Shown here: piece after piece, positions 1 to 47,395 of the stretch
Numbering within the stretch: position 1 is the stretch's first letter
Layout of the letters: each line of letters opens with the position of its first letter
Assembly (NCBI GenBank): GCA_003021505.1
Contig: PXPT01000025.1
Coordinates: 1 to 47,395 of the forward strand
DNA length: 47,395 bases
Reading direction: 5' to 3'
Source: Cyanobacteria bacterium QS_4_48_99
GTDB lineage: Bacteria; Cyanobacteriota; Cyanobacteriia; Cyanobacteriales; Rubidibacteraceae
Program-made: the position numbers and the translations under genes
Notes under the pieces: generated by a model
Database searches by the model: none
What the model saw: only the letters and a program-made list of their open reading frames with translations
Told to the model about the DNA's origin: nothing

Positions 1-33
1 CAGGTGAGTGGAATGACACTTAGGACAGTTCAT
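1..33 (-). CDS. Transposase-like zinc-ribbon protein, N-terminal stub (runs off the window)
   Basis: Reading leftward from an ATG at 33, the eleven visible codons give MNCPKCHSTHL. A CPxC knuckle at the extreme N terminus is typical of the zinc ribbon of IS1-type InsA proteins, and a related ribbon occurs at 45.3 kb. The rest lies outside the window and no clear ribosome binding site precedes the ATG, so the call rests on the motif alone. Confidence 0.35.
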   Translation of the reverse strand, partial: MNCPKCHSTHL

Positions 34-125
34 GAGGTCTAACTGAATGCTCTCGAATAGCTTCAGTCTATCTGCTTATCCTCACTATTCAGGACTACCC
101 GGAGGGGAAATAGTTTTGGAGCGCG

Positions 126-716
126 TTAGCTTCTCCTCTGCCCCTCTGCCCCTCTGCTCCTCTGCTTTGTTCTCCCCTGCTTCCCCCGCTTCGAGCTTAA
201 TCGCTTGGAACGCTTCTTTTGAGAACGCTTGTAAGCCGAATGACTCCAATCACTCCAAGAGTGGCTCATTGCCCCTAATTCTAAACCAGTAAACAGAGCG
301 ATCGCTTCCTCTCGGTAAATAGAAAGCCATCTCCCAACTGCGATCGCAAACTGCTGCCAATTCCAAGGGAAACCCCAAATCAACTGAGCCACTGCCACGC
401 CGAATATCGCTACTATAGCGACTAGGCTGGATATATAAAGTAGCCGTAGCAGTGTCCCGATAATTAGTCCGTGAGAAAACACCGAGCGATGAGGCAGCAT
501 CTTTTGATACGGAATCCAAATCCAGCGCAGCTTACCCCAGCGCTGGAACTGCTGTGAGTAAATATCTAAATCGGGACCAAACATTAGCCCGCTGAACAAA
601 AAAGTACCCGCTACCATTAGAGTCAATTCGCCACTGCGGGTGAGTAAGAACGTCACTCCCACTACCCAGGGCAAACTCCAGAGTGTAATGCGATCATGTG
701 TTCGACCAGAGGGCAT
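126..716 (-). CDS. DUF2227-type membrane metal-binding protein with basic repeat-derived tail
   Basis: This 196-residue protein looks like the DUF2227 family of putative metal-binding membrane proteins, whose biochemical role is not established. Visible features are an N-terminal GRTHD, hydrophobic stretches at about 11-47 and 88-116, a GPDLD motif (Asp49, Asp51), a PHRSVFSHG motif (His76, His82) and GAMSHSWSDW (His152). These His/Asp clusters are the likely metal ligands. Residues 163-196 are almost entirely K, R, S, G and Q. They are encoded by the purine-rich face of a CCCCTCTG-type repeat, so the original stop was probably lost when the repeat arrived. The gene diverges from the tRNA-Val. 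Confidence 0.75.
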   Translation of the reverse strand: MPSGRTHDRITLWSLPWVVGVTFLLTRSGELTLMVAGTFLFSGLMFGPDLDIYSQQFQRWGKLRWIWIPYQKMLPHRSVFSHGLIIGTLLRLLYISSLVAIVAIFGVAVAQLIWGFPWNWQQFAIAVGRWLSIYREEAIALFTGLELGAMSHSWSDWSHSAYKRSQKKRSKRLSSKRGKQGRTKQRSRGAEGQRRS

Positions 717-753
717 CTGATGTCTGCGATTGTGCTATCCTATGTATGATAGC

Positions 754-825
754 GGGCGGTTAACTCAGCGGTAGAGTGCCTGCCTTACAAGCAGGTTGCC
801 ACTGGTTCGAATCCAGTACTGCCCA
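754..825 (+). tRNA. trnV: tRNA-Val (anticodon UAC)
   Basis: A full cloverleaf can be drawn. The acceptor arms GGGCGGT (754-760) and ACTGCCC (818-824) pair with one G-U. The D arm contains AACTCAGCGGTAGAG. The anticodon stem CCTGC/GCAGG (779-783, 791-795) encloses the loop CTTACAA with anticodon TAC at 786-788. The T arm is CTGG-TTCGAAT-CCAG. The discriminator is A825. No CCA is encoded. Confidence 0.97.
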
Positions 826-898
826 TTACGATAGATGCCAAATTCCCATTCGGTGTGGAAAGCTTGTAAAAGCTACACCAATTATCGAGGAGACAATC

Positions 899-1258
899 AT
901 GGCACAAGAATTGACTAACCAAAAGTGCGAACCCTGTTCAGGAAATTCCCCTCCGGTTAGCGACGAAGAGATTGCGGAACTCAAGCCCCAGGTTCCCGAC
1001 TGGAAAATCCGCGAAGAGGCAGGAGAAAGGCGCCTAGAGCGCACCTACAAATTACCTGATTTTCGGACAGCCCTTAATTTTACTAACCGCATCGGCGAGG
1101 AAGCGGAAAAGGAAGGACATCACCCGGCTTTGCTTACCGAGTATGGCAAGTTGACTGTTACTTGGTGGACTCACGCGATTTCGGCACTGCACAAAAACGA
1201 TTTCATTATGGCAGCAAAAACAGATGAACTTGCTGTCCAGTTTGCTGCGAAAAGTTAA
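899..1258 (+). CDS. phhB: 4a-hydroxytetrahydrobiopterin dehydratase (pterin-4a-carbinolamine dehydratase)
   Basis: This family dehydrates 4a-hydroxytetrahydropterin, recycling the pterin cofactor of aromatic amino acid hydroxylases. The 119-residue protein carries the family core EKEGHHPALL (His74, His75), then TVTWWTHAISALHKNDF with a third His (92) and Asp101. I start at the ATG at 899 because GAGGAGA lies at 887-893. The longer open frame begins inside the tRNA and lacks family sequence. The N terminus has a CxxC (Cys10, Cys13) often seen in this group. The gene stands alone between tRNA-Val and radC. Confidence 0.9.
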   Translation: MAQELTNQKCEPCSGNSPPVSDEEIAELKPQVPDWKIREEAGERRLERTYKLPDFRTALNFTNRIGEEAEKEGHHPALLTEYGKLTVTWWTHAISALHKNDFIMAAKTDELAVQFAAKS

Positions 1259-1415
1259 GAATCCGCGTCCCTTCGGGACAGTTGTTAGTCCTTAGTCGGT
1301 AGTTATCAGCGAAGAGCGTTTACAGGATTTGACTGATGACCAATGACTCTAACGTTGACAGAATATTACTAATGACTGATGACTGTTGACTAATGACTAA
1401 CGAGAGAGCGCATTC

Positions 1416-2150
1416 ATGACCTATTGCCTCAGAATCGCTGATATTCCGAGGACGGAACGCCCCCGTGAGCGATTGCTCCTTCAGGGGGCAAAAAATTTGG
1501 CAACTGCGGAACTGATAGCGATTCTCCTTGGTACGGGGCAAGGGGCTGGAAAGCTTTCTGCGGTGGGTTTAGGACAATATATTTTGCAGGAATTGAGCAA
1601 ACACCAACGTGAGCCACTAGAGGTGCTGCGCGATATTAGCCCACCAGAGTTGATGAAAATTTCTGGCGTAGGACCAGCGAAAGCTACCAACATCCTAGCA
1701 GCCGTGGAACTGGGCAAACGTGCCTTTCAAACTCGACCAACAGAGCGTACCATCATAGATAGTCCCGATGCTGCCGCTGCTGCTCTCAGCCATGATTTGA
1801 TGTGGCAGGCTCAAGAACGGTTTGCCGTGTTGCTTCTGGATGTGAAGAATCGCTTACTGGGCACTCAGGTAATTACGATTGGCACTGCCACCGAGACTTT
1901 AGCCAGTCCCCGCGAGATTTTCCGGGAGGTGCTTCGCCAAGGTGCAACGCGGACTATTATTGCTCACAACCATCCCACTGGGAATGTGGAACCTAGCCCA
2001 GAAGACATTGCCTTAACTGAGCAGTTATTAAAAGGAGCGCAATATTTAGAGGTTCCGCTGATGGATCATCTCGTTTTAGGTAATGGCAATCACCACAGTC
2101 TGCGGCTGACAACCGATTTATGGCAGAAATTTCCCCAGGGCGATGATTAG
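1416..2150 (+). CDS. radC: RadC-family JAB/MPN-domain protein
   Basis: The 244-residue protein has normal RadC length. It opens with a UPF0758 N-terminal region ([13 protein letters not shown]), then a helix-hairpin-helix-like ISGVGPAKA (82-90) and a C-terminal JAMM metalloprotease-like domain. The JAMM motif is complete: His184, His186, Ser194 and Asp197. Despite the name, a direct DNA repair role for RadC is doubtful. It ends tail-to-tail with the membrane fusion protein, overlapping it by 4 nt. The 130 nt upstream are filled with TGACTAATGACTAA-type repeats. Confidence 0.9.
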
Positions 2151-3424
2151 GAATTCTCGTTTTTAGGTCTACTACCTTCGGGCAAATCGATAAATACCCG
2201 TTCGCCCGATTCCAGCCCTTGTAAAATTTGTGTGCGCTCGGAGATGGTGAGTCCTAGAGTTACAGGCTGAAACTGGGGTTGATTATCTTCTCCTGGAACC
2301 ATAACGCCAGTTTTGCCTTCCTGAGTGACAACAGCAACAGTCGGAACTGTGAGGGCATCTTGAAGCTGTTTGCCCAAAAAGGTTGCATCCACATTCATCC
2401 CAGAGCGAAGCTTGCTTTGACCAGTAAAAAGCGTTACTAGCACTTCAAAAGAGGTAACATTCTGCTCGACTACCGCTTCTGGAGCCACCCGTTTTACCTC
2501 TCCTCGAAATACCTCACCTTGATAGGCATCGGCGACAATCTTGGCAGGCTGCCCAACTTCGATGCGCCCCACATCCACTTCGGGAACTTTTGCTAGTACC
2601 TCTAACCCTTCTGCGATCGCTAAAATGGATGTAGAAGTTGCTGAAGCTGTACTCGATGCGGAAGTTGTCGGGGTCACAAAAGCACCTTCTGTGGCATATT
2701 TCTGGGTAATAATTCCCGCAAACGGAGCCTTAATAATCGTATCTTGAAATTGCACCTGCGCTTCTTGATACTGGGCTTGAGCCGACTCCACAGCAGCTTG
2801 TAACCGGTTGATTTCTGGGCGGTTAGTATTGCGGGTTTGCTCCAGGCTGCGTCGCGCTTGCTCTAGATTTGCCTGGGCACTGAGATATTCACTCAACACT
2901 TCATCAAATCTATCTTGAGAGATGGCTCCCTTTTCTAAGAGACTCTGATAGCGTTCCCGGCGCTGTTGAGCTAGCTCGAACCGTGATTGAGCGGATGCTA
3001 CTTGAGCTTGGGCTTGTTCCACCTCTTGCGGGGTTCCCGCCTGCGCCTCTTCTAGGCGGGCTTGCGCTTCGTTAAGATTGGCTCTGGCTTGGGAGAGCTG
3101 CGCCTCATAGTCTTCATTCTCCATGCGCGCTAGTTTTTCTCCCTGCTGCACTCTATCACCCTGCTCCACAAACAACTCGGCGATACGACCGGAATTTTTC
3201 GGGCTGATGTTCACACTCTTGACAGGAACGACTGTGCCACTAGCTTCGATGCTCACTCGCAAGTCTTGCTCTTTCACAGGTACGGTGAGTTCTTCTAAGT
3301 CATATTGGGGGTTGCGATCGCTAACCACGTAAGTAGTTGTACCCACAACCAAAGTGCCTGTTGCTACCAGCCCGAGGAACCACCGAAGAGGACGTTTGAC
3401 TTTACCGAGTAGTGGAATTTCCAT
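2147..3424 (-). CDS. HlyD/MacA-type membrane fusion protein (efflux periplasmic adaptor subunit)
   Basis: The 425-residue adaptor links an inner-membrane exporter to an outer-membrane channel. A single N-terminal membrane segment (about 15-35) is followed by one half of the lipoyl-like hairpin ([21 protein letters not shown]), an Ala/Gln/Glu-rich coiled coil (about 105-235), the second lipoyl half ([19 protein letters not shown]) and beta-barrel domains. A Ser/Ala/Thr-rich loop of about 15 residues interrupts the barrel-sandwich region. No transporter ATPase, permease or TolC-like gene is adjacent, so its partner must be encoded elsewhere. The substrate is unknown. Confidence 0.85.
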
Positions 3425-3477
3425 GAGCTACAAACTAAGCGCGACCTTTCAACGGAATTGATGCAGGGGGAATGGGG

Positions 3478-3560
3478 AAGAAGTGAGGGCGTGACCCCGT
3501 GATATGAAGAGGGTTCGCGTTAGTGATTTTACTCCTCACTCCTCACTCCTCACTTTCAAG
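3478..3560. repeat. GAAGAAGTGAGGGCGTGA-type repeat plus CTCACTCCTCACT tandem units
   Basis: The gap between gatB and the adaptor gene contains GGGGAAGAAGTGAGGGCGTGA near 3475-3495, a member of a family seen again at 10.8, 26.9, 31.0, 33.6 and 37.7 kb. It is followed by three tandem CTCACTC-type units that run into the end of gatB. Confidence 0.7.
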
Positions 3561-5049
3561 TCTCACCCTTCAACTTCTTGCCGAGCAATTGGTTTGTCAA
3601 CTTGGGGTCAGCGCGTCCGCTAGTTTTTTTCATCACCTGTCCGACAAAGAAGCCTTGAAGCTTCGTTTTGCCATTGCGATACTTTTCAACTTCAGCGGGA
3701 TGGGCAGCTAAAACCTCGTCAATCACTTTTTCGAGTTCGCCCGTATCCGAAATTTGAATGAGACCTTTGCGCTCCACTAATTCTTTCGGGGAACCGCCTT
3801 CAGTGAGGAGTTCGGGCAACACATCTTTAGCAATTTTGCCGCTGATGGTTCCCTCGGTAATCAAATTCACCAATTCCGCCAATGCTTCTGGCTTGAGAGC
3901 AATTTCGGTGACACTAAGCTTATTAGTGTTAAGGTAGCCGGCAATGTCTCCCGTCACCCAGTTCGCCACTTGCTTGGAATCTGCGTTAGCGGCAACTGCT
4001 GCTTCAAAATACTCTGCTACTGAGCGCTCATCCGTGAGTACCCGAGCGTCATAAGCAGAAAGTCCCAACTCACTCTCATAGCGATGGCGTTTCTGGGCAG
4101 GCAGTTCCGGTAGTTCGGAGTTCCACTCTTCTAATTGTTTCGCAGAAACTTCAATTGGCGGGATGTCTGGTTCGGGGAAGTAGCGGTAGTCGCTAGAGCC
4201 TTCCTTGCTACGCATGCTGACAGTGCGCTGGCTTCCTTCTTCCCAGAGTCGGGTTTCCTGAACTAATGGTTCTCCCGCTTCTAGCGCTTTAGTTTGCCGC
4301 TCGATTTCGTAATCAATTCCCCGCTGGATAGCGTTGAAGGAGTTCATGTTTTTAATTTCGACTTTGGTGCCAAAATTCTCCTCTCCCACAGGGCGCACAG
4401 AAACATTGACATCGCAGCGCAGGGAACCTTCTTGCATGTTGCCATCGCTAATGCCGAGGTAGCGGAGAATCCGGCGCAATTCCTGGGCATATTCGGCGGC
4501 TTCTCGACCGGAGCGGAGGTCGGCTTCAGAAACAATTTCTAACAAAGGAATGCCCGCCCGATTGTAGTCTACCAGAGAATGGGTGGAACCCGAGAGGCGA
4601 TCGCTCCCTACGTGTACTAGTTTCCCGGCATCTTCTTCCATGTGCGCTCTGGTAATGCCGATTTTTTTGCGAACTGGCTCATCCCCTGCTTTGTTGGCTA
4701 GCTCGATTTCTAACCAACCATGCTCGGCAATAGGCAGGTCATATTGGGAAATTTGATAATTCTTCGGTAGGTCAGGATAAAAATACTGCTTGCGGTCAAA
4801 TTTGCTGTAAGGCGCAATTTGGCAGTTGAGGGCAAGTCCTGCTTTCACTGCGTATTCCAGTACCCGCTGGTTGAGAACTGGCAACACACCTGGATAACCG
4901 AGACAAATGGGGGAGACGTTCGTATTCGGCGGAGCGCCAAATTCTGTCGAGCAAGGACTGAAGATTTTGGTTTTAGTGTTGAGCTGACAGTGAGTTTCCA
5001 GTCCAATAATTGCTTCGTATTCCGTTTTGACGGAGGCAGCGATGGTCAT
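3556..5049 (-). CDS. gatB: Asp-tRNA(Asn)/Glu-tRNA(Gln) amidotransferase subunit B
   Basis: GatB is the kinase/transamidase subunit of GatCAB, which converts Glu-tRNA(Gln) to Gln-tRNA(Gln). Cyanobacteria generally depend on this route. The 497-residue protein contains the signature GLETHCQLNTKTKIFSPC near residue 16, then YFYPDLPKNYQISQYDLPI, the metal-site region and the C-terminal helical YqeY-like tail (about 350-490) that binds tRNA. Length is standard. The ATG is at 5049, preceded by the upstream region of the divergent repeat-protein gene. gatA and gatC are not in the window. Confidence 0.95.
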   Translation of the reverse strand: MTIAASVKTEYEAIIGLETHCQLNTKTKIFSPCSTEFGAPPNTNVSPICLGYPGVLPVLNQRVLEYAVKAGLALNCQIAPYSKFDRKQYFYPDLPKNYQISQYDLPIAEHGWLEIELANKAGDEPVRKKIGITRAHMEEDAGKLVHVGSDRLSGSTHSLVDYNRAGIPLLEIVSEADLRSGREAAEYAQELRRILRYLGISDGNMQEGSLRCDVNVSVRPVGEENFGTKVEIKNMNSFNAIQRGIDYEIERQTKALEAGEPLVQETRLWEEGSQRTVSMRSKEGSSDYRYFPEPDIPPIEVSAKQLEEWNSELPELPAQKRHRYESELGLSAYDARVLTDERSVAEYFEAAVAANADSKQVANWVTGDIAGYLNTNKLSVTEIALKPEALAELVNLITEGTISGKIAKDVLPELLTEGGSPKELVERKGLIQISDTGELEKVIDEVLAAHPAEVEKYRNGKTKLQGFFVGQVMKKTSGRADPKLTNQLLGKKLKGET

Positions 5050-5401
5050 GGGTCAAGCAAGTGCAACAGACAGCTCTATTTTATCTTTTTCTCTAGCCGT
5101 GCTGCGCTTTGAGGGAGTATAACCCGTCAATTCGCAATTAACACTTGAGTAGAGGAACGAAGATTAGAGGAACGAAGATTAAATGAAAAGACCAAGCATC
5201 GATTTTTGGAAAAAAAGTGACCAAATCGTGACTATACCTTTGATAGACGAAAACAAATCCTGATATAGTCTAGTATGCTCCATGAATAACTAAGCAAACT
5301 TGGAATAACATCAGTTTTTCGAGGTGCTGGTTTGCCATCAAGACTGAATCAAAACCTCAGGATATGGCACTGAAACGAATGAAATTAAGGAGGTTTTTGA
5401 A
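5050..5401. other. Intergenic region between gatB and the repeat-protein gene
   Basis: This 352-nt divergent spacer has no gene. It holds a perfect 15-bp tandem duplication (AGAGGAACGAAGATT at 5151-5165 and 5166-5180), a sigma70-type promoter candidate at 5240-5269, and a Shine-Dalgarno AAGGAGG at 5387-5393. About 125 nt of probable leader separates promoter and start codon; I saw no known riboswitch in it. Confidence 0.6.
5240..5269 (+). promoter_or_regulatory. Candidate promoter for the secreted repeat-protein gene
   Basis: TTGATA at 5240-5245 and TATAGT at 5264-5269 are separated by 18 nt, close to the sigma70 consensus. Transcription would start near 5276 and leave a leader of about 125 nt. 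Confidence 0.45.
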
Positions 5402-5773
5402 ATGAAACGCGCAATCTTTTCTGGAATTGCTGTGGCGGGTGCTTTAATTGGCTTTCCAGCATTGGCTGCTAATCCTGCTCAGTCCGAGGAAGCACAACGA
5501 CTCCTATTAGCTCAACAACAGCCTGGTAGCGGTCAGCAGCAACCAGGCGGTCAGCAGCAACCAGGCGGTCAGCAGCAACCAGGCGGTCAGCAGCAGCAAC
5601 CAGGCGGTCAGCAGCAACCAGGCGGTCAGCAGCAACCAGGCGGTCAGCAGCAACCAGGCGGTCAGCAGCAACCAGTCGGTCAGCAGCAACCAGGCGGTCA
5701 GCAGCAACCAGGCGGTCAGCAACAGTATGGCGGAGGTCAACAACCAGGCGGAGGAGTGAGAGCTCTCTGGTAA
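5402..5773 (+). CDS. Secreted Gln-Pro-Gly repeat protein of unknown function
   Basis: The 123-residue protein starts at an ATG 8 nt after a perfect AAGGAGG (5387-5393). Residues 1-22 form a signal peptide ending in a signal peptidase-like ALA. After a short linker (NPAQSEEAQRLLLA) the rest is about a dozen copies of GGQQQP, with one four-Gln variant, one PVG variant, and a closing YGGGQQPGGGVRALW. The DNA repeats with an 18-bp period. I recognise no domain. Composition suggests a disordered, extracellular or periplasmic protein, perhaps matrix- or wall-associated; that is inference only. Signal, ribosome site and promoter argue that it is a real gene. Confidence 0.7.
   Translation: MKRAIFSGIAVAGALIGFPALAANPAQSEEAQRLLLAQQQPGSGQQQPGGQQQPGGQQQPGGQQQQPGGQQQPGGQQQPGGQQQPGGQQQPVGQQQPGGQQQPGGQQQYGGGQQPGGGVRALW
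5531..5720. repeat. 18-bp tandem repeat inside the secreted protein gene
   Basis: The unit is GGTCAGCAGCAACCAGGC. Most copies are identical. One carries an extra CAG triplet and one has a single substitution (Gly to Val). Because the period is a multiple of three and no frame of the unit contains a stop, long false ORFs appear on the opposite strand. Confidence 0.95.
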
Positions 5774-6017
5774 TTTTGAAGCGCAGCCTGCCAATGCTAT
5801 CAGTGTCAGCGAGAGTCCTAATTTCCCCGGCACTCAAACGCTGAAAAAAACAGACTTCGCTAATCTATTCCACCTACAATCTTGTCTGCTACCTCCTCCA
5901 AGCAGGAGTTGAAGGATTGGGTAAGCCTTCATTTCGTCTAGTTCCCCAGGTAGCAGGCTTGACTCTATGAAGTAATCTTTCTCAAATGGTTTCTTGCCTA
6001 GAGTGCGATCGCAGAAT

Positions 6018-6623
6018 ATGCTACATCGACTAGCTAAACCAATTAACTTCATCTCAATTACAGGGTTGCCCTTAATTTCCCTAATATTGTTGGCATGTGG
6101 TTCAAATACTCTTACTCTTATTAATAAACCCGCTATCAACCCCTCAGAAGACACGCCAGCCACCTCATCAACTAAATCCTCAGAGGAGCTGCGAGTCAGA
6201 CTAACTGAGTCTATATATAAAAAAATTGCTCCCTCTACTCGCTTAGTCTTAGACCTTGACCGCCGTCAAGTAACTATCTACAAAGGAGAAAACAAAATTC
6301 AAAGCTATCCAGTTGCGGTAGGTCGCTCAGGTTGGGAAACGCCCACAGGGAAGTTTCAAGTCGGGAAGATGCTAGAAAACCCCACTTGGGTCAACCCTTT
6401 CACTGGTGAAAAAACTGCGGGAGGCAGCCCCCAGAATCCGCTCGGTGACTACTGGATTTCATTTTGGAGCGACGGCAAAAACGTGATTGGCTTTCACGGT
6501 ACTCCCAATCGTGACTCTGTGGGCAAGGCAGCTTCTCACGGCTGTGTTCGCATGTATAACGAGGATATTGAACAACTATATGACCAAGTTGAGCTTGGGA
6601 CCCTTGTCACTGTAGTGCCTTAG
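6018..6623 (+). CDS. Lipoprotein L,D-transpeptidase (YkuD domain)
   Basis: YkuD enzymes form 3-3 peptidoglycan cross-links or attach proteins to the wall. This 201-residue protein begins with a lipoprotein signal (LILLAC, lipid-anchored Cys27), followed by a Ser/Thr-rich linker and the catalytic domain from about residue 73. The domain contains His160 (GFHGT) and the active-site SHGCVRM (His174, Cys176, Arg178). I chose the ATG at 6018 because it gives a compact signal peptide; a TTG 24 nt upstream adds residues with no support. No strong ribosome site precedes either start. Confidence 0.88.
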   Translation: MLHRLAKPINFISITGLPLISLILLACGSNTLTLINKPAINPSEDTPATSSTKSSEELRVRLTESIYKKIAPSTRLVLDLDRRQVTIYKGENKIQSYPVAVGRSGWETPTGKFQVGKMLENPTWVNPFTGEKTAGGSPQNPLGDYWISFWSDGKNVIGFHGTPNRDSVGKAASHGCVRMYNEDIEQLYDQVELGTLVTVVP

Positions 6624-6654
6624 TTTTGGGAAACTAGCAATCCCCAAGAAAAGA

Positions 6655-6692
6655 CTGGAAGGCTGTTAATCGCCTCCCAGACTAGTATTTTT
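6655..6692. terminator. Probable bidirectional terminator between the L,D-transpeptidase and Hlip genes
   Basis: An imperfect hairpin (CTGGaaGGC at 6655-6663 pairing with GCCtcCCAG ending at 6680) lies between two convergent genes. On the plus strand it is followed by TATTTTT (6686-6692). Read on the minus strand it is followed by TCTTTTC. Position and symmetry fit a shared terminator. Confidence 0.45.
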
Positions 6693-6719
6693 GATTGACT
6701 CGTTTTAGGGTGACTTAAC

Positions 6720-6902
6720 TTAAAGTAAGCCCCAGAATTGAAGTACGCCCTTACCAGAGAAGAATTCAATCAGGAGAGCAGCGGCAAAGCCAATCATTGC
6801 CAGACGACCATTCCAAATTTCAGCTTGAGGGGAAAAGCCAAATTTCCAGGCGTTGCGATCTTCTGGATTGGTAATGGGGGTAGTTTGTTGTTGTTCGGCC
6901 AT
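6720..6902 (-). CDS. High-light-inducible protein (Hlip, CAB/ELIP superfamily)
   Basis: Hlips are single-helix thylakoid proteins that bind chlorophyll and carotenoid and protect chlorophyll synthesis and photosystem II assembly. The 60-residue protein has the chlorophyll-binding signature AEIWNGRLAMIGF (Glu28, Asn31, Arg33) at the head of one hydrophobic helix, then GKGVLQFWGLL. The N-terminal 20 residues are polar. The length is normal for the family. It converges with the L,D-transpeptidase gene, and an HLR1-like sequence lies 26-43 nt upstream, consistent with light-stress control. Confidence 0.93.
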   Translation of the reverse strand: MAEQQQTTPITNPEDRNAWKFGFSPQAEIWNGRLAMIGFAAALLIEFFSGKGVLQFWGLL

Positions 6903-7448
6903 ATCGGGTAATTCCTACTTTATTGCTTCTATTAAGAAATGTAACTTAAGGTTGGGGTAAAGTCTACCCCTCTAAAGTTAGATATCTCTAACAGGGATTG
7001 ACTATGCCAAAAGGCATAACCCGTTTTAGAAGCCTCAAATCCTTTAGTTATACTCCTTTCGAGCGAGTATCCTAGCCAAAACTGAGAAGCAATCTGTTGA
7101 TATGGGATTTTTGCCAAAACTTGTGCGATCGCTGCACCTTTTCCCTCTCCTGATCAATATGTATCGAAATTAACAAAAGAAGAGTTGCTCTTTTTTTAAA
7201 AGTGTTCCTTACTTAATCCCTACTTTTTCCTCACCGCCAAGCCTAGTTCCAAAAGTTACTTTCAAATCAATGCAATAAAAGCTCTCTGTACAAATCCTCG
7301 GCAAGTCAGCAATTTTTTCGGTTGCGAAGCCCAGGGCAAACCTCAGCGGGCGATCGCTATCTAGCCGCTAGAAGGGATTTGTTCGAGAAGCACAGATTAT
7401 AGTTTGAAGTTTTATTTCACTTAGAAGCAGCAGTACGGGGAAAAAACC
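6903..7448. other. Gene-free divergent spacer, Hlip to epimerase
   Basis: These 546 nt contain no convincing gene. Beyond the HLR1-like site there are two small perfect hairpins: GTTAGA/TCTAAC (6977-6992) and TATGCC/GGCATA (7003-7018). There are HIP1 sites near 7127 and 7351. A terminator-like AAGAG-TTG-CTCTTTTTTT lies near 7180-7200 with no obvious gene in front of it on the plus strand. A 61-residue frame at 6932-7117 has no ribosome site or recognisable content. Confidence 0.6.
6928..6945 (-). promoter_or_regulatory. HLR1-like (RpaB-type) element upstream of the Hlip gene
   Basis: On the minus strand the sequence GTTACATTTCTTAATAGA has one perfect HLR1 half-site (GTTACATT), a 2-nt spacer and a degenerate second half. 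HLR1 direct repeats bind the response regulator RpaB at high-light genes. A near-identical string occurs upstream of gap2. Confidence 0.35.
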
Positions 7449-8498
7449 ATGCGTATATTATTAACAGGTCAAAATGGATACATCGGAGCGCTCATGGTGC
7501 CCATGCTGCGACAAGCAGGGCATGAGGTCGTGGGATTCAACAGCGAGCTATTTGAGCAAAATTCTCTCCACCAGGGAACTCAGAAACTCCCGCAGCTAAC
7601 CAAAGAACTCCGTCACCTCACTCCGTCTGACCTGAAAGGATTTGATGCTATTATCCATCTAGCCGGGTCTTGTAACGATCCCCTAGGTAACTGGAATACT
7701 CACTTAGCCCACGAAATTAATTATACCGCCTCAGCCTATCTTGCCAAACTAGCCAAAGAAGCTGGAGTCACGCGCTTCCTTTTTTCATCCTCTTGCAGCG
7801 ATTATGGCGCGAGTGACCAGCAGTGGTTACGGGAAGAATCGCCACTCCATCCAGTTACCCTCTATGGCATTTCTAAAGCACGGGCTGAGAGGGAACTTGC
7901 CAAGTTAGCTGATGCCAACTTCAGCCCCACTTTTATGCGTAATGCCGCTGCCTATGGTGCTTCTCCTCGCCAGCGCTTTGACCCGGTTCTCAATAACTTG
8001 GTTGCCTGGGCCACAATCACTGGTCAAGCATCTATCAAAAGCAATCCTTGTCTGCGAGAGCCGATTGTCCATGTCGAAGATATTTCCCGTGCCTTCCTCG
8101 CTGCGTTGCATGCGCCACGCGAGGTGGTTCACAATCAGGCATTTAATGTGGGGCGCAATGAGGATAACTACCGCATCCAAGACCTTACTGAAATCGTCGC
8201 AGAGATAGTTCCAGGCTTCCAGGTCACAAATGCTAAGGAAGCTGAAACAGGTCAGGACTGCTACAGAGTTGACTTTAGTAAAATCGCTCAAACCTTACCA
8301 GAATTCCAACCCCAATGGGATGCTCAGCAGGGAGCCAAACAACTTTATGTTGCCTATCAAATCATTGGGCTAACTTGCGAAGGGCTTCTCGAAACTAGAT
8401 ATGAACATCTTCCCCACATTCCCGAAACTCTAGGAAACGAGCGTTTGCATCAACTCCGAAATCGAAAAGCTCAAGTCCTGGCATCTGCTGCGGGATAA
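7449..8498 (+). CDS. NAD-dependent epimerase/dehydratase (extended SDR family)
   Basis: The 349-residue protein is an extended short-chain dehydrogenase of the nucleotide-sugar epimerase type. It has the Rossmann motif TGQNGYIG (6-13), an acidic/NAD region through IHLAGSC (69-75), the catalytic Ser region SSSCSDYG (113-120) and YGISK (Tyr139, Lys143). The substrate cannot be read from the sequence; relatives act on UDP- or dTDP-sugars. It is monocistronic and followed by a hairpin terminator candidate. The ATG at 7449 directly precedes the Rossmann fold and is the only sensible start. Confidence 0.88.
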   Translation: MRILLTGQNGYIGALMVPMLRQAGHEVVGFNSELFEQNSLHQGTQKLPQLTKELRHLTPSDLKGFDAIIHLAGSCNDPLGNWNTHLAHEINYTASAYLAKLAKEAGVTRFLFSSSCSDYGASDQQWLREESPLHPVTLYGISKARAERELAKLADANFSPTFMRNAAAYGASPRQRFDPVLNNLVAWATITGQASIKSNPCLREPIVHVEDISRAFLAALHAPREVVHNQAFNVGRNEDNYRIQDLTEIVAEIVPGFQVTNAKEAETGQDCYRVDFSKIAQTLPEFQPQWDAQQGAKQLYVAYQIIGLTCEGLLETRYEHLPHIPETLGNERLHQLRNRKAQVLASAAG

Positions 8499-8798
8499 GC
8501 TGGGCATTGCATGATTATGGGATGGTGAAGGTGGCAGTGGAGCGGAGGGGCAAAAGTTAAAGTCTCCAAATTCTCGATTCGAGGGGTTTACAGAGGAATA
8601 ATTTTTCTGTAGAGTGAGCCGACGGTTCGCCCCTACTTCCAAAATCATCCCGCAACTATGCAACTCCATAAGTGGAATTTACCAAGCCCTGCATACGCAA
8701 ATTCGGTTGTGCAGGGCTAGAAGGTGTTTTTTGAAGTTTTGAATCACTACTCCCTTCCCAGAAGGACAAGACAAGGTTAATTCACCCAATCACTGGAA
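8499..8798. other. Spacer with degenerate repeat, epimerase to psbQ
   Basis: No gene. It contains a degenerate copy of the GC-rich palindromic repeat (GTGAGCCGACGGTTCGCCCCTAC, about 8614-8636), an imperfect TACAG/CTGTA hairpin just before it, and the strong hairpin at 8685-8718. Confidence 0.6.
8685..8732 (+). terminator. Hairpin terminator candidate after the epimerase gene
   Basis: Perfect 9-bp arms AGCCCTGCA (8685-8693) and TGCAGGGCT (8710-8718) form a GC-rich stem. A T6 run follows at 8727-8732, slightly distant for a classical intrinsic terminator. It lies between the converging epimerase and psbQ genes. Confidence 0.5.
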
Positions 8799-9272
8799 TT
8801 AAGCAGAGGCAGTTTCACTTTCACTTTCTTCTGGAACTAATTCCAAGAAGGCATCAAAGTCTTGCAACGCTTGATTGTAATTTTTTTGAGCTTTCCGAGA
8901 ATCTTTCTCCTTGGCAGCTACGTCGATGCGCTCTAAGTCTTGGAATACCTTTTTAGCAAGCTGCTGCGCTTGCTCTTGGTCTCGGGGTAGGAGCTTGCGA
9001 GTCACATAGCTCATGTCGCTGCGTAATTGTCCCAGACGACCGTGAATCAAGCTATCTACATCAACCCAATCGCCTTTTTCAATCAGGTTTTCGAGTTCGG
9101 TCATTTGGTCTCTTGCAATGTTTACAGGGGTGATGTAGGTTTGAATTTCGGAAATTTTTTCGGAGGTGTAGGTGGGAGGCTTGGTTTCGGTGTTAGGTCC
9201 ACCGCAACTAACTAATAAGGTTGTTACCAATACCAGAGTTAGAGTGAGAATTGGGCGAAAACTTTTCATCAC
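8799..9272 (-). CDS. psbQ: Photosystem II lipoprotein PsbQ (CyanoQ)
   Basis: CyanoQ is a lumenal lipoprotein that stabilises the oxygen-evolving side of photosystem II. The 157-residue protein has a lipoprotein signal with LLVSC (Cys23). The mature region forms the expected four-helix bundle with the family patterns TPVNIARDQM, GDWVDVDSLIHGRLGQLRSDMSYVTRKLLP and LQDFDAFLELVP. An acidic EESESE tail ends it. The start ATG gives a normal signal peptide. The hydrolase-fold gene is 73 nt upstream on the same strand, so co-transcription is possible. Confidence 0.93.
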   Translation of the reverse strand: MMKSFRPILTLTLVLVTTLLVSCGGPNTETKPPTYTSEKISEIQTYITPVNIARDQMTELENLIEKGDWVDVDSLIHGRLGQLRSDMSYVTRKLLPRDQEQAQQLAKKVFQDLERIDVAAKEKDSRKAQKNYNQALQDFDAFLELVPEESESETASA

Positions 9273-9345
9273 TAGGTTTTACCATTCAACTACGGAGTTG
9301 TCTCAACCAACAATATACTAATTTGTGTCTAATAAGCGTAGGGAC

Positions 9346-10191
9346 TTACCACCTTGTTCGGCGCAAAAAATGAGTCAGAGCGTCACCTACCTCTTGCGAC
9401 CAATGTTTTTGAGGATAATGCTTTGCCTCTTCTAGTTTTACCAATTCCACGTTCGGTGAGGAAGCAAGATTTTCAGCTTCAGAGAAGGGAAGCCAGGGGT
9501 CTTCCATACCCCAAATTATTAGAGTTGGTTTCTTCCAGTCACGCCAACCCATCTCTAGCTCTGCCATAGACTGGGATAACTCTAGATTCTTAATCGTTGC
9601 CAACAGTGATCGTCCGGCATCAGAACTTTTCAGGAAGGGTTGACGATAAACATCTAAGTCTCGGTCAGAAATCTGGTAGCCACTGCCGCCTTCGAGGGTT
9701 CTATCAACTAAAAGCGGGTCTTGGGTCAACATTTCACCAGCGAGGGGTATACCCCATTGTCGCATTTTCCAGGGTAATTTCGCCGCCGAGGATAGGGGAG
9801 TGTTGAGGATGGCTAAACACTCGATTTGGTCAGGATAGCGGAAGGCGTATTGCAGACCCACCGAGCCTAAAAATCCCTGGACGACAAGAGAAAAATTCTC
9901 CATTTCCAGCGCAGAAATGAAGCCTGCTAGAGCGTCAATATACGCTTCGGGTGTGTAGGCAAATTCTCGTCGGTCTGGTTTTGCTGAGGAGCCAGAACCA
10001 ATCCAATCGGGCGCGATCGCTCTAAACCCTCGTTCTGCTAAATTGGACATAACATCGCTCCAACTATAGCTCTGGGAAGGTATGCCGTGCAGCAGCAGCA
10101 CCGGTGATGGTTGTTCTACACCTCTGGGATTCGCTTCCCGATAAAACCATCGCAGCGATTCGACCTTAATTGAGTGTTCAGTTACAGACAC
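9346..10191 (-). CDS. Alpha/beta-hydrolase-fold protein with altered nucleophile elbow
   Basis: The 281-residue protein has the alpha/beta-hydrolase fold of the haloalkane dehalogenase/epoxide hydrolase group. It shows LLLHGIPSQSYSW with the oxyanion His-Gly (35-36), APDWIGSGSSAKP, a cap domain, the acid motif WGMEDPWLP (Asp231) and a C-terminal His258 in EAKHYPQKHW. The nucleophile elbow reads VVQGFLGSVGLQYA, so Phe107 sits where Ser or Asp belongs and Gln105 replaces the first Gly. It is probably not a classical hydrolase. It lies 73 nt upstream of psbQ on the same strand. Plastid and cyanobacterial relatives with an altered elbow may exist, but I cannot confirm that here. Confidence 0.8.
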   Translation of the reverse strand: MSVTEHSIKVESLRWFYREANPRGVEQPSPVLLLHGIPSQSYSWSDVMSNLAERGFRAIAPDWIGSGSSAKPDRREFAYTPEAYIDALAGFISALEMENFSLVVQGFLGSVGLQYAFRYPDQIECLAILNTPLSSAAKLPWKMRQWGIPLAGEMLTQDPLLVDRTLEGGSGYQISDRDLDVYRQPFLKSSDAGRSLLATIKNLELSQSMAELEMGWRDWKKPTLIIWGMEDPWLPFSEAENLASSPNVELVKLEEAKHYPQKHWSQEVGDALTHFLRRTRW

Positions 10192-10335
10192 TATTGTTTT
10201 TTGTTATCTATATCTCTATTGTTGCAGGTAACAGTAAAAGGATGAGGGATGAGTGATGAGGGATGCATACCGAAATTTTCCTCCTTCTACATTCATCCTT
10301 CTTCATTCATCTAACATTTGCCCTTGCTTTCCCAT
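10192..10335. repeat. GGATGAGGGATGAGTGATGA / TTCATCCTTCTTCATTCAT repeat
   Basis: This spacer carries GATGAGGGATGA-type units near 10240-10265 and their complement near 10290-10312, so the transcript could fold into a long hairpin. The same family is found between sufC and sufB and upstream of murB. Confidence 0.65.
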
Positions 10336-10740
10336 CTACTCCTTAGCGCTGCAACCCACGGGGTAGGCAGAGTGATAGGTAGAAGAGCGTTTGCCGAACC
10401 AGTTGTAACGATTGTCGCGGATTTGTTCGTAGGCGCTACTCCCCAGCCACTTCATTCCTGGTAAAGAGCGATAGGTGTCAATCAACGTATTCCCCATCGG
10501 CAGAAGAGACGCAATTTCCTCAATCGCTTCGCTGCCCTGCCAGCGACGTTCGGGTTGGTTGGCATCAATTAAAATCATGCCCATTTCGCAATCTTGGGGA
10601 GTAATGCCAAACTCCTTCAGGGTATTTCCATCTTGCATGGGAATGTAATCACATTGCTGCCCTTTGTCCAAGTTTTCCATCTGTTGCACTAGGGGTACGC
10701 ACAAGTTGCAATTGCCGTCGTAAATTACGTGATATTTCAT
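10336..10740 (-). CDS. DCC-family (DUF393) thiol-disulfide oxidoreductase-like protein
   Basis: The 134-residue protein has the hallmark DGNCNLC near its N terminus (Cys11, Cys14), followed by the family pattern of a thioredoxin-like fold (YIPMQDG, RRWQGSEAIEEIASLLP). Members are predicted oxidoreductases with uncertain substrates. Later Cys residues are at CEMG and in the C-terminal GCSAKE. It is flanked on both sides by repeat-filled spacers, so it is probably its own transcription unit. Confidence 0.85.
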   Translation of the reverse strand: MKYHVIYDGNCNLCVPLVQQMENLDKGQQCDYIPMQDGNTLKEFGITPQDCEMGMILIDANQPERRWQGSEAIEEIASLLPMGNTLIDTYRSLPGMKWLGSSAYEQIRDNRYNWFGKRSSTYHSAYPVGCSAKE

Positions 10741-11054
10741 GAAAAATTGCAGAGTTTTTTCTCATTTAAAATCTGGACTCGAATTGAGTAACTATGAGTG
10801 GACGAGAGTGTTAGAAGAAGTGAAGTGTAAGTGCGTGAGAGTTGGGGAAAGTGAGGCGTGAGCGCGTGAGAAAGTTAAAAATAGAAATCAAATTTTCTAT
10901 TCCTTTGGGTTGATTTTGATCCCTAACTTCTGTACGCGGGTCCGGCGGCTCGCCCCTACTCCTCACTTGCTTCCTGCACCTCAGTTAAAATTAGATAATT
11001 TCCTAAAAAAGAAACCAATTTTGAATTTTAGATTTTGAAGTTTGAATTGTTTAG
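10741..11054. repeat. Composite intergenic repeat block downstream of sufS
   Basis: No gene is visible in these 314 nt. In order there is a GTGAGGCGTGAGCGCGTGAGA-type unit (about 10850-10872), a TAGAAAT...ATTTTCTA inverted region (about 10881-10902), a degenerate GC-rich palindrome (about 10932-10959), and an AT-rich block of AATTTTGAATTTTAGATTTTGAA (about 11018-11050). Other spacers in the window are built from the same modules. Confidence 0.7.
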
Positions 11055-12317
11055 TCAATCCATCATTTCCTTAAAGAAATCAATCGTTTCTTTCAGGGCA
11101 ACGATAAAAGCATCGATTTCTTCACGGGTGTTGTAGAAATATAGACTTGCCCGTGCTGTACCTGTTATTCCGAAAATGCGGTGGAGGGGTTGGGTACAAT
11201 GATGACCAGAACGGATGGCAACGCCTTCGTGGTCGATTAGGGTAGAAAGGTCGTTGGCATGCAAGCCAGTAACATTAAATGATGCCAGTGCTGCCTTTCC
11301 TTTGCCTTCGGCTGTCGGTTGAGGACCATAAATTTTTAAATCAGGGACCTGTTGTAATTGTGCGTAAAGATAGGCAGTTAATTCCGCTTCGTAGGTGCGG
11401 ATATTCTCCATCCCTAAACCAGTGAGATAATCGACTGCTGCACCTAGGGCAACTGCTTCCCCAATGGCAGGCGTTCCGGCTTCAAATTTATGGGGCAATT
11501 CGGCGTAAGTGAAATGGTCTAAAAATACTTCCCCAATCATCTCGCCACCCCCCATAAAGGCAGGCATCGCCTCGAGGAGTTCTTGCTTGCTATGAAGAAA
11601 GCCAATGCCAGTGGGGGCGCACATTTTATGCCCACTTGCGACTAGCCAATCGCAGTCCATTGCCTGGACATCAATAGGCATATGGGGAACACTTTGGCAA
11701 GCATCTATTAGAACTTTAGCGTTATGCTGGTGGGCGATCGCAATCATCTCTTCTACTGGGTTAATACACCCCAACGTGTTAGAGATATGCACCGCTGCAA
11801 CTAGTTTAGTCTTATCTGAAATCAGGGACTTAAACTGTTCTAGGTCAAATGCTTCCTCTTCACTCAGTTCCACATATTTGAGTACTGCCCCTGTTTTCTG
11901 GGCGACGATTTGCCAAGGAACCAGGTTGCTGTGGTGTTCCATCACCGAGAGGATAATCTCATCCCCTGGCTGGAGGGTATTCAGTCCCCAGCTATAGGCA
12001 ACCAAGTTAATCGCTTCACTGGCGTTGCGAGTAAAAACGATTTCGTCGCGCGAGGCTGCATTCACAAACTGGGCAACTTTGTCTCTTGCGCCTTCATAAG
12101 CATCTGTTGCTCTGGCACTCAGGGCATGTGCCGCCCGATGAACGTTGGCGTTGTCGTACTCGTAGTAGTGACGGAGGCTATCGAGAACGGCAATCGGCTT
12201 TTGCGTGGTTGCCGCGTTGTCGAAATAAATTAGGGAGCAATCATTAACTTTCTGTTGTAGTATGGGGAAGTCTGGGCGGGCTTTGGCTGCAAGGGTTTTT
12301 TCCTGGGTAAGGGTCAT
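11055..12317 (-). CDS. sufS: Cysteine desulfurase SufS
   Basis: SufS is a PLP enzyme that removes sulfur from cysteine and passes it to the SufBCD scaffold. The 420-residue protein shows His128 in the PLP-stacking region, Asp205, the Schiff-base Lys231 ([11 protein letters not shown]) and the persulfide-forming Cys374 in [11 protein letters not shown], typical of group II desulfurases. It is the last gene of sufBCDS, separated from sufD by about 75 nt. That gap contains the common cyanobacterial repeat CCACAGAGACACAGAGG. Confidence 0.95.
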
Positions 12318-12430
12318 TTTTTCTCTAAATATATACGAACCACAGAGACACAGAGGACACGGAGGAAAGTTAAGGGCAACAAGGGGAAATAATTACCCTC
12401 TGCCCTCTGCCTTCTGCCCTCTGCCTTCCC
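12318..12430. repeat. Repeat block between sufS and sufD, entering the end of sufD
   Basis: CCACAGAGACACAGAGGACA near 12341-12360 is followed by alternating CCCTCTGCC/CTTCTGCC units (about 12395-12430). The units extend into the reading frame and encode the last residues of SufD. Confidence 0.7.
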
Positions 12431-13820
12431 GTAAGGAGGCTGAAAGCGTTTTTCGCAGGGAGGGAGTGGGAATGCGTTGGAGCATTTCTGCGGCGAAGGC
12501 ATCGATGAGCAGGTTACGGGCATCGGATTCGTTTAAGCCCCGGCTACGGAGGTAGAAGAGTTCATCAGCTTCTAGTTGGCTGACGGTAGCGCCGTGGGAG
12601 CATTGAACGTTGTCTGCGGTGATTTGCAGTTGCGGTTTGGTATTGACGTGGGCTTTGGGGGAGAGGAGGAGGTTGCGGTTAAGTTGAGCGGCGTTTGTCA
12701 GTTGGGCTGCTTTGGGGACAAAGACTTTTCCGTTGAAGACGGCGTGGGCGCGATCATCAATAATACACTTATGGAGTTGATCGCTGGTACAATGGGGAGT
12801 GGTGTAAGCGATAGCACTATGGGTATCTGAGAGTTGTTCGCCTCGAATTACTGTCAGCCCGTTCAGATTCGTATCGCTCTGCGAGCCGTGGCAGAAAACG
12901 TCTAAGTTGTGTCGGGATAATCTTGCCCCGAAGCTTATGGCGTTGCAGGTGTAGCGACTATCGCGGGATTGGGTTATGGCGCTTTTGCCGATGTGAAAGC
13001 CTTGCTGCGATTCTTGCTGAACCCGCGTGTGAGTTACCTGGGCATTCTCTTCCGCCCAAATTTCTGTCACCGCATTCGTCAGGTAGGGGCGAGCTGGTAG
13101 TTCGCCCTGGCGAGCTGGTAGTTCCCCGGTATTGGGACGATTTTCGGATTCCGAGAGGCTGGTGTACTGCTCAATTACCTCCAGACTAGCACTTGTATGT
13201 GCCACCACTAACGCACGCGGCTGAGATAGCGTTGGGGTTTCGCCAGGAACGGAGAGGAAAAGCAGGTGAATCGGTGTTTCAACTATCTGGTTTGGTGCTG
13301 CCCAGATAACTGCTGCATCAGTTAAACTAGCCGTATTGAGAGCAGTAAACAGTTCCTCACTTCCTTCTTGTTGAGCCAAATAGTTCTGCAAACGGTAAGT
13401 ATGAGCAGCACTCATGCAGGAGAGGTTTCCCACATAAACTCCTTTCGGCAAATCCGTGACATCGGAAAGCTGGTGAGAATATACCCCATTAACAAATACT
13501 AATCGGGTAGTGCTCGCTTCGGGTAGAGTCAACCCCTCCACGGTTGAAGGTGCAACACTTGCTTCTCCATCCGCTTGGAAGTCGTGCTGCATGAGCGGGG
13601 ATAAGTCAGTAAAGCGCCATTCTTCATCCCGCTTGGTGGGCATGCTCGACTGTGCTAGGCTAGACGATGCGTGATCGCGTACTTGTTGCAGCCAAGTGGC
13701 AGTTTCGGAGTCCTGCAAGGCTACAGCCTGCCCCTGGCACTGCTTCAATAGCCCATTCAAATATTGATCACTGGAAGCAGCTTGGATTTCTTTGGAGCTA
13801 AAAGAAGTTTGAGCGTTCAT
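12393..13820 (-). CDS. sufD: Fe-S cluster assembly protein SufD with repeat insertions
   Basis: SufD pairs with SufB and SufC to build [Fe-S] clusters. The 475-residue protein has the SufBD beta-helix core, with [29 protein letters not shown] sequence near residue 305 and the conserved end [27 protein letters not shown]. Two parts look foreign. Residues about 230-246 ([17 protein letters not shown]) come from two 21-bp-spaced copies of a GC-rich repeat. The last 13 residues ([12 protein letters not shown] region) come from a CTCTGCC-type repeat. The start ATG overlaps the sufC stop in an ATGA arrangement, so translation is coupled. Confidence 0.92.
13084..13128. repeat. GC-rich repeat inserted in frame in sufD
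   Basis: Two direct copies of GGCGAGCTGGTAGTTC (13088-13103 and 13109-13124) lie within a GTAGGGGC...CCCC frame. It resembles the intergenic palindromic repeat found at 10.9, 31.0, 34.5 and 38.9 kb and encodes [13 protein letters not shown]. Confidence 0.8.
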
Positions 13821-14608
13821 TGTGCGCTTACCTCCGAAACCGCTTCCTCTTCAATCCACTCGTAACCGCGCTCCTCTAATTCTTGTGCCAGTTCCTTACC
13901 ACCACTGGTAACTATACGTCCATCTCGCATCACATGCACGTAGTCTGGCTCGACGTAATTGAGTATGCGCTGGTAGTGGGTAATCATCACAGTGGCATTG
14001 TCTGGCTTGGCAAGCTGGTTCACCCCGTTAGCGACAATCTTCAAAGCATCGATGTCCAACCCGGAGTCTGTTTCGTCCAAAATGCCCAGGGCAGGCTCTA
14101 AAAGTGCCATCTGCAAAATCTCATTGCGCTTCTTTTCCCCGCCAGAGAAGCCTTCATTCAAACTGCGCTCTAAAAAGCTGGGATCCATTTTCACCAACTC
14201 CAGCTTCTCTTCCACCAAGTCTTCAAAATCAAAGGCATCCATCTCCTCTAATCCCTGCTGTTTGCGCTGGGAGTTATAGGCAACGCGCAGGAAATCTAGG
14301 GTACTCACGCCTGGAATTTCTAGCGGATACTGGAAAGCGAGGAACATCCCTTTGAGCGATCGCTCATCCGGTTCCATCTCCAGAATGTTTTCTCCTTGGA
14401 AGATAATCTCGCCTTCGGTAACTTTGTAGTCGGGATGACCTGCTAAAACTTTAGATAATGTACTCTTACCAGAGCCATTACGCCCCATGATGGCATGAAT
14501 TTCTCCTGCCTTAACTTCCAAATTTACACCGTTAAGAATGGGCGTACCCTCGACTTCGGCAGTGAGATTGCGAACTGATAAGATAACGTTGCTATTCTCT
14601 CGAATCAT
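13817..14608 (-). CDS. sufC: Fe-S cluster assembly ATPase SufC
   Basis: SufC is the ABC-type ATPase of the SufBC2D scaffold complex. The 263-residue protein has Walker [10 protein letters not shown] (42-50), a Q-loop in [13 protein letters not shown], the signature [12 protein letters not shown] and Walker [12 protein letters not shown], followed by the His-loop VMITHYQR. The SufC-typical EKKR after the signature and the C-terminal acidic tail are present. It overlaps sufD by 4 nt. A repeat-filled gap of about 170 nt separates it from sufB. Confidence 0.96.
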
Positions 14609-14776
14609 CTTCCTCTGTCAAAAAATAGGTTAGTGGATAAAGAGATGAAGGATGAGGGATGAGAGTCCGCAGATGAACACAGATGGGGGATGAAGAAACT
14701 AAGCCGCAAGATATTTTCATCCTTCATCCTTCCTAATTCCTCCTTCCCTAGTTATCCTTCCTCCTTTTTAAGGTAT
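14609..14776. repeat. Inverted repeat in the sufB-sufC spacer
   Basis: Perfect 12-bp arms GATGAAGGATGA (14644-14655) and TCATCCTTCATC (14718-14729) flank 62 nt. The arms belong to the GGATGAGGGATGA repeat family. In the suf mRNA they could form a long stem between sufB and sufC. Confidence 0.8.
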
Positions 14777-16222
14777 TCACCCCACCGAATTTTCTAGTTT
14801 CAGACTCAACAGCTTGTCTGCTTCGGAAGCAAACTCCATTGGTAGCTGGTTGAAGACTTCCTGACAGAAGCCACTCACCATCATCGAAACTGCATCTTCT
14901 TCGGAAATCCCGCGCTGAGCGAAGTAGAACAATTGGTCTTCGCCAATTTTAGAAGTTGATGCCTCGTGTTCGACTTTGGTGGTGTCGTTATCAACCTGAA
15001 TGTAAGGGAAGGTATTAGCTTCGGCGTTATCCCCAATCAGCATGGAGTCGCACTGGGAATAATTTCGTGCCCCATGTGCCTTGGGTCCCATTTTCACCAA
15101 GCCTCGGTAGCTGTTGGTGGAGTTACCCGCCGAGATTCCTTTAGAAATAATCTTGCTGCGGGTATTCTTACCAATATGCACCATTTTTGTGCCCGTGTCG
15201 GCTTGCTGCATATTGTTAGTGAGGGCAATGGAGTAGAACTCACCCACGGAATTATCGCCCACTAGCACACAACTGGGATACTTCAGCGTAATTGCAGAAC
15301 CCGTTTCCACTTGCGTCCAGGAAATCTTGGAGTTTTTGCCCTGGCACTTACCGCGCTTAGTGACAAAGTTATAAATGCCGCCCTTGCCGTTTTCGTCGCC
15401 AGCGAACCAGTTTTGCGTAGTGGAGTATTTGATTTCAGCATCATCCAGTGCCACCAATTCCACCACTGCGGCGTGTAGCTGATTGGTGTCATACATGGGG
15501 GCAGTGCAGCCTTCTAGGTAGCTGACGTGGCTGCTGTCCTCTGCTACGATTAGAGTGCGCTCGAACTGCCCAGTTTCTCCACTATTTATTCGGAAGTAGG
15601 TGGATAGCTCCATCGGACAGGTTACGCCTTTGGGAACGTAGACGAAGGAACCATCGGTGAAGACTGCGGAGTTGAGGGCAGCAAAAAAGTTGTCGCCCAC
15701 GGGAACCACGCTACCCAGATACTTCTTGACAATTTCAGGGTATTCTTGTAATGCTTCGGAAATCGAGCAGAAAATTACGCCTTCTTTGGCGAGTTTCTCC
15801 TTAAACGTAGTGGCGATGGAGACGCTATCGAAGACAGCATCAACAGCAACATTACTGAGCCGCTTTTGCTCTGACAGGGGAAGTCCCAGCTTCTCGAATG
15901 TTTCTAGCAAGGCTGGGTCAACTTCATCAAGGCTCTGTTTCTTTTCGCTGTCGTTGTTCTTCGGTGCGGAGTAGTAGCTAATGTCTTGATAGTCAATGGG
16001 AGAATAGGAGGCGTGGAACCAGTTAGGCTCGTTCATCTTCTGCCATTGCCTATAGGCTTTGAGGCGAAAATCCAGCATGAATTCCGGCTCGTTTTTCTTG
16101 GCAGAAATCATCCGGATAACATCTTCATTGAGCCCCTTAGGAATGGTGTCCGACTCAACGTCGGTAACAAAGCCGTATTTGTAAGGTTGATCGATTAAGT
16201 TTTTGGCTGTAGTGGCAGTCAT
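14777..16222 (-). CDS. sufB: Fe-S cluster assembly scaffold SufB
   Basis: SufB is the scaffold subunit on which clusters form. The 481-residue protein is full length. It opens with the family N-terminal region ([19 protein letters not shown]), continues through the beta-helix with [15 protein letters not shown] and [10 protein letters not shown]-type sequence, and ends with the Cys/Glu-containing [13 protein letters not shown]. As first gene of sufBCDS it carries the operon promoter: a perfect -10 (TATAAT on this strand) and the SufR operator lie within 120 nt of its start. Confidence 0.96.
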
Positions 16223-16307
16223 CGTGATGGTGTTCCCCTCATTCTAAGACGTTGATCTAGTGTCGCTTAGGGCAGGCACTTAAACAACAAACTTGCCGTT
16301 TAACTTT

Positions 16308-16339
16308 ATTATAGGCTAGATTAACAACAAAGATGTTGT
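16308..16339 (-). promoter_or_regulatory. sufBCDS promoter with SufR operator
   Basis: The minus strand has TATAAT (16308-16313 on the plus strand as ATTATA). Eleven nt upstream lies the dyad ACAACA-AAGA-TGTTGT (16324-16339), containing CAAC (16325-16328), six bases and GTTG (16335-16338). This is exactly the CAAC-N6-GTTG operator described for cyanobacterial SufR. Its position over the -35/spacer region fits repression. The same site lies between the suf operon and sufR, so sufR can regulate itself. A weaker sufR promoter (TTGCCG at 16293, CTAGAT at 16316) is possible. Confidence 0.85.
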
Positions 16340-16381
16340 CAAACTCACTCGCCTGTCAACCAGGGGTATCGCGGCAAGACG

Positions 16382-17047
16382 ATGACGATCGCACAGCAAA
16401 CTTCCACTAAACAAGACATCCTCCAACATCTCCTTAAGCAAGGTCAAGCAACCGCCCAGGAACTTGCCCAGGCCTTGGATATTAGCCCCCAAGCGAGTCG
16501 CCGTCATCTGAAAGAACTTGGAGGAGAAGGACTGGTGAAACATCAGTCAGTGCGAAGCGGGATGGGTCGTCCTCAGCACACGTATCAGCTCACTCGTCAA
16601 GGGCGCGATCACTTACCCAGTTACTATAGCGAATTTGCGGTTTCTTTTTTGGATGCGCTAGCAGAAACAGGGGGGGAAGAACAGGTGAGTGCAGTTTTGC
16701 GGAAGCAGTGGGAACGCAAAGCAGTCGAATACCGTAAATTTATGGGAGAAGGCTCGCTGCAAGAACGGGTGGCTAACTTAGTTCAACTGCGCCAACAAGA
16801 GGGTTACATGGCAGAGTGGTCTCCTGTCGAAGCTGGTGAGGCGCAACAAAAGTTTTTCTTAGCAGAACACAATTGTGCCATTTCTGAGGTAGCCGAGTCT
16901 TATCCCAGTGTTTGTGGACAGGAATTAGAGATGTTTGCGGCTGTCTTGCCCGATTGTACAGTAGAGCGCACCCACTGGCTAAACAACGGAGAACACCGTT
17001 GCGGATATTTAATTGAAGCGAAAAGCATTCCTAAATCTGATTTATGA
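16382..17047 (+). CDS. sufR: Fe-S-dependent repressor SufR
   Basis: SufR is a DeoR-type winged-helix repressor that binds [4Fe-4S] and represses sufBCDS and itself when clusters are sufficient. The 221-residue protein has an N-terminal helix-turn-helix (about 12-62, ALDISPQASRRHLKELGGEGLV). All four conserved cysteines are present at 165, 178, 192 and 207, giving the characteristic C-x12-C-x13-C-x14-C spacing. It is divergent from sufB across the operator. Its stop overlaps the next start (ATGA), so the small downstream protein is probably made from the same message. Confidence 0.95.
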   Translation: MTIAQQTSTKQDILQHLLKQGQATAQELAQALDISPQASRRHLKELGGEGLVKHQSVRSGMGRPQHTYQLTRQGRDHLPSYYSEFAVSFLDALAETGGEEQVSAVLRKQWERKAVEYRKFMGEGSLQERVANLVQLRQQEGYMAEWSPVEAGEAQQKFFLAEHNCAISEVAESYPSVCGQELEMFAAVLPDCTVERTHWLNNGEHRCGYLIEAKSIPKSDL

Positions 17048-17304
17048 GTGAAGCACAGCAATCATCCACCCACCAATTTTTAACTCCAGAAGAATCAGCA
17101 GATGTAGACAAAGCGCTGCTCTCTTCTCCCGAAAAGTTTCTCACCCGGCTAACGATTTCATCTCAGCGAGTGTTACAAATTATTGCCAAAGATGTAGGAG
17201 TTCCGATTGAAGAACTTACTCACCAGCAAATTGTGGATTGGTTTGAAGAAGATGGGAAAATTCGACGAGAGCAAGGCATCGATGCAGCCACTTTGAAGTG
17301 GTAG
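17044..17304 (+). CDS. Small conserved-looking protein co-transcribed with sufR
   Basis: I do not recognise a family for this 86-residue acidic, helical protein. Its start overlaps the sufR stop by 4 nt, implying translational coupling. Visible features are LTPEESADVDKALLSSPEKFLTRL, a central amphipathic helix (SSQRVLQIIAKDVG), and QQIVDWFEEDGKIRREQG near the C terminus. It has no cysteines and no membrane segment. The position suggests a role in cluster control or a general cyanobacterial function, but nothing in the sequence proves that. The facing cupin frame overlaps its last 89 nt. Confidence 0.7.
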   Translation: MSEAQQSSTHQFLTPEESADVDKALLSSPEKFLTRLTISSQRVLQIIAKDVGVPIEELTHQQIVDWFEEDGKIRREQGIDAATLKW

Positions 17305-17755
17305 GCGAGTCCGCTTGTGTTGCATCGTTATGGGAAGCGGAGGTGCGGAGGTGCAGAGGGGAAATAGTTTCGGATTGCGTTAGTCTCTCCTCTGCTCCTC
17401 TGCTACCCTGCTCCCCTTGTCCCCGCGTCATTTCCCCTAACGATTCCGTAGCTGTTGTCAAATCGAAAGTAACAGTAGGCTTTAGAGGGCGATAATCCCG
17501 CTCATGAGCTGAACCGTGACGTAGCACCGCGTTCACCACTAAACAGTCTTCAGGATTGGGGTTAATGGAAGCATGAGGAACACTAGGAGGAATTTTCACC
17601 ACCTGCGGCTGGCGATCGCTCAGGGGAACATATCGATACTCCCGATTCTGCAATACTACCAGAACAAAGCTTCTCTTAACTACAAAAAGCTGATCAGTCT
17701 GAAATCGATGCATAAACAGATCATCCACGGTTTTCGCCTGAACCTGAACCAGCAT
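17216..17755 (-). CDS. RmlC-like cupin-fold protein with repeat-derived tail
   Basis: Residues 1 to about 105 look like a single cupin barrel of the RmlC/sugar-epimerase-like kind: FMHRFQTDQLFVVKRSFVLVVLQNREYRYVPLSDRQP, IPPSVPHASIN and VNAVLRHGSAHERDYRPL. Function is unknown. I start at the ATG at 17755; a TTG 18 nt upstream is less likely. From about residue 108 the frame runs through a GGGGAGCAGAGG-type repeat (GEMTRGQGEQGSRGAEER) and then antisense through the end of the facing gene. The last 70 or so residues are therefore not ancestral. The true stop was probably displaced by the repeat. Confidence 0.6.
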   Translation of the reverse strand: MLVQVQAKTVDDLFMHRFQTDQLFVVKRSFVLVVLQNREYRYVPLSDRQPQVVKIPPSVPHASINPNPEDCLVVNAVLRHGSAHERDYRPLKPTVTFDLTTATESLGEMTRGQGEQGSRGAEERLTQSETISPLHLRTSASHNDATQADSPTTSKWLHRCLALVEFSHLLQTNPQFAGE

Positions 17756-18067
17756 CGTCTCGTAACAAAACAATTAACAATCCAAAATTAACAATCCAAA
17801 AAAAGGATTCATGCCCATACCGTTTATGAAATAAACATCCAAGCACTCTTCCTTTTTCGAGCTCATTCCTTTTAAAGAATTGAGTCCTAATTTTTAATTT
17901 TGCATTTTGAACTTTGAATTGGAGCGAAGCGACTTAATCGACTCTAGCGGGGGAATCTCGATTCCGGCGATCGCTGCCATGTTCAGTCTGCTCTTCCTCA
18001 AAGCGCTTACCCCAATTTAAGAGACTGAGCGATTAAAAATGTTGAAATGCTACGCCAAATTACCAGT
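17756..18067. other. AT-rich spacer, cupin to pgi
   Basis: No gene found. It holds AATTAACAATCCAAAATTAAC-type units (about 17770-17800), an AT-rich TTTTTAATTTTGCATTTTGAA block (about 17890-17920), a GGAGCGAAGCGAC unit (about 17921-17933, seen again near 34585 and as its complement at the end of the thioesterase gene) and a HIP1 site near 17968. Confidence 0.6.
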
Positions 18068-19663
18068 TTATGCTGAGTTTTCCCACGACACCATGAGGCT
18101 ACTAGGTTGACCAAAATTGCCCTGAAATACCACGCCTCGTTGATTGGCATGGAGGTGGCGCAAAATCTTGTAAACCACCTCGACTTGCTCAGGGGCTTCC
18201 GCTTTTTCGGCAAGCTGGGATAAGGAAAGGGGAACATTTTCCGCCTGTAAAATCTCCACTATCCGGTTTTGGAGTTCCAGCACATAAGCAGCCGCCTTTT
18301 TACCCGCTTCCACCCCTGGTTGATGGTAAGCATTGATATTAATCAGGGAAGCATAAAAACCCACAGTTCGCTCGTAGAGGGCAATAAGCGCACCTATTCT
18401 CCTGGGAGTGACATCAGGGATGGTAATCGTAATCGAGTCCCGCCCATTTTCGTAAAGTGCCCGACGCGTTCCTTGCAATAAACCCGAGAGATAATCTCCA
18501 GAAGTGATGCCTGGTTCCACTTCCACTGACTCGCTTTCTCGCTTTTTTAAAACCTCCACAAACGTAACAAAAAAGTTCGCAATCCCCTCTCGAAGCTGCT
18601 GGACATAAGCGTGTTGGTCAGTTGTGCCTTTGTTACCATACACGGCAATTCCCTGATGGACGGTATTGCCATCGAGGTCTTTCTCTTTGCCGAGGGATTC
18701 CATCACCAACTGCTGGAGGTAGCGAGTCAACAACTCTAAACTATCCTTGTAGGGCAGCACTACCATATCTTTTATCCCTTTCCCATTCCCAGCAAAATAC
18801 CAGCAGAGTGCTAGCAAGGCAGCCGGATTGGTTTTAAGCTGATGTTTGCGGGTGGTGTCATCCATCGCCTTAGCACCATCGAGCATTGACCGGATGTCAA
18901 TGCCTTGTAAAGCTGCCGGGACTAAGCCCACTGCCGACATTTCCGAAGTTCGCCCTCCTACCCAGTCGTGCATGGGGAAGGTTGCCAGCCAGCCTTGGGA
19001 GTTTGCTATCTGGTCTAATTTACTGTCTACCCCCGTAATGGCAATCGCGTGGGGGGCAAAGTTGAGGTTTTGTGCCTGGTAAGCTTTTTGAACCTCAATC
19101 ATGCCGTTGTGCGCCTCTGCGGTTCCCCCAGACTTGGAGATGACGATAACTAGGGTGCGATTGAGGCGATTTTGGAGTTGATAGAGCGTTCTATCGATGC
19201 CAGCGGGGTCTGTGTTGTCGAGAAAATGAATTGCTAGGGGTGGCTCAGTCGGGGCGAGAGCCTTACGCACGAACTGGGGACCAAGGGCAGAACCGCCAAT
19301 GCCGATGGAGATAATATCTGTAAATTTGTCGGCGTTGGGAGGATGAATTTCACCCCGGTGAACTTGACTGGCAAAGGTTTCAACGTGTTCTATATTTTCG
19401 ACAATTTCTTGTTTGAGGTTGGAGGTAGGAGCAATATCTGGGTTTCGCAGCCAGTAATGACCCACCATGCGGTTTTCATCGGGATTAGCGATCGCGCCTC
19501 CCTCTAAAGCATCCATGTCCTGAAATGCCTTCTCAAATCTGGGCTTCATCGCTTCGACAAAGGCATCGTCAAAGCGCATCCGGCTCACATCCAGGTAAAA
19601 ACCCAGTTCTTCGTTGTAATAGAGCCAGTCCTGATAGCGTTGCCACAGTGCAGCCTTGTCCAT
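18068..19663 (-). CDS. pgi: Glucose-6-phosphate isomerase
   Basis: Pgi interconverts glucose-6-phosphate and fructose-6-phosphate, linking photosynthate to glycogen and the pentose phosphate routes. The 531-residue protein has the sugar-phosphate-binding [22 protein letters not shown], the [14 protein letters not shown] signature and the C-terminal [29 protein letters not shown] with catalytic Lys. Length matches cyanobacterial Pgi. The ATG at 19663 begins [14 protein letters not shown], the expected N terminus. It is monocistronic and divergent from the transporter pair. Confidence 0.96.
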
Positions 19664-19875
19664 GTTACTCTCTTGTCAAACTTGCTTTCTCATCTCTCGT
19701 TTAGTTTAGAATACGCTCTCTTAAGTTTGAGTTACAGGTTGCAGGTTACAGGTTGAAGGTTGTTCGGCGAAGCCGTTCCCGTAGGGTAGGTTTATTGTTC
19801 CCCTGCTTCCCCTGCTTCCCCCGCTTCCCCTGCTTCCCCTGCTTTTTTCTCCCAAGCAATTAACTTTAATCGCTT
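19664..19875. repeat. Repeat-filled divergent spacer, pgi to permease gene
   Basis: Contains CAGGTTGCAGGTTACAGGTT (a 7-10 bp direct repeat, about 19735-19755), a TTCGGCGAAGCCGTTCCCGT unit (about 19763-19782) and five tandem 9-bp CCCCTGCTT-type units (about 19800-19845). Upstream signals for the permease must lie within or beyond these. Confidence 0.65.
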
Positions 19876-20961
19876 ATGGCTGATTATGCTGGTTATCTCG
19901 TTTATCTAACCATTTCCACTGGGCTATTTGGCTTGTTTGCTCTGGGGTTAAATTTACAATGGGGCTTCACGGGTCTGATTAATTTTGGGCACGTTGCCTT
20001 TATGACAGTTGGGGCTTATGCCACCGTTTTGTTAAGTTCCCAGGGCGTTCCTATTATCATCGCCGCGATGGCCGGGGCAGTTTTAGCGGCTTTACTAGGA
20101 CTATTGATTGGAACCTCAACACTACGGCTACGAGAAGATTACTTGGCGATTGTCACCATTGGGGTTTCAGAATTCTTACGCCTGGTGGTACAAAACGAAG
20201 AATGGCTCACCCAAGGCTCATTCGGAGTGCAAAGCTTTCCGCTACCTCTAGTACAGTTTAGTCCCAACCCATTTGGGAAAGGGGTAATGATTGCCATCCT
20301 GACTTTAATCGCCGCTTTAGCAGGCTGGCGGCTTTGGCGAGGGATTTTCCAGCAGGGAAAGCCCATCGATTTACTGGTTTGGGGAGTGGCGGCAACGACT
20401 TTAGGTTTACTGCTTTACCTCAGTGGCGCAGTTGCCCTCTTGAACTACACCTACAAAGCGGGACTAATGCTGTTGGTGCTAATCGCGTTGGCACTAGTGT
20501 ATGGGGGATTAGAATCATTAGTGCGATCGCCTTGGGGACGAGTTCTTAAAGCAATCCGAGAAGATGAACAAGTCCCCCTTGCCCTAGGCAAAGATGTGTT
20601 TTGGTATAAATTACAAGCCTTCATGTTAGGGGGAGCGATCGCCGGGATTGCTGGCGCCTTTTATGCTTGGCAGCTTACCACCGTATATCCCACCAATTTT
20701 GAACCCCTAATCAGCTTCTATGCCTGGACAATTGTGCTTTTAGGTGGGGCTGGCAATAATGCAGGCACGCTGTTGGGAGCAGTGATTTTCTGGGCATACG
20801 ATTCACTCACGCGCTTTGTCCTCCCCCAATTCGTTCCCCTCGACGATGCTCGCTTAGGGGCATTTCGGATTATGATTATTGGTTTAATTCTGATGGTACT
20901 GATGGTGTGGCGTCCTCAAGGTATTTTAGGTAGAAAGGAGGAACTTACCCTTGGTCGATGA
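19876..20961 (+). CDS. livM: LivM-type branched-chain/neutral amino acid ABC transporter permease
   Basis: The 361-residue inner-membrane permease belongs to the LivM side of the HAAT (hydrophobic amino acid) ABC family, which in cyanobacteria includes the Nat and urea (Urt) systems. It has about eight or nine hydrophobic segments. The family landmarks are GLNLQWGFTGLINFGHVAFM near the N terminus and, later, GRVLKAIREDEQVPLALGKDVFWYKLQAFMLGGAIAGIAGAFYA, the coupling-helix region. It overlaps the ATPase gene by 11 nt. No binding protein or LivH partner is adjacent. The substrate is inferred only from the family. Confidence 0.88.
   Translation: MADYAGYLVYLTISTGLFGLFALGLNLQWGFTGLINFGHVAFMTVGAYATVLLSSQGVPIIIAAMAGAVLAALLGLLIGTSTLRLREDYLAIVTIGVSEFLRLVVQNEEWLTQGSFGVQSFPLPLVQFSPNPFGKGVMIAILTLIAALAGWRLWRGIFQQGKPIDLLVWGVAATTLGLLLYLSGAVALLNYTYKAGLMLLVLIALALVYGGLESLVRSPWGRVLKAIREDEQVPLALGKDVFWYKLQAFMLGGAIAGIAGAFYAWQLTTVYPTNFEPLISFYAWTIVLLGGAGNNAGTLLGAVIFWAYDSLTRFVLPQFVPLDDARLGAFRIMIIGLILMVLMVWRPQGILGRKEELTLGR
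20934..20941 (+). promoter_or_regulatory. Shine-Dalgarno that decides a TTG start for the ATPase
   Basis: AAAGGAGG at 20934-20941 lies inside the end of the permease gene and 9 nt before the TTG at 20951. The next in-frame ATG (20987) has no comparable site, so TTG is the likely start. Confidence 0.7.
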
Positions 20962-21772
20962 TTCGGTAAAGCAACCCGAATCGGGGATGGAGCAGAAGGA
21001 GCAGTCTAGCTCTACCCCTTCGCTATTATCGGCAGAGAAACTATGCAAAAGCTTTGGCGGCATCGCAGCAGTGGACAATGCCCAAATCTTCGTCCCGCAG
21101 GGAAATATCACCGGATTGATTGGTCCCAATGGGGCTGGGAAAACCACGCTGTTCAATCTCCTCTCCAACTTCCTTCGCCCAGACAAAGGACAAGTCATTT
21201 TTGATGGCGAGCCCATACAGCACCTGCAACCCCACCAAATTGCCCAACAGGGAATGGTACGCACCTTTCAAGTAGCGCGGGTTCTCTCCCGGCTGTCCGT
21301 GATGGAAAATATGCTGCTGGGGGCACAAAAACAAACTGGGGAAAACCTCTTGCGAGTTTGGTTTCGGCATCGGCAGGTGGCGCAAGAAGAACGAAGAAAC
21401 AAAGAACAGGCAATGTCCATTCTCGAATCCGTGGGGCTAGCGCCTCAGGCAGATGAGTATGCTGGGGCACTGTCTGGGGGGCAACGTAAACTTCTAGAAA
21501 TCGCTCGGGCAATGATGACTCGTCCGAAACTGATTTTGCTAGATGAACCTGCTGCTGGCGTGAATCCCACGCTAGTTAATCAAATCTGCGAACATATAGT
21601 TAGCTGGAATCGAGAAGGAATGTCGTTTCTGGTGGTGGAGCACAATATGGATGTAATTATGTCACTGTGCCATTCTGTCTGGGTATTAGCGGAAGGGAAG
21701 AATCTCGCTCACGGCACACCAGCAGAAATTCAGACAAACTCGCAAGTGCTGGAAGCCTATTTGGGGAATTGA
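20951..21772 (+). CDS. livG: LivG-type ABC transporter ATPase
   Basis: The 273-residue ATPase partners the preceding permease. It carries Walker A GPNGAGKTT, the Q-loop RTFQVARVLSRLSVMENM typical of LivG, the signature LSGGQRKLLEIARAMM, Walker B LILLDEPAAGVNP and the H-loop VVEHNMDVIM. The first 25 or so residues (Ser/Gln/Glu-rich) precede the conserved domain. It starts at TTG 20951, supported by AAAGGAGG. Overlap with the permease implies translational coupling. A second ATPase (LivF type), LivH and the binding protein are missing here. Confidence 0.9.
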   Translation: MVDDSVKQPESGMEQKEQSSSTPSLLSAEKLCKSFGGIAAVDNAQIFVPQGNITGLIGPNGAGKTTLFNLLSNFLRPDKGQVIFDGEPIQHLQPHQIAQQGMVRTFQVARVLSRLSVMENMLLGAQKQTGENLLRVWFRHRQVAQEERRNKEQAMSILESVGLAPQADEYAGALSGGQRKLLEIARAMMTRPKLILLDEPAAGVNPTLVNQICEHIVSWNREGMSFLVVEHNMDVIMSLCHSVWVLAEGKNLAHGTPAEIQTNSQVLEAYLGN

Positions 21773-21921
21773 ATTAGGAATGATGCGGGAGGGGACAAGG
21801 GGACAAGGTGACAAGGGTAAATAATGTTGTCCGCGTTGGTTCCTCTCCCCTGCCCCGAGGAAGCGGTGCCCCCCATCTCCATATCCTCCTAACCTTTGAA
21901 TTCAGCAACACCTTATCAAGT

Positions 21922-22329
21922 ATGCAGCGCACACTTCTCTTAGCAAAGATTCACAACTGCACGCTCACGGGAGCGAATTTAAACTACATTGGCAGTATTA
22001 GCGTTGATCGCGTTCTACTCGATGCGGCTGGGATTTTACCCCACGAGCAAGTGCAAGTCTTAAACATTACCAGTGGAGTGCGGTTATTAACTTATGCCAT
22101 TCCCGCTCCGGCGAACTCAGAGGCAGTGGAGCTGAATGGGGCTGCGGCACGATTGGGAACGAAAGGCGATCGCTTGATTATTATCGCCTATGGACAGTTC
22201 ACGCCCGAAGAAATCAAGCACCATTATCCCACTGTTGCCTTCGTAGACGAAAATAATCAGTTATTAAAAGTCGAGGGCGACAACAAGGAGGAGGCACAAG
22301 CACAATCCCATCAAGCTGCATTGCTATAG
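21922..22329 (+). CDS. panD: Aspartate 1-decarboxylase proenzyme
   Basis: PanD makes beta-alanine for pantothenate and CoA. The 135-residue proenzyme has the self-cleavage site Gly24-Ser25 in NYIGSISVD, which yields the pyruvoyl group, and the family motifs [46 protein letters not shown] start at the ATG at 21922, giving the canonical [18 protein letters not shown]. The longer open frame only adds repeat-like sequence. The last 15 residues are Glu/Gln/Ala-rich. The next gene follows after 9 nt and probably shares the transcript. Confidence 0.95.
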
Positions 22330-22338
22330 GAGACTCTA

Positions 22339-23271
22339 ATGAAGTGGCTGATTAGATTGGTTAATCGGTTTTGGATTAGGAAATTTCCCCAATTGCATCT
22401 CAGTCGTGGGATTGTAGCAATTATTTTAAAGTTAAAATCAGAGATCCAAAATCCGAAGTTCGGGGATGGGCATGAAACCCAAAAATTGTTGAATCCAAGA
22501 TCTAAAATCCCCAATCCCAAATTCTTTATCTGTATTGGTTTGGTGTTGATGGTGACGCTTGCCTTCCCGATGGAGGCGAAGGCACAGCCAGAGCAGGAGG
22601 ATACCCCGCAAGTTACACCCATTGCCCAAACTGAGGATCTAGAGATCAGCTCTGCCAAAGTTAGCTACTTAGCAGATTTGGATTTGTTCGTGTTTGAGCA
22701 ACAGGTAAATGGTGTGGTTGGGAAAACGCTTCCAGAAGCTAAGGGAAAGCTAGATGGCGCTCCCGTGCTGGGTTACATTTTCCCGACAACGCTCAATCCA
22801 GCTGATGTCGGCTTTGGTGCGACAGGGGGGATGGTTGCTTTAGCTGTCACCTCTCACCCTGACTTCGATGACACGCCCATGCGGGACGAAAACAATGACA
22901 GCAACTATGATAATGATGGTCAAGTTTTACATTCCCATTGGGTAGTATTAGTTAGGGATGAGCGCGTCCCTGGTAAATTATCAGTGAAGGAAACCCAGCT
23001 AGATGTGAGTGGGGTTCTACCGCCTACTAGTTCGGAAATGCCGATTTACCTTGACTCCCCAAGCTTGGCGGTTATCACAGATCAAGATACATTAAAAGTT
23101 TTAGTACCTGCCCCAAGAGTTAGCCAGAAAAAGAATTTTAATTTTGATGCTATCACTGCGTATATGGAAGTTAATACCTCATCGAGTGATAAACCGATGC
23201 TGGGTGTTCATAAAGTGTACAGCGTTTGCTCTGGGGATCTTAGTCTTCCCTACACGGTGGAGAAGAAATAG
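22339..23271 (+). CDS. Secreted protein of unknown function with displaced signal peptide
   Basis: I recognise no named domain in this 310-residue protein. AGGAG lies 7 nt before the ATG at 22339. The secretory signal core (FFICIGLVLMVTLAFPMEAKA) begins only at about residue 62. Residues about 33-60 (EIQNPKFGDG...NPRSKIPNPK) come from AATCCAAAATCC-type repeat DNA, so an insertion seems to have separated the original start from the signal. The mature part has a FVFEQQVNGVVGKTLPEA segment, SHPDFDDTPMRDENNDSNYD (calcium-loop-like acidic run) and HSHWVVLVRDERV. It lies 9 nt after panD but the link looks incidental. Confidence 0.65.
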   Translation: MKWLIRLVNRFWIRKFPQLHLSRGIVAIILKLKSEIQNPKFGDGHETQKLLNPRSKIPNPKFFICIGLVLMVTLAFPMEAKAQPEQEDTPQVTPIAQTEDLEISSAKVSYLADLDLFVFEQQVNGVVGKTLPEAKGKLDGAPVLGYIFPTTLNPADVGFGATGGMVALAVTSHPDFDDTPMRDENNDSNYDNDGQVLHSHWVVLVRDERVPGKLSVKETQLDVSGVLPPTSSEMPIYLDSPSLAVITDQDTLKVLVPAPRVSQKKNFNFDAITAYMEVNTSSSDKPMLGVHKVYSVCSGDLSLPYTVEKK

Positions 23272-23317
23272 TGATTTGTAAGTCGTAATAACGAACTACG
23301 AATTACGAATTTCCTCC

Positions 23318-23785
23318 TTAAAGGTAGCGCAACTGAATCTGAATATTTGTACTCGAACCTGCTACCACGACGACGGACTTTCCAAACTTGGGTGGACCCG
23401 TGGCAATGGTAGGATTTCTAGAGAAGCCAAAGCCTTCTGTGGGAATTCCAAAAACATTGCGATTGGCTTGGCGATCGCCATTCGTATCATGGAGGACTGC
23501 TACAGCATAACTTCCTGATTCCAAATTTCTGAAATTAACTAATTGGGGTGTGTCAGTAATTTCTAAACACTGCTGCCGCACTGCACTGCCAGCGCGAGTC
23601 GGAAAACCTTTAGCACCTGCAAAGAGACTCAGACAAACCTGCCCATCCTGATTTCTTATTCCCTTAATTTCCACTGTCAAGTTGCTAGTTAAACTTGCTC
23701 TCACACTGCTTAGGAACCCGATATTTCCCAAAACTGTTAGTAGCAACACACCCACTCGCCATGAACTAGATTGAAGTAATTTCAT
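23318..23785 (-). CDS. DUF2141 secreted protein
   Basis: The 155-residue protein has an N-terminal signal peptide (about 1-30, VGVLLLTVLGNIGFLSSVRA) and a DUF2141 domain: LTVEIKGIRNQDGQVCLSLF, a central FRNLESGSYAVAVLHDTNGDRQANRN and the ending EGFGFSRNP. DUF2141 proteins are periplasmic beta-sandwich proteins of unknown function. Its ATG overlaps the DUF445 gene by one base, so the two are an operon. Confidence 0.85.
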   Translation of the reverse strand: MKLLQSSSWRVGVLLLTVLGNIGFLSSVRASLTSNLTVEIKGIRNQDGQVCLSLFAGAKGFPTRAGSAVRQQCLEITDTPQLVNFRNLESGSYAVAVLHDTNGDRQANRNVFGIPTEGFGFSRNPTIATGPPKFGKSVVVVAGSSTNIQIQLRYL

Positions 23786-25014
23786 TAATTTAAAAACAGT
23801 AAAATCGCCTGAAATACCCCCACAACAAAACCTAAAAAGCCACCCAAATTAACAATCGCTTGTAATTCTTGTTTAACAATCCCTTGAACCGTCGTTTCTA
23901 GTTGAGCAGGGGAAGTGGCATTAACGCGATCAACAACCACCTGATCGATTGACAAAATGGGAATTACCTGCGCCACGATTTTTTCTAAATCTTGTTCGAG
24001 ATAACGTTCCAAAACCAAGGCGAGTTCTTTACTAATCACTTCCAGGGATGAATTAACTGCTGTAGAAGACTGTAGCCGCCTAAGTAGTAACACAGACACA
24101 TCGTCCCAGTCGATGGATTTTCCCAATTTTTGAATAAATTCAGTCCCTCTTTCACGAACGTAGTCACGAACAGCTTCGCGGGTAGTTTTGCGAAGTTGCC
24201 GCACTGTTGAGAGAGGCAAATTTTGTAAAGAAAGACTCTGTAACCAAGCTTGTAAGCGATCGCGCGTTTCCAGAGAAAGAATTAACTCCTCTAAGCGAGC
24301 ATTCGCTGTCTCCTTTTCATCTAGGCAAAATGCCCGCAAGCGCGTAAGCGTATTGCGCAAGCCAAACACATTCGCCACTACCCAATAAGTACCGCTTGAC
24401 TTTTCCCGAATACTCTCATCAATTACCTGAATATTGCGATCAGTAAGGACATCAACAATTGCCTGCCGCAAAACATCTGGCGGTAGCGCCACCTGTAAAA
24501 CCCAGTCAGAAAGCTGTCGCGCTTGACTTTCACTGAGCTGAAACTCTAACAAAACCTGGTCAAAAACTTGGTTAATTTGAGCTTCCAGAAAGTCGTCCCG
24601 GCGAGCCATAACTTTGAGGAGGCGGGGCAGAGACTCCTCAGTCAAATCCCGTAAAATATCGCCTACAATTTTGGCAGTTTTCTGCTCACGATCTTCGCCA
24701 ATTTGCTTTAGTGCCACCTGCAATAGCCAGAGAATTGCTGCTTGGACTCGCTCAGTTTGCAGCAAACGCCGCGCCAGATTTTGTAACTCCTCTGGTGTCA
24801 GCAGCGACTCCATAATCGTGTCGGAAGTCCGCTGTGCCAGGTTTTCTTGGTTGCGGGGAATCACACCAGGAGTAAAAGGAAGCCGACGTTTCCCGATGTA
24901 AATGGGCTTGTAGGGACGAAACAGCATTTTGATGGCTAAATCGTTAGTGAAGTAGCCAATAACTGCCCCCACAAGGGGCGGAACAAACAGAAACCAGAGA
25001 TTAGACAAATCCAC
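23785..25014 (-). CDS. DUF445 family membrane protein
   Basis: The 409-residue protein begins with a membrane segment ([27 protein letters not shown]), the family hallmark [18 protein letters not shown] and [13 protein letters not shown]. It continues with a long helical region containing a repeat of DRxxIQVI-type sequence, and ends in a second hydrophobic segment ([17 protein letters not shown]). Function is unknown; a membrane-tethered helical rod is plausible. It is the first gene of a pair with the DUF2141 gene. Confidence 0.88.
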
Positions 25015-25188
25015 AACTCAGTGACAAAATCCGGGACAAGGAGAAGCGGGGAAGCGGAGAAGCAGGGGAGTAGGGGATAAAAAAGCAGAGGGGCACAGGG
25101 GAAACAAACAGATTGATCCTTCACCTCCGCGCCTGGGCACCTCTGCCCCTCACTCCTCACTTAACCTCTCCTCACCTCCCCCATTCTA
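25015..25188. repeat. Purine/pyrimidine repeat spacer, menG to DUF445
   Basis: GGAGAAGCGGGGAAGCGGAG-type units (about 25039-25070) are followed by AGAGGGGCACAGGGGAAAC (about 25086-25104) and TCACTCCTCACTTAACC units. No gene. Confidence 0.65.
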
Positions 25189-25923
25189 TTAAGCTTTCCT
25201 CAGCACTAAAACTCCCATTATGCCACCTGCGATCGGATAGTGAGTGGCACTGGCAAATCCAGCTTGGCGAGCTAAATTCACCTGCTGTGAACCTGTTGGA
25301 AACTGATCTAGGCTGGGAGCAATGTAGGCATAGTCTTCACCCAAGCCCAAGTGTTGGGTGGCTGGTACGACAATCGTCTCCAGATACCACTGCTGAAAGT
25401 GACGCATGAAAGGCTGTGCAGGTTTATGGAAGTCGAGAATTGCAGCTTGGGCACGCGGTTTAAGGACACGGTGTAACTCTTGTAAACAGCAAGGGATGTC
25501 CGTGACATTGCGTAAACCATAGCCTATGGTAGCACCGTCGAAATATCCATCTTCAAAGGGTAAATTGCAGGCATCGGCTTCCACCCAGCAAATCGGGGGG
25601 TCAGGTTGGCAGCGTTGACGCGCGATCGCCAACTGGGCAGGAGAAAAATCCACCCCCGTAACCTCTCCTGTAATTCCTACACACCGTGCCAATCGTTGGG
25701 CTAAATCTCCACTGCCACAGCAGAGATCCAACACTACATCTCCAGGAGTTGGATCAATCCATTTTACTGTCATCAACTTCCATACACGGTGTTGCCCTAA
25801 ACTTAACCAATCGTTGAGTTGATCATAAACCGGGGCAATGCGGTCAAATAACGCTTGAATTTCTGATGCTGTAGAAGTCAACTTAATAGCAAATATGGCC
25901 GCTTTTAAGTGAGTAAAGTACAC
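25189..25923 (-). CDS. menG: Demethylphylloquinone/demethylmenaquinone methyltransferase
   Basis: MenG adds the final methyl group to phylloquinone (photosystem I) in cyanobacteria. The 244-residue UbiE/MenG family enzyme has FDRIAPVYDQLNDWLSLGQHRVWK, the SAM-binding motif VVLDLCCGSGDLA, GVDFSPAQLAIA and the C-terminal GLRNVTD...ELHRVLKP. The GTG at 25923 is the first start in the frame. The first 15 residues are not conserved, so a later start is possible. It is divergent from a region with no clear gene. Confidence 0.9.
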   Translation of the reverse strand: MYFTHLKAAIFAIKLTSTASEIQALFDRIAPVYDQLNDWLSLGQHRVWKLMTVKWIDPTPGDVVLDLCCGSGDLAQRLARCVGITGEVTGVDFSPAQLAIARQRCQPDPPICWVEADACNLPFEDGYFDGATIGYGLRNVTDIPCCLQELHRVLKPRAQAAILDFHKPAQPFMRHFQQWYLETIVVPATQHLGLGEDYAYIAPSLDQFPTGSQQVNLARQAGFASATHYPIAGGIMGVLVLRKA

Positions 25924-26364
25924 CGAATCGACGCTCAGTGCTGAGGGACAAAGTGCCCAACGCGCCTGCTAAATGTAGTCTATCCCACTGCAAACCACTA
26001 TATTAATCATTTTGTAATTTTCAATTTTTATTAAGTATTTTCACTTTCGCCACCACTCCGTCAACTCAGTAGAGTAGTGATATCTGATTTCTAATCTCAG
26101 GCGATGCGATCAGTAAAACTTTTCTTCGCGTTCTCTGCTACCGACAGCTCACAGCGGGGAATTACTTCGGCACCCGTGTCCTCGTATTTGCGGTTGATTA
26201 AATTTCCCCAGCCTCTGGAAGTGAGGGAAATCGATGTATTCCTTACCAAATCAAAGATTGTGATAAGGGCTTTGTTGCTTCCCTCACACTCCTTTAGTTA
26301 GTTTCACCTTTTCACCAACGGTCAGAGCAGGCTCCGTCGCGCGAGCAGCAGAGTAATCTCTGAC
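25924..26364. other. Gene-poor spacer downstream of the small membrane gene
   Basis: I find no supported gene. A 65-codon plus-strand frame at 26104-26301 has no ribosome site and no recognisable content. A 7-bp inverted repeat GTCAGAG (about 26318) / CTCTGAC (about 26357) lies just past the stop of the 31-residue gene and could end its transcript, though no T-run follows. Confidence 0.5.
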
Positions 26365-26460
26365 TTATTTACTGCTTGATTCGCCAGCAAAGTAAGCCCA
26401 GGTTCCAATGGTGGCAGCTAGAAGCCAGCCCATAGCCAACACTGCAACTAAATAAATCAT
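26365..26460 (-). CDS. 31-residue single-span membrane protein
   Basis: The minus strand reads MIYLVAVLAMGWLLAATIGT followed by WAYFAGESSSK and stop. A perfect AAGGAGG (plus-strand 26468-26474) lies 7 nt before the ATG, about as strong a start as any in the window. One hydrophobic helix fills residues 2-25, with a short polar C terminus. Size and shape match the small subunits of photosystems, cytochrome b6f, NDH-1 or terminal oxidases, but I do not recognise it as any specific one. A 6-bp hairpin (CAATAC/GTATTG, 26483-26499) lies just upstream of the ribosome site. The gene is too short for ordinary ORF cut-offs. Confidence 0.7.
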   Translation of the reverse strand: MIYLVAVLAMGWLLAATIGTWAYFAGESSSK

Positions 26461-27053
26461 CTTTGAGCCTCCTTGTGAGTATCAATACTTAGAGTATTGC
26501 TTTACTTGCATAACCTAACAACAGGAACAAGCCACTGCAATATTTATTAATAGAATCGAGAGATTGTTACACAAATAAACAGATTACTCAGATTCCTCTG
26601 CCTACGCTTGAACCAACAAAAATCCACTCCTTGCTTATGATCGGATCTTTGCCGTTTCTGACTTGATTGATAAAGTTGGACAACAATGAGAAAGCGAGTA
26701 GGATAGCTCAAAAATCTGAGACACCCGCCTCAACCGGGAAGGCACAAAAAACAGATTGAGTTCGTAGCAAGTTTCTACCTTGTATTGGGTTTGCCCATAG
26801 CCTACTTACAGCGTTTCTCAGAATCAGAGGTTAAAGGAGAAATAAGTGAGGTGCGATCGCATGATAAGAAGTGAGCGCGTGAGTGTGTTTGAATTTTTAA
26901 TCTCACTCCTCACCTCTTCCCTCACGCCTGCCGAAATTAGATAGCGCCCAGATACGGAAAACCGAATTGTAGTAGTGTTTCAACTCATCTAAAATGAATA
27001 TAAAGGTCACGAAAGACCAAAACCTAACTAAATTAACTTAAACTTATAGAGCC
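26461..27053. other. Divergent spacer between the 31-residue gene and DUF1825
   Basis: Apart from the leader of the small membrane gene, this holds a GAAGTGAGCGCGTGAGTGTG repeat (about 26869-26889), CTCACTCCTCACCTC units (about 26909-26925), a HIP1 site near 26854 and the DUF1825 promoter candidate. A GGTC/GACC hairpin lies at about 27006-27020. No gene was found. Confidence 0.55.
26967..26995 (+). promoter_or_regulatory. Candidate promoter for the DUF1825 gene
   Basis: TTGTAG (26967-26972), a 17-nt spacer and TAAAAT (26990-26995) match a sigma70-type promoter about 55 nt before the start codon. Confidence 0.45.
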
Positions 27054-27377
27054 ATGGGATTTTTCGATTCGGAAGTTGTCCAGCAAGAAGCGCAACAGTT
27101 ATTTGAAGACTACCAATCGCTCATGCAACTGGGCAGTAATTATGGAAAATTTGATTATGAAGGAAAAAAAATCTTCATCGAGCGCATGGAAGAGCTCATG
27201 GAGCGCTATCAAATCTTTTTGAAGCGCTTCGAGTTATCAGAAGACTTCATGGCTCAGATGAGCGTACAGCAGCTTAAAACCCAGCTCAATCAGTTCGGCA
27301 TGACTCCCCAACAAATGTTCGAGCAGATGCAGATGACCCTAGAGCGCATGAAGTCTGAGTTGAACACTACTTCTTAA
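27054..27377 (+). CDS. DUF1825 family protein
   Basis: The 107-residue protein is all-helical and charged, and matches the cyanobacterial DUF1825 family: MGFFDSEVVQQEAQQLFEDYQSLM, FDYEGKKIFIERMEELMERYQIFLKRFELS and a Met/Gln-rich end. Function is unknown. The family is nearly confined to cyanobacteria, which supports the source assignment. It converges with the penicillin-binding protein gene with a single base between them, leaving no room for a separate terminator. Confidence 0.9.
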   Translation: MGFFDSEVVQQEAQQLFEDYQSLMQLGSNYGKFDYEGKKIFIERMEELMERYQIFLKRFELSEDFMAQMSVQQLKTQLNQFGMTPQQMFEQMQMTLERMKSELNTTS

Positions 27378-27378
27378 C

Positions 27379-29349
27379 TCAATCAGGTTTGGGAGGCTGG
27401 AAGGATTTAGGAGAAGGGAAATTTTGTACGGGAACTTCTATGAGCGCCTGCTTCATGAAGTTGCGCCAAACTGGAGCAGCGTATCTACCGCCAGTAGCCC
27501 CAGCGACTAAAGGCTCGTAATTATCGTTGCCAATCCAAACTGCTGTTGCAAGCTGCGGCACGTAGCCAATAAACCAAACGTCTCGGTTTGAGTCGGTTGT
27601 TCCGGTTTTGCCGGCTGCCGGACGACCAATTTGGGCTGCCGCTCCTGTTCCCTGCTGAATAACATTTTGAAGCACGCTGTTAAGGGATGCAACTGCCCAC
27701 TGGTTGAGGACAAGCTTGGGGTCAGGCTGATTATTAAGCACCACGTTGCCTTCACTATCAGTTACCCGGACAATCATCGTCGGCTTAGAATACCAGCCAT
27801 TATTGGCAAAGGTAGCATAAGCCCCCGCCATCTCTAGAGGCTTAACTCCCCTCGCTCCCAAAGGCAAAGAAACTACAGGTCTCAGTGGACTTTCAATCCC
27901 TAGGGTACGAGCAACTTCAATAACATTCTCTATCCCCACTTTCTGCCCCAGTTTCACGGCTGGAACATTCCGAGAGTTGGTCAAGGCATTGCGGAGGCTA
28001 ACTTTCCCCGCGTATTCACCGCTGTAGTTTTTCGGCTCGTAATACCCCTCAGCAGTGCCACTCCGATAACGAACCGGAGCATCCACAATTGTGGATGAGG
28101 GGGTAAATTTACCACTAGCAAATGCGGTGTAGTAAACAAACGGCTTAAAGGAAGAGCCGGGCTGACGCAGGGCTTGGGTAACACGGTTAAACTGGCTTTC
28201 CTCATAATCGGTGCCACCCACCATCGCTTTAACAAAGTGGGTACGAGGGTCAACGGCTACCAGGGCCATCTGACTCTTATCAAGCCCCTGACGACGTAGG
28301 CGACGATGAGCCTCCTCTACCGTTTCCTTCGCTATTTGCTGCAACTCAGAGTCAACCGTGGTCTGAATGCGCAGCCCGCCCCCAATTACCTGGTCACTCC
28401 CGAAGCGCTTCTCTAACTCCGCAACCACTGCTTCTGTGACATAAGGAAGCTTACTATCCTTCCAGGTAGTAGGTTCACCTACCCAAAGCGGTTGTTTGAG
28501 GGCAGCCGCTTCTTCAGCAGCAGTAATCCAGCCGAGCTGTTCCATGCGATTGAGAACAATCGCCTGCCGCTCCTTGGTTTCTTCGTAGTTTTGAAAGGGG
28601 CTGTAGTATTCTGGGGACTGAATTATCCCAGCCATCATTGCCGCCTCTGCCAGATTTAACTCCGAGGCAGACTTTCTAAAGTAACTTTTGGCAGCAGTCT
28701 CAGCGCCGTAGTTGTTGTGACCCCAATAGACATTATTGAGGTACATTTCCAGAATTTGGTCTTTGCTGAAAATTTGCTCGACTCGGATTGCCAGTACCGC
28801 CTCAGCTAGTTTGCGGCTATAGGCTCTCTCAGGAGAGAGGAAGAGGTTTTTAACTAACTGCATGGTTATAGTGGAAGCTCCTTCCACCACCTCGCCTTCC
28901 TGGAAATTTGCCAGGAAGGCACGACCAACACTGGGTGGGTTAATGCCGCGGTGGGCATAGAAATCGCTATCTTCTATTGCCAGCACTGCTCGCTTCAGTT
29001 CGGGAGCAACTTGGTCAAGTTTGACAACTTCACGATTGGCTTCTCCGTGGAGGCGGTCGAGGAGCTTGCCTTCGATATCGTAGATGTAAGAGGTCTGGTT
29101 GGGAGCATAGTTGCGTAGCATCCTGACATCGGGCAAATTGCGGAAGCTAATCGCTAAACCAACTAATCCTCCAGCCACAACGGAACTGCTCAACATCGTA
29201 ACCGTGAGGATAGTTCCCCCTGCTGCCTTGGCTACTCCTTTGCTAAACTGGGCAGCCTTCGATGAGTGGCTCTTCTCTTGTTTTGTTCGTCGAATTGTAC
29301 TACTCGACACAACCTTCCTCTCTCCAACAAAAGTGCTTGAGGGAGACAA
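27379..29349 (-). CDS. Class A penicillin-binding protein (PBP1A type)
   Basis: A bifunctional wall enzyme with glycosyltransferase and transpeptidase activities. One membrane helix (about 44-68) precedes the GT51 domain with catalytic-Glu motif EDSDFYAHRGINP and ASTITMQLVKNLFLS. The transpeptidase has SSFKPF (SxxK), SRN and KTGTT motifs. The frame opens at TTG 29349 (656 residues). A GTG 39 nt downstream (29310) is directly preceded by GGAGAGAGGAAGG and may be the real start, giving 643 residues. It is monocistronic and convergent with DUF1825. Confidence 0.92.
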   Translation of the reverse strand: MSPSSTFVGERKVVSSSTIRRTKQEKSHSSKAAQFSKGVAKAAGGTILTVTMLSSSVVAGGLVGLAISFRNLPDVRMLRNYAPNQTSYIYDIEGKLLDRLHGEANREVVKLDQVAPELKRAVLAIEDSDFYAHRGINPPSVGRAFLANFQEGEVVEGASTITMQLVKNLFLSPERAYSRKLAEAVLAIRVEQIFSKDQILEMYLNNVYWGHNNYGAETAAKSYFRKSASELNLAEAAMMAGIIQSPEYYSPFQNYEETKERQAIVLNRMEQLGWITAAEEAAALKQPLWVGEPTTWKDSKLPYVTEAVVAELEKRFGSDQVIGGGLRIQTTVDSELQQIAKETVEEAHRRLRRQGLDKSQMALVAVDPRTHFVKAMVGGTDYEESQFNRVTQALRQPGSSFKPFVYYTAFASGKFTPSSTIVDAPVRYRSGTAEGYYEPKNYSGEYAGKVSLRNALTNSRNVPAVKLGQKVGIENVIEVARTLGIESPLRPVVSLPLGARGVKPLEMAGAYATFANNGWYSKPTMIVRVTDSEGNVVLNNQPDPKLVLNQWAVASLNSVLQNVIQQGTGAAAQIGRPAAGKTGTTDSNRDVWFIGYVPQLATAVWIGNDNYEPLVAGATGGRYAAPVWRNFMKQALIEVPVQNFPSPKSFQPPKPD

Positions 29350-29717
29350 GCAGTCAACCCTTGCTTTTCGATGATGGCATTAAATTCAAAAATTTGTGTA
29401 GTGTCTCTAATCCTATTTTTCCTAGCTGGCTCAAATGCCAGTTTCGAGGAATTTGGTGCTGCACCCTCTCCTCAAGCCTGTCCAGTTAAAAGTTGAAAAA
29501 AAGATCGCCAATCAGATTGAATTTTAACTCTATAACTGCTGAGTCGAGGAAACGCTGGGCAGCAACTCCTCCGCAAATTGTAAAAAAGAGAGACTTCATA
29601 GCCGCAATATGGTAACGCGCAGCAGACCAGGGTATGGCAAGATAAAATTTGGGAGTTTATGGGCTAAGAACCCTCTCAACAAGGACACGGGGTTCTAACT
29701 AATAGAGAGTAAAATTT
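29350..29717. other. Divergent spacer, PBP1A to cyclophilin
   Basis: No gene. It includes a CTGGC/GCCAG hairpin (about 29423-29439) and a 7-bp inverted repeat AGAACCC/GGGTTCT (29667-29696), whose loop holds CAAGGACAC. The latter ends 22 nt before the cyclophilin start and would sit in its leader. Confidence 0.5.
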
Positions 29718-30878
29718 ATGCAATTGGCACAGATTTTTCGGTTTAATTGGAGCAGACGCTTACTTAAAACGAGTGCGACTGCCATCCTCTTGGTGGTACT
29801 TTCAGTTGGTCTGAGCGGTGCTTGGTGGGACTTTGGTGGTGACGATAATGGCGACCAAACTACTCGCGAGAGTACCTTGCCCCAGGGGCAGGCGATTACA
29901 GACCCCACATCCTTATTAAGATACGCCTTACCGATTGATAACGAGCCAGTCCGAGAATTTCAAAAGGATATCGAAGATATCGCCTTCCAACTGCGCAGCA
30001 CGCGCTGGGGTGCGATGAGCCAAGATGCTCGAGATGCCAATCGGGTATTAAGCAATCGCAGCTCAGACATACTGGCAGGTGTTCCAGAAGAAGGCAAGCC
30101 GCAGGCTGAAGCTTTAATCCCCCAGATGGAAGACAAACTTAGCCAACTTCGCGAGGCGATCAGCAGCCAGGATAAAAGCCAAGTCTGGATTAAGCGGCGC
30201 GAACTTCTCAACCAGCTCGATCGAATAGAAGAAATGATGGTCGAGGAGTTCCCCTATGAAGTCCCCGCCGAATACGCTGACCTGCCACAACTCAAAGGTC
30301 GCTCCACAGTAGAGGTGGAAACGACCCAAGGCAACCTCGATATTGTCGTGGACGGTTATAGTGCCCCTGTCACTGCTGGAAACTTCGTTGATCTAGTGGA
30401 GCGGGGCTTTTATGATGGCTTAGAATTTATCCGTGCCGAAGACTTCGTTTTGCAAACTGGCGATCCACCGGGTTCCGAAGAGGGCTTTATTGACCCCAAA
30501 ACGGGTGAATACCGCTCCGTTCCTATGGAAGTGCTGGTTAGAGGCGACTCGAAACCCACTTATGGAGTGACTTTAGAAGAAGCTGGTCGTTACCGCGCCC
30601 AACCCATGCTTCCCTTCTCGGCTAACGGCGCAGTGGCGATGGCGCGTCCTGGCATTGACCCGAATGGTGGCTCTTCTCAGTTCTTTTTCTTTAAATACGA
30701 CTCAGAACTTACCCCCCCTGGCTTTAACGTAATGGACGGACGTTACGCTGTCTTTGGCTATGTCGTCGAGGGGGGCGAAATTCTAGCTGACCTAAGTGAA
30801 GACGACAAGATTGTCTCAGCTCAAGTTGTGGAGGGGGAAGAGAATCTGGTTGAGCCACAAGTTGCTCAGGCGAGTTAA
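29718..30878 (+). CDS. Thylakoid-lumen-type cyclophilin peptidyl-prolyl isomerase
   Basis: The 386-residue protein resembles plant TLP40-type lumenal cyclophilins. Residues about 20-38 form an export signal (AILLVVLSVGLSGAWW). A helical N-terminal domain (about 75-185) follows, with a Leu-rich region. The C-terminal cyclophilin domain starts at VEVETTQGNLDIVVDG and contains FYDGLEFIRAEDFVLQTGDPPG, ANGAVAMARPG and GGSSQFFFF. The catalytic Arg of the FHR motif is retained as FIR. It is expected to help fold lumenal or periplasmic proteins. The ATG at 29718 fits the signal. Confidence 0.88.
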   Translation: MQLAQIFRFNWSRRLLKTSATAILLVVLSVGLSGAWWDFGGDDNGDQTTRESTLPQGQAITDPTSLLRYALPIDNEPVREFQKDIEDIAFQLRSTRWGAMSQDARDANRVLSNRSSDILAGVPEEGKPQAEALIPQMEDKLSQLREAISSQDKSQVWIKRRELLNQLDRIEEMMVEEFPYEVPAEYADLPQLKGRSTVEVETTQGNLDIVVDGYSAPVTAGNFVDLVERGFYDGLEFIRAEDFVLQTGDPPGSEEGFIDPKTGEYRSVPMEVLVRGDSKPTYGVTLEEAGRYRAQPMLPFSANGAVAMARPGIDPNGGSSQFFFFKYDSELTPPGFNVMDGRYAVFGYVVEGGEILADLSEDDKIVSAQVVEGEENLVEPQVAQAS

Positions 30879-31140
30879 GAGAGAGCAGCTTTGCCGCAAG
30901 CAGGAGAGCTGAGGGGCAGAGGGGCAGGGGAACAGGGGAGCAGGGGAGCAGAAGGGAAAGAAGTGAGGGCGTGAGAGGGTGAGAGTGTTAGAAATACTAA
31001 TAGAATCCTTGCATCAAATCAGCTAACTCCTCACTCCTGTACGGGCGAGCCGCCGGCTCGCCCCTACCCCTCACCCCTCATTCCGCTCTCGGCACCTCCG
31101 CACCTCTGCCCATTTGCACAGAATTCTCTAATTCCCATCG
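30879..31140. repeat. Composite repeat block, cyclophilin to thiL
   Basis: GGGGAGCAGGGGAGCA units (about 30920-30950) lead into GGGAAAGAAGTGAGGGCG at 30954-30971, part of a 24-bp stretch identical to one at 37651-37674. Next comes a perfect GC-rich palindrome at 31043-31063 (arms GGGCGAGCC/GGCTCGCCC, loop GCC). Confidence 0.85.
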
Positions 31141-32142
31141 ATGAATCGACCACCAGAAACCGTTAAAGACCTCACCGAGCAGGGTATTTTGAGGCGACTA
31201 CAGCGCTTTTGTCTCCTTGAGGTGAGTGGGGATGATGCAGCACTTTTGGCGCTTGATGGAGGTCAATCTTTGGTGGTGACAACCGATGTGCTGGTAGAGA
31301 GAGTACATTTTAGTAATCGCACTACGGCTGCCGAAGACGTGGGTTGGCGAGCCGCTGCTGCCAATCTCTCGGATCTAGCGGCTATGGGAGCTTCTCCCCT
31401 CGGCATTACTGTGGGTTTGAGTCTCAGTGGCGATGTCCTTCTAGATTGGGTGGAGCGTTTCTACCAAGGGCTCTATTACTGCTTGCAGCAGTACGACACC
31501 AAAATTATGGGCGGAGATATCTGTCGCTCTTCGGTAATCACAGTTTCCATTACCGCCTTTGGTCAAGTCTTGCCTCACCGAGTCATCCGTCGCTCAAGTG
31601 CCCAACCAGGAGATGCGATTGTGGTGACAGGCATCCACGGAGGCTCGCGGGCTGGATTAGAATTACTGCTTTACCCAGAGTGGGGACAGTATCTTGGCGC
31701 TGCCCAGCGGGAATCTCTGATTCGAGCGCATCAGCGTCCTCATCCTCGGCTAGATATTGTCCCCTCTCTTTGGGATCTAGAGGGAATTTCCCATGTAGCT
31801 GGCATGGATAGCAGCGATGGTCTCGCTGATGCCGTCCTCCAAATTTGCCGTGCTAGTGGAGTGGGTGCTGTGGTTGAGCGGCACTCCATTCCCTTACCAC
31901 CTGCCCTCACTGAGCTAGTTTCCCCAGAACAAGCGCTAGAGTGGGCTTTATACGGCGGGGAAGACTTTGAACTTGTTCTTTGCCTTCCTCTCGGGGCCGC
32001 CCAAACTTTGGTGGAACGCCTAGGAGGAGCCTCAACAGTTGTCGGTCAAATCACGACTGAGCAGGAGGTCACGCTAGTTGATCGCAGTGGTGTTTATTCT
32101 AAGCGATCGCTCACTCTTACTGAAGGCTTTCAACACTTCTAA
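31141..32142 (+). CDS. thiL: Thiamine-monophosphate kinase
   Basis: ThiL phosphorylates thiamine phosphate to the active cofactor thiamine diphosphate. The 333-residue protein belongs to the PurM/ThiL ATP-grasp-like family: VSGDDAALLAL near residue 30 (metal-binding Asp), VGWRAAAANLSDLAAMGASPLGITV, GGDICRS, the MDSSDGLADAV motif and a late YGGEDFELVL. No TPP riboswitch-like sequence is visible upstream, where repeats fill the spacer. Monocistronic. Confidence 0.92.
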   Translation: MNRPPETVKDLTEQGILRRLQRFCLLEVSGDDAALLALDGGQSLVVTTDVLVERVHFSNRTTAAEDVGWRAAAANLSDLAAMGASPLGITVGLSLSGDVLLDWVERFYQGLYYCLQQYDTKIMGGDICRSSVITVSITAFGQVLPHRVIRRSSAQPGDAIVVTGIHGGSRAGLELLLYPEWGQYLGAAQRESLIRAHQRPHPRLDIVPSLWDLEGISHVAGMDSSDGLADAVLQICRASGVGAVVERHSIPLPPALTELVSPEQALEWALYGGEDFELVLCLPLGAAQTLVERLGGASTVVGQITTEQEVTLVDRSGVYSKRSLTLTEGFQHF

Positions 32143-32150
32143 CCGAAATT

Positions 32151-32178
32151 TAGCCGTGCAGGAAACCCCACACGGCTA
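32151..32178. terminator. Hairpin between converging thiL and gap2
   Basis: Perfect 8-bp arms TAGCCGTG (32151-32158) and CACGGCTA (32171-32178). Neither strand has a good T-run after the stem, so it may be a weak or factor-assisted terminator. Confidence 0.4.
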
Positions 32179-32228
32179 GTTCGAGTCTAGAATATTACTC
32201 GTATTTTGGTTGCAGCAGTGAAATGATG

Positions 32229-33245
32229 CTACGCAGACCAGTTTTGAGCTACGATTTCTGCCAAATCGAGAACCCGCTGGGAATAGCCCCACTCATTGTC
32301 ATACCAGGAAATGACTTTTACGATGTCACCGCCTAAAACCATCGTCAGGCTGGAATCGACAATGGAAGAAGCATTGTGACCGCAATAATCGGAAGAAACC
32401 AGTGGCTCGTCACTGTATTCAATAATCCCTTTCATAGAGTTTTCCGACGCTTCTCGAAGCACATCATTGACCTGCTCAGCAATCGTACCTTTCTCTACTT
32501 GAGCCACGAAGTCAACTACCGAAACGTCCGGGGTGGGAACCCGCATAGCCATGCCATTCAATTTCCCCTCTAGTTCTGGCACCACTAGAGCCACCGCCTC
32601 GGCAGCACCCGTACTTGTGGGAACAATATTGAGTCCTGCGGATCTTGCTCGTCGCAAGTCGCGGTGACTAGCATCTAGCAACCGTTGGTCGGCTGTATAG
32701 CTATGGGTCGTCGTCATTGTCCCTTTAATAATGCCAAACTGCTCGTGTAGCACCTTGGCAACGGGCGCTAGACAGTTCGTCGTGCAGCTAGCATTGCTAA
32801 TGACTTCGCCTTCATCGTGCTTGTATTCGTGGTCATTGACACCCACCAAATAGGTCTTGATGCCTGCTCCTTTGCCCGGAGCAGTCAGGAGAACTTTTTT
32901 GGCTCCTGCTGCAACGTGCTGAGAAGCTTTGTCTTTGGTACGAAAGACCCCGGTTGACTCAATGACCAGATCAACGCCCCAGGAGTCCCAAGGCAAATTA
33001 AGGGGGTTGCGATCCGAGGCACACTTGACTGTTCTGCCATCGATGTTGAAGGAATCTTCATCAGCGCTGATATCAGCTTTCAAATTCCCAAAAACCGAGT
33101 CATATTTCAGGAGATGGGCACTGGTTGAGGGATCGGAGGTGTCGTTGATGCCGACAACCTCAATTTGGCTGTTTTCGCGTTCCAGCCAGCACCTCATGAA
33201 GTTCCGTCCAATGCGTCCAAATCCGTTAATTGCTACTCTAATCAC
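32229..33245 (-). CDS. gap2: Glyceraldehyde-3-phosphate dehydrogenase, Gap2 type
   Basis: This is the Calvin-cycle (NADP-capable) type of GAPDH. The 338-residue protein has [29 protein letters not shown] (the Gap2-style cofactor region, not the Asp-Leu type of Gap1), [12 protein letters not shown] with the catalytic Cys, [23 protein letters not shown] and WYDNEWGYS. The N terminus ([16 protein letters not shown]) fixes the start. It is preceded by a promoter candidate at 33303-33330 and an HLR1-like sequence at 33419-33436. It converges with thiL. Confidence 0.95.
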
Positions 33246-33302
33246 TGCGCTTTGCCCTCTGTCTTCAATCTCAATAACATTAAAAGATTCTTAATGACCC
33301 TG

Positions 33303-33330
33303 ATTCTATCTTAAAGTCAGAATCATCCAA
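33303..33330 (-). promoter_or_regulatory. Candidate gap2 promoter
   Basis: On the minus strand TTGGAT (33325-33330) and TAGAAT (33303-33308) are separated by 16 nt, placing transcription start about 50 nt before the gap2 ATG. Confidence 0.45.
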
Positions 33331-33418
33331 CACTAGCAGCTATTAAAGCACAATCAACGAATCCCTAGAGCCAGGTTGTTGAAAATCTTTAGTTTAACTT
33401 AGTGAACATAAAATAAGA

Positions 33419-33436
33419 AAATTAACGAAATGTAAC
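33419..33436 (-). promoter_or_regulatory. HLR1-like element upstream of gap2
   Basis: GTTACATTTCGTTAATTT has one perfect HLR1 half (GTTACATT), a 2-nt spacer and a second half matching six of eight positions. It lies about 110 nt upstream of the nearest -10, so a second, more distal promoter would be needed for direct action. Confidence 0.35.
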
Positions 33437-33797
33437 AATTCCACGAAGAGTTGCAGGTTAAAGGTTATCCAAGTGAGGGGTGAGGAGTGCGGAGGTGCGG
33501 AGAGTCCCTTCAGGACTGACGCGGAGAGGGGATGACGGACGCCTAGCCGAGAGCGGAAAGTGAGGGGTGAGGGGTGAGGAGTGAGAGAGTGAGGAGTGAG
33601 AGAGTGAGGAGGTAGATGGGATGGTTTGATAGAAAAATTTATTTCTATTTCCAACACTCTCACGCTCTCACTTCTTTCCCGCAGCTCCCCGCGTCCGCTC
33701 GTCTTCTTCCTCCCCTGCTTCCCTGCTCCCCTGCTCCCCTGCTTCCCTAACCCTCTCACACCCTCACTTCTTTCCCCGCGTCTCCGTGTCTCTCTCT
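33437..33797. repeat. Repeat block, gap2 to nadD
   Basis: GTGAGGAGTGAGAGAGTGAGG units (about 33575-33612), a reverse copy of the AAGAAGTGAGAGCGTGAGAG family (about 33648-33680), and CTCCCCTGCTCCCCTGCTTC units (about 33720-33745). A 135-codon minus-strand frame across this block is repeat only. Confidence 0.75.
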
Positions 33798-34439
33798 TCA
33801 ATCGCTCTCGGAGTAAAGTCGATGGTTAGTGATGTAAGCCCGAACTTCTTCAGGAACCAAAGAACGAACTGTTCTCGACTGGCGGCAGAGTCGGCGAATC
33901 AGTGTTGAAGAGATATCCACTCGCGGCATGGGAAGAATTTCGCTACGAATGGGAATCCCTTGCTCGGCTAATTGCTGGGTCACTTGCTTGAGTTGAGCGG
34001 TGGCGCTGTCCTCGGGGGAGGTGAGCAAACCTGAAGCTAGACGGGGAGCAACTAACCAGTTCACTGCCGGAATGAGTCGCTCTCGCTGATACCAGCGGGG
34101 CAAGCTAGAGAAGGCATCAAGACCAATAATCCAGTTCCACTGGCAGTCGGGGTAGAGGGATTGCAGGCGCTCAAAGGTATCGATGGCATAGTCGGGGGAG
34201 TTGCTGTCGCTTTTGTCATAGAAAAGACTGAAAGCAGGATGGGAGGCGATCGCCAGTTGCACCATAGACACACGATGCTCAATTCCTAACCTGGAGGAAG
34301 AAAACTTATGAGGGGGATAAGGACTAGGTACCCAAATGACTCGCTTCAGGCTTCGCTCGCTCAAAGCCGTTTGAGCCATGAATAAATGCCCCCAGTGAAC
34401 CGGATCAAAGGTGCCGCCAAAAATTGCGATTCGTGACAA
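33798..34439 (-). CDS. nadD: Nicotinate-nucleotide adenylyltransferase
   Basis: NadD makes deamido-NAD from nicotinate mononucleotide and ATP. The 213-residue nucleotidyltransferase has the N-terminal GGTFDPVHWGHLFMAQ (the GxFDPxHxGH motif), then WVPSPYPPHK, IIGLDAFSSLPRW and the C-terminal DISSTLIRRL (the ISST/xR motif). It is of bacterial NadD length and flanked by repeats on both sides, thus probably its own unit. Confidence 0.93.
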   Translation of the reverse strand: MSRIAIFGGTFDPVHWGHLFMAQTALSERSLKRVIWVPSPYPPHKFSSSRLGIEHRVSMVQLAIASHPAFSLFYDKSDSNSPDYAIDTFERLQSLYPDCQWNWIIGLDAFSSLPRWYQRERLIPAVNWLVAPRLASGLLTSPEDSATAQLKQVTQQLAEQGIPIRSEILPMPRVDISSTLIRRLCRQSRTVRSLVPEEVRAYITNHRLYSESD

Positions 34440-34680
34440 AACAATTCAAAATTTTAAATTCAAAATTAAAAATTGATGAGTCATTAGTCCACAGTCCGTA
34501 GTCACGGAGGGGCGAGCCGCCGGCTCGCCCGTACAATTTAGATCAACGTTAGTACTAACGACTAATGACTAATAACATGCCTGAATTGGAGCGAAGCGAC
34601 GTGACATCGATCCAGATGTTGCTATCATAGCGCGTGTAATCTATGCTGTAGGCGCTTGGTGTGGCGTGTGAGGAGAGATA
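34440..34680. repeat. Repeat block, nadD to murC
   Basis: AAAATTTTAAATTCAAAATTAA (about 34447-34468), TCATTAGTCCACAGTCC (about 34481-34497), a perfect GC-rich palindrome at 34510-34530 followed by AGATCAACGTTAGTAC, TGACTAATAAC units and GGAGCGAAGCGAC. A GAGGAGAG ribosome site for murC lies at about 34669-34677. Confidence 0.75.
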
Positions 34681-36207
34681 ATGTCAAATACTGTAGATTT
34701 TAGTGGGAAGCCATTCCACTTCATTGGTATTGGTGGAATTGGTATGTCGGCTCTTGCTTATGTCCTAGCGAAGCGCCAGTTGCCTGTTTCCGGCTCCGAC
34801 ATTTGTACTAGCCATATTACCCAACGTCTACAATCAGTTGGTGCTAGGATTTTTAGCACTCAAGAAGCAGCTAATTTAGAAATTTTTCTACCTACCCCAG
34901 AAGCGGTTAACACCACGTTGCCCGCAGCAGTGGGAGGCAGTCCAACGCCACGAGGTGGTGTAGAAACCTCGCATGCTAGCAGTGAACAAGTCAGTGCTTG
35001 CTTGCCTCAGGTGATCGCCTCAACTGCAATCAGTGACACTAACTGTGAGTATGAAGCGGCTTTGAAAAAGGGCTGTCCAATTTTTCATCGCTCAGATCTA
35101 TTAGCAGCTCTGATTCAAGATTACCCAACCAGTGTAGCGATCGCCGGAACGCATGGTAAAACGACTACTAGTAGCGCAATCGGGCATCTTTTCTTGAAGG
35201 CAGGATTAGACCCGACAGTGATAGTAGGTGGTGAAGTAGATGCTTGGGGAGGAAATGCTCGTTTAGGGCATCGGGGTATCCTAGTTGCCGAAGCGGACGA
35301 ATCGGATGGCTCTTTGTCGAAGCTCTCTGCAAGTATCGGGGTGGTGACGAATGTGGAGTTAGACCATCCTGACCATTACCAAACCCTGGAATCTGTGATT
35401 AGCACTTTCACGACATTTGCAACGCAGTGTAACACCCTGGTGGGATGTATCGATGACGATACTGTTCGGGAGCAACTGCAACCGAGCATTAGCTACAGCT
35501 TGCAACCGGAACGCGAGGCGGACTATACCGTCAAAAATGTGACTTATCAGGCTTGGGGAACCAGGGCTGAGGTAGTAGAAAGGGGAAAAGTTCTCGGTGA
35601 GATGCAACTGCAGCTACTCGGTCAGCATAATCTTAGTAATGCGATCGCCACGGTAGCAGTAGGGCGGCATTTGGGTTTGGACTTTCCCGTCATTGCGGAA
35701 GCGATCACCAGCTTCGAGGGCACAAAACGGCGGTTTGAGCATCGAGGCGAATGCAATGGCGTGGTTTTTGTGGATGACTACGCTCACCACCCCAGTGAAA
35801 TTAGCGCGACTCTGGCCGCTGCTCGCTTGCGAGCCTCCCACACCTCACCACGAATTGTGGCAATTTTCCAACCTCACCGCTACAGCCGCACTCAAACCTT
35901 TCTAGAAAAATTTGCCACTGCTTTTAGCGATGCCGATGTGGTTGTCATTACCGAGATTTATGGTGCTGGAGAAGCTCACAGCAACATTAGCGGTCAACAG
36001 GTCGCAGATGCGATCGCCGCTACTCACCCTAACGTGCTATATCACCCCGATCTTAGCTCCCTAAGCAGCTTGTTGACAGAAGATATTCTTCAACCAGCAG
36101 ATCTGGCTCTGTTTCTGGGGGCAGGAAATCTCAATCGGATTATTCCTGAAGCGATCGCGCTCTTGGAAAGCAGAGGAGAAGCACCAAAAGGAGGAAGGAT
36201 GAATTAG
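34681..36207 (+). CDS. murC: UDP-N-acetylmuramate--L-alanine ligase
   Basis: MurC adds L-Ala to UDP-MurNAc, the first peptide step of wall synthesis. The 508-residue protein has HFIGIGGIGMSALAYVL, the ATP motif AIAGTHGKTTTSS, the carbamoyl-Lys region and FEGTKRRFEHRG, then DDYAHHPSEI and FQPHRYSRT. Residues about 72-107 (EAVNTTLPAAVGGSPTPRGG...SSEQVSACLP) are extra compared with relatives I know. The DNA there contains a hairpin CGAGGT/ACCTCG (34951-34971), so a repeat insertion is likely. A strong GAGGAGAG precedes the ATG. murB follows. Confidence 0.94.
   Translation: MSNTVDFSGKPFHFIGIGGIGMSALAYVLAKRQLPVSGSDICTSHITQRLQSVGARIFSTQEAANLEIFLPTPEAVNTTLPAAVGGSPTPRGGVETSHASSEQVSACLPQVIASTAISDTNCEYEAALKKGCPIFHRSDLLAALIQDYPTSVAIAGTHGKTTTSSAIGHLFLKAGLDPTVIVGGEVDAWGGNARLGHRGILVAEADESDGSLSKLSASIGVVTNVELDHPDHYQTLESVISTFTTFATQCNTLVGCIDDDTVREQLQPSISYSLQPEREADYTVKNVTYQAWGTRAEVVERGKVLGEMQLQLLGQHNLSNAIATVAVGRHLGLDFPVIAEAITSFEGTKRRFEHRGECNGVVFVDDYAHHPSEISATLAAARLRASHTSPRIVAIFQPHRYSRTQTFLEKFATAFSDADVVVITEIYGAGEAHSNISGQQVADAIAATHPNVLYHPDLSSLSSLLTEDILQPADLALFLGAGNLNRIIPEAIALLESRGEAPKGGRMN
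34900..35010. repeat. Probable repeat-derived insertion within murC
   Basis: A TGGGAGGCAGTCCAACGCCA-type segment with hairpin arms CGAGGT (34951-34956) and ACCTCG (34966-34971) encodes a low-conservation block between the N-terminal domain and the ATP-binding domain of MurC. The boundaries are approximate. Confidence 0.5.
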
Positions 36208-36300
36208 GAAGGATGAAAACATCTCACAGGTGTGCGCCCGTCATCCCTCATCCCTCATCCTTTTCCGATCACCTCACCCGCAACCATACACAAAACTCCT

Positions 36301-37194
36301 ATGTATCTCCCAGGAACCGATTGCCCCATTTTTCGCCAAGCCTCCCTAGAAAGTTTGACTTCATTTCGAGTGGGAGGAGCAGCCGAATGGTACGTAGCAC
36401 CCCGCAGTTGGGAGGCACTGCAAACTAGCTTCGAGTGGGCACAGTCTCAGGGTTTACCGCTTACTGTGCTGGGAGCAGGTTCTAATTTGCTCGTGAGCGA
36501 TCGCGGTGTCGATGGTTTAGCGGTCGGGACTCGTTACCTCCGCGATACCCAGTTTGATCCCGATACCGGGCAAGTGAGTGCTGGTGCGGGAAAACCGATT
36601 GCAACACTTGCTTGGCAACTAGCCAAACGCGGCTGGCAAGGGATGGAATGGGCTGTAGGAATTCCTGGAACCGTTGGCGGTGCAGTGGCTATGAATGCAG
36701 GCGCTCACCACAGCAACGTTGCCGATGTTCTCGTTAGTGCCCTGGTTCTTTCTCCTGACGGCACAATCGAAGAACTTACCCCACAAGATTTGGGCTATTC
36801 CTACCGCACCTCCATTTTACAAGGAGACAACCGCCTTGTTGTGCAAGCAACTTTCCAGTTACAACCAGGCGCAACGAAAGCGGAGGTGATGACAACTACC
36901 CAGCAAAACTTGCAACAACGCAAAAGTTCTCAACCCTACCACCTACCGAGCTGCGGCAGTGTTTTCCGCAATCCCGATTCCCACTCGGCTGGTTGGTTAA
37001 TCGAACAAATGGGCTTAAAAGGCTACCAAATCGGCGGCGCTCAAGTAGCTCACCGCCATGCCAACTTTATCCTCAACTGCAACGGAGCAAAAGCGGATGA
37101 TATCTTTCGGCTGATTCGCTATATTCAGGAGCAGGTAGAGTACCATTGGTCAATCTCACTAAAGCCAGAAGTTAGACTATTGGGAAAGTTTTAA
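36301..37194 (+). CDS. murB: UDP-N-acetylenolpyruvoylglucosamine reductase
   Basis: MurB is the flavoenzyme that reduces UDP-enolpyruvoyl-GlcNAc to UDP-MurNAc. The 297-residue protein has LTSFRVGGAAEWYVAP, the FAD-binding LPLTVLGAGSNLLVSDRGVDG, GIPGTVGGAVAMNAGAH, SYRTSIL and the catalytic SCGSVFRNP. The ATG at 36301 begins MYLPGTDCPIFRQ. The frame extends 23 codons upstream, but that part is CATCCCTCATCCC repeat and unlikely to be protein. It lies downstream of murC, as is common in cyanobacteria. Confidence 0.94.
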   Translation: MYLPGTDCPIFRQASLESLTSFRVGGAAEWYVAPRSWEALQTSFEWAQSQGLPLTVLGAGSNLLVSDRGVDGLAVGTRYLRDTQFDPDTGQVSAGAGKPIATLAWQLAKRGWQGMEWAVGIPGTVGGAVAMNAGAHHSNVADVLVSALVLSPDGTIEELTPQDLGYSYRTSILQGDNRLVVQATFQLQPGATKAEVMTTTQQNLQQRKSSQPYHLPSCGSVFRNPDSHSAGWLIEQMGLKGYQIGGAQVAHRHANFILNCNGAKADDIFRLIRYIQEQVEYHWSISLKPEVRLLGKF

Positions 37195-37234
37195 CCTGCT
37201 CGCAATGGTAGTGTTATAGTTAAGCAGAGCTGAT

Positions 37235-37594
37235 ATGACTGAAGAACAACCCGGAAAAGGACAAGGATTTGGCTTTGGCTTGGGCAAAATGAAAGAACTT
37301 AGAGAAGCTTTCAGCAAAGCCCAGCAAGTCCAACAAGGTGCCCAAGAACTCCAGCAAAAACTGGAGCAGATGGAAATCGAAGGACAAAGCGAAAATGGGC
37401 TGGTTAAGGTGGTGCTGAGTGGTAATCAGGAACCCCGTCGCGTAGATATTGCCCCAGAAGCAATGGAGCAGGAGGCACAAGCGCTTTCTGAGTTGGTGAC
37501 AGCAGCCATGAAAGATGCCTACACTAAGTCCTCAGAGACAATGCGGACGCGCATGGAAGAACTCACCAATGGGCTACAGCTTCCAGGTATGTAA
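37235..37594 (+). CDS. YbaB/EbfC family nucleoid-associated protein
   Basis: The 119-residue protein has the YbaB/EbfC features: [38 protein letters not shown] followed by [24 protein letters not shown] and [13 protein letters not shown]. These proteins bind DNA as dimers and influence gene expression and recombination. The start ATG at 37235 lies 40 nt after murB, so it may be read with murCB. Confidence 0.9.
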
Positions 37595-38011
37595 CCTCGC
37601 ATTCTAAATGCCCGAGGCAAGTAGGGGGGCAGGGGAGCAGAGGAGCAGAGGGGAAAGAAGTGAGGGCGTGAGAGCGTGAGAAAAAGCTCCAGGAGCTCCA
37701 GGGGCAGGGGAGAAAAAAAGCAGAGGGGCTACAGGGGCAGAGGGGAAACAAGCAGATCAATCCCTCTCCTGGGCACCCCCGCACCTCCGCACAGAAACCT
37801 ACTCACCCCTCACTCCTGGGCACCCCCGCACCTCTGCACAGAATCCCCCACACAAGCGAAAAATTTATATTTCGGCTACAGTCTCCTACGGTTTCGCCTC
37901 ACTCGTATAGCTAATGGTGGTAGAATTATTCAGGCTAAGTTCCTTTCTAGAGACAGATGGAGCGGTAGCTTTTTGCAAGTTACGCTTTGGATTAGCTGAA
38001 AACATTTAATA
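37595..38011. repeat. Repeat-rich spacer, YbaB to HMA-like gene
   Basis: GGGGAGCAGAGGAGCAGAGG, then the 24-bp GGGAAAGAAGTGAGGGCG... copy (37651-37674), GAGGGGCTACAGGGGCAGAGG units and two copies of CTGGGCACCCCCGCACCTC (37762-37780 and 37817-37835). The last 140 nt look unique but contain no gene I could support. Confidence 0.75.
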
Positions 38012-38218
38012 ATGGCTTCTAAGATGAAAATACAATTGCAAGTCCCCAGTATCGCCTCTCAAGACAGTGCAGATAACCTTACCCAACAAATCAAGACTCA
38101 TGAACCCAACTCTAAAGTAGAGGTGAACGTAGAAAAGAAAACAGTCACTATTGAAACTGATGCCTCGGAAGAGTCCATCAAGCAGATGATTGAATCGCAG
38201 GGACACACGGTGAAGTAG
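38012..38218 (+). CDS. Heavy-metal-associated-domain-like protein lacking the metal cysteines
   Basis: The 68-residue protein follows the beta-alpha-beta-beta-alpha-beta pattern of HMA metallochaperones: MKIQLQVPSIASQDSADNLT, KVEVNVEKKTVTIET and SEESIKQMIESQGHTVK. In functional HMA domains the first loop reads GMTCxxC. Here it is PSIASQDSA, so both Cys are absent. It may be a non-metal-binding derivative. Start could be ATG 38012 or 38024; no strong ribosome site supports either. Its stop leads into a 16-bp palindrome (38217-38232). Confidence 0.7.
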   Translation: MASKMKIQLQVPSIASQDSADNLTQQIKTHEPNSKVEVNVEKKTVTIETDASEESIKQMIESQGHTVK

Positions 38219-38232
38219 GAGCGATCGCTCCT
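38217..38232. other. 16-bp HIP1-centred palindrome at the end of the HMA-like gene
   Basis: AGGAGCGATCGCTCCT is a perfect palindrome that begins inside the stop codon region. It extends the HIP1 octamer by 4 bp on each side. It could fold into a short hairpin at the transcript end. Confidence 0.7.
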
Positions 38233-38444
38233 GGAGTGATCGTCGGGCTTCCCAAGCGGAATCTACGGTTTCTTGCCCGGAATATGTTATATTTATTTAA
38301 CAAGAGTCAGAGTCTAACTTGAGAAGACATCGATAGCATCTCAAGTCATTTATGAACCCTCAAACCGGATACCTAGACCAAGATTCCGCTCCACAAGGTT
38401 AGCTAGTAGAGAGCAATGGGCAACCGCTACAGACAATAGAGCCC

Positions 38445-38941
38445 ATGTCTTACTACTTTGCCTACGGTTATTGCATGTGTCCAGTAGACTTAAAGCGATC
38501 ACTCGGGGAAAATACTCACCCATACGTAGTGGGAGCCGCCATCCTTCCAGGCTACAGACTGGGATTCTATCGCCATTCTGCTCGTCATAACTGTGGCGTT
38601 ACTGTGGCGTTCTTGACGTGATGCCAGATGCCACCTCTTCAGTGAATGGAGTGCTGTATCGCTTACCCTGGCTGTTAAGCGATCGCCTCGACGCATGGGA
38701 ATATGTCCCCTCGAGGGGCTATCAACCAGAAACTGTCGAGGTGAACAGCAACGGGCGCTTGCACAAAGACGTGCGTACTTATGTTGTAGTTAACAAATCA
38801 ACTGAAGAAATCCCTCCCAGTGACTGGTATTCCCAAGTCGTTCTTCGAGGTGCTGTCACCTGTGGACTGCCAGAGCAGTATTGCTGGCAATTGTTTAACC
38901 ACATGTACCAGTTGCAGAAGCGTCAAACAATTAAAAATTAA
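38445..38941 (+). pseudogene. Gamma-glutamylcyclotransferase-like gene broken by an 11-bp duplication
   Basis: The frame from the ATG at 38445 (MSYYFAYGYCMCPVDLKRSL) ends at a stop at 38619-38621. A second frame continues (PDATSSVNGVLYRLPWLLSD ... TYVVVNKSTEE ... AVTCGLPEQYCWQLFNH) to 38941. Between them is a perfect tandem duplication, ACTGTGGCGTT at 38590-38600 and 38601-38611. Removing one copy restores a continuous frame, HNCGVLDVMPDATSS, of about 160 residues. The family motif FAYGSxM reads FAYGYCM here. It is recent decay or a sequencing/assembly error. Confidence 0.85.
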
Positions 38942-38946
38942 AGGAG

Positions 38947-39020
38947 GGGCGAGCCGGCGGCTGGCCCGTGCAAGTTAGATCAACGTTAGTACGAATGAGC
39001 GATGACTAACCACTAATGAG
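38947..39020. repeat. GC-rich palindrome copy plus TGACTAACC repeat
   Basis: A one-mismatch copy of the palindromic repeat (38947-38967) is followed by AGTTAGATCAACGTTAGTAC, matching the sequence after the copy at 34510. TGACTAACCACTAATGA units follow. Confidence 0.75.
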
Positions 39021-39072
39021 ATTTTGAATTTTGAATTGATAATTTTTAATTCGGAAGCGTTGCCGACGCGAT

Positions 39073-39632
39073 ATGGTACATCATCCCAATCCTTAACATT
39101 GGAAGAGTTTCTGAAGCTGCCAGAAACAAACCTGCCAGGGAGTACATTAACGGGCAACTTATTCAGAAGCCCATACCACAAGGGAAGTACAGTACTATTC
39201 AGACAGAACTGTCCACTGCTATCAATGCAGCCGTTAAACCTCAGCGGATTGCACGAGCTTTCTCGGAACTATGGTGTACCTTTGGTGAACGCTCAACAGT
39301 ACCGGATGTGTCTGTGTTGAGTTGGGATAGAATTCCCCGCGATGAGAATAGTGCGATCGCCAATGCTTTCGATGCAGCCCCGGATTGGACAATCGAGCTC
39401 CTCTCGTCAGATCAAAGTCAAACCAAGGTTACGAAACATATTCTGCACTGTCTAAGGCATAAAACTCAGATAGGCTGGCTGATTGATCCAGATGAGCAAA
39501 CGGTGTTCGTTTATCTGCCAGAGCAGCAAACGCAAGTGTTTGATCAACCAGAGGAGTTACCTTCTTACACCTTCTTTTGCCAGTGAGTTATGGCTTACGG
39601 TAGGAGAGTTGTTTGGTTGGCTTTGGGAGTAA
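39073..39632 (+). pseudogene. Uma2-family (DUF820) nuclease gene with frameshifts
   Basis: Pieces of a Uma2 protein lie in three frames. LTLEEFLKLPET is followed, after a lost base near 39130, by REYINGQLIQKPIPQGKYST and then PDVSVLSWDRIPRDENSAIANA, PDWTIELLSSDQSQTKVTKH and GWLIDPDEQTVFVYLPEQQT. The end FASELWLTVGELFGWLWE appears only after another shift near 39560-39580, stopping at 39632. A third lesion near 39091 separates the start ATG (39073) from LTLEEF. Uma2 proteins are PD-(D/E)xK restriction-like nucleases abundant in cyanobacteria. Confidence 0.82.
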
Positions 39633-39651
39633 TGGTATCTTAGCCTCGCTA

Positions 39652-40212
39652 CTAACCTTGGGAGTCACCAACTTGACTATCTGCTGTAGCGGGTTCGTGT
39701 TGAATATCGCGTGCAGGATCGCCAAGTTCCCGTACACTTGCGGCAAACTCTAGCAAGATGCCATCCGGATCGAAGAAATAGAAAGAGGAGAGGAAGGTGC
39801 TTTCATCTGGTTCTGGCACAAAACCAGAGGGAACATCGGCATGATGTAGAATCGGTGTAACTCTAATTCCCTTGGAGAGCAAGTTTTCTCTGTACTCTTC
39901 AAGTTTTTCCAGTGGAACCTGGAATGACACATGGTTCATCGAGCCATGCGCGGTAGTAATATCGCCAGTTTGAAAGGCGTCAGTGCTAACAGAGGCAACG
40001 CTGGGTGCTGCTTCGGGTGCCTGCGGAAACCAGAAAAAAGCCAAAGCATCTCCATTACCAATATCAAAAAAGAAGTGCTGCCCACCACCTGGTAGGGCAA
40101 TGGTTTTAATCAAATCAAGACCAAGCGTATTAGTGTAGAAGTCCACAGTGCGTGCCATATCCTTGCACACTAAAGCGAGATGGTTGATTCCTTGCAATTG
40201 AAACTCTTTCAT
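39652..40212 (-). CDS. VOC-family (glyoxalase/dioxygenase-like) protein
   Basis: The 186-residue protein is a vicinal-oxygen-chelate fold with two beta-alpha-beta-beta-beta modules. It shows GINHLALVCKDMARTVDFYTNTLG at the start (His10 as likely metal ligand), MNHVSFQVPLEKLEEYRENL, and SFYFFDPDGILLEFAAS (Glu as ligand). Its reaction cannot be inferred. I start at the ATG at 40212 because AAGGTGAG lies just upstream on the minus strand. The open frame extends 28 codons further with no family similarity. Confidence 0.85.
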   Translation of the reverse strand: MKEFQLQGINHLALVCKDMARTVDFYTNTLGLDLIKTIALPGGGQHFFFDIGNGDALAFFWFPQAPEAAPSVASVSTDAFQTGDITTAHGSMNHVSFQVPLEKLEEYRENLLSKGIRVTPILHHADVPSGFVPEPDESTFLSSFYFFDPDGILLEFAASVRELGDPARDIQHEPATADSQVGDSQG

Positions 40213-40414
40213 ATTGCTCACCTTGTGGAATTGCTTTGGCAGCAGAACGCGATCGCACCCATTGCTCCAAGCTACCAATTCTTGATTGTAAGTCACAGTT
40301 GAGGGCGATCGCTCACCAAAAATTCAAACTTAGAAATTGGTGAGTCATTAGTAAAGTTACATAAACGTGTTTCTCTAATGACTAGAATGAAGGAGCGCTG
40401 CTGAGTATTTGCAT

Positions 40415-40972
40415 ATGTCTTCTACTGAAACAGTCCGCTGGACAGTTGCCGACTTAGAATTGCTGCCGGATGACGGGAGACGCTACGAGATTATTGACGG
40501 AGAACTATTTGTGACCAGAGCACCCCACTGGAAACATCAAAATACCGCCTCCAAAATTGTCTCAGCGCTCACTGTCTGGTCAAATGAGAGTGGGTTAGGC
40601 GAAGCAGCAATTAACCCTGGTTTAGTTTTCTCGGAAACTGATAGCGTCGTTCCTGATGTGGTTTGGGCAACTCACGAACGACTGGCAACCATGCTTGATG
40701 AGGCTGGACACCTTATTGCTGCACCAGAATTAACCGTTGAAGTGCTGTCTCCGGGCGAGAAAAACGAGCAGCGCGATCGCGAGTCTAAACTGAAGTTATA
40801 TTCTGCCTATGGCGTTTGGGAGTATTGGATTGCGAATCCTCAGCAACGTAAACTAGAAGTGTATCGACGCGATTGTGCCGTCTTAAAACTCACTGCCACT
40901 CTATATGCTGACGATGAATTAACTAGCCCGATTCTGCCCAAATTTAGCGCCGTTGTGGGGCAATTTTTCTAA
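40415..40972 (+). CDS. Uma2-family (DUF820) putative restriction-like endonuclease
   Basis: The 185-residue protein has the Uma2 plan: WTVADLELLPDDGRRYEIIDGELFVTRAPHWKHQ, then PDVVWATHERL, PELTVEVLSPGEKNEQRDRESKLKLYSAYGVWEYWIANPQQR. The Asp of PDVV, Glu of VEVLS and Lys of SKLKLY match the PD-(D/E)xK-type active site. Start is ATG 40415; a TTG 6 nt upstream is possible. The biological role of these abundant cyanobacterial proteins is unresolved. It is distinct in sequence from the broken copy at 39 kb. Confidence 0.88.
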   Translation: MSSTETVRWTVADLELLPDDGRRYEIIDGELFVTRAPHWKHQNTASKIVSALTVWSNESGLGEAAINPGLVFSETDSVVPDVVWATHERLATMLDEAGHLIAAPELTVEVLSPGEKNEQRDRESKLKLYSAYGVWEYWIANPQQRKLEVYRRDCAVLKLTATLYADDELTSPILPKFSAVVGQFF

Positions 40973-41004
40973 TCCAAAGAAAGTGTTATAGCAAAGTTAA
41001 ACCA

Positions 41005-41502
41005 GTGTCAGAACAACAGCATCCCTCGCAGCTACCCTCAACTGATGCCATCCAGCCCGATAATGCTTTGCAGGCAACTACAGAAAATTGGTTTGAGTAT
41101 TCAGTGCGGGCGCATCCCCACCACACAGACTACGCCGGGATTGTTTGGCATGGTTGTTACCTCACCTGGATGGAAGAAGCGCGAGTGGAATATTTACGCT
41201 CAATTGGGGTAGACTTTAGCGATTTAGTGGCGCTTGGTTGTGACTTACCGGTGATAGAGCTTTCTGTACGCTACCATCGAGCACTACGGATGGGAGAGAG
41301 CGCAGTAGTTAAAACGCGCATGGCAGATATACAAGGAGTTCGCATTAATTGGGACTACCAGATTCAATCCCCAAAAGGAGAAAGCCTCTATCTCACAGCA
41401 CGAGTGACTTTAGTGGCAATTGACCGCGAAAAAGGTAAAATCCTGCGACAGCTCCCCTCGGCTGTTAAAGATGCGCTCGTCATGTCGCTTCGCTCTAACT
41501 AA
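41005..41502 (+). CDS. Hotdog-fold acyl-CoA thioesterase (YbgC/FadM-like)
   Basis: The 165-residue protein has a single hotdog domain from about residue 30: SVRAHPHHTDYAGIVWHGCYLTWMEEARVEYLRSIG, with the catalytic-type Asp in HTDYAGIV and the His of WHGCYL, then LPVIELSVRYHRALRMGE. Members hydrolyse acyl-CoA or aryl-CoA; in cyanobacteria one relative acts on dihydroxynaphthoyl-CoA in phylloquinone synthesis. The substrate here is not determinable. The start is GTG 41005. The last residues (MSLRSN) are encoded by the complement of a GGAGCGAAGCGAC repeat. Confidence 0.85.
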   Translation: MSEQQHPSQLPSTDAIQPDNALQATTENWFEYSVRAHPHHTDYAGIVWHGCYLTWMEEARVEYLRSIGVDFSDLVALGCDLPVIELSVRYHRALRMGESAVVKTRMADIQGVRINWDYQIQSPKGESLYLTARVTLVAIDREKGKILRQLPSAVKDALVMSLRSN

Positions 41503-41508
41503 ATGGGA

Positions 41509-42975
41509 TTACGACTTAGAAAAAGCGGCGTTGTAAATCTTCTCATTCGCCTTGAGGGATTTCATCAAGCCCACTACAGGCTTGGGATAATCGACTCCCA
41601 AAATTACTCCTAGGCGCTTCTGCTCCCCTTGAGACAGTTTCCAAGGTTCATGCACCTGCTCCCCTGGAATGGGAGCCAACTCCAGTAGCCAATGTTTAAT
41701 GTATTTCCCTTGGGGATTGTAGGTTTTGGACTGTTTGGGAATGTTGAAGTAGCGAAAACCACGGGCATCATTGCCAACGCCGGCGGTATAATTCCAGTTT
41801 CCCCAATTGCTGCAAACGTCATAGTCCACCAGGAGCGACTCGAACCATTCCGCGCCCATCTTCCAATTAATGCCGAGGTTTTTGGTGAGAAAACTAGCAA
41901 CGTTTTGTCTGCCTCGATTGGACATGTAGCCAGTCGCGGCGATTTCTCGCATATTGGCATCCACAAGCGGAAAACCTGTTTTACCCTCCTGCCAAAGGGC
42001 AAATTGTTCCCAATCTTCCTTCCAGTCAATTTCCAAGCCTCGTATCCCAGACTGGTAAAAGACGCGGTTGCCATGTTTGGAGCAGATGAAGCGGAAATAG
42101 TCTCGCCACATTAACTCAAAGATGAGCCAGTAGGTAGACTCGTTTTGCTCTCGTTCGGCTTCGTATGCCTGCACTTGTTCATAGACATAGCGAGGAGATA
42201 AACACCCTCTGGCGATCCAGGGAGAAAATTTAGAGGAGTAATCTGCCCCTAACATACCATTGCGGGTTTGTTTGTAGATTTTGAGTTTGTCTCGTTTCCA
42301 AATGTAGTTATTCAGCCGCTCTATCCCAGCCGTTTCTCCCCCTTGGAACCGTAAAACGGCACGCTCATCAAACACGGGTGGCTTTAAGCCCAATGCGATG
42401 GGAATTTCGCCGACTTCTATCTCTGGTAGTGGCGGCAAATGCTCAGGAGTAGCGAAGGTGGGGCGAATAGTGGATTTTTTTTCTACCTGCTTTCTATATT
42501 GGGTGAATGTTGTGGGAACAGAATCAACCTCGAAGGGCAAATCGTCGATGTGATGGAGAGTGCCTCCCCAGAAAGATTGGATTTTTACCCCAAGCTGATT
42601 GAGGGCATTCTCCAAAGCGTCTTCCGCTGCGACTTCTTCGGCGGTGACTTCCTCGTGAAAGTAGACAGCAGAGATATTAAGCTCTCGGGCGAGGGAAGGA
42701 ATGACTGATTCGGGGGAACCGCGACGCACAATGAGGTCACTACCGAGCGATCGCAGCGAGTTCCGTAAGTCTGCTACACTTTCAAGGATAAACTGAGCGC
42801 GATAAGCACCAGTTTTAGGGAACCCAAAGGACGTTTCCCCATATTCGCTGGGATCGAAGCAATAAAGGGGAATAATTTGAGCTTGGGCTTTTAGCGCTTG
42901 GTGGAGGGGCTCGCAATCGTGAACCCGCAAGTTGTTGCGATACCAGATTAGAATTCGTCGTTCGCTCACCTTCAA
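41509..42975 (-). CDS. Cryptochrome DASH / photolyase-family flavoprotein
   Basis: The 488-residue protein has the photolyase N-terminal domain (ILIWYRNNLRVHDCEPLHQAL), a DASH-like linker and the FAD-binding domain: GMLGADYSSKFSPWIARGCLSPR, FELMWRDYFRFICSKHGN, GKTGFPLVDANMREIAATGYMSNRGRQNVASFLTKNLG and DYDVCSNWGNWNYTAGVGND. These motifs match cryptochrome-DASH, which repairs single-stranded cyclobutane dimers and may signal blue light. It converges with the thioesterase gene (6 nt apart) and is divergent from a cupin gene over a dyad-rich spacer. Confidence 0.93.
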   Translation of the reverse strand: MKVSERRILIWYRNNLRVHDCEPLHQALKAQAQIIPLYCFDPSEYGETSFGFPKTGAYRAQFILESVADLRNSLRSLGSDLIVRRGSPESVIPSLARELNISAVYFHEEVTAEEVAAEDALENALNQLGVKIQSFWGGTLHHIDDLPFEVDSVPTTFTQYRKQVEKKSTIRPTFATPEHLPPLPEIEVGEIPIALGLKPPVFDERAVLRFQGGETAGIERLNNYIWKRDKLKIYKQTRNGMLGADYSSKFSPWIARGCLSPRYVYEQVQAYEAEREQNESTYWLIFELMWRDYFRFICSKHGNRVFYQSGIRGLEIDWKEDWEQFALWQEGKTGFPLVDANMREIAATGYMSNRGRQNVASFLTKNLGINWKMGAEWFESLLVDYDVCSNWGNWNYTAGVGNDARGFRYFNIPKQSKTYNPQGKYIKHWLLELAPIPGEQVHEPWKLSQGEQKRLGVILGVDYPKPVVGLMKSLKANEKIYNAAFSKS

Positions 42976-42981
42976 TAATTA

Positions 42982-43096
42982 GCTGTGCTTAAAAGAGTTT
43001 GTAAAAGCTATACATTTGTTAATATAGCTTAAACACAGCAAAGCTTGCTCTGGGCATTAAACTCCGGGCGATTGTTTTTAATCCACTGGAGTTTAA
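42982..43096. promoter_or_regulatory. Nested dyads between cryptochrome DASH and cupin genes
   Basis: An outer imperfect dyad (GCTGTG at 42982-42987, CACAGC at 43034-43039) encloses a perfect inner one (AGCTATA 43006-43012, TATAGCT 43023-43029). A separate perfect 9-bp pair, TTAAACTCC (43057-43065) and GGAGTTTAA (43088-43096), follows. They lie in the divergent spacer where operators for both genes are expected. Confidence 0.5.
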
Positions 43097-43213
43097 CCAA
43101 CCACAGAAACACATACAAGCTCGGTTCCGCAGCGCAGGGGTTCTGGTATATGCGAGATATGCTAGAAATTGCATAACTTACCCATATGGGAAAACGTTTG
43201 AGGGGCATTGCTC

Positions 43214-43579
43214 ATGCTAGTTCAAAAGTTAAAAGCTTGTGAGGAGTTTGTGGCTGGCGATGGGACGCTTTTGCGAGAAATACTACATCCCGATAAGCAG
43301 TCCCTAGAGTTGCGCTATAGTTTGGCTCATGCAGTAGTTCCGGTAGGGCAAACTTCCACTCCCCATACCCTTGCCACCTCAGAAGTGTATTATCTGATTA
43401 GCGGCACGGGCGAAATGCACATCGACGATGAAACCCAGGTGGTTGAACCGGAAGATACGGTGTATATTCCACCCAATGCCAAGCAGTATATCCGCAATTG
43501 TGGAGATGAACCGCTAGTATTTGTGTGCATTGTTGACCCTGCCTGGCATCAGGAAAACGAGACAATTTACACCGATTGA
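43214..43579 (+). CDS. Small cupin-domain protein
   Basis: The 121-residue protein is a single cupin barrel: HAVVPVGQTSTPHTLATSEVYYLISGTGEMHIDDETQVVEPEDTVYIPPNAKQYIRNCG. The metal-site positions are His and Glu in TSTPHTLATSEVYYLISGTG. Cupins of this size bind small metabolites or act as isomerases; I cannot name the substrate. ATG 43214 is chosen over a TTG 6 nt upstream. Confidence 0.85.
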   Translation: MLVQKLKACEEFVAGDGTLLREILHPDKQSLELRYSLAHAVVPVGQTSTPHTLATSEVYYLISGTGEMHIDDETQVVEPEDTVYIPPNAKQYIRNCGDEPLVFVCIVDPAWHQENETIYTD

Positions 43580-43775
43580 CCAAAACAATTAAGAATTAAA
43601 AATTGTCCGCCTGCCAATTGCTAATTGTCAATCGTTCGCTGCTACCCGCCATTAGCCGTTACCCATTACCCATTAGCCATTTTGCATTGAATCAGCCTTG
43701 TTTTTCCACTTTGCTTAGGGTCATTTAGACCAACCACGGCACGTCTACGCTACTCTCATATTACTAGTTTTCCAA
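43580..43775. repeat. AT-rich and ACCCATTACCCATTAGCC repeats
   Basis: AATTAAGAATTAAAAATTG (about 43589-43607) is followed by CTGCCAATTGCTAATTG and by GCCATTAGCCGTTACCCATTACCCATTAGCCATT (about 43648-43681), a typical short direct-repeat string. No gene. Confidence 0.6.
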
Positions 43776-44579
43776 GTGCAAAAAAAACTTTTTCCTGACC
43801 AAGAAACTCTCAAAGCTCGGGCATTATTTCTGGGAAAAAAAATCAACATAGATGTGCTAGAGACTGGTGATCGCTTGGCAACCTTTCCTTTAACAGTAAC
43901 AGTTGGTACTGGCGGCTGTGCAGTTCTGTTCCGCTATGGCGCAGTTGTCCTAGTTGGTCTCACTTCCGAGGAAGAATCCACCTTTTTGAAGGAACTAAAC
44001 CCGTTAGTCAGTGGTGCTTTCGAGTCTCCCGAAACTGAAGAGGTCGAAATTCATCTCAAGCCAGCTAAGAGTGAGCGAGTTCAAGATAGTATCGTTTTAC
44101 TACAAGAATTCACTCTCGAACGCCTACAAATTGTAGCCGACCTTTTATCTAAAAGTGTCGTCCTTGCCCACTACGAAACTAGCCTCGCCGCCCTCTTTGA
44201 CCGCATTGAACCGTTTGCTGACAGTCTCCAGCAAGAGCAGAGCCATGGACGCGAGGGTAGGGAGTTGCTACGTCAACTCGGTAGTGCTTTGTTGGTTCAA
44301 CATAAGATTGTGGGTCGAGTGGAGATGATTGATAAGCCGGAGTTGCTCTGGGAGTTTCCAGAGCTAGACCACCTCTACCAGCGCCTGGAAGATGAATATG
44401 AAATTCGGGAGCGTCACCACGGTTTAGAGCGTAAGTTAGAGCTAATCTCTCGAACTTCGCTAACAGTTTTGGAACTCATGCAGCACAGTAGTAACCTGCG
44501 AGTAGAGTGGTATATTGTCATTCTAATTTTAGTCGAGATTATACTGTCGCTATACAGCATTTTTATCCACGGGGCTTGA
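43776..44579 (+). CDS. RMD1/DUF155 family protein
   Basis: The 267-residue protein matches the RMD1/SIF2/DUF155 family, known in yeast mitochondria and elsewhere. It has ARALFLGKKINIDVL, a central FRYGAVVLVGLT, a long helical region with VLAHYETSLAALFDRIEPFADSL, LRVEWYIVILILVEIILSLYSIF, which is the C-terminal membrane helix, and a basic/acidic heptad region just before it. It is probably membrane-anchored with its domain in the cytoplasm. The start is a GTG at 43776 and no strong ribosome site is visible. Confidence 0.85.
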   Translation: MQKKLFPDQETLKARALFLGKKINIDVLETGDRLATFPLTVTVGTGGCAVLFRYGAVVLVGLTSEEESTFLKELNPLVSGAFESPETEEVEIHLKPAKSERVQDSIVLLQEFTLERLQIVADLLSKSVVLAHYETSLAALFDRIEPFADSLQQEQSHGREGRELLRQLGSALLVQHKIVGRVEMIDKPELLWEFPELDHLYQRLEDEYEIRERHHGLERKLELISRTSLTVLELMQHSSNLRVEWYIVILILVEIILSLYSIFIHGA

Positions 44580-44708
44580 ACAAAGCAATTAAAAATTCAA
44601 AATGCAAGAATTCCGTAGTCACTAGTCCTTAGTGGCTGACGCTCATCAAACTTGACTAATTATTGATGACTGATGACTAATGACTAACTAATTTTTAATT
44701 TGTAACTT
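44580..44708. repeat. TGACTGATGACTAATGACTAA / AT-rich repeat block
   Basis: Contains GTAGTCACTAGTCCTTAGTGG, TTGATGACTGATGACTAATG (about 44663-44682) and AATTTTTAATTTGTAACTTTTAATTTTG (about 44690-44718). The same family lies before radC, before murC and before the intact Uma2 gene. Confidence 0.7.
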
Positions 44709-45209
44709 TTAATTTTGAATTGTATATGCTGCTGTCCAGTCTCGGCAGGGATGCTCACTCGGACCAAAGGGATGCATGGCGCAAATTAGCGGAGTGTTAC
44801 CATGACTCTTACCGTAGTAATAGTGGCAGCCCACGCAGGCAGGAGGGCGTTGATTAAGACTCTTGGCAGGGTGGCGGACTTGATAGTTTAGTCGGACTGT
44901 ATCTACCATACCGCCTGCTGTTTGAATCGCCATGCGAATCTTTCCAAGTTCGGAGTGAGAAAGGCTTGGCAACTGCGCCCCGATTAGTAACTGTTGAGAG
45001 AATCTATCTGATTCGCCGGAATGACAGAGGCTCACTCCTCCAGCCTGCCGAATAGTGCGGCTAATAGCATTGGCAACTTGTTCAGGGAAGCTACAGTAGG
45101 CTAACAGGTAAAGCGACTTAGTGGGTGTGGCAGCTCGTAGCGTAATGCGGGTGGGAAGCACCAAGTCTGAGGATTGAGGCTGTCGCTCTGGGAATGAGGG
45201 ATTTACCAT
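44709..45209 (-). CDS. DUF6464-like cyanobacterial Cys-rich protein
   Basis: The 166-residue protein has a degenerate N-terminal half and a compact four-Cys C-terminal motif: PPACVGCHYYYG, LICAMHPFGP and HPCRDW. The C-x2-C...C...C layout with YYYG and MHPFG resembles the cyanobacterial DUF6464 family, of unknown function, and suggests a small metal site. Start is ATG 45209. It is isolated between repeats and the transposon graveyard. Confidence 0.7.
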   Translation of the reverse strand: MVNPSFPERQPQSSDLVLPTRITLRAATPTKSLYLLAYCSFPEQVANAISRTIRQAGGVSLCHSGESDRFSQQLLIGAQLPSLSHSELGKIRMAIQTAGGMVDTVRLNYQVRHPAKSLNQRPPACVGCHYYYGKSHGNTPLICAMHPFGPSEHPCRDWTAAYTIQN

Positions 45210-45310
45210 ACTTGCAGACCTCTCTGGGCACGACTACGGGTAGCGTCCATGTCCAGATTCTATCGGTTAGCTAAAGTTATAGGAGCGATCGCTCACTCTA
45301 CTGTTGGTTG

Positions 45311-46083
45311 ATGTCAGTTTCTCTGCCTGCCTGCCCTGCTTGTGCCTCAATTCAGACCGTCAAGAATGGCAAAATCCATAATGGAAAACAGAATTTTCGA
45401 TGCCGTGAGTGTGGCAGACAGTTTGTACAAGACCCACCACAAAACAAGAGCATTGACCAAGCCAGCAAAGATTTAATTGACAAACTGCTATTAGAGAAAA
45501 TTCCTATGGCTGGCATTGCAAGATTCGCGGGAGTCTCAGAGCCTTGGCTCCAAAACTACGTCAATGCGAAATACCAGAGTGTGACCCGAGTCGTTAACAT
45601 AGAGGCTAAAAAAAAGGGGCATCTGAGCAAGAGCGTGTGACGAGATGTGGTCGTTTGTGAGCAACCAAGGAAACAAACAGTGGCTCTGGTTGGCACTCGA
45701 TACCAAAACCAGAGAAATTGTCGGAGTGTATGTTGGCGATCGCAGTCGAGATGGAGCGCAGGGATTATGGCAATCCTTACCAAATGTGTATCGACAGTGC
45801 GCGGTGTGCTATACCGACTTCTGGTCGGCTTATGAGGAAGTTTTCCCCAGTAAGCGGCATCAAGTTGCGGGCAAGGAAAGTGGTCTTGCCTAGCTATATT
45901 GAGAAGGACACGGGTGGCGAATTACTTCGCCACCGTAAGTTGTCCGTCGCTTTAACTGCACTCTGCGCCAGAGAATCTCTCGGTTAGTAAGAAAAACCCT
46001 ATCTAATTCCTTCGAAGTTAGACAATCACATTGGTGCCATTTGGTACTTTGTCCACTACTACAACGCATCCTTACCTGTTTAA
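45311..46083 (+). pseudogene. IS1-type insertion sequence relic (InsA and broken InsB)
   Basis: The first frame (45311-45640) is a complete-looking InsA: CPACASIQTVKNGKIHNGKQNFRCRECGRQF zinc ribbon and an HTH. InsB sequence follows in another frame (CDEMWSFVSNQGNKQWLWLAL, VCYTDFWSAYEEVFPSKRHQ), but it breaks at 45894. FNCTLRQRISRLVRKTLS continues in a different frame after a palindromic insert, and LDNHIGAIWYFVHYYNASLPV ends at 46083 in yet another. At least three lesions make it non-functional. An A8 run at 45608-45615 precedes the frame change, but the shift needed is +1, not the -1 used by IS1. Terminal repeats were not found. Confidence 0.85.
45906..45945. repeat. 40-nt palindromic element inside the IS1 relic
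   Basis: Perfect 9-bp arms GGTGGCGAA (45913-45921) and TTCGCCACC (45926-45934) are separated by TTAC. Outer arms GGACA (45906-45910) and TGTCC (45941-45945) pair as well. The element interrupts the transposase between ...YIE and FNCTLRQR, so it looks like a later insertion. Confidence 0.75.
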
Positions 46084-46085
46084 GA

Positions 46086-46307
46086 GTACCCGATTTCTAT
46101 CTCAAAGCCAAAATTAACTAATTCCGTAGCGATTTCCGTCGCTAATTCAATTTTGGTTTGATACGAGTCTCCCGCTTTGAGTGTCCCTCTGGGCTTAAAA
46201 ACTTTAACGATTAAAGGAAAAATCATTCCTTGATACAAGCCGTAAGCATTAACCGACACAATTCCTCGGTCGATTTTTCCAATACTACCTAAATACTGTC
46301 TGCTCAC
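46086..46307 (-). pseudogene. IS701-type transposase fragment
   Basis: The minus-strand frame reads SRQYLGSIGKIDRGIVSVNAYGLYQGMIFPLIVKVFKPRGTLKAGDSYQTKIELATEIATELVNFGFEIEI. This is an internal slice of IS701-type (IS4-like) transposases around GNIGKI..VSVNAYG..FPLxFKVFKPR. Both ends are missing and the preceding and following sequence is unrelated. It abuts the IS1 relic with only a few bases between. Confidence 0.8.
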
Positions 46308-46396
46308 GAAGAGCGATATTACGCTAAATCAGCAAAAGTGTTGAATCTAGACAGAAAACTTTACTTTAGGGGACGCTTAACGTCCCAAAAGTTTAT

Positions 46397-46967
46397 TTAT
46401 TCGCCGTCGATATAGGAAAATTGCTCTCCCAAACCGTAGAAGTGTTCGTCTGGTGAGCTAGCGAATCGCAATTGAGCCTGATTACCTTATTACCTTGTCA
46501 CCAGCAATCTGGAGCTGAAAATTGAGTTCTTTTGAGCCTAGGCTTCGTAAGGAAAGCACATACTGTGGCTCATCGCTGGCAGGTTGTGAGCGTTGGAGGC
46601 GACCATAAATCGCTATGGCATCTTCTTCTTGCTCGATTCGGTCAACCATCCGATGGGAAAACTGTGCTTGTTTGTGTTCGTCAATCTCGACAGAGGCTCG
46701 TTCTGCAACGATAGTGAGGTAAATATCCGCTCCACTGACAAAGTTCTGACCAGCAGGCGTAGACCATACTGTCTGGGAAGGGTAATCTTGATGACTAATG
46801 TGTAAACTGGGCAACTCTGCATCACAGCCTTGCCAAGCAAGCGTGAATTCTTACAGGTTAAAGTTTTGGCTAGGTACAGAAGTTGAGATTTTGCCTGCCG
46901 TGACGAGCTTCCGGCGACTTAGCTTTTTGAGCGGTTTGGTTAGCCATCTTAGAAGCCGTTTCAACAC
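46397..46967 (-). pseudogene. 5' fragment of a GH31 alpha-glucosidase gene, disrupted
   Basis: The minus strand from a GTG at 46967 reads LKRLLRWLTKPLKKLSRRKL..QNFNL, then an in-frame TAA (46851-46853), and continues EFTLAWQGCDAELPSLHISHQDYPSQTVWSTPAGQNFVSG in the same frame. It stops at 46482. In another frame RFASSPDEHFYGLGEQFSYID follows and ends near 46397. FYGLGEQFSYxD is a diagnostic GH31 segment. An 8-bp tandem duplication (ATTACCTT twice, about 46483-46498 on the plus strand) lies at the shift. The catalytic domain is absent. A hairpin GGGACG/CGTCCC (46370-46386) marks the break. Confidence 0.75.
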
Positions 46968-47095
46968 CCAGCCTTCGCGTACAGTGTACGGCGGTGCGTA
47001 ACTCGATATTGCTCGCGCCACGGAGCTTTCATCACATCTGTACTCTTTGGAAGTTTCTAAAGAGATTTAGTTTCTGTGTAAATAATAAACTGATC

Positions 47096-47117
47096 TTTGC
47101 GATCGCGCGATCGCAAA
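47096..47117. repeat. 22-bp palindrome of two fused HIP1 sites
   Basis: Two GCGATCGC octamers abut directly and are flanked by TTT and AAA, making a perfect 22-bp palindrome. Elsewhere in the window HIP1 occurs singly. Confidence 0.9.
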
Positions 47118-47213
47118 ACGCTTGAGATACGAGCCAAGCGAGGCGAATCTGTCAACTATCACTAATATCGGCACACTGATTATCCGTGCACTGTAGGGAG
47201 GAGACTCTCTGCA

Positions 47214-47390
47214 ATGCCAATTGCGGTTTTATCTAAGCAAGGATTGAGTTCTAGAAGAGATTGCCAGAGAATACAGACATTTGAGCCTAGCACAGGTTTA
47301 TAGCTTCACCTTACTATCGAAGGCTATCTTGCAGAAGAAAAGGCTGAGTACGAGCGTTTTTTAGTTGAGTCTGATGCGGGTAAACGATAG
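47214..47390 (+). pseudogene. DUF433 (VapB-like antitoxin-type) gene with frameshifts
   Basis: AGGGAGGAG precedes an ATG at 47214. The start reads PIAVLSKQGLSS. LEEIAREYRHLSLAQVYSFT continues in a second frame and EGYLAEEKAEYERFLVESDAGKR in a third, ending at 47390. Together they spell the DUF433 helix-turn-helix core, an antitoxin-like family often paired with a PIN-like toxin (DUF5615). The toxin, if any, is beyond the window edge. Two frameshifts indicate decay. Confidence 0.7.
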
Positions 47391-47395
47391 TGCAA

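Follow-up and report, generated by a model that had tools for sequence, protein, structure and literature searches.

The 47,395-nucleotide stretch of the Cyanobacteria bacterium QS_4_48_99 genome analysed here (the window) carries on its minus strand a 31-codon gene for a short, probably Psb35-type, one-helix membrane protein that is under purifying selection. Related short proteins (short forms) are encoded in other cyanobacteria behind a common predicted promoter. We tentatively propose, with slightly less than even confidence, that they make up an unnamed minimal Psb35 subfamily that would act as a conditional photosystem II (PSII) assembly or repair factor within an undescribed small regulon that includes an SDR oxidoreductase and has a rigid promoter.

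The 31-codon gene and its conservation

The open reading frame (ORF) runs on the minus strand from an ATG at 26460 to a TAA ending at 26365, and its predicted product is MIYLVAVLAMGWLLAATIGTWAYFAGESSSK (31 aa). At 96 nt, it is slightly longer than the customary 90-nt floor of gene calling. The initial annotation of this DNA, made from the sequence alone, had reported the ORF; on reading the sequence, we recovered the same coordinates and residues and added the strand, which had been left unstated. It had also described AAGGAGG 7 nt from the start, and this Shine-Dalgarno sequence is indeed present at 26474..26468 (minus strand), separated from the ATG by ctcaaag. The Shine-Dalgarno alone is weak proof of a gene, for the window contains seven ATGs with AGGAGG upstream, and not all of these start a gene.

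We read 56 short-form loci, all in Cyanobacteriia, which encode proteins of 28 to 48 aa and carry a Shine-Dalgarno sequence in every case (56/56). Their consensus is GWLLAATIGTWAYFA; the next residue is mostly G or N, and the one after it E, D, or K. Short forms were found in records of Nostocales, Leptolyngbyaceae, Oscillatoriales, Gloeocapsa, Cyanothece, Pleurocapsa, Myxosarcina, and Waterburya. Their distribution across cyanobacteria is patchy: when the order was sampled evenly and judged by short-form scores, about 35 of 389 genomes (~9%) had at least one. No relatives were found in the viral contigs and phages that we searched, nor in the plasmid records.

To measure selection, we pooled 11 separate pairs of genes (325 codons), which gave a dN/dS of 0.13 and 49/21/129 differences at the three codon positions. 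In 2000 random placements of an equal number of changes, the share of amino-acid changes was never this low. Among the closest records, the window gene had a dN of 0.22 and a dS of 1.3 against a Nostocales metagenome-assembled genome (MAG), and a dN of 0.28 and a dS of 0.5 against G011. These comparisons show that the short form is under purifying selection as a protein. The two checks that the initial annotation had proposed, conservation of the frame in related genomes and purifying selection on it, therefore both came out in favor of a gene. Though in-frame stops were reported for some matches, the stop sits just past the natural C-terminus in the loci that we read, and we rejected a pseudogene reading of these matches on that ground. 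A chance ORF with a lucky Shine-Dalgarno, as the seven AGGAGG-preceded ATGs might suggest, is ruled out almost completely by the 56 homologous short ORFs with Shine-Dalgarno sequences, the dN/dS of 0.13, and the common promoter described below; the ORF at 26460..26365 is thus well supported as a genuine gene.

We found no conserved gene neighborhood across members overall; neighbors are mostly unrelated, with lineage-specific links only, such as carB in part of the Pleurocapsa group or a HIT-type protein and RecR in one Leptolyngbya-type family. The gene reaches up to six copies per genome, some of them on plasmid-like contigs. For example, one genome (G535) holds six copies (L175-L180), five of them on plasmid-like contigs of 344 to 394 kb (C2, C3, and C5); most of the promoter is kept at each copy, and at several a PadR-type regulator gene lies about 260 nt downstream on the opposite strand.

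Relationship to Psb35

The initial annotation could not match the protein to anything known, yet it does match the Psb35 and Psb35-related families of PSII proteins. In NCBIfam, the window protein hit NF047380 (Psb35-related, 75 aa; E 2.8e-7, residues 1-29 aligned to model positions 1-29) and NF047378 (Psb35; E 0.004). Membership thresholds were missed for both models, with 30.7 bits against a curated cut-off of 80 for NF047380 and 16.6 bits against 40 for NF047378; because these scores are so far under the cut-offs, we place the window protein outside both subfamilies. When 31 short-form members were scanned, 25 matched NF047380 and 18 matched NF047378, and in profile-profile comparisons the short set matched the 75-aa set at E 1.7e-12 and Psb35 at E 2.3e-6. 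Only some 26 residues of the window protein take part in the similarity; almost all lie in the membrane helix, a kind of segment whose composition inflates apparent similarity.

AlphaFold2 predicts one helix for the window protein (residues 2-30, mean pLDDT 89), in keeping with the one-helix membrane protein of small-subunit type that the initial annotation had envisaged. One face of this helix shows the G-xxx-A-xxx-G pattern, and the helix closes with the aromatic W-A-Y-F; roughly six polar residues form a stub behind it, and the stop codon comes after GESSSK. The G-xxx-A/G-xxx-G helix core is present in all 49 distinct short forms and all 26 Psb35 sequences, and 26 of 29 sequences of the 75-aa form have small-xxx-small-xxx-small at the same place. 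The window protein contains the core of the Psb35 superfamily, namely G, an aromatic residue, small-xxx-small-xxx-small, and G[TS]-x-A-[YW]-[FY]. Diagnostic residues separate the three groups (GSIAWYNSK in Psb35, GTQAYF(R/L)GE in the 75-aa form, and GTWAYFA(G/N)(E/D/K) in the short form). The N-terminal helix of the 75-aa form aligns with the short form end to end (GW-x2-A-x3-GT-x-AYF), but its 45-residue tail (GEQxKPIHERNW...) is absent from the window protein, and the residue after YF is A in the short form but R, L, or M in the 75-aa form. Psb35 itself (Ssl2148 of Synechocystis; NF047378, 46 model positions) shares the helix core G-xxx-A-xxx-G[ST]-x-A-[YW]-[FY], whereas its invariant tail outside the helix, NSKRPxGWE(xKERP), is absent from the window protein. 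Because this part (NSKRPxGWExKERP) is lacking, partner binding by the window protein may differ.

In a tree built on 26 columns, the three groups cluster apart, and the two longer groups each form one cluster with 98 and 100% support; a single short-form clade was not rejected (p-AU 0.81), with little resolution inside groups from so few columns. Taken on sequence, the short forms very probably belong to the wider Psb35 family, and the lack of both tails and the missed cut-offs mark them as an apparent third, shortest branch outside NF047378 and NF047380 as defined. Pfam returned no match above cut-offs for the window protein or the short-form set, and we found no name or model for the subfamily in Pfam or NCBIfam. 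We also found no mention of the branch in the open-access papers searched, though it may have been described earlier elsewhere.

A decayed or truncated 75-aa Psb35-related gene would account for the match of residues 1-29 to the N-terminus of the 75-aa form, and a search of the window's genome found a canonical Psb35 (C86:24115-24252) and no intact 75-aa form. Such an origin is nonetheless very improbable, as the short form occurs in dozens of genomes, often beside both full-length Psb35 and an intact 75-aa gene, is under purifying selection, and is set apart by diagnostic residues and by a promoter that differs from that of the 75-aa genes. Since the short and 75-aa forms coexist in many genomes, we regard the short form as a paralogue rather than a truncation.

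We also compared the window protein with other small membrane proteins. Hlips (HliA/B, ScpC/D) offer a likeness in manner of working only: they are small proteins with one helix, found in PSII assembly intermediates. Psb35 has been described as related to the Hlip group (PMC9145668), but the chlorophyll-binding ExNGRxAM motif of Hlips is absent from the 31-residue window protein. Searched against all PDB chains, the short-form profile found no small subunit of PSI, b6f, NDH-1, or a terminal oxidase; the only weak match was green-lineage PsbW (E 0.013), followed by unrelated chains. The local match to green-algal PsbW (the PSII 6.1 kDa protein; LGWVIAGTLGTiWAiYF) requires two insertions within the helix and was not found with the 75-aa or Psb35 profiles, and we rejected PsbW homology as probably a chance similarity. 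Given the lack of a small-subunit match in the PDB, the window protein looks like a relative of a PSII assembly factor and not a structural subunit of PSI, b6f, NDH-1, or an oxidase. The initial annotation had placed it in the size class of small photosystem, b6f, NDH-1, or oxidase subunits; the one-helix type holds, and the search lends no kinship to the PDB small subunits of PSI, b6f, NDH-1, or oxidases.

Promoter, leader, and 3' end

The whole predicted promoter of the window gene spans 26571..26512 on the minus strand. Its putative -10 box, TAGGTT (26512..26517), was assigned from position and conservation, and a -35 box, TTGCAG (26535..26540), lies 17 nt from it. The conserved element TTAATAAATA (26541..26550; family consensus TTAAGAAATG) abuts the -35 box, and a further conserved element, TGTAACAATCT (26561..26571), lies 10 nt before TTAATAAATA and is a probable operator half-site. 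TTAAKAAATRTTGC occurs only once in the whole genome of the window.

Nearly all members share a predicted layout of TGTAACAATTT, 10 nt, TTAAGAAATG, TTGCAG, 17 nt, and TAGGGT. The upstream region scores for a promoter in 55 of 56 loci, a few of them weakly. TTAAGAAATG stands directly before a -35-like TTGCAG or TTGAAT, which is followed by a spacer of 17 nt (46/55 loci) or 18 nt and then by TAGGGT or TAGATT; TGTAACAATTT lies exactly 10 nt further upstream in 39 of the 44 loci where a copy is clear. Together, TGTAACAATTT and AAATGTTGCA make up an inverted repeat, suggesting that a dimeric regulator reads the promoter. The promoter core was found once each in the window's genome, G176, and G238, always at the short gene. 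A general regulon defined by the exact core in the window's genome was rejected, there being one site only; it was a longer and looser pattern, applied across the class, that revealed the SDR link described below.

Stress-induced scp genes carry HLR1, the site for RpaB (PMC6331805). We found no HLR1/RpaB site at the short gene; the best candidates in the window had 5-6 mismatches. The promoter of the short form differs from that of the 75-aa genes, which contains a weakly HLR1-like TTGTTACATTTATTTACAT. Many of these genes (L032-L059) have TTGTTACATTTATTTACATAA-like repeats before the start that resemble HLR1/RpaB sites; the best HLR1-like scores upstream of 75-aa genes beat those of shuffles, and overall the scores were mixed.

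The hairpin that the initial annotation had seen just upstream of the gene is CAATACT-CTA-AGTATTG (7 bp; 26483..26499, minus strand), about 10 nt before GGAGG. It is better than 98% of shuffles of its 34-nt stretch, and the folding of the whole leader is only slightly above shuffles (z -0.9). Many relatives have a stem in the corresponding position but with another sequence (combined P 5e-5, one locus per cluster); two Cyanothece-type copies, for instance, have GATAAGT/ACTTATC and AATAAGT/ACTTATT. The hairpin is absent in the Pleurocapsa group, where leaders are shorter. Right after the stop codon, a stable hairpin without a T-run (26321..26364, minus strand; -20.2 kcal/mol, z -1.2 only) could possibly mark the 3' end of the transcript.

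A short predicted transcript with a leader hairpin might instead be a translated regulatory leader or act as RNA, the peptide itself being of little importance. In this connection, the first Shine-Dalgarno ORF behind the SDR promoter described below is in many cases a poorly conserved 12-codon leader. We consider this reading improbable for the short form in view of the strong protein-level selection (dN/dS 0.13); moreover, the window gene stands alone, with no obvious controllable gene directly downstream, and Rfam held no family matching the window gene or its relatives.

SDR link and proposed function

We searched 388 genomes with a long, looser promoter pattern, allowing at most 2 mismatches. 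Matches were found in 39 of the 388, and the reversed control gave only about 10 sites. Of the matches found elsewhere than at the short gene, many point to a single SDR oxidoreductase, and at three loci (G591, Pleu_H4, and G527) the SDR gene itself follows the short gene on the same strand at a distance of 234-709 nt. At the SDR loci, the distance from promoter to SDR start is 290-890 nt. The first Shine-Dalgarno ORF after the promoter is exactly 12 codons long in 8 of the 14 SDR loci read and 8 codons long in two, and the 12-codon ORF is possibly a leader peptide of fixed length. These 12-codon ORFs (L196, L197, L198, L209, L227, L228, L229, and L230) include MLYIHLGSTPIR, MLVSTHCSLPIR, MRYVAPDALPAG, and MFLIAADASPVH, lie about 100-125 nt after the promoter start, and show little sequence conservation. 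In genus g115 (L222-L226: G139, G195, G351, G270, and G326), a second promoter copy precedes an ORF of ~120-140 aa (MQLPFSEAD...VVKQTIDDLEAQGLLMLFDRHDQVAKRL) for which no Pfam match was found.

Psb35 (ssl2148) associates with the CP47 assembly module, stabilizes the module and its HliA/B, and raises stability in the dark (PMC9145668, PMC11449106). We see about an even chance that the short form is a minimal Psb35-type helix that packs on a PSII assembly partner and is expressed from a condition-specific promoter. It would insert in the thylakoid membrane as a single helix, and its small-residue G-xxx-A-xxx-G face would have as its packing partner a helix from either the CP47 assembly module or the Hlips bound to it. 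In whatever condition induces its promoter, it could thereby stabilize intermediates of assembly or repair, supplementing or replacing the longer Psb35 paralogues. Weighing against this role, the short form is patchily distributed, its gene neighbors are mostly unrelated, and the genes that share its promoter (SDR and the g115 ORF) are not known PSII factors.

A real one-helix protein of Psb35 ancestry could alternatively now serve an SDR-tied membrane process, such as stress-induced lipid or redox metabolism. The promoter architecture upstream of the SDR gene in many genomes and the three loci with SDR directly downstream fit this idea. We nevertheless hold it to be unlikely: the helix core is still Psb35-like, SDR was not found at E<=1e-40 in the window's genome and several other short-gene genomes, and in three genomes with both genes (G010, G026, and G052) the SDR locus had no promoter match.

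PSII assembly relies on a large number of small one-helix proteins, and their list is still growing, with Psb34 and Psb35 as recent additions. The short form is just the helix core common to Psb35 relatives and so offers a clean test of whether a G-xxx-A-xxx-G helix alone is enough to bind CP47 or Hlips, and its dedicated promoter gives a handle on an apparently undescribed cyanobacterial regulatory circuit.

Elsewhere in the window, 5402-5773 on the plus strand encodes a protein that looks secreted; it contains a long tandem repeat of GGQQQP, its start is preceded by AGGAGG, and the repeat also keeps antisense frames open.
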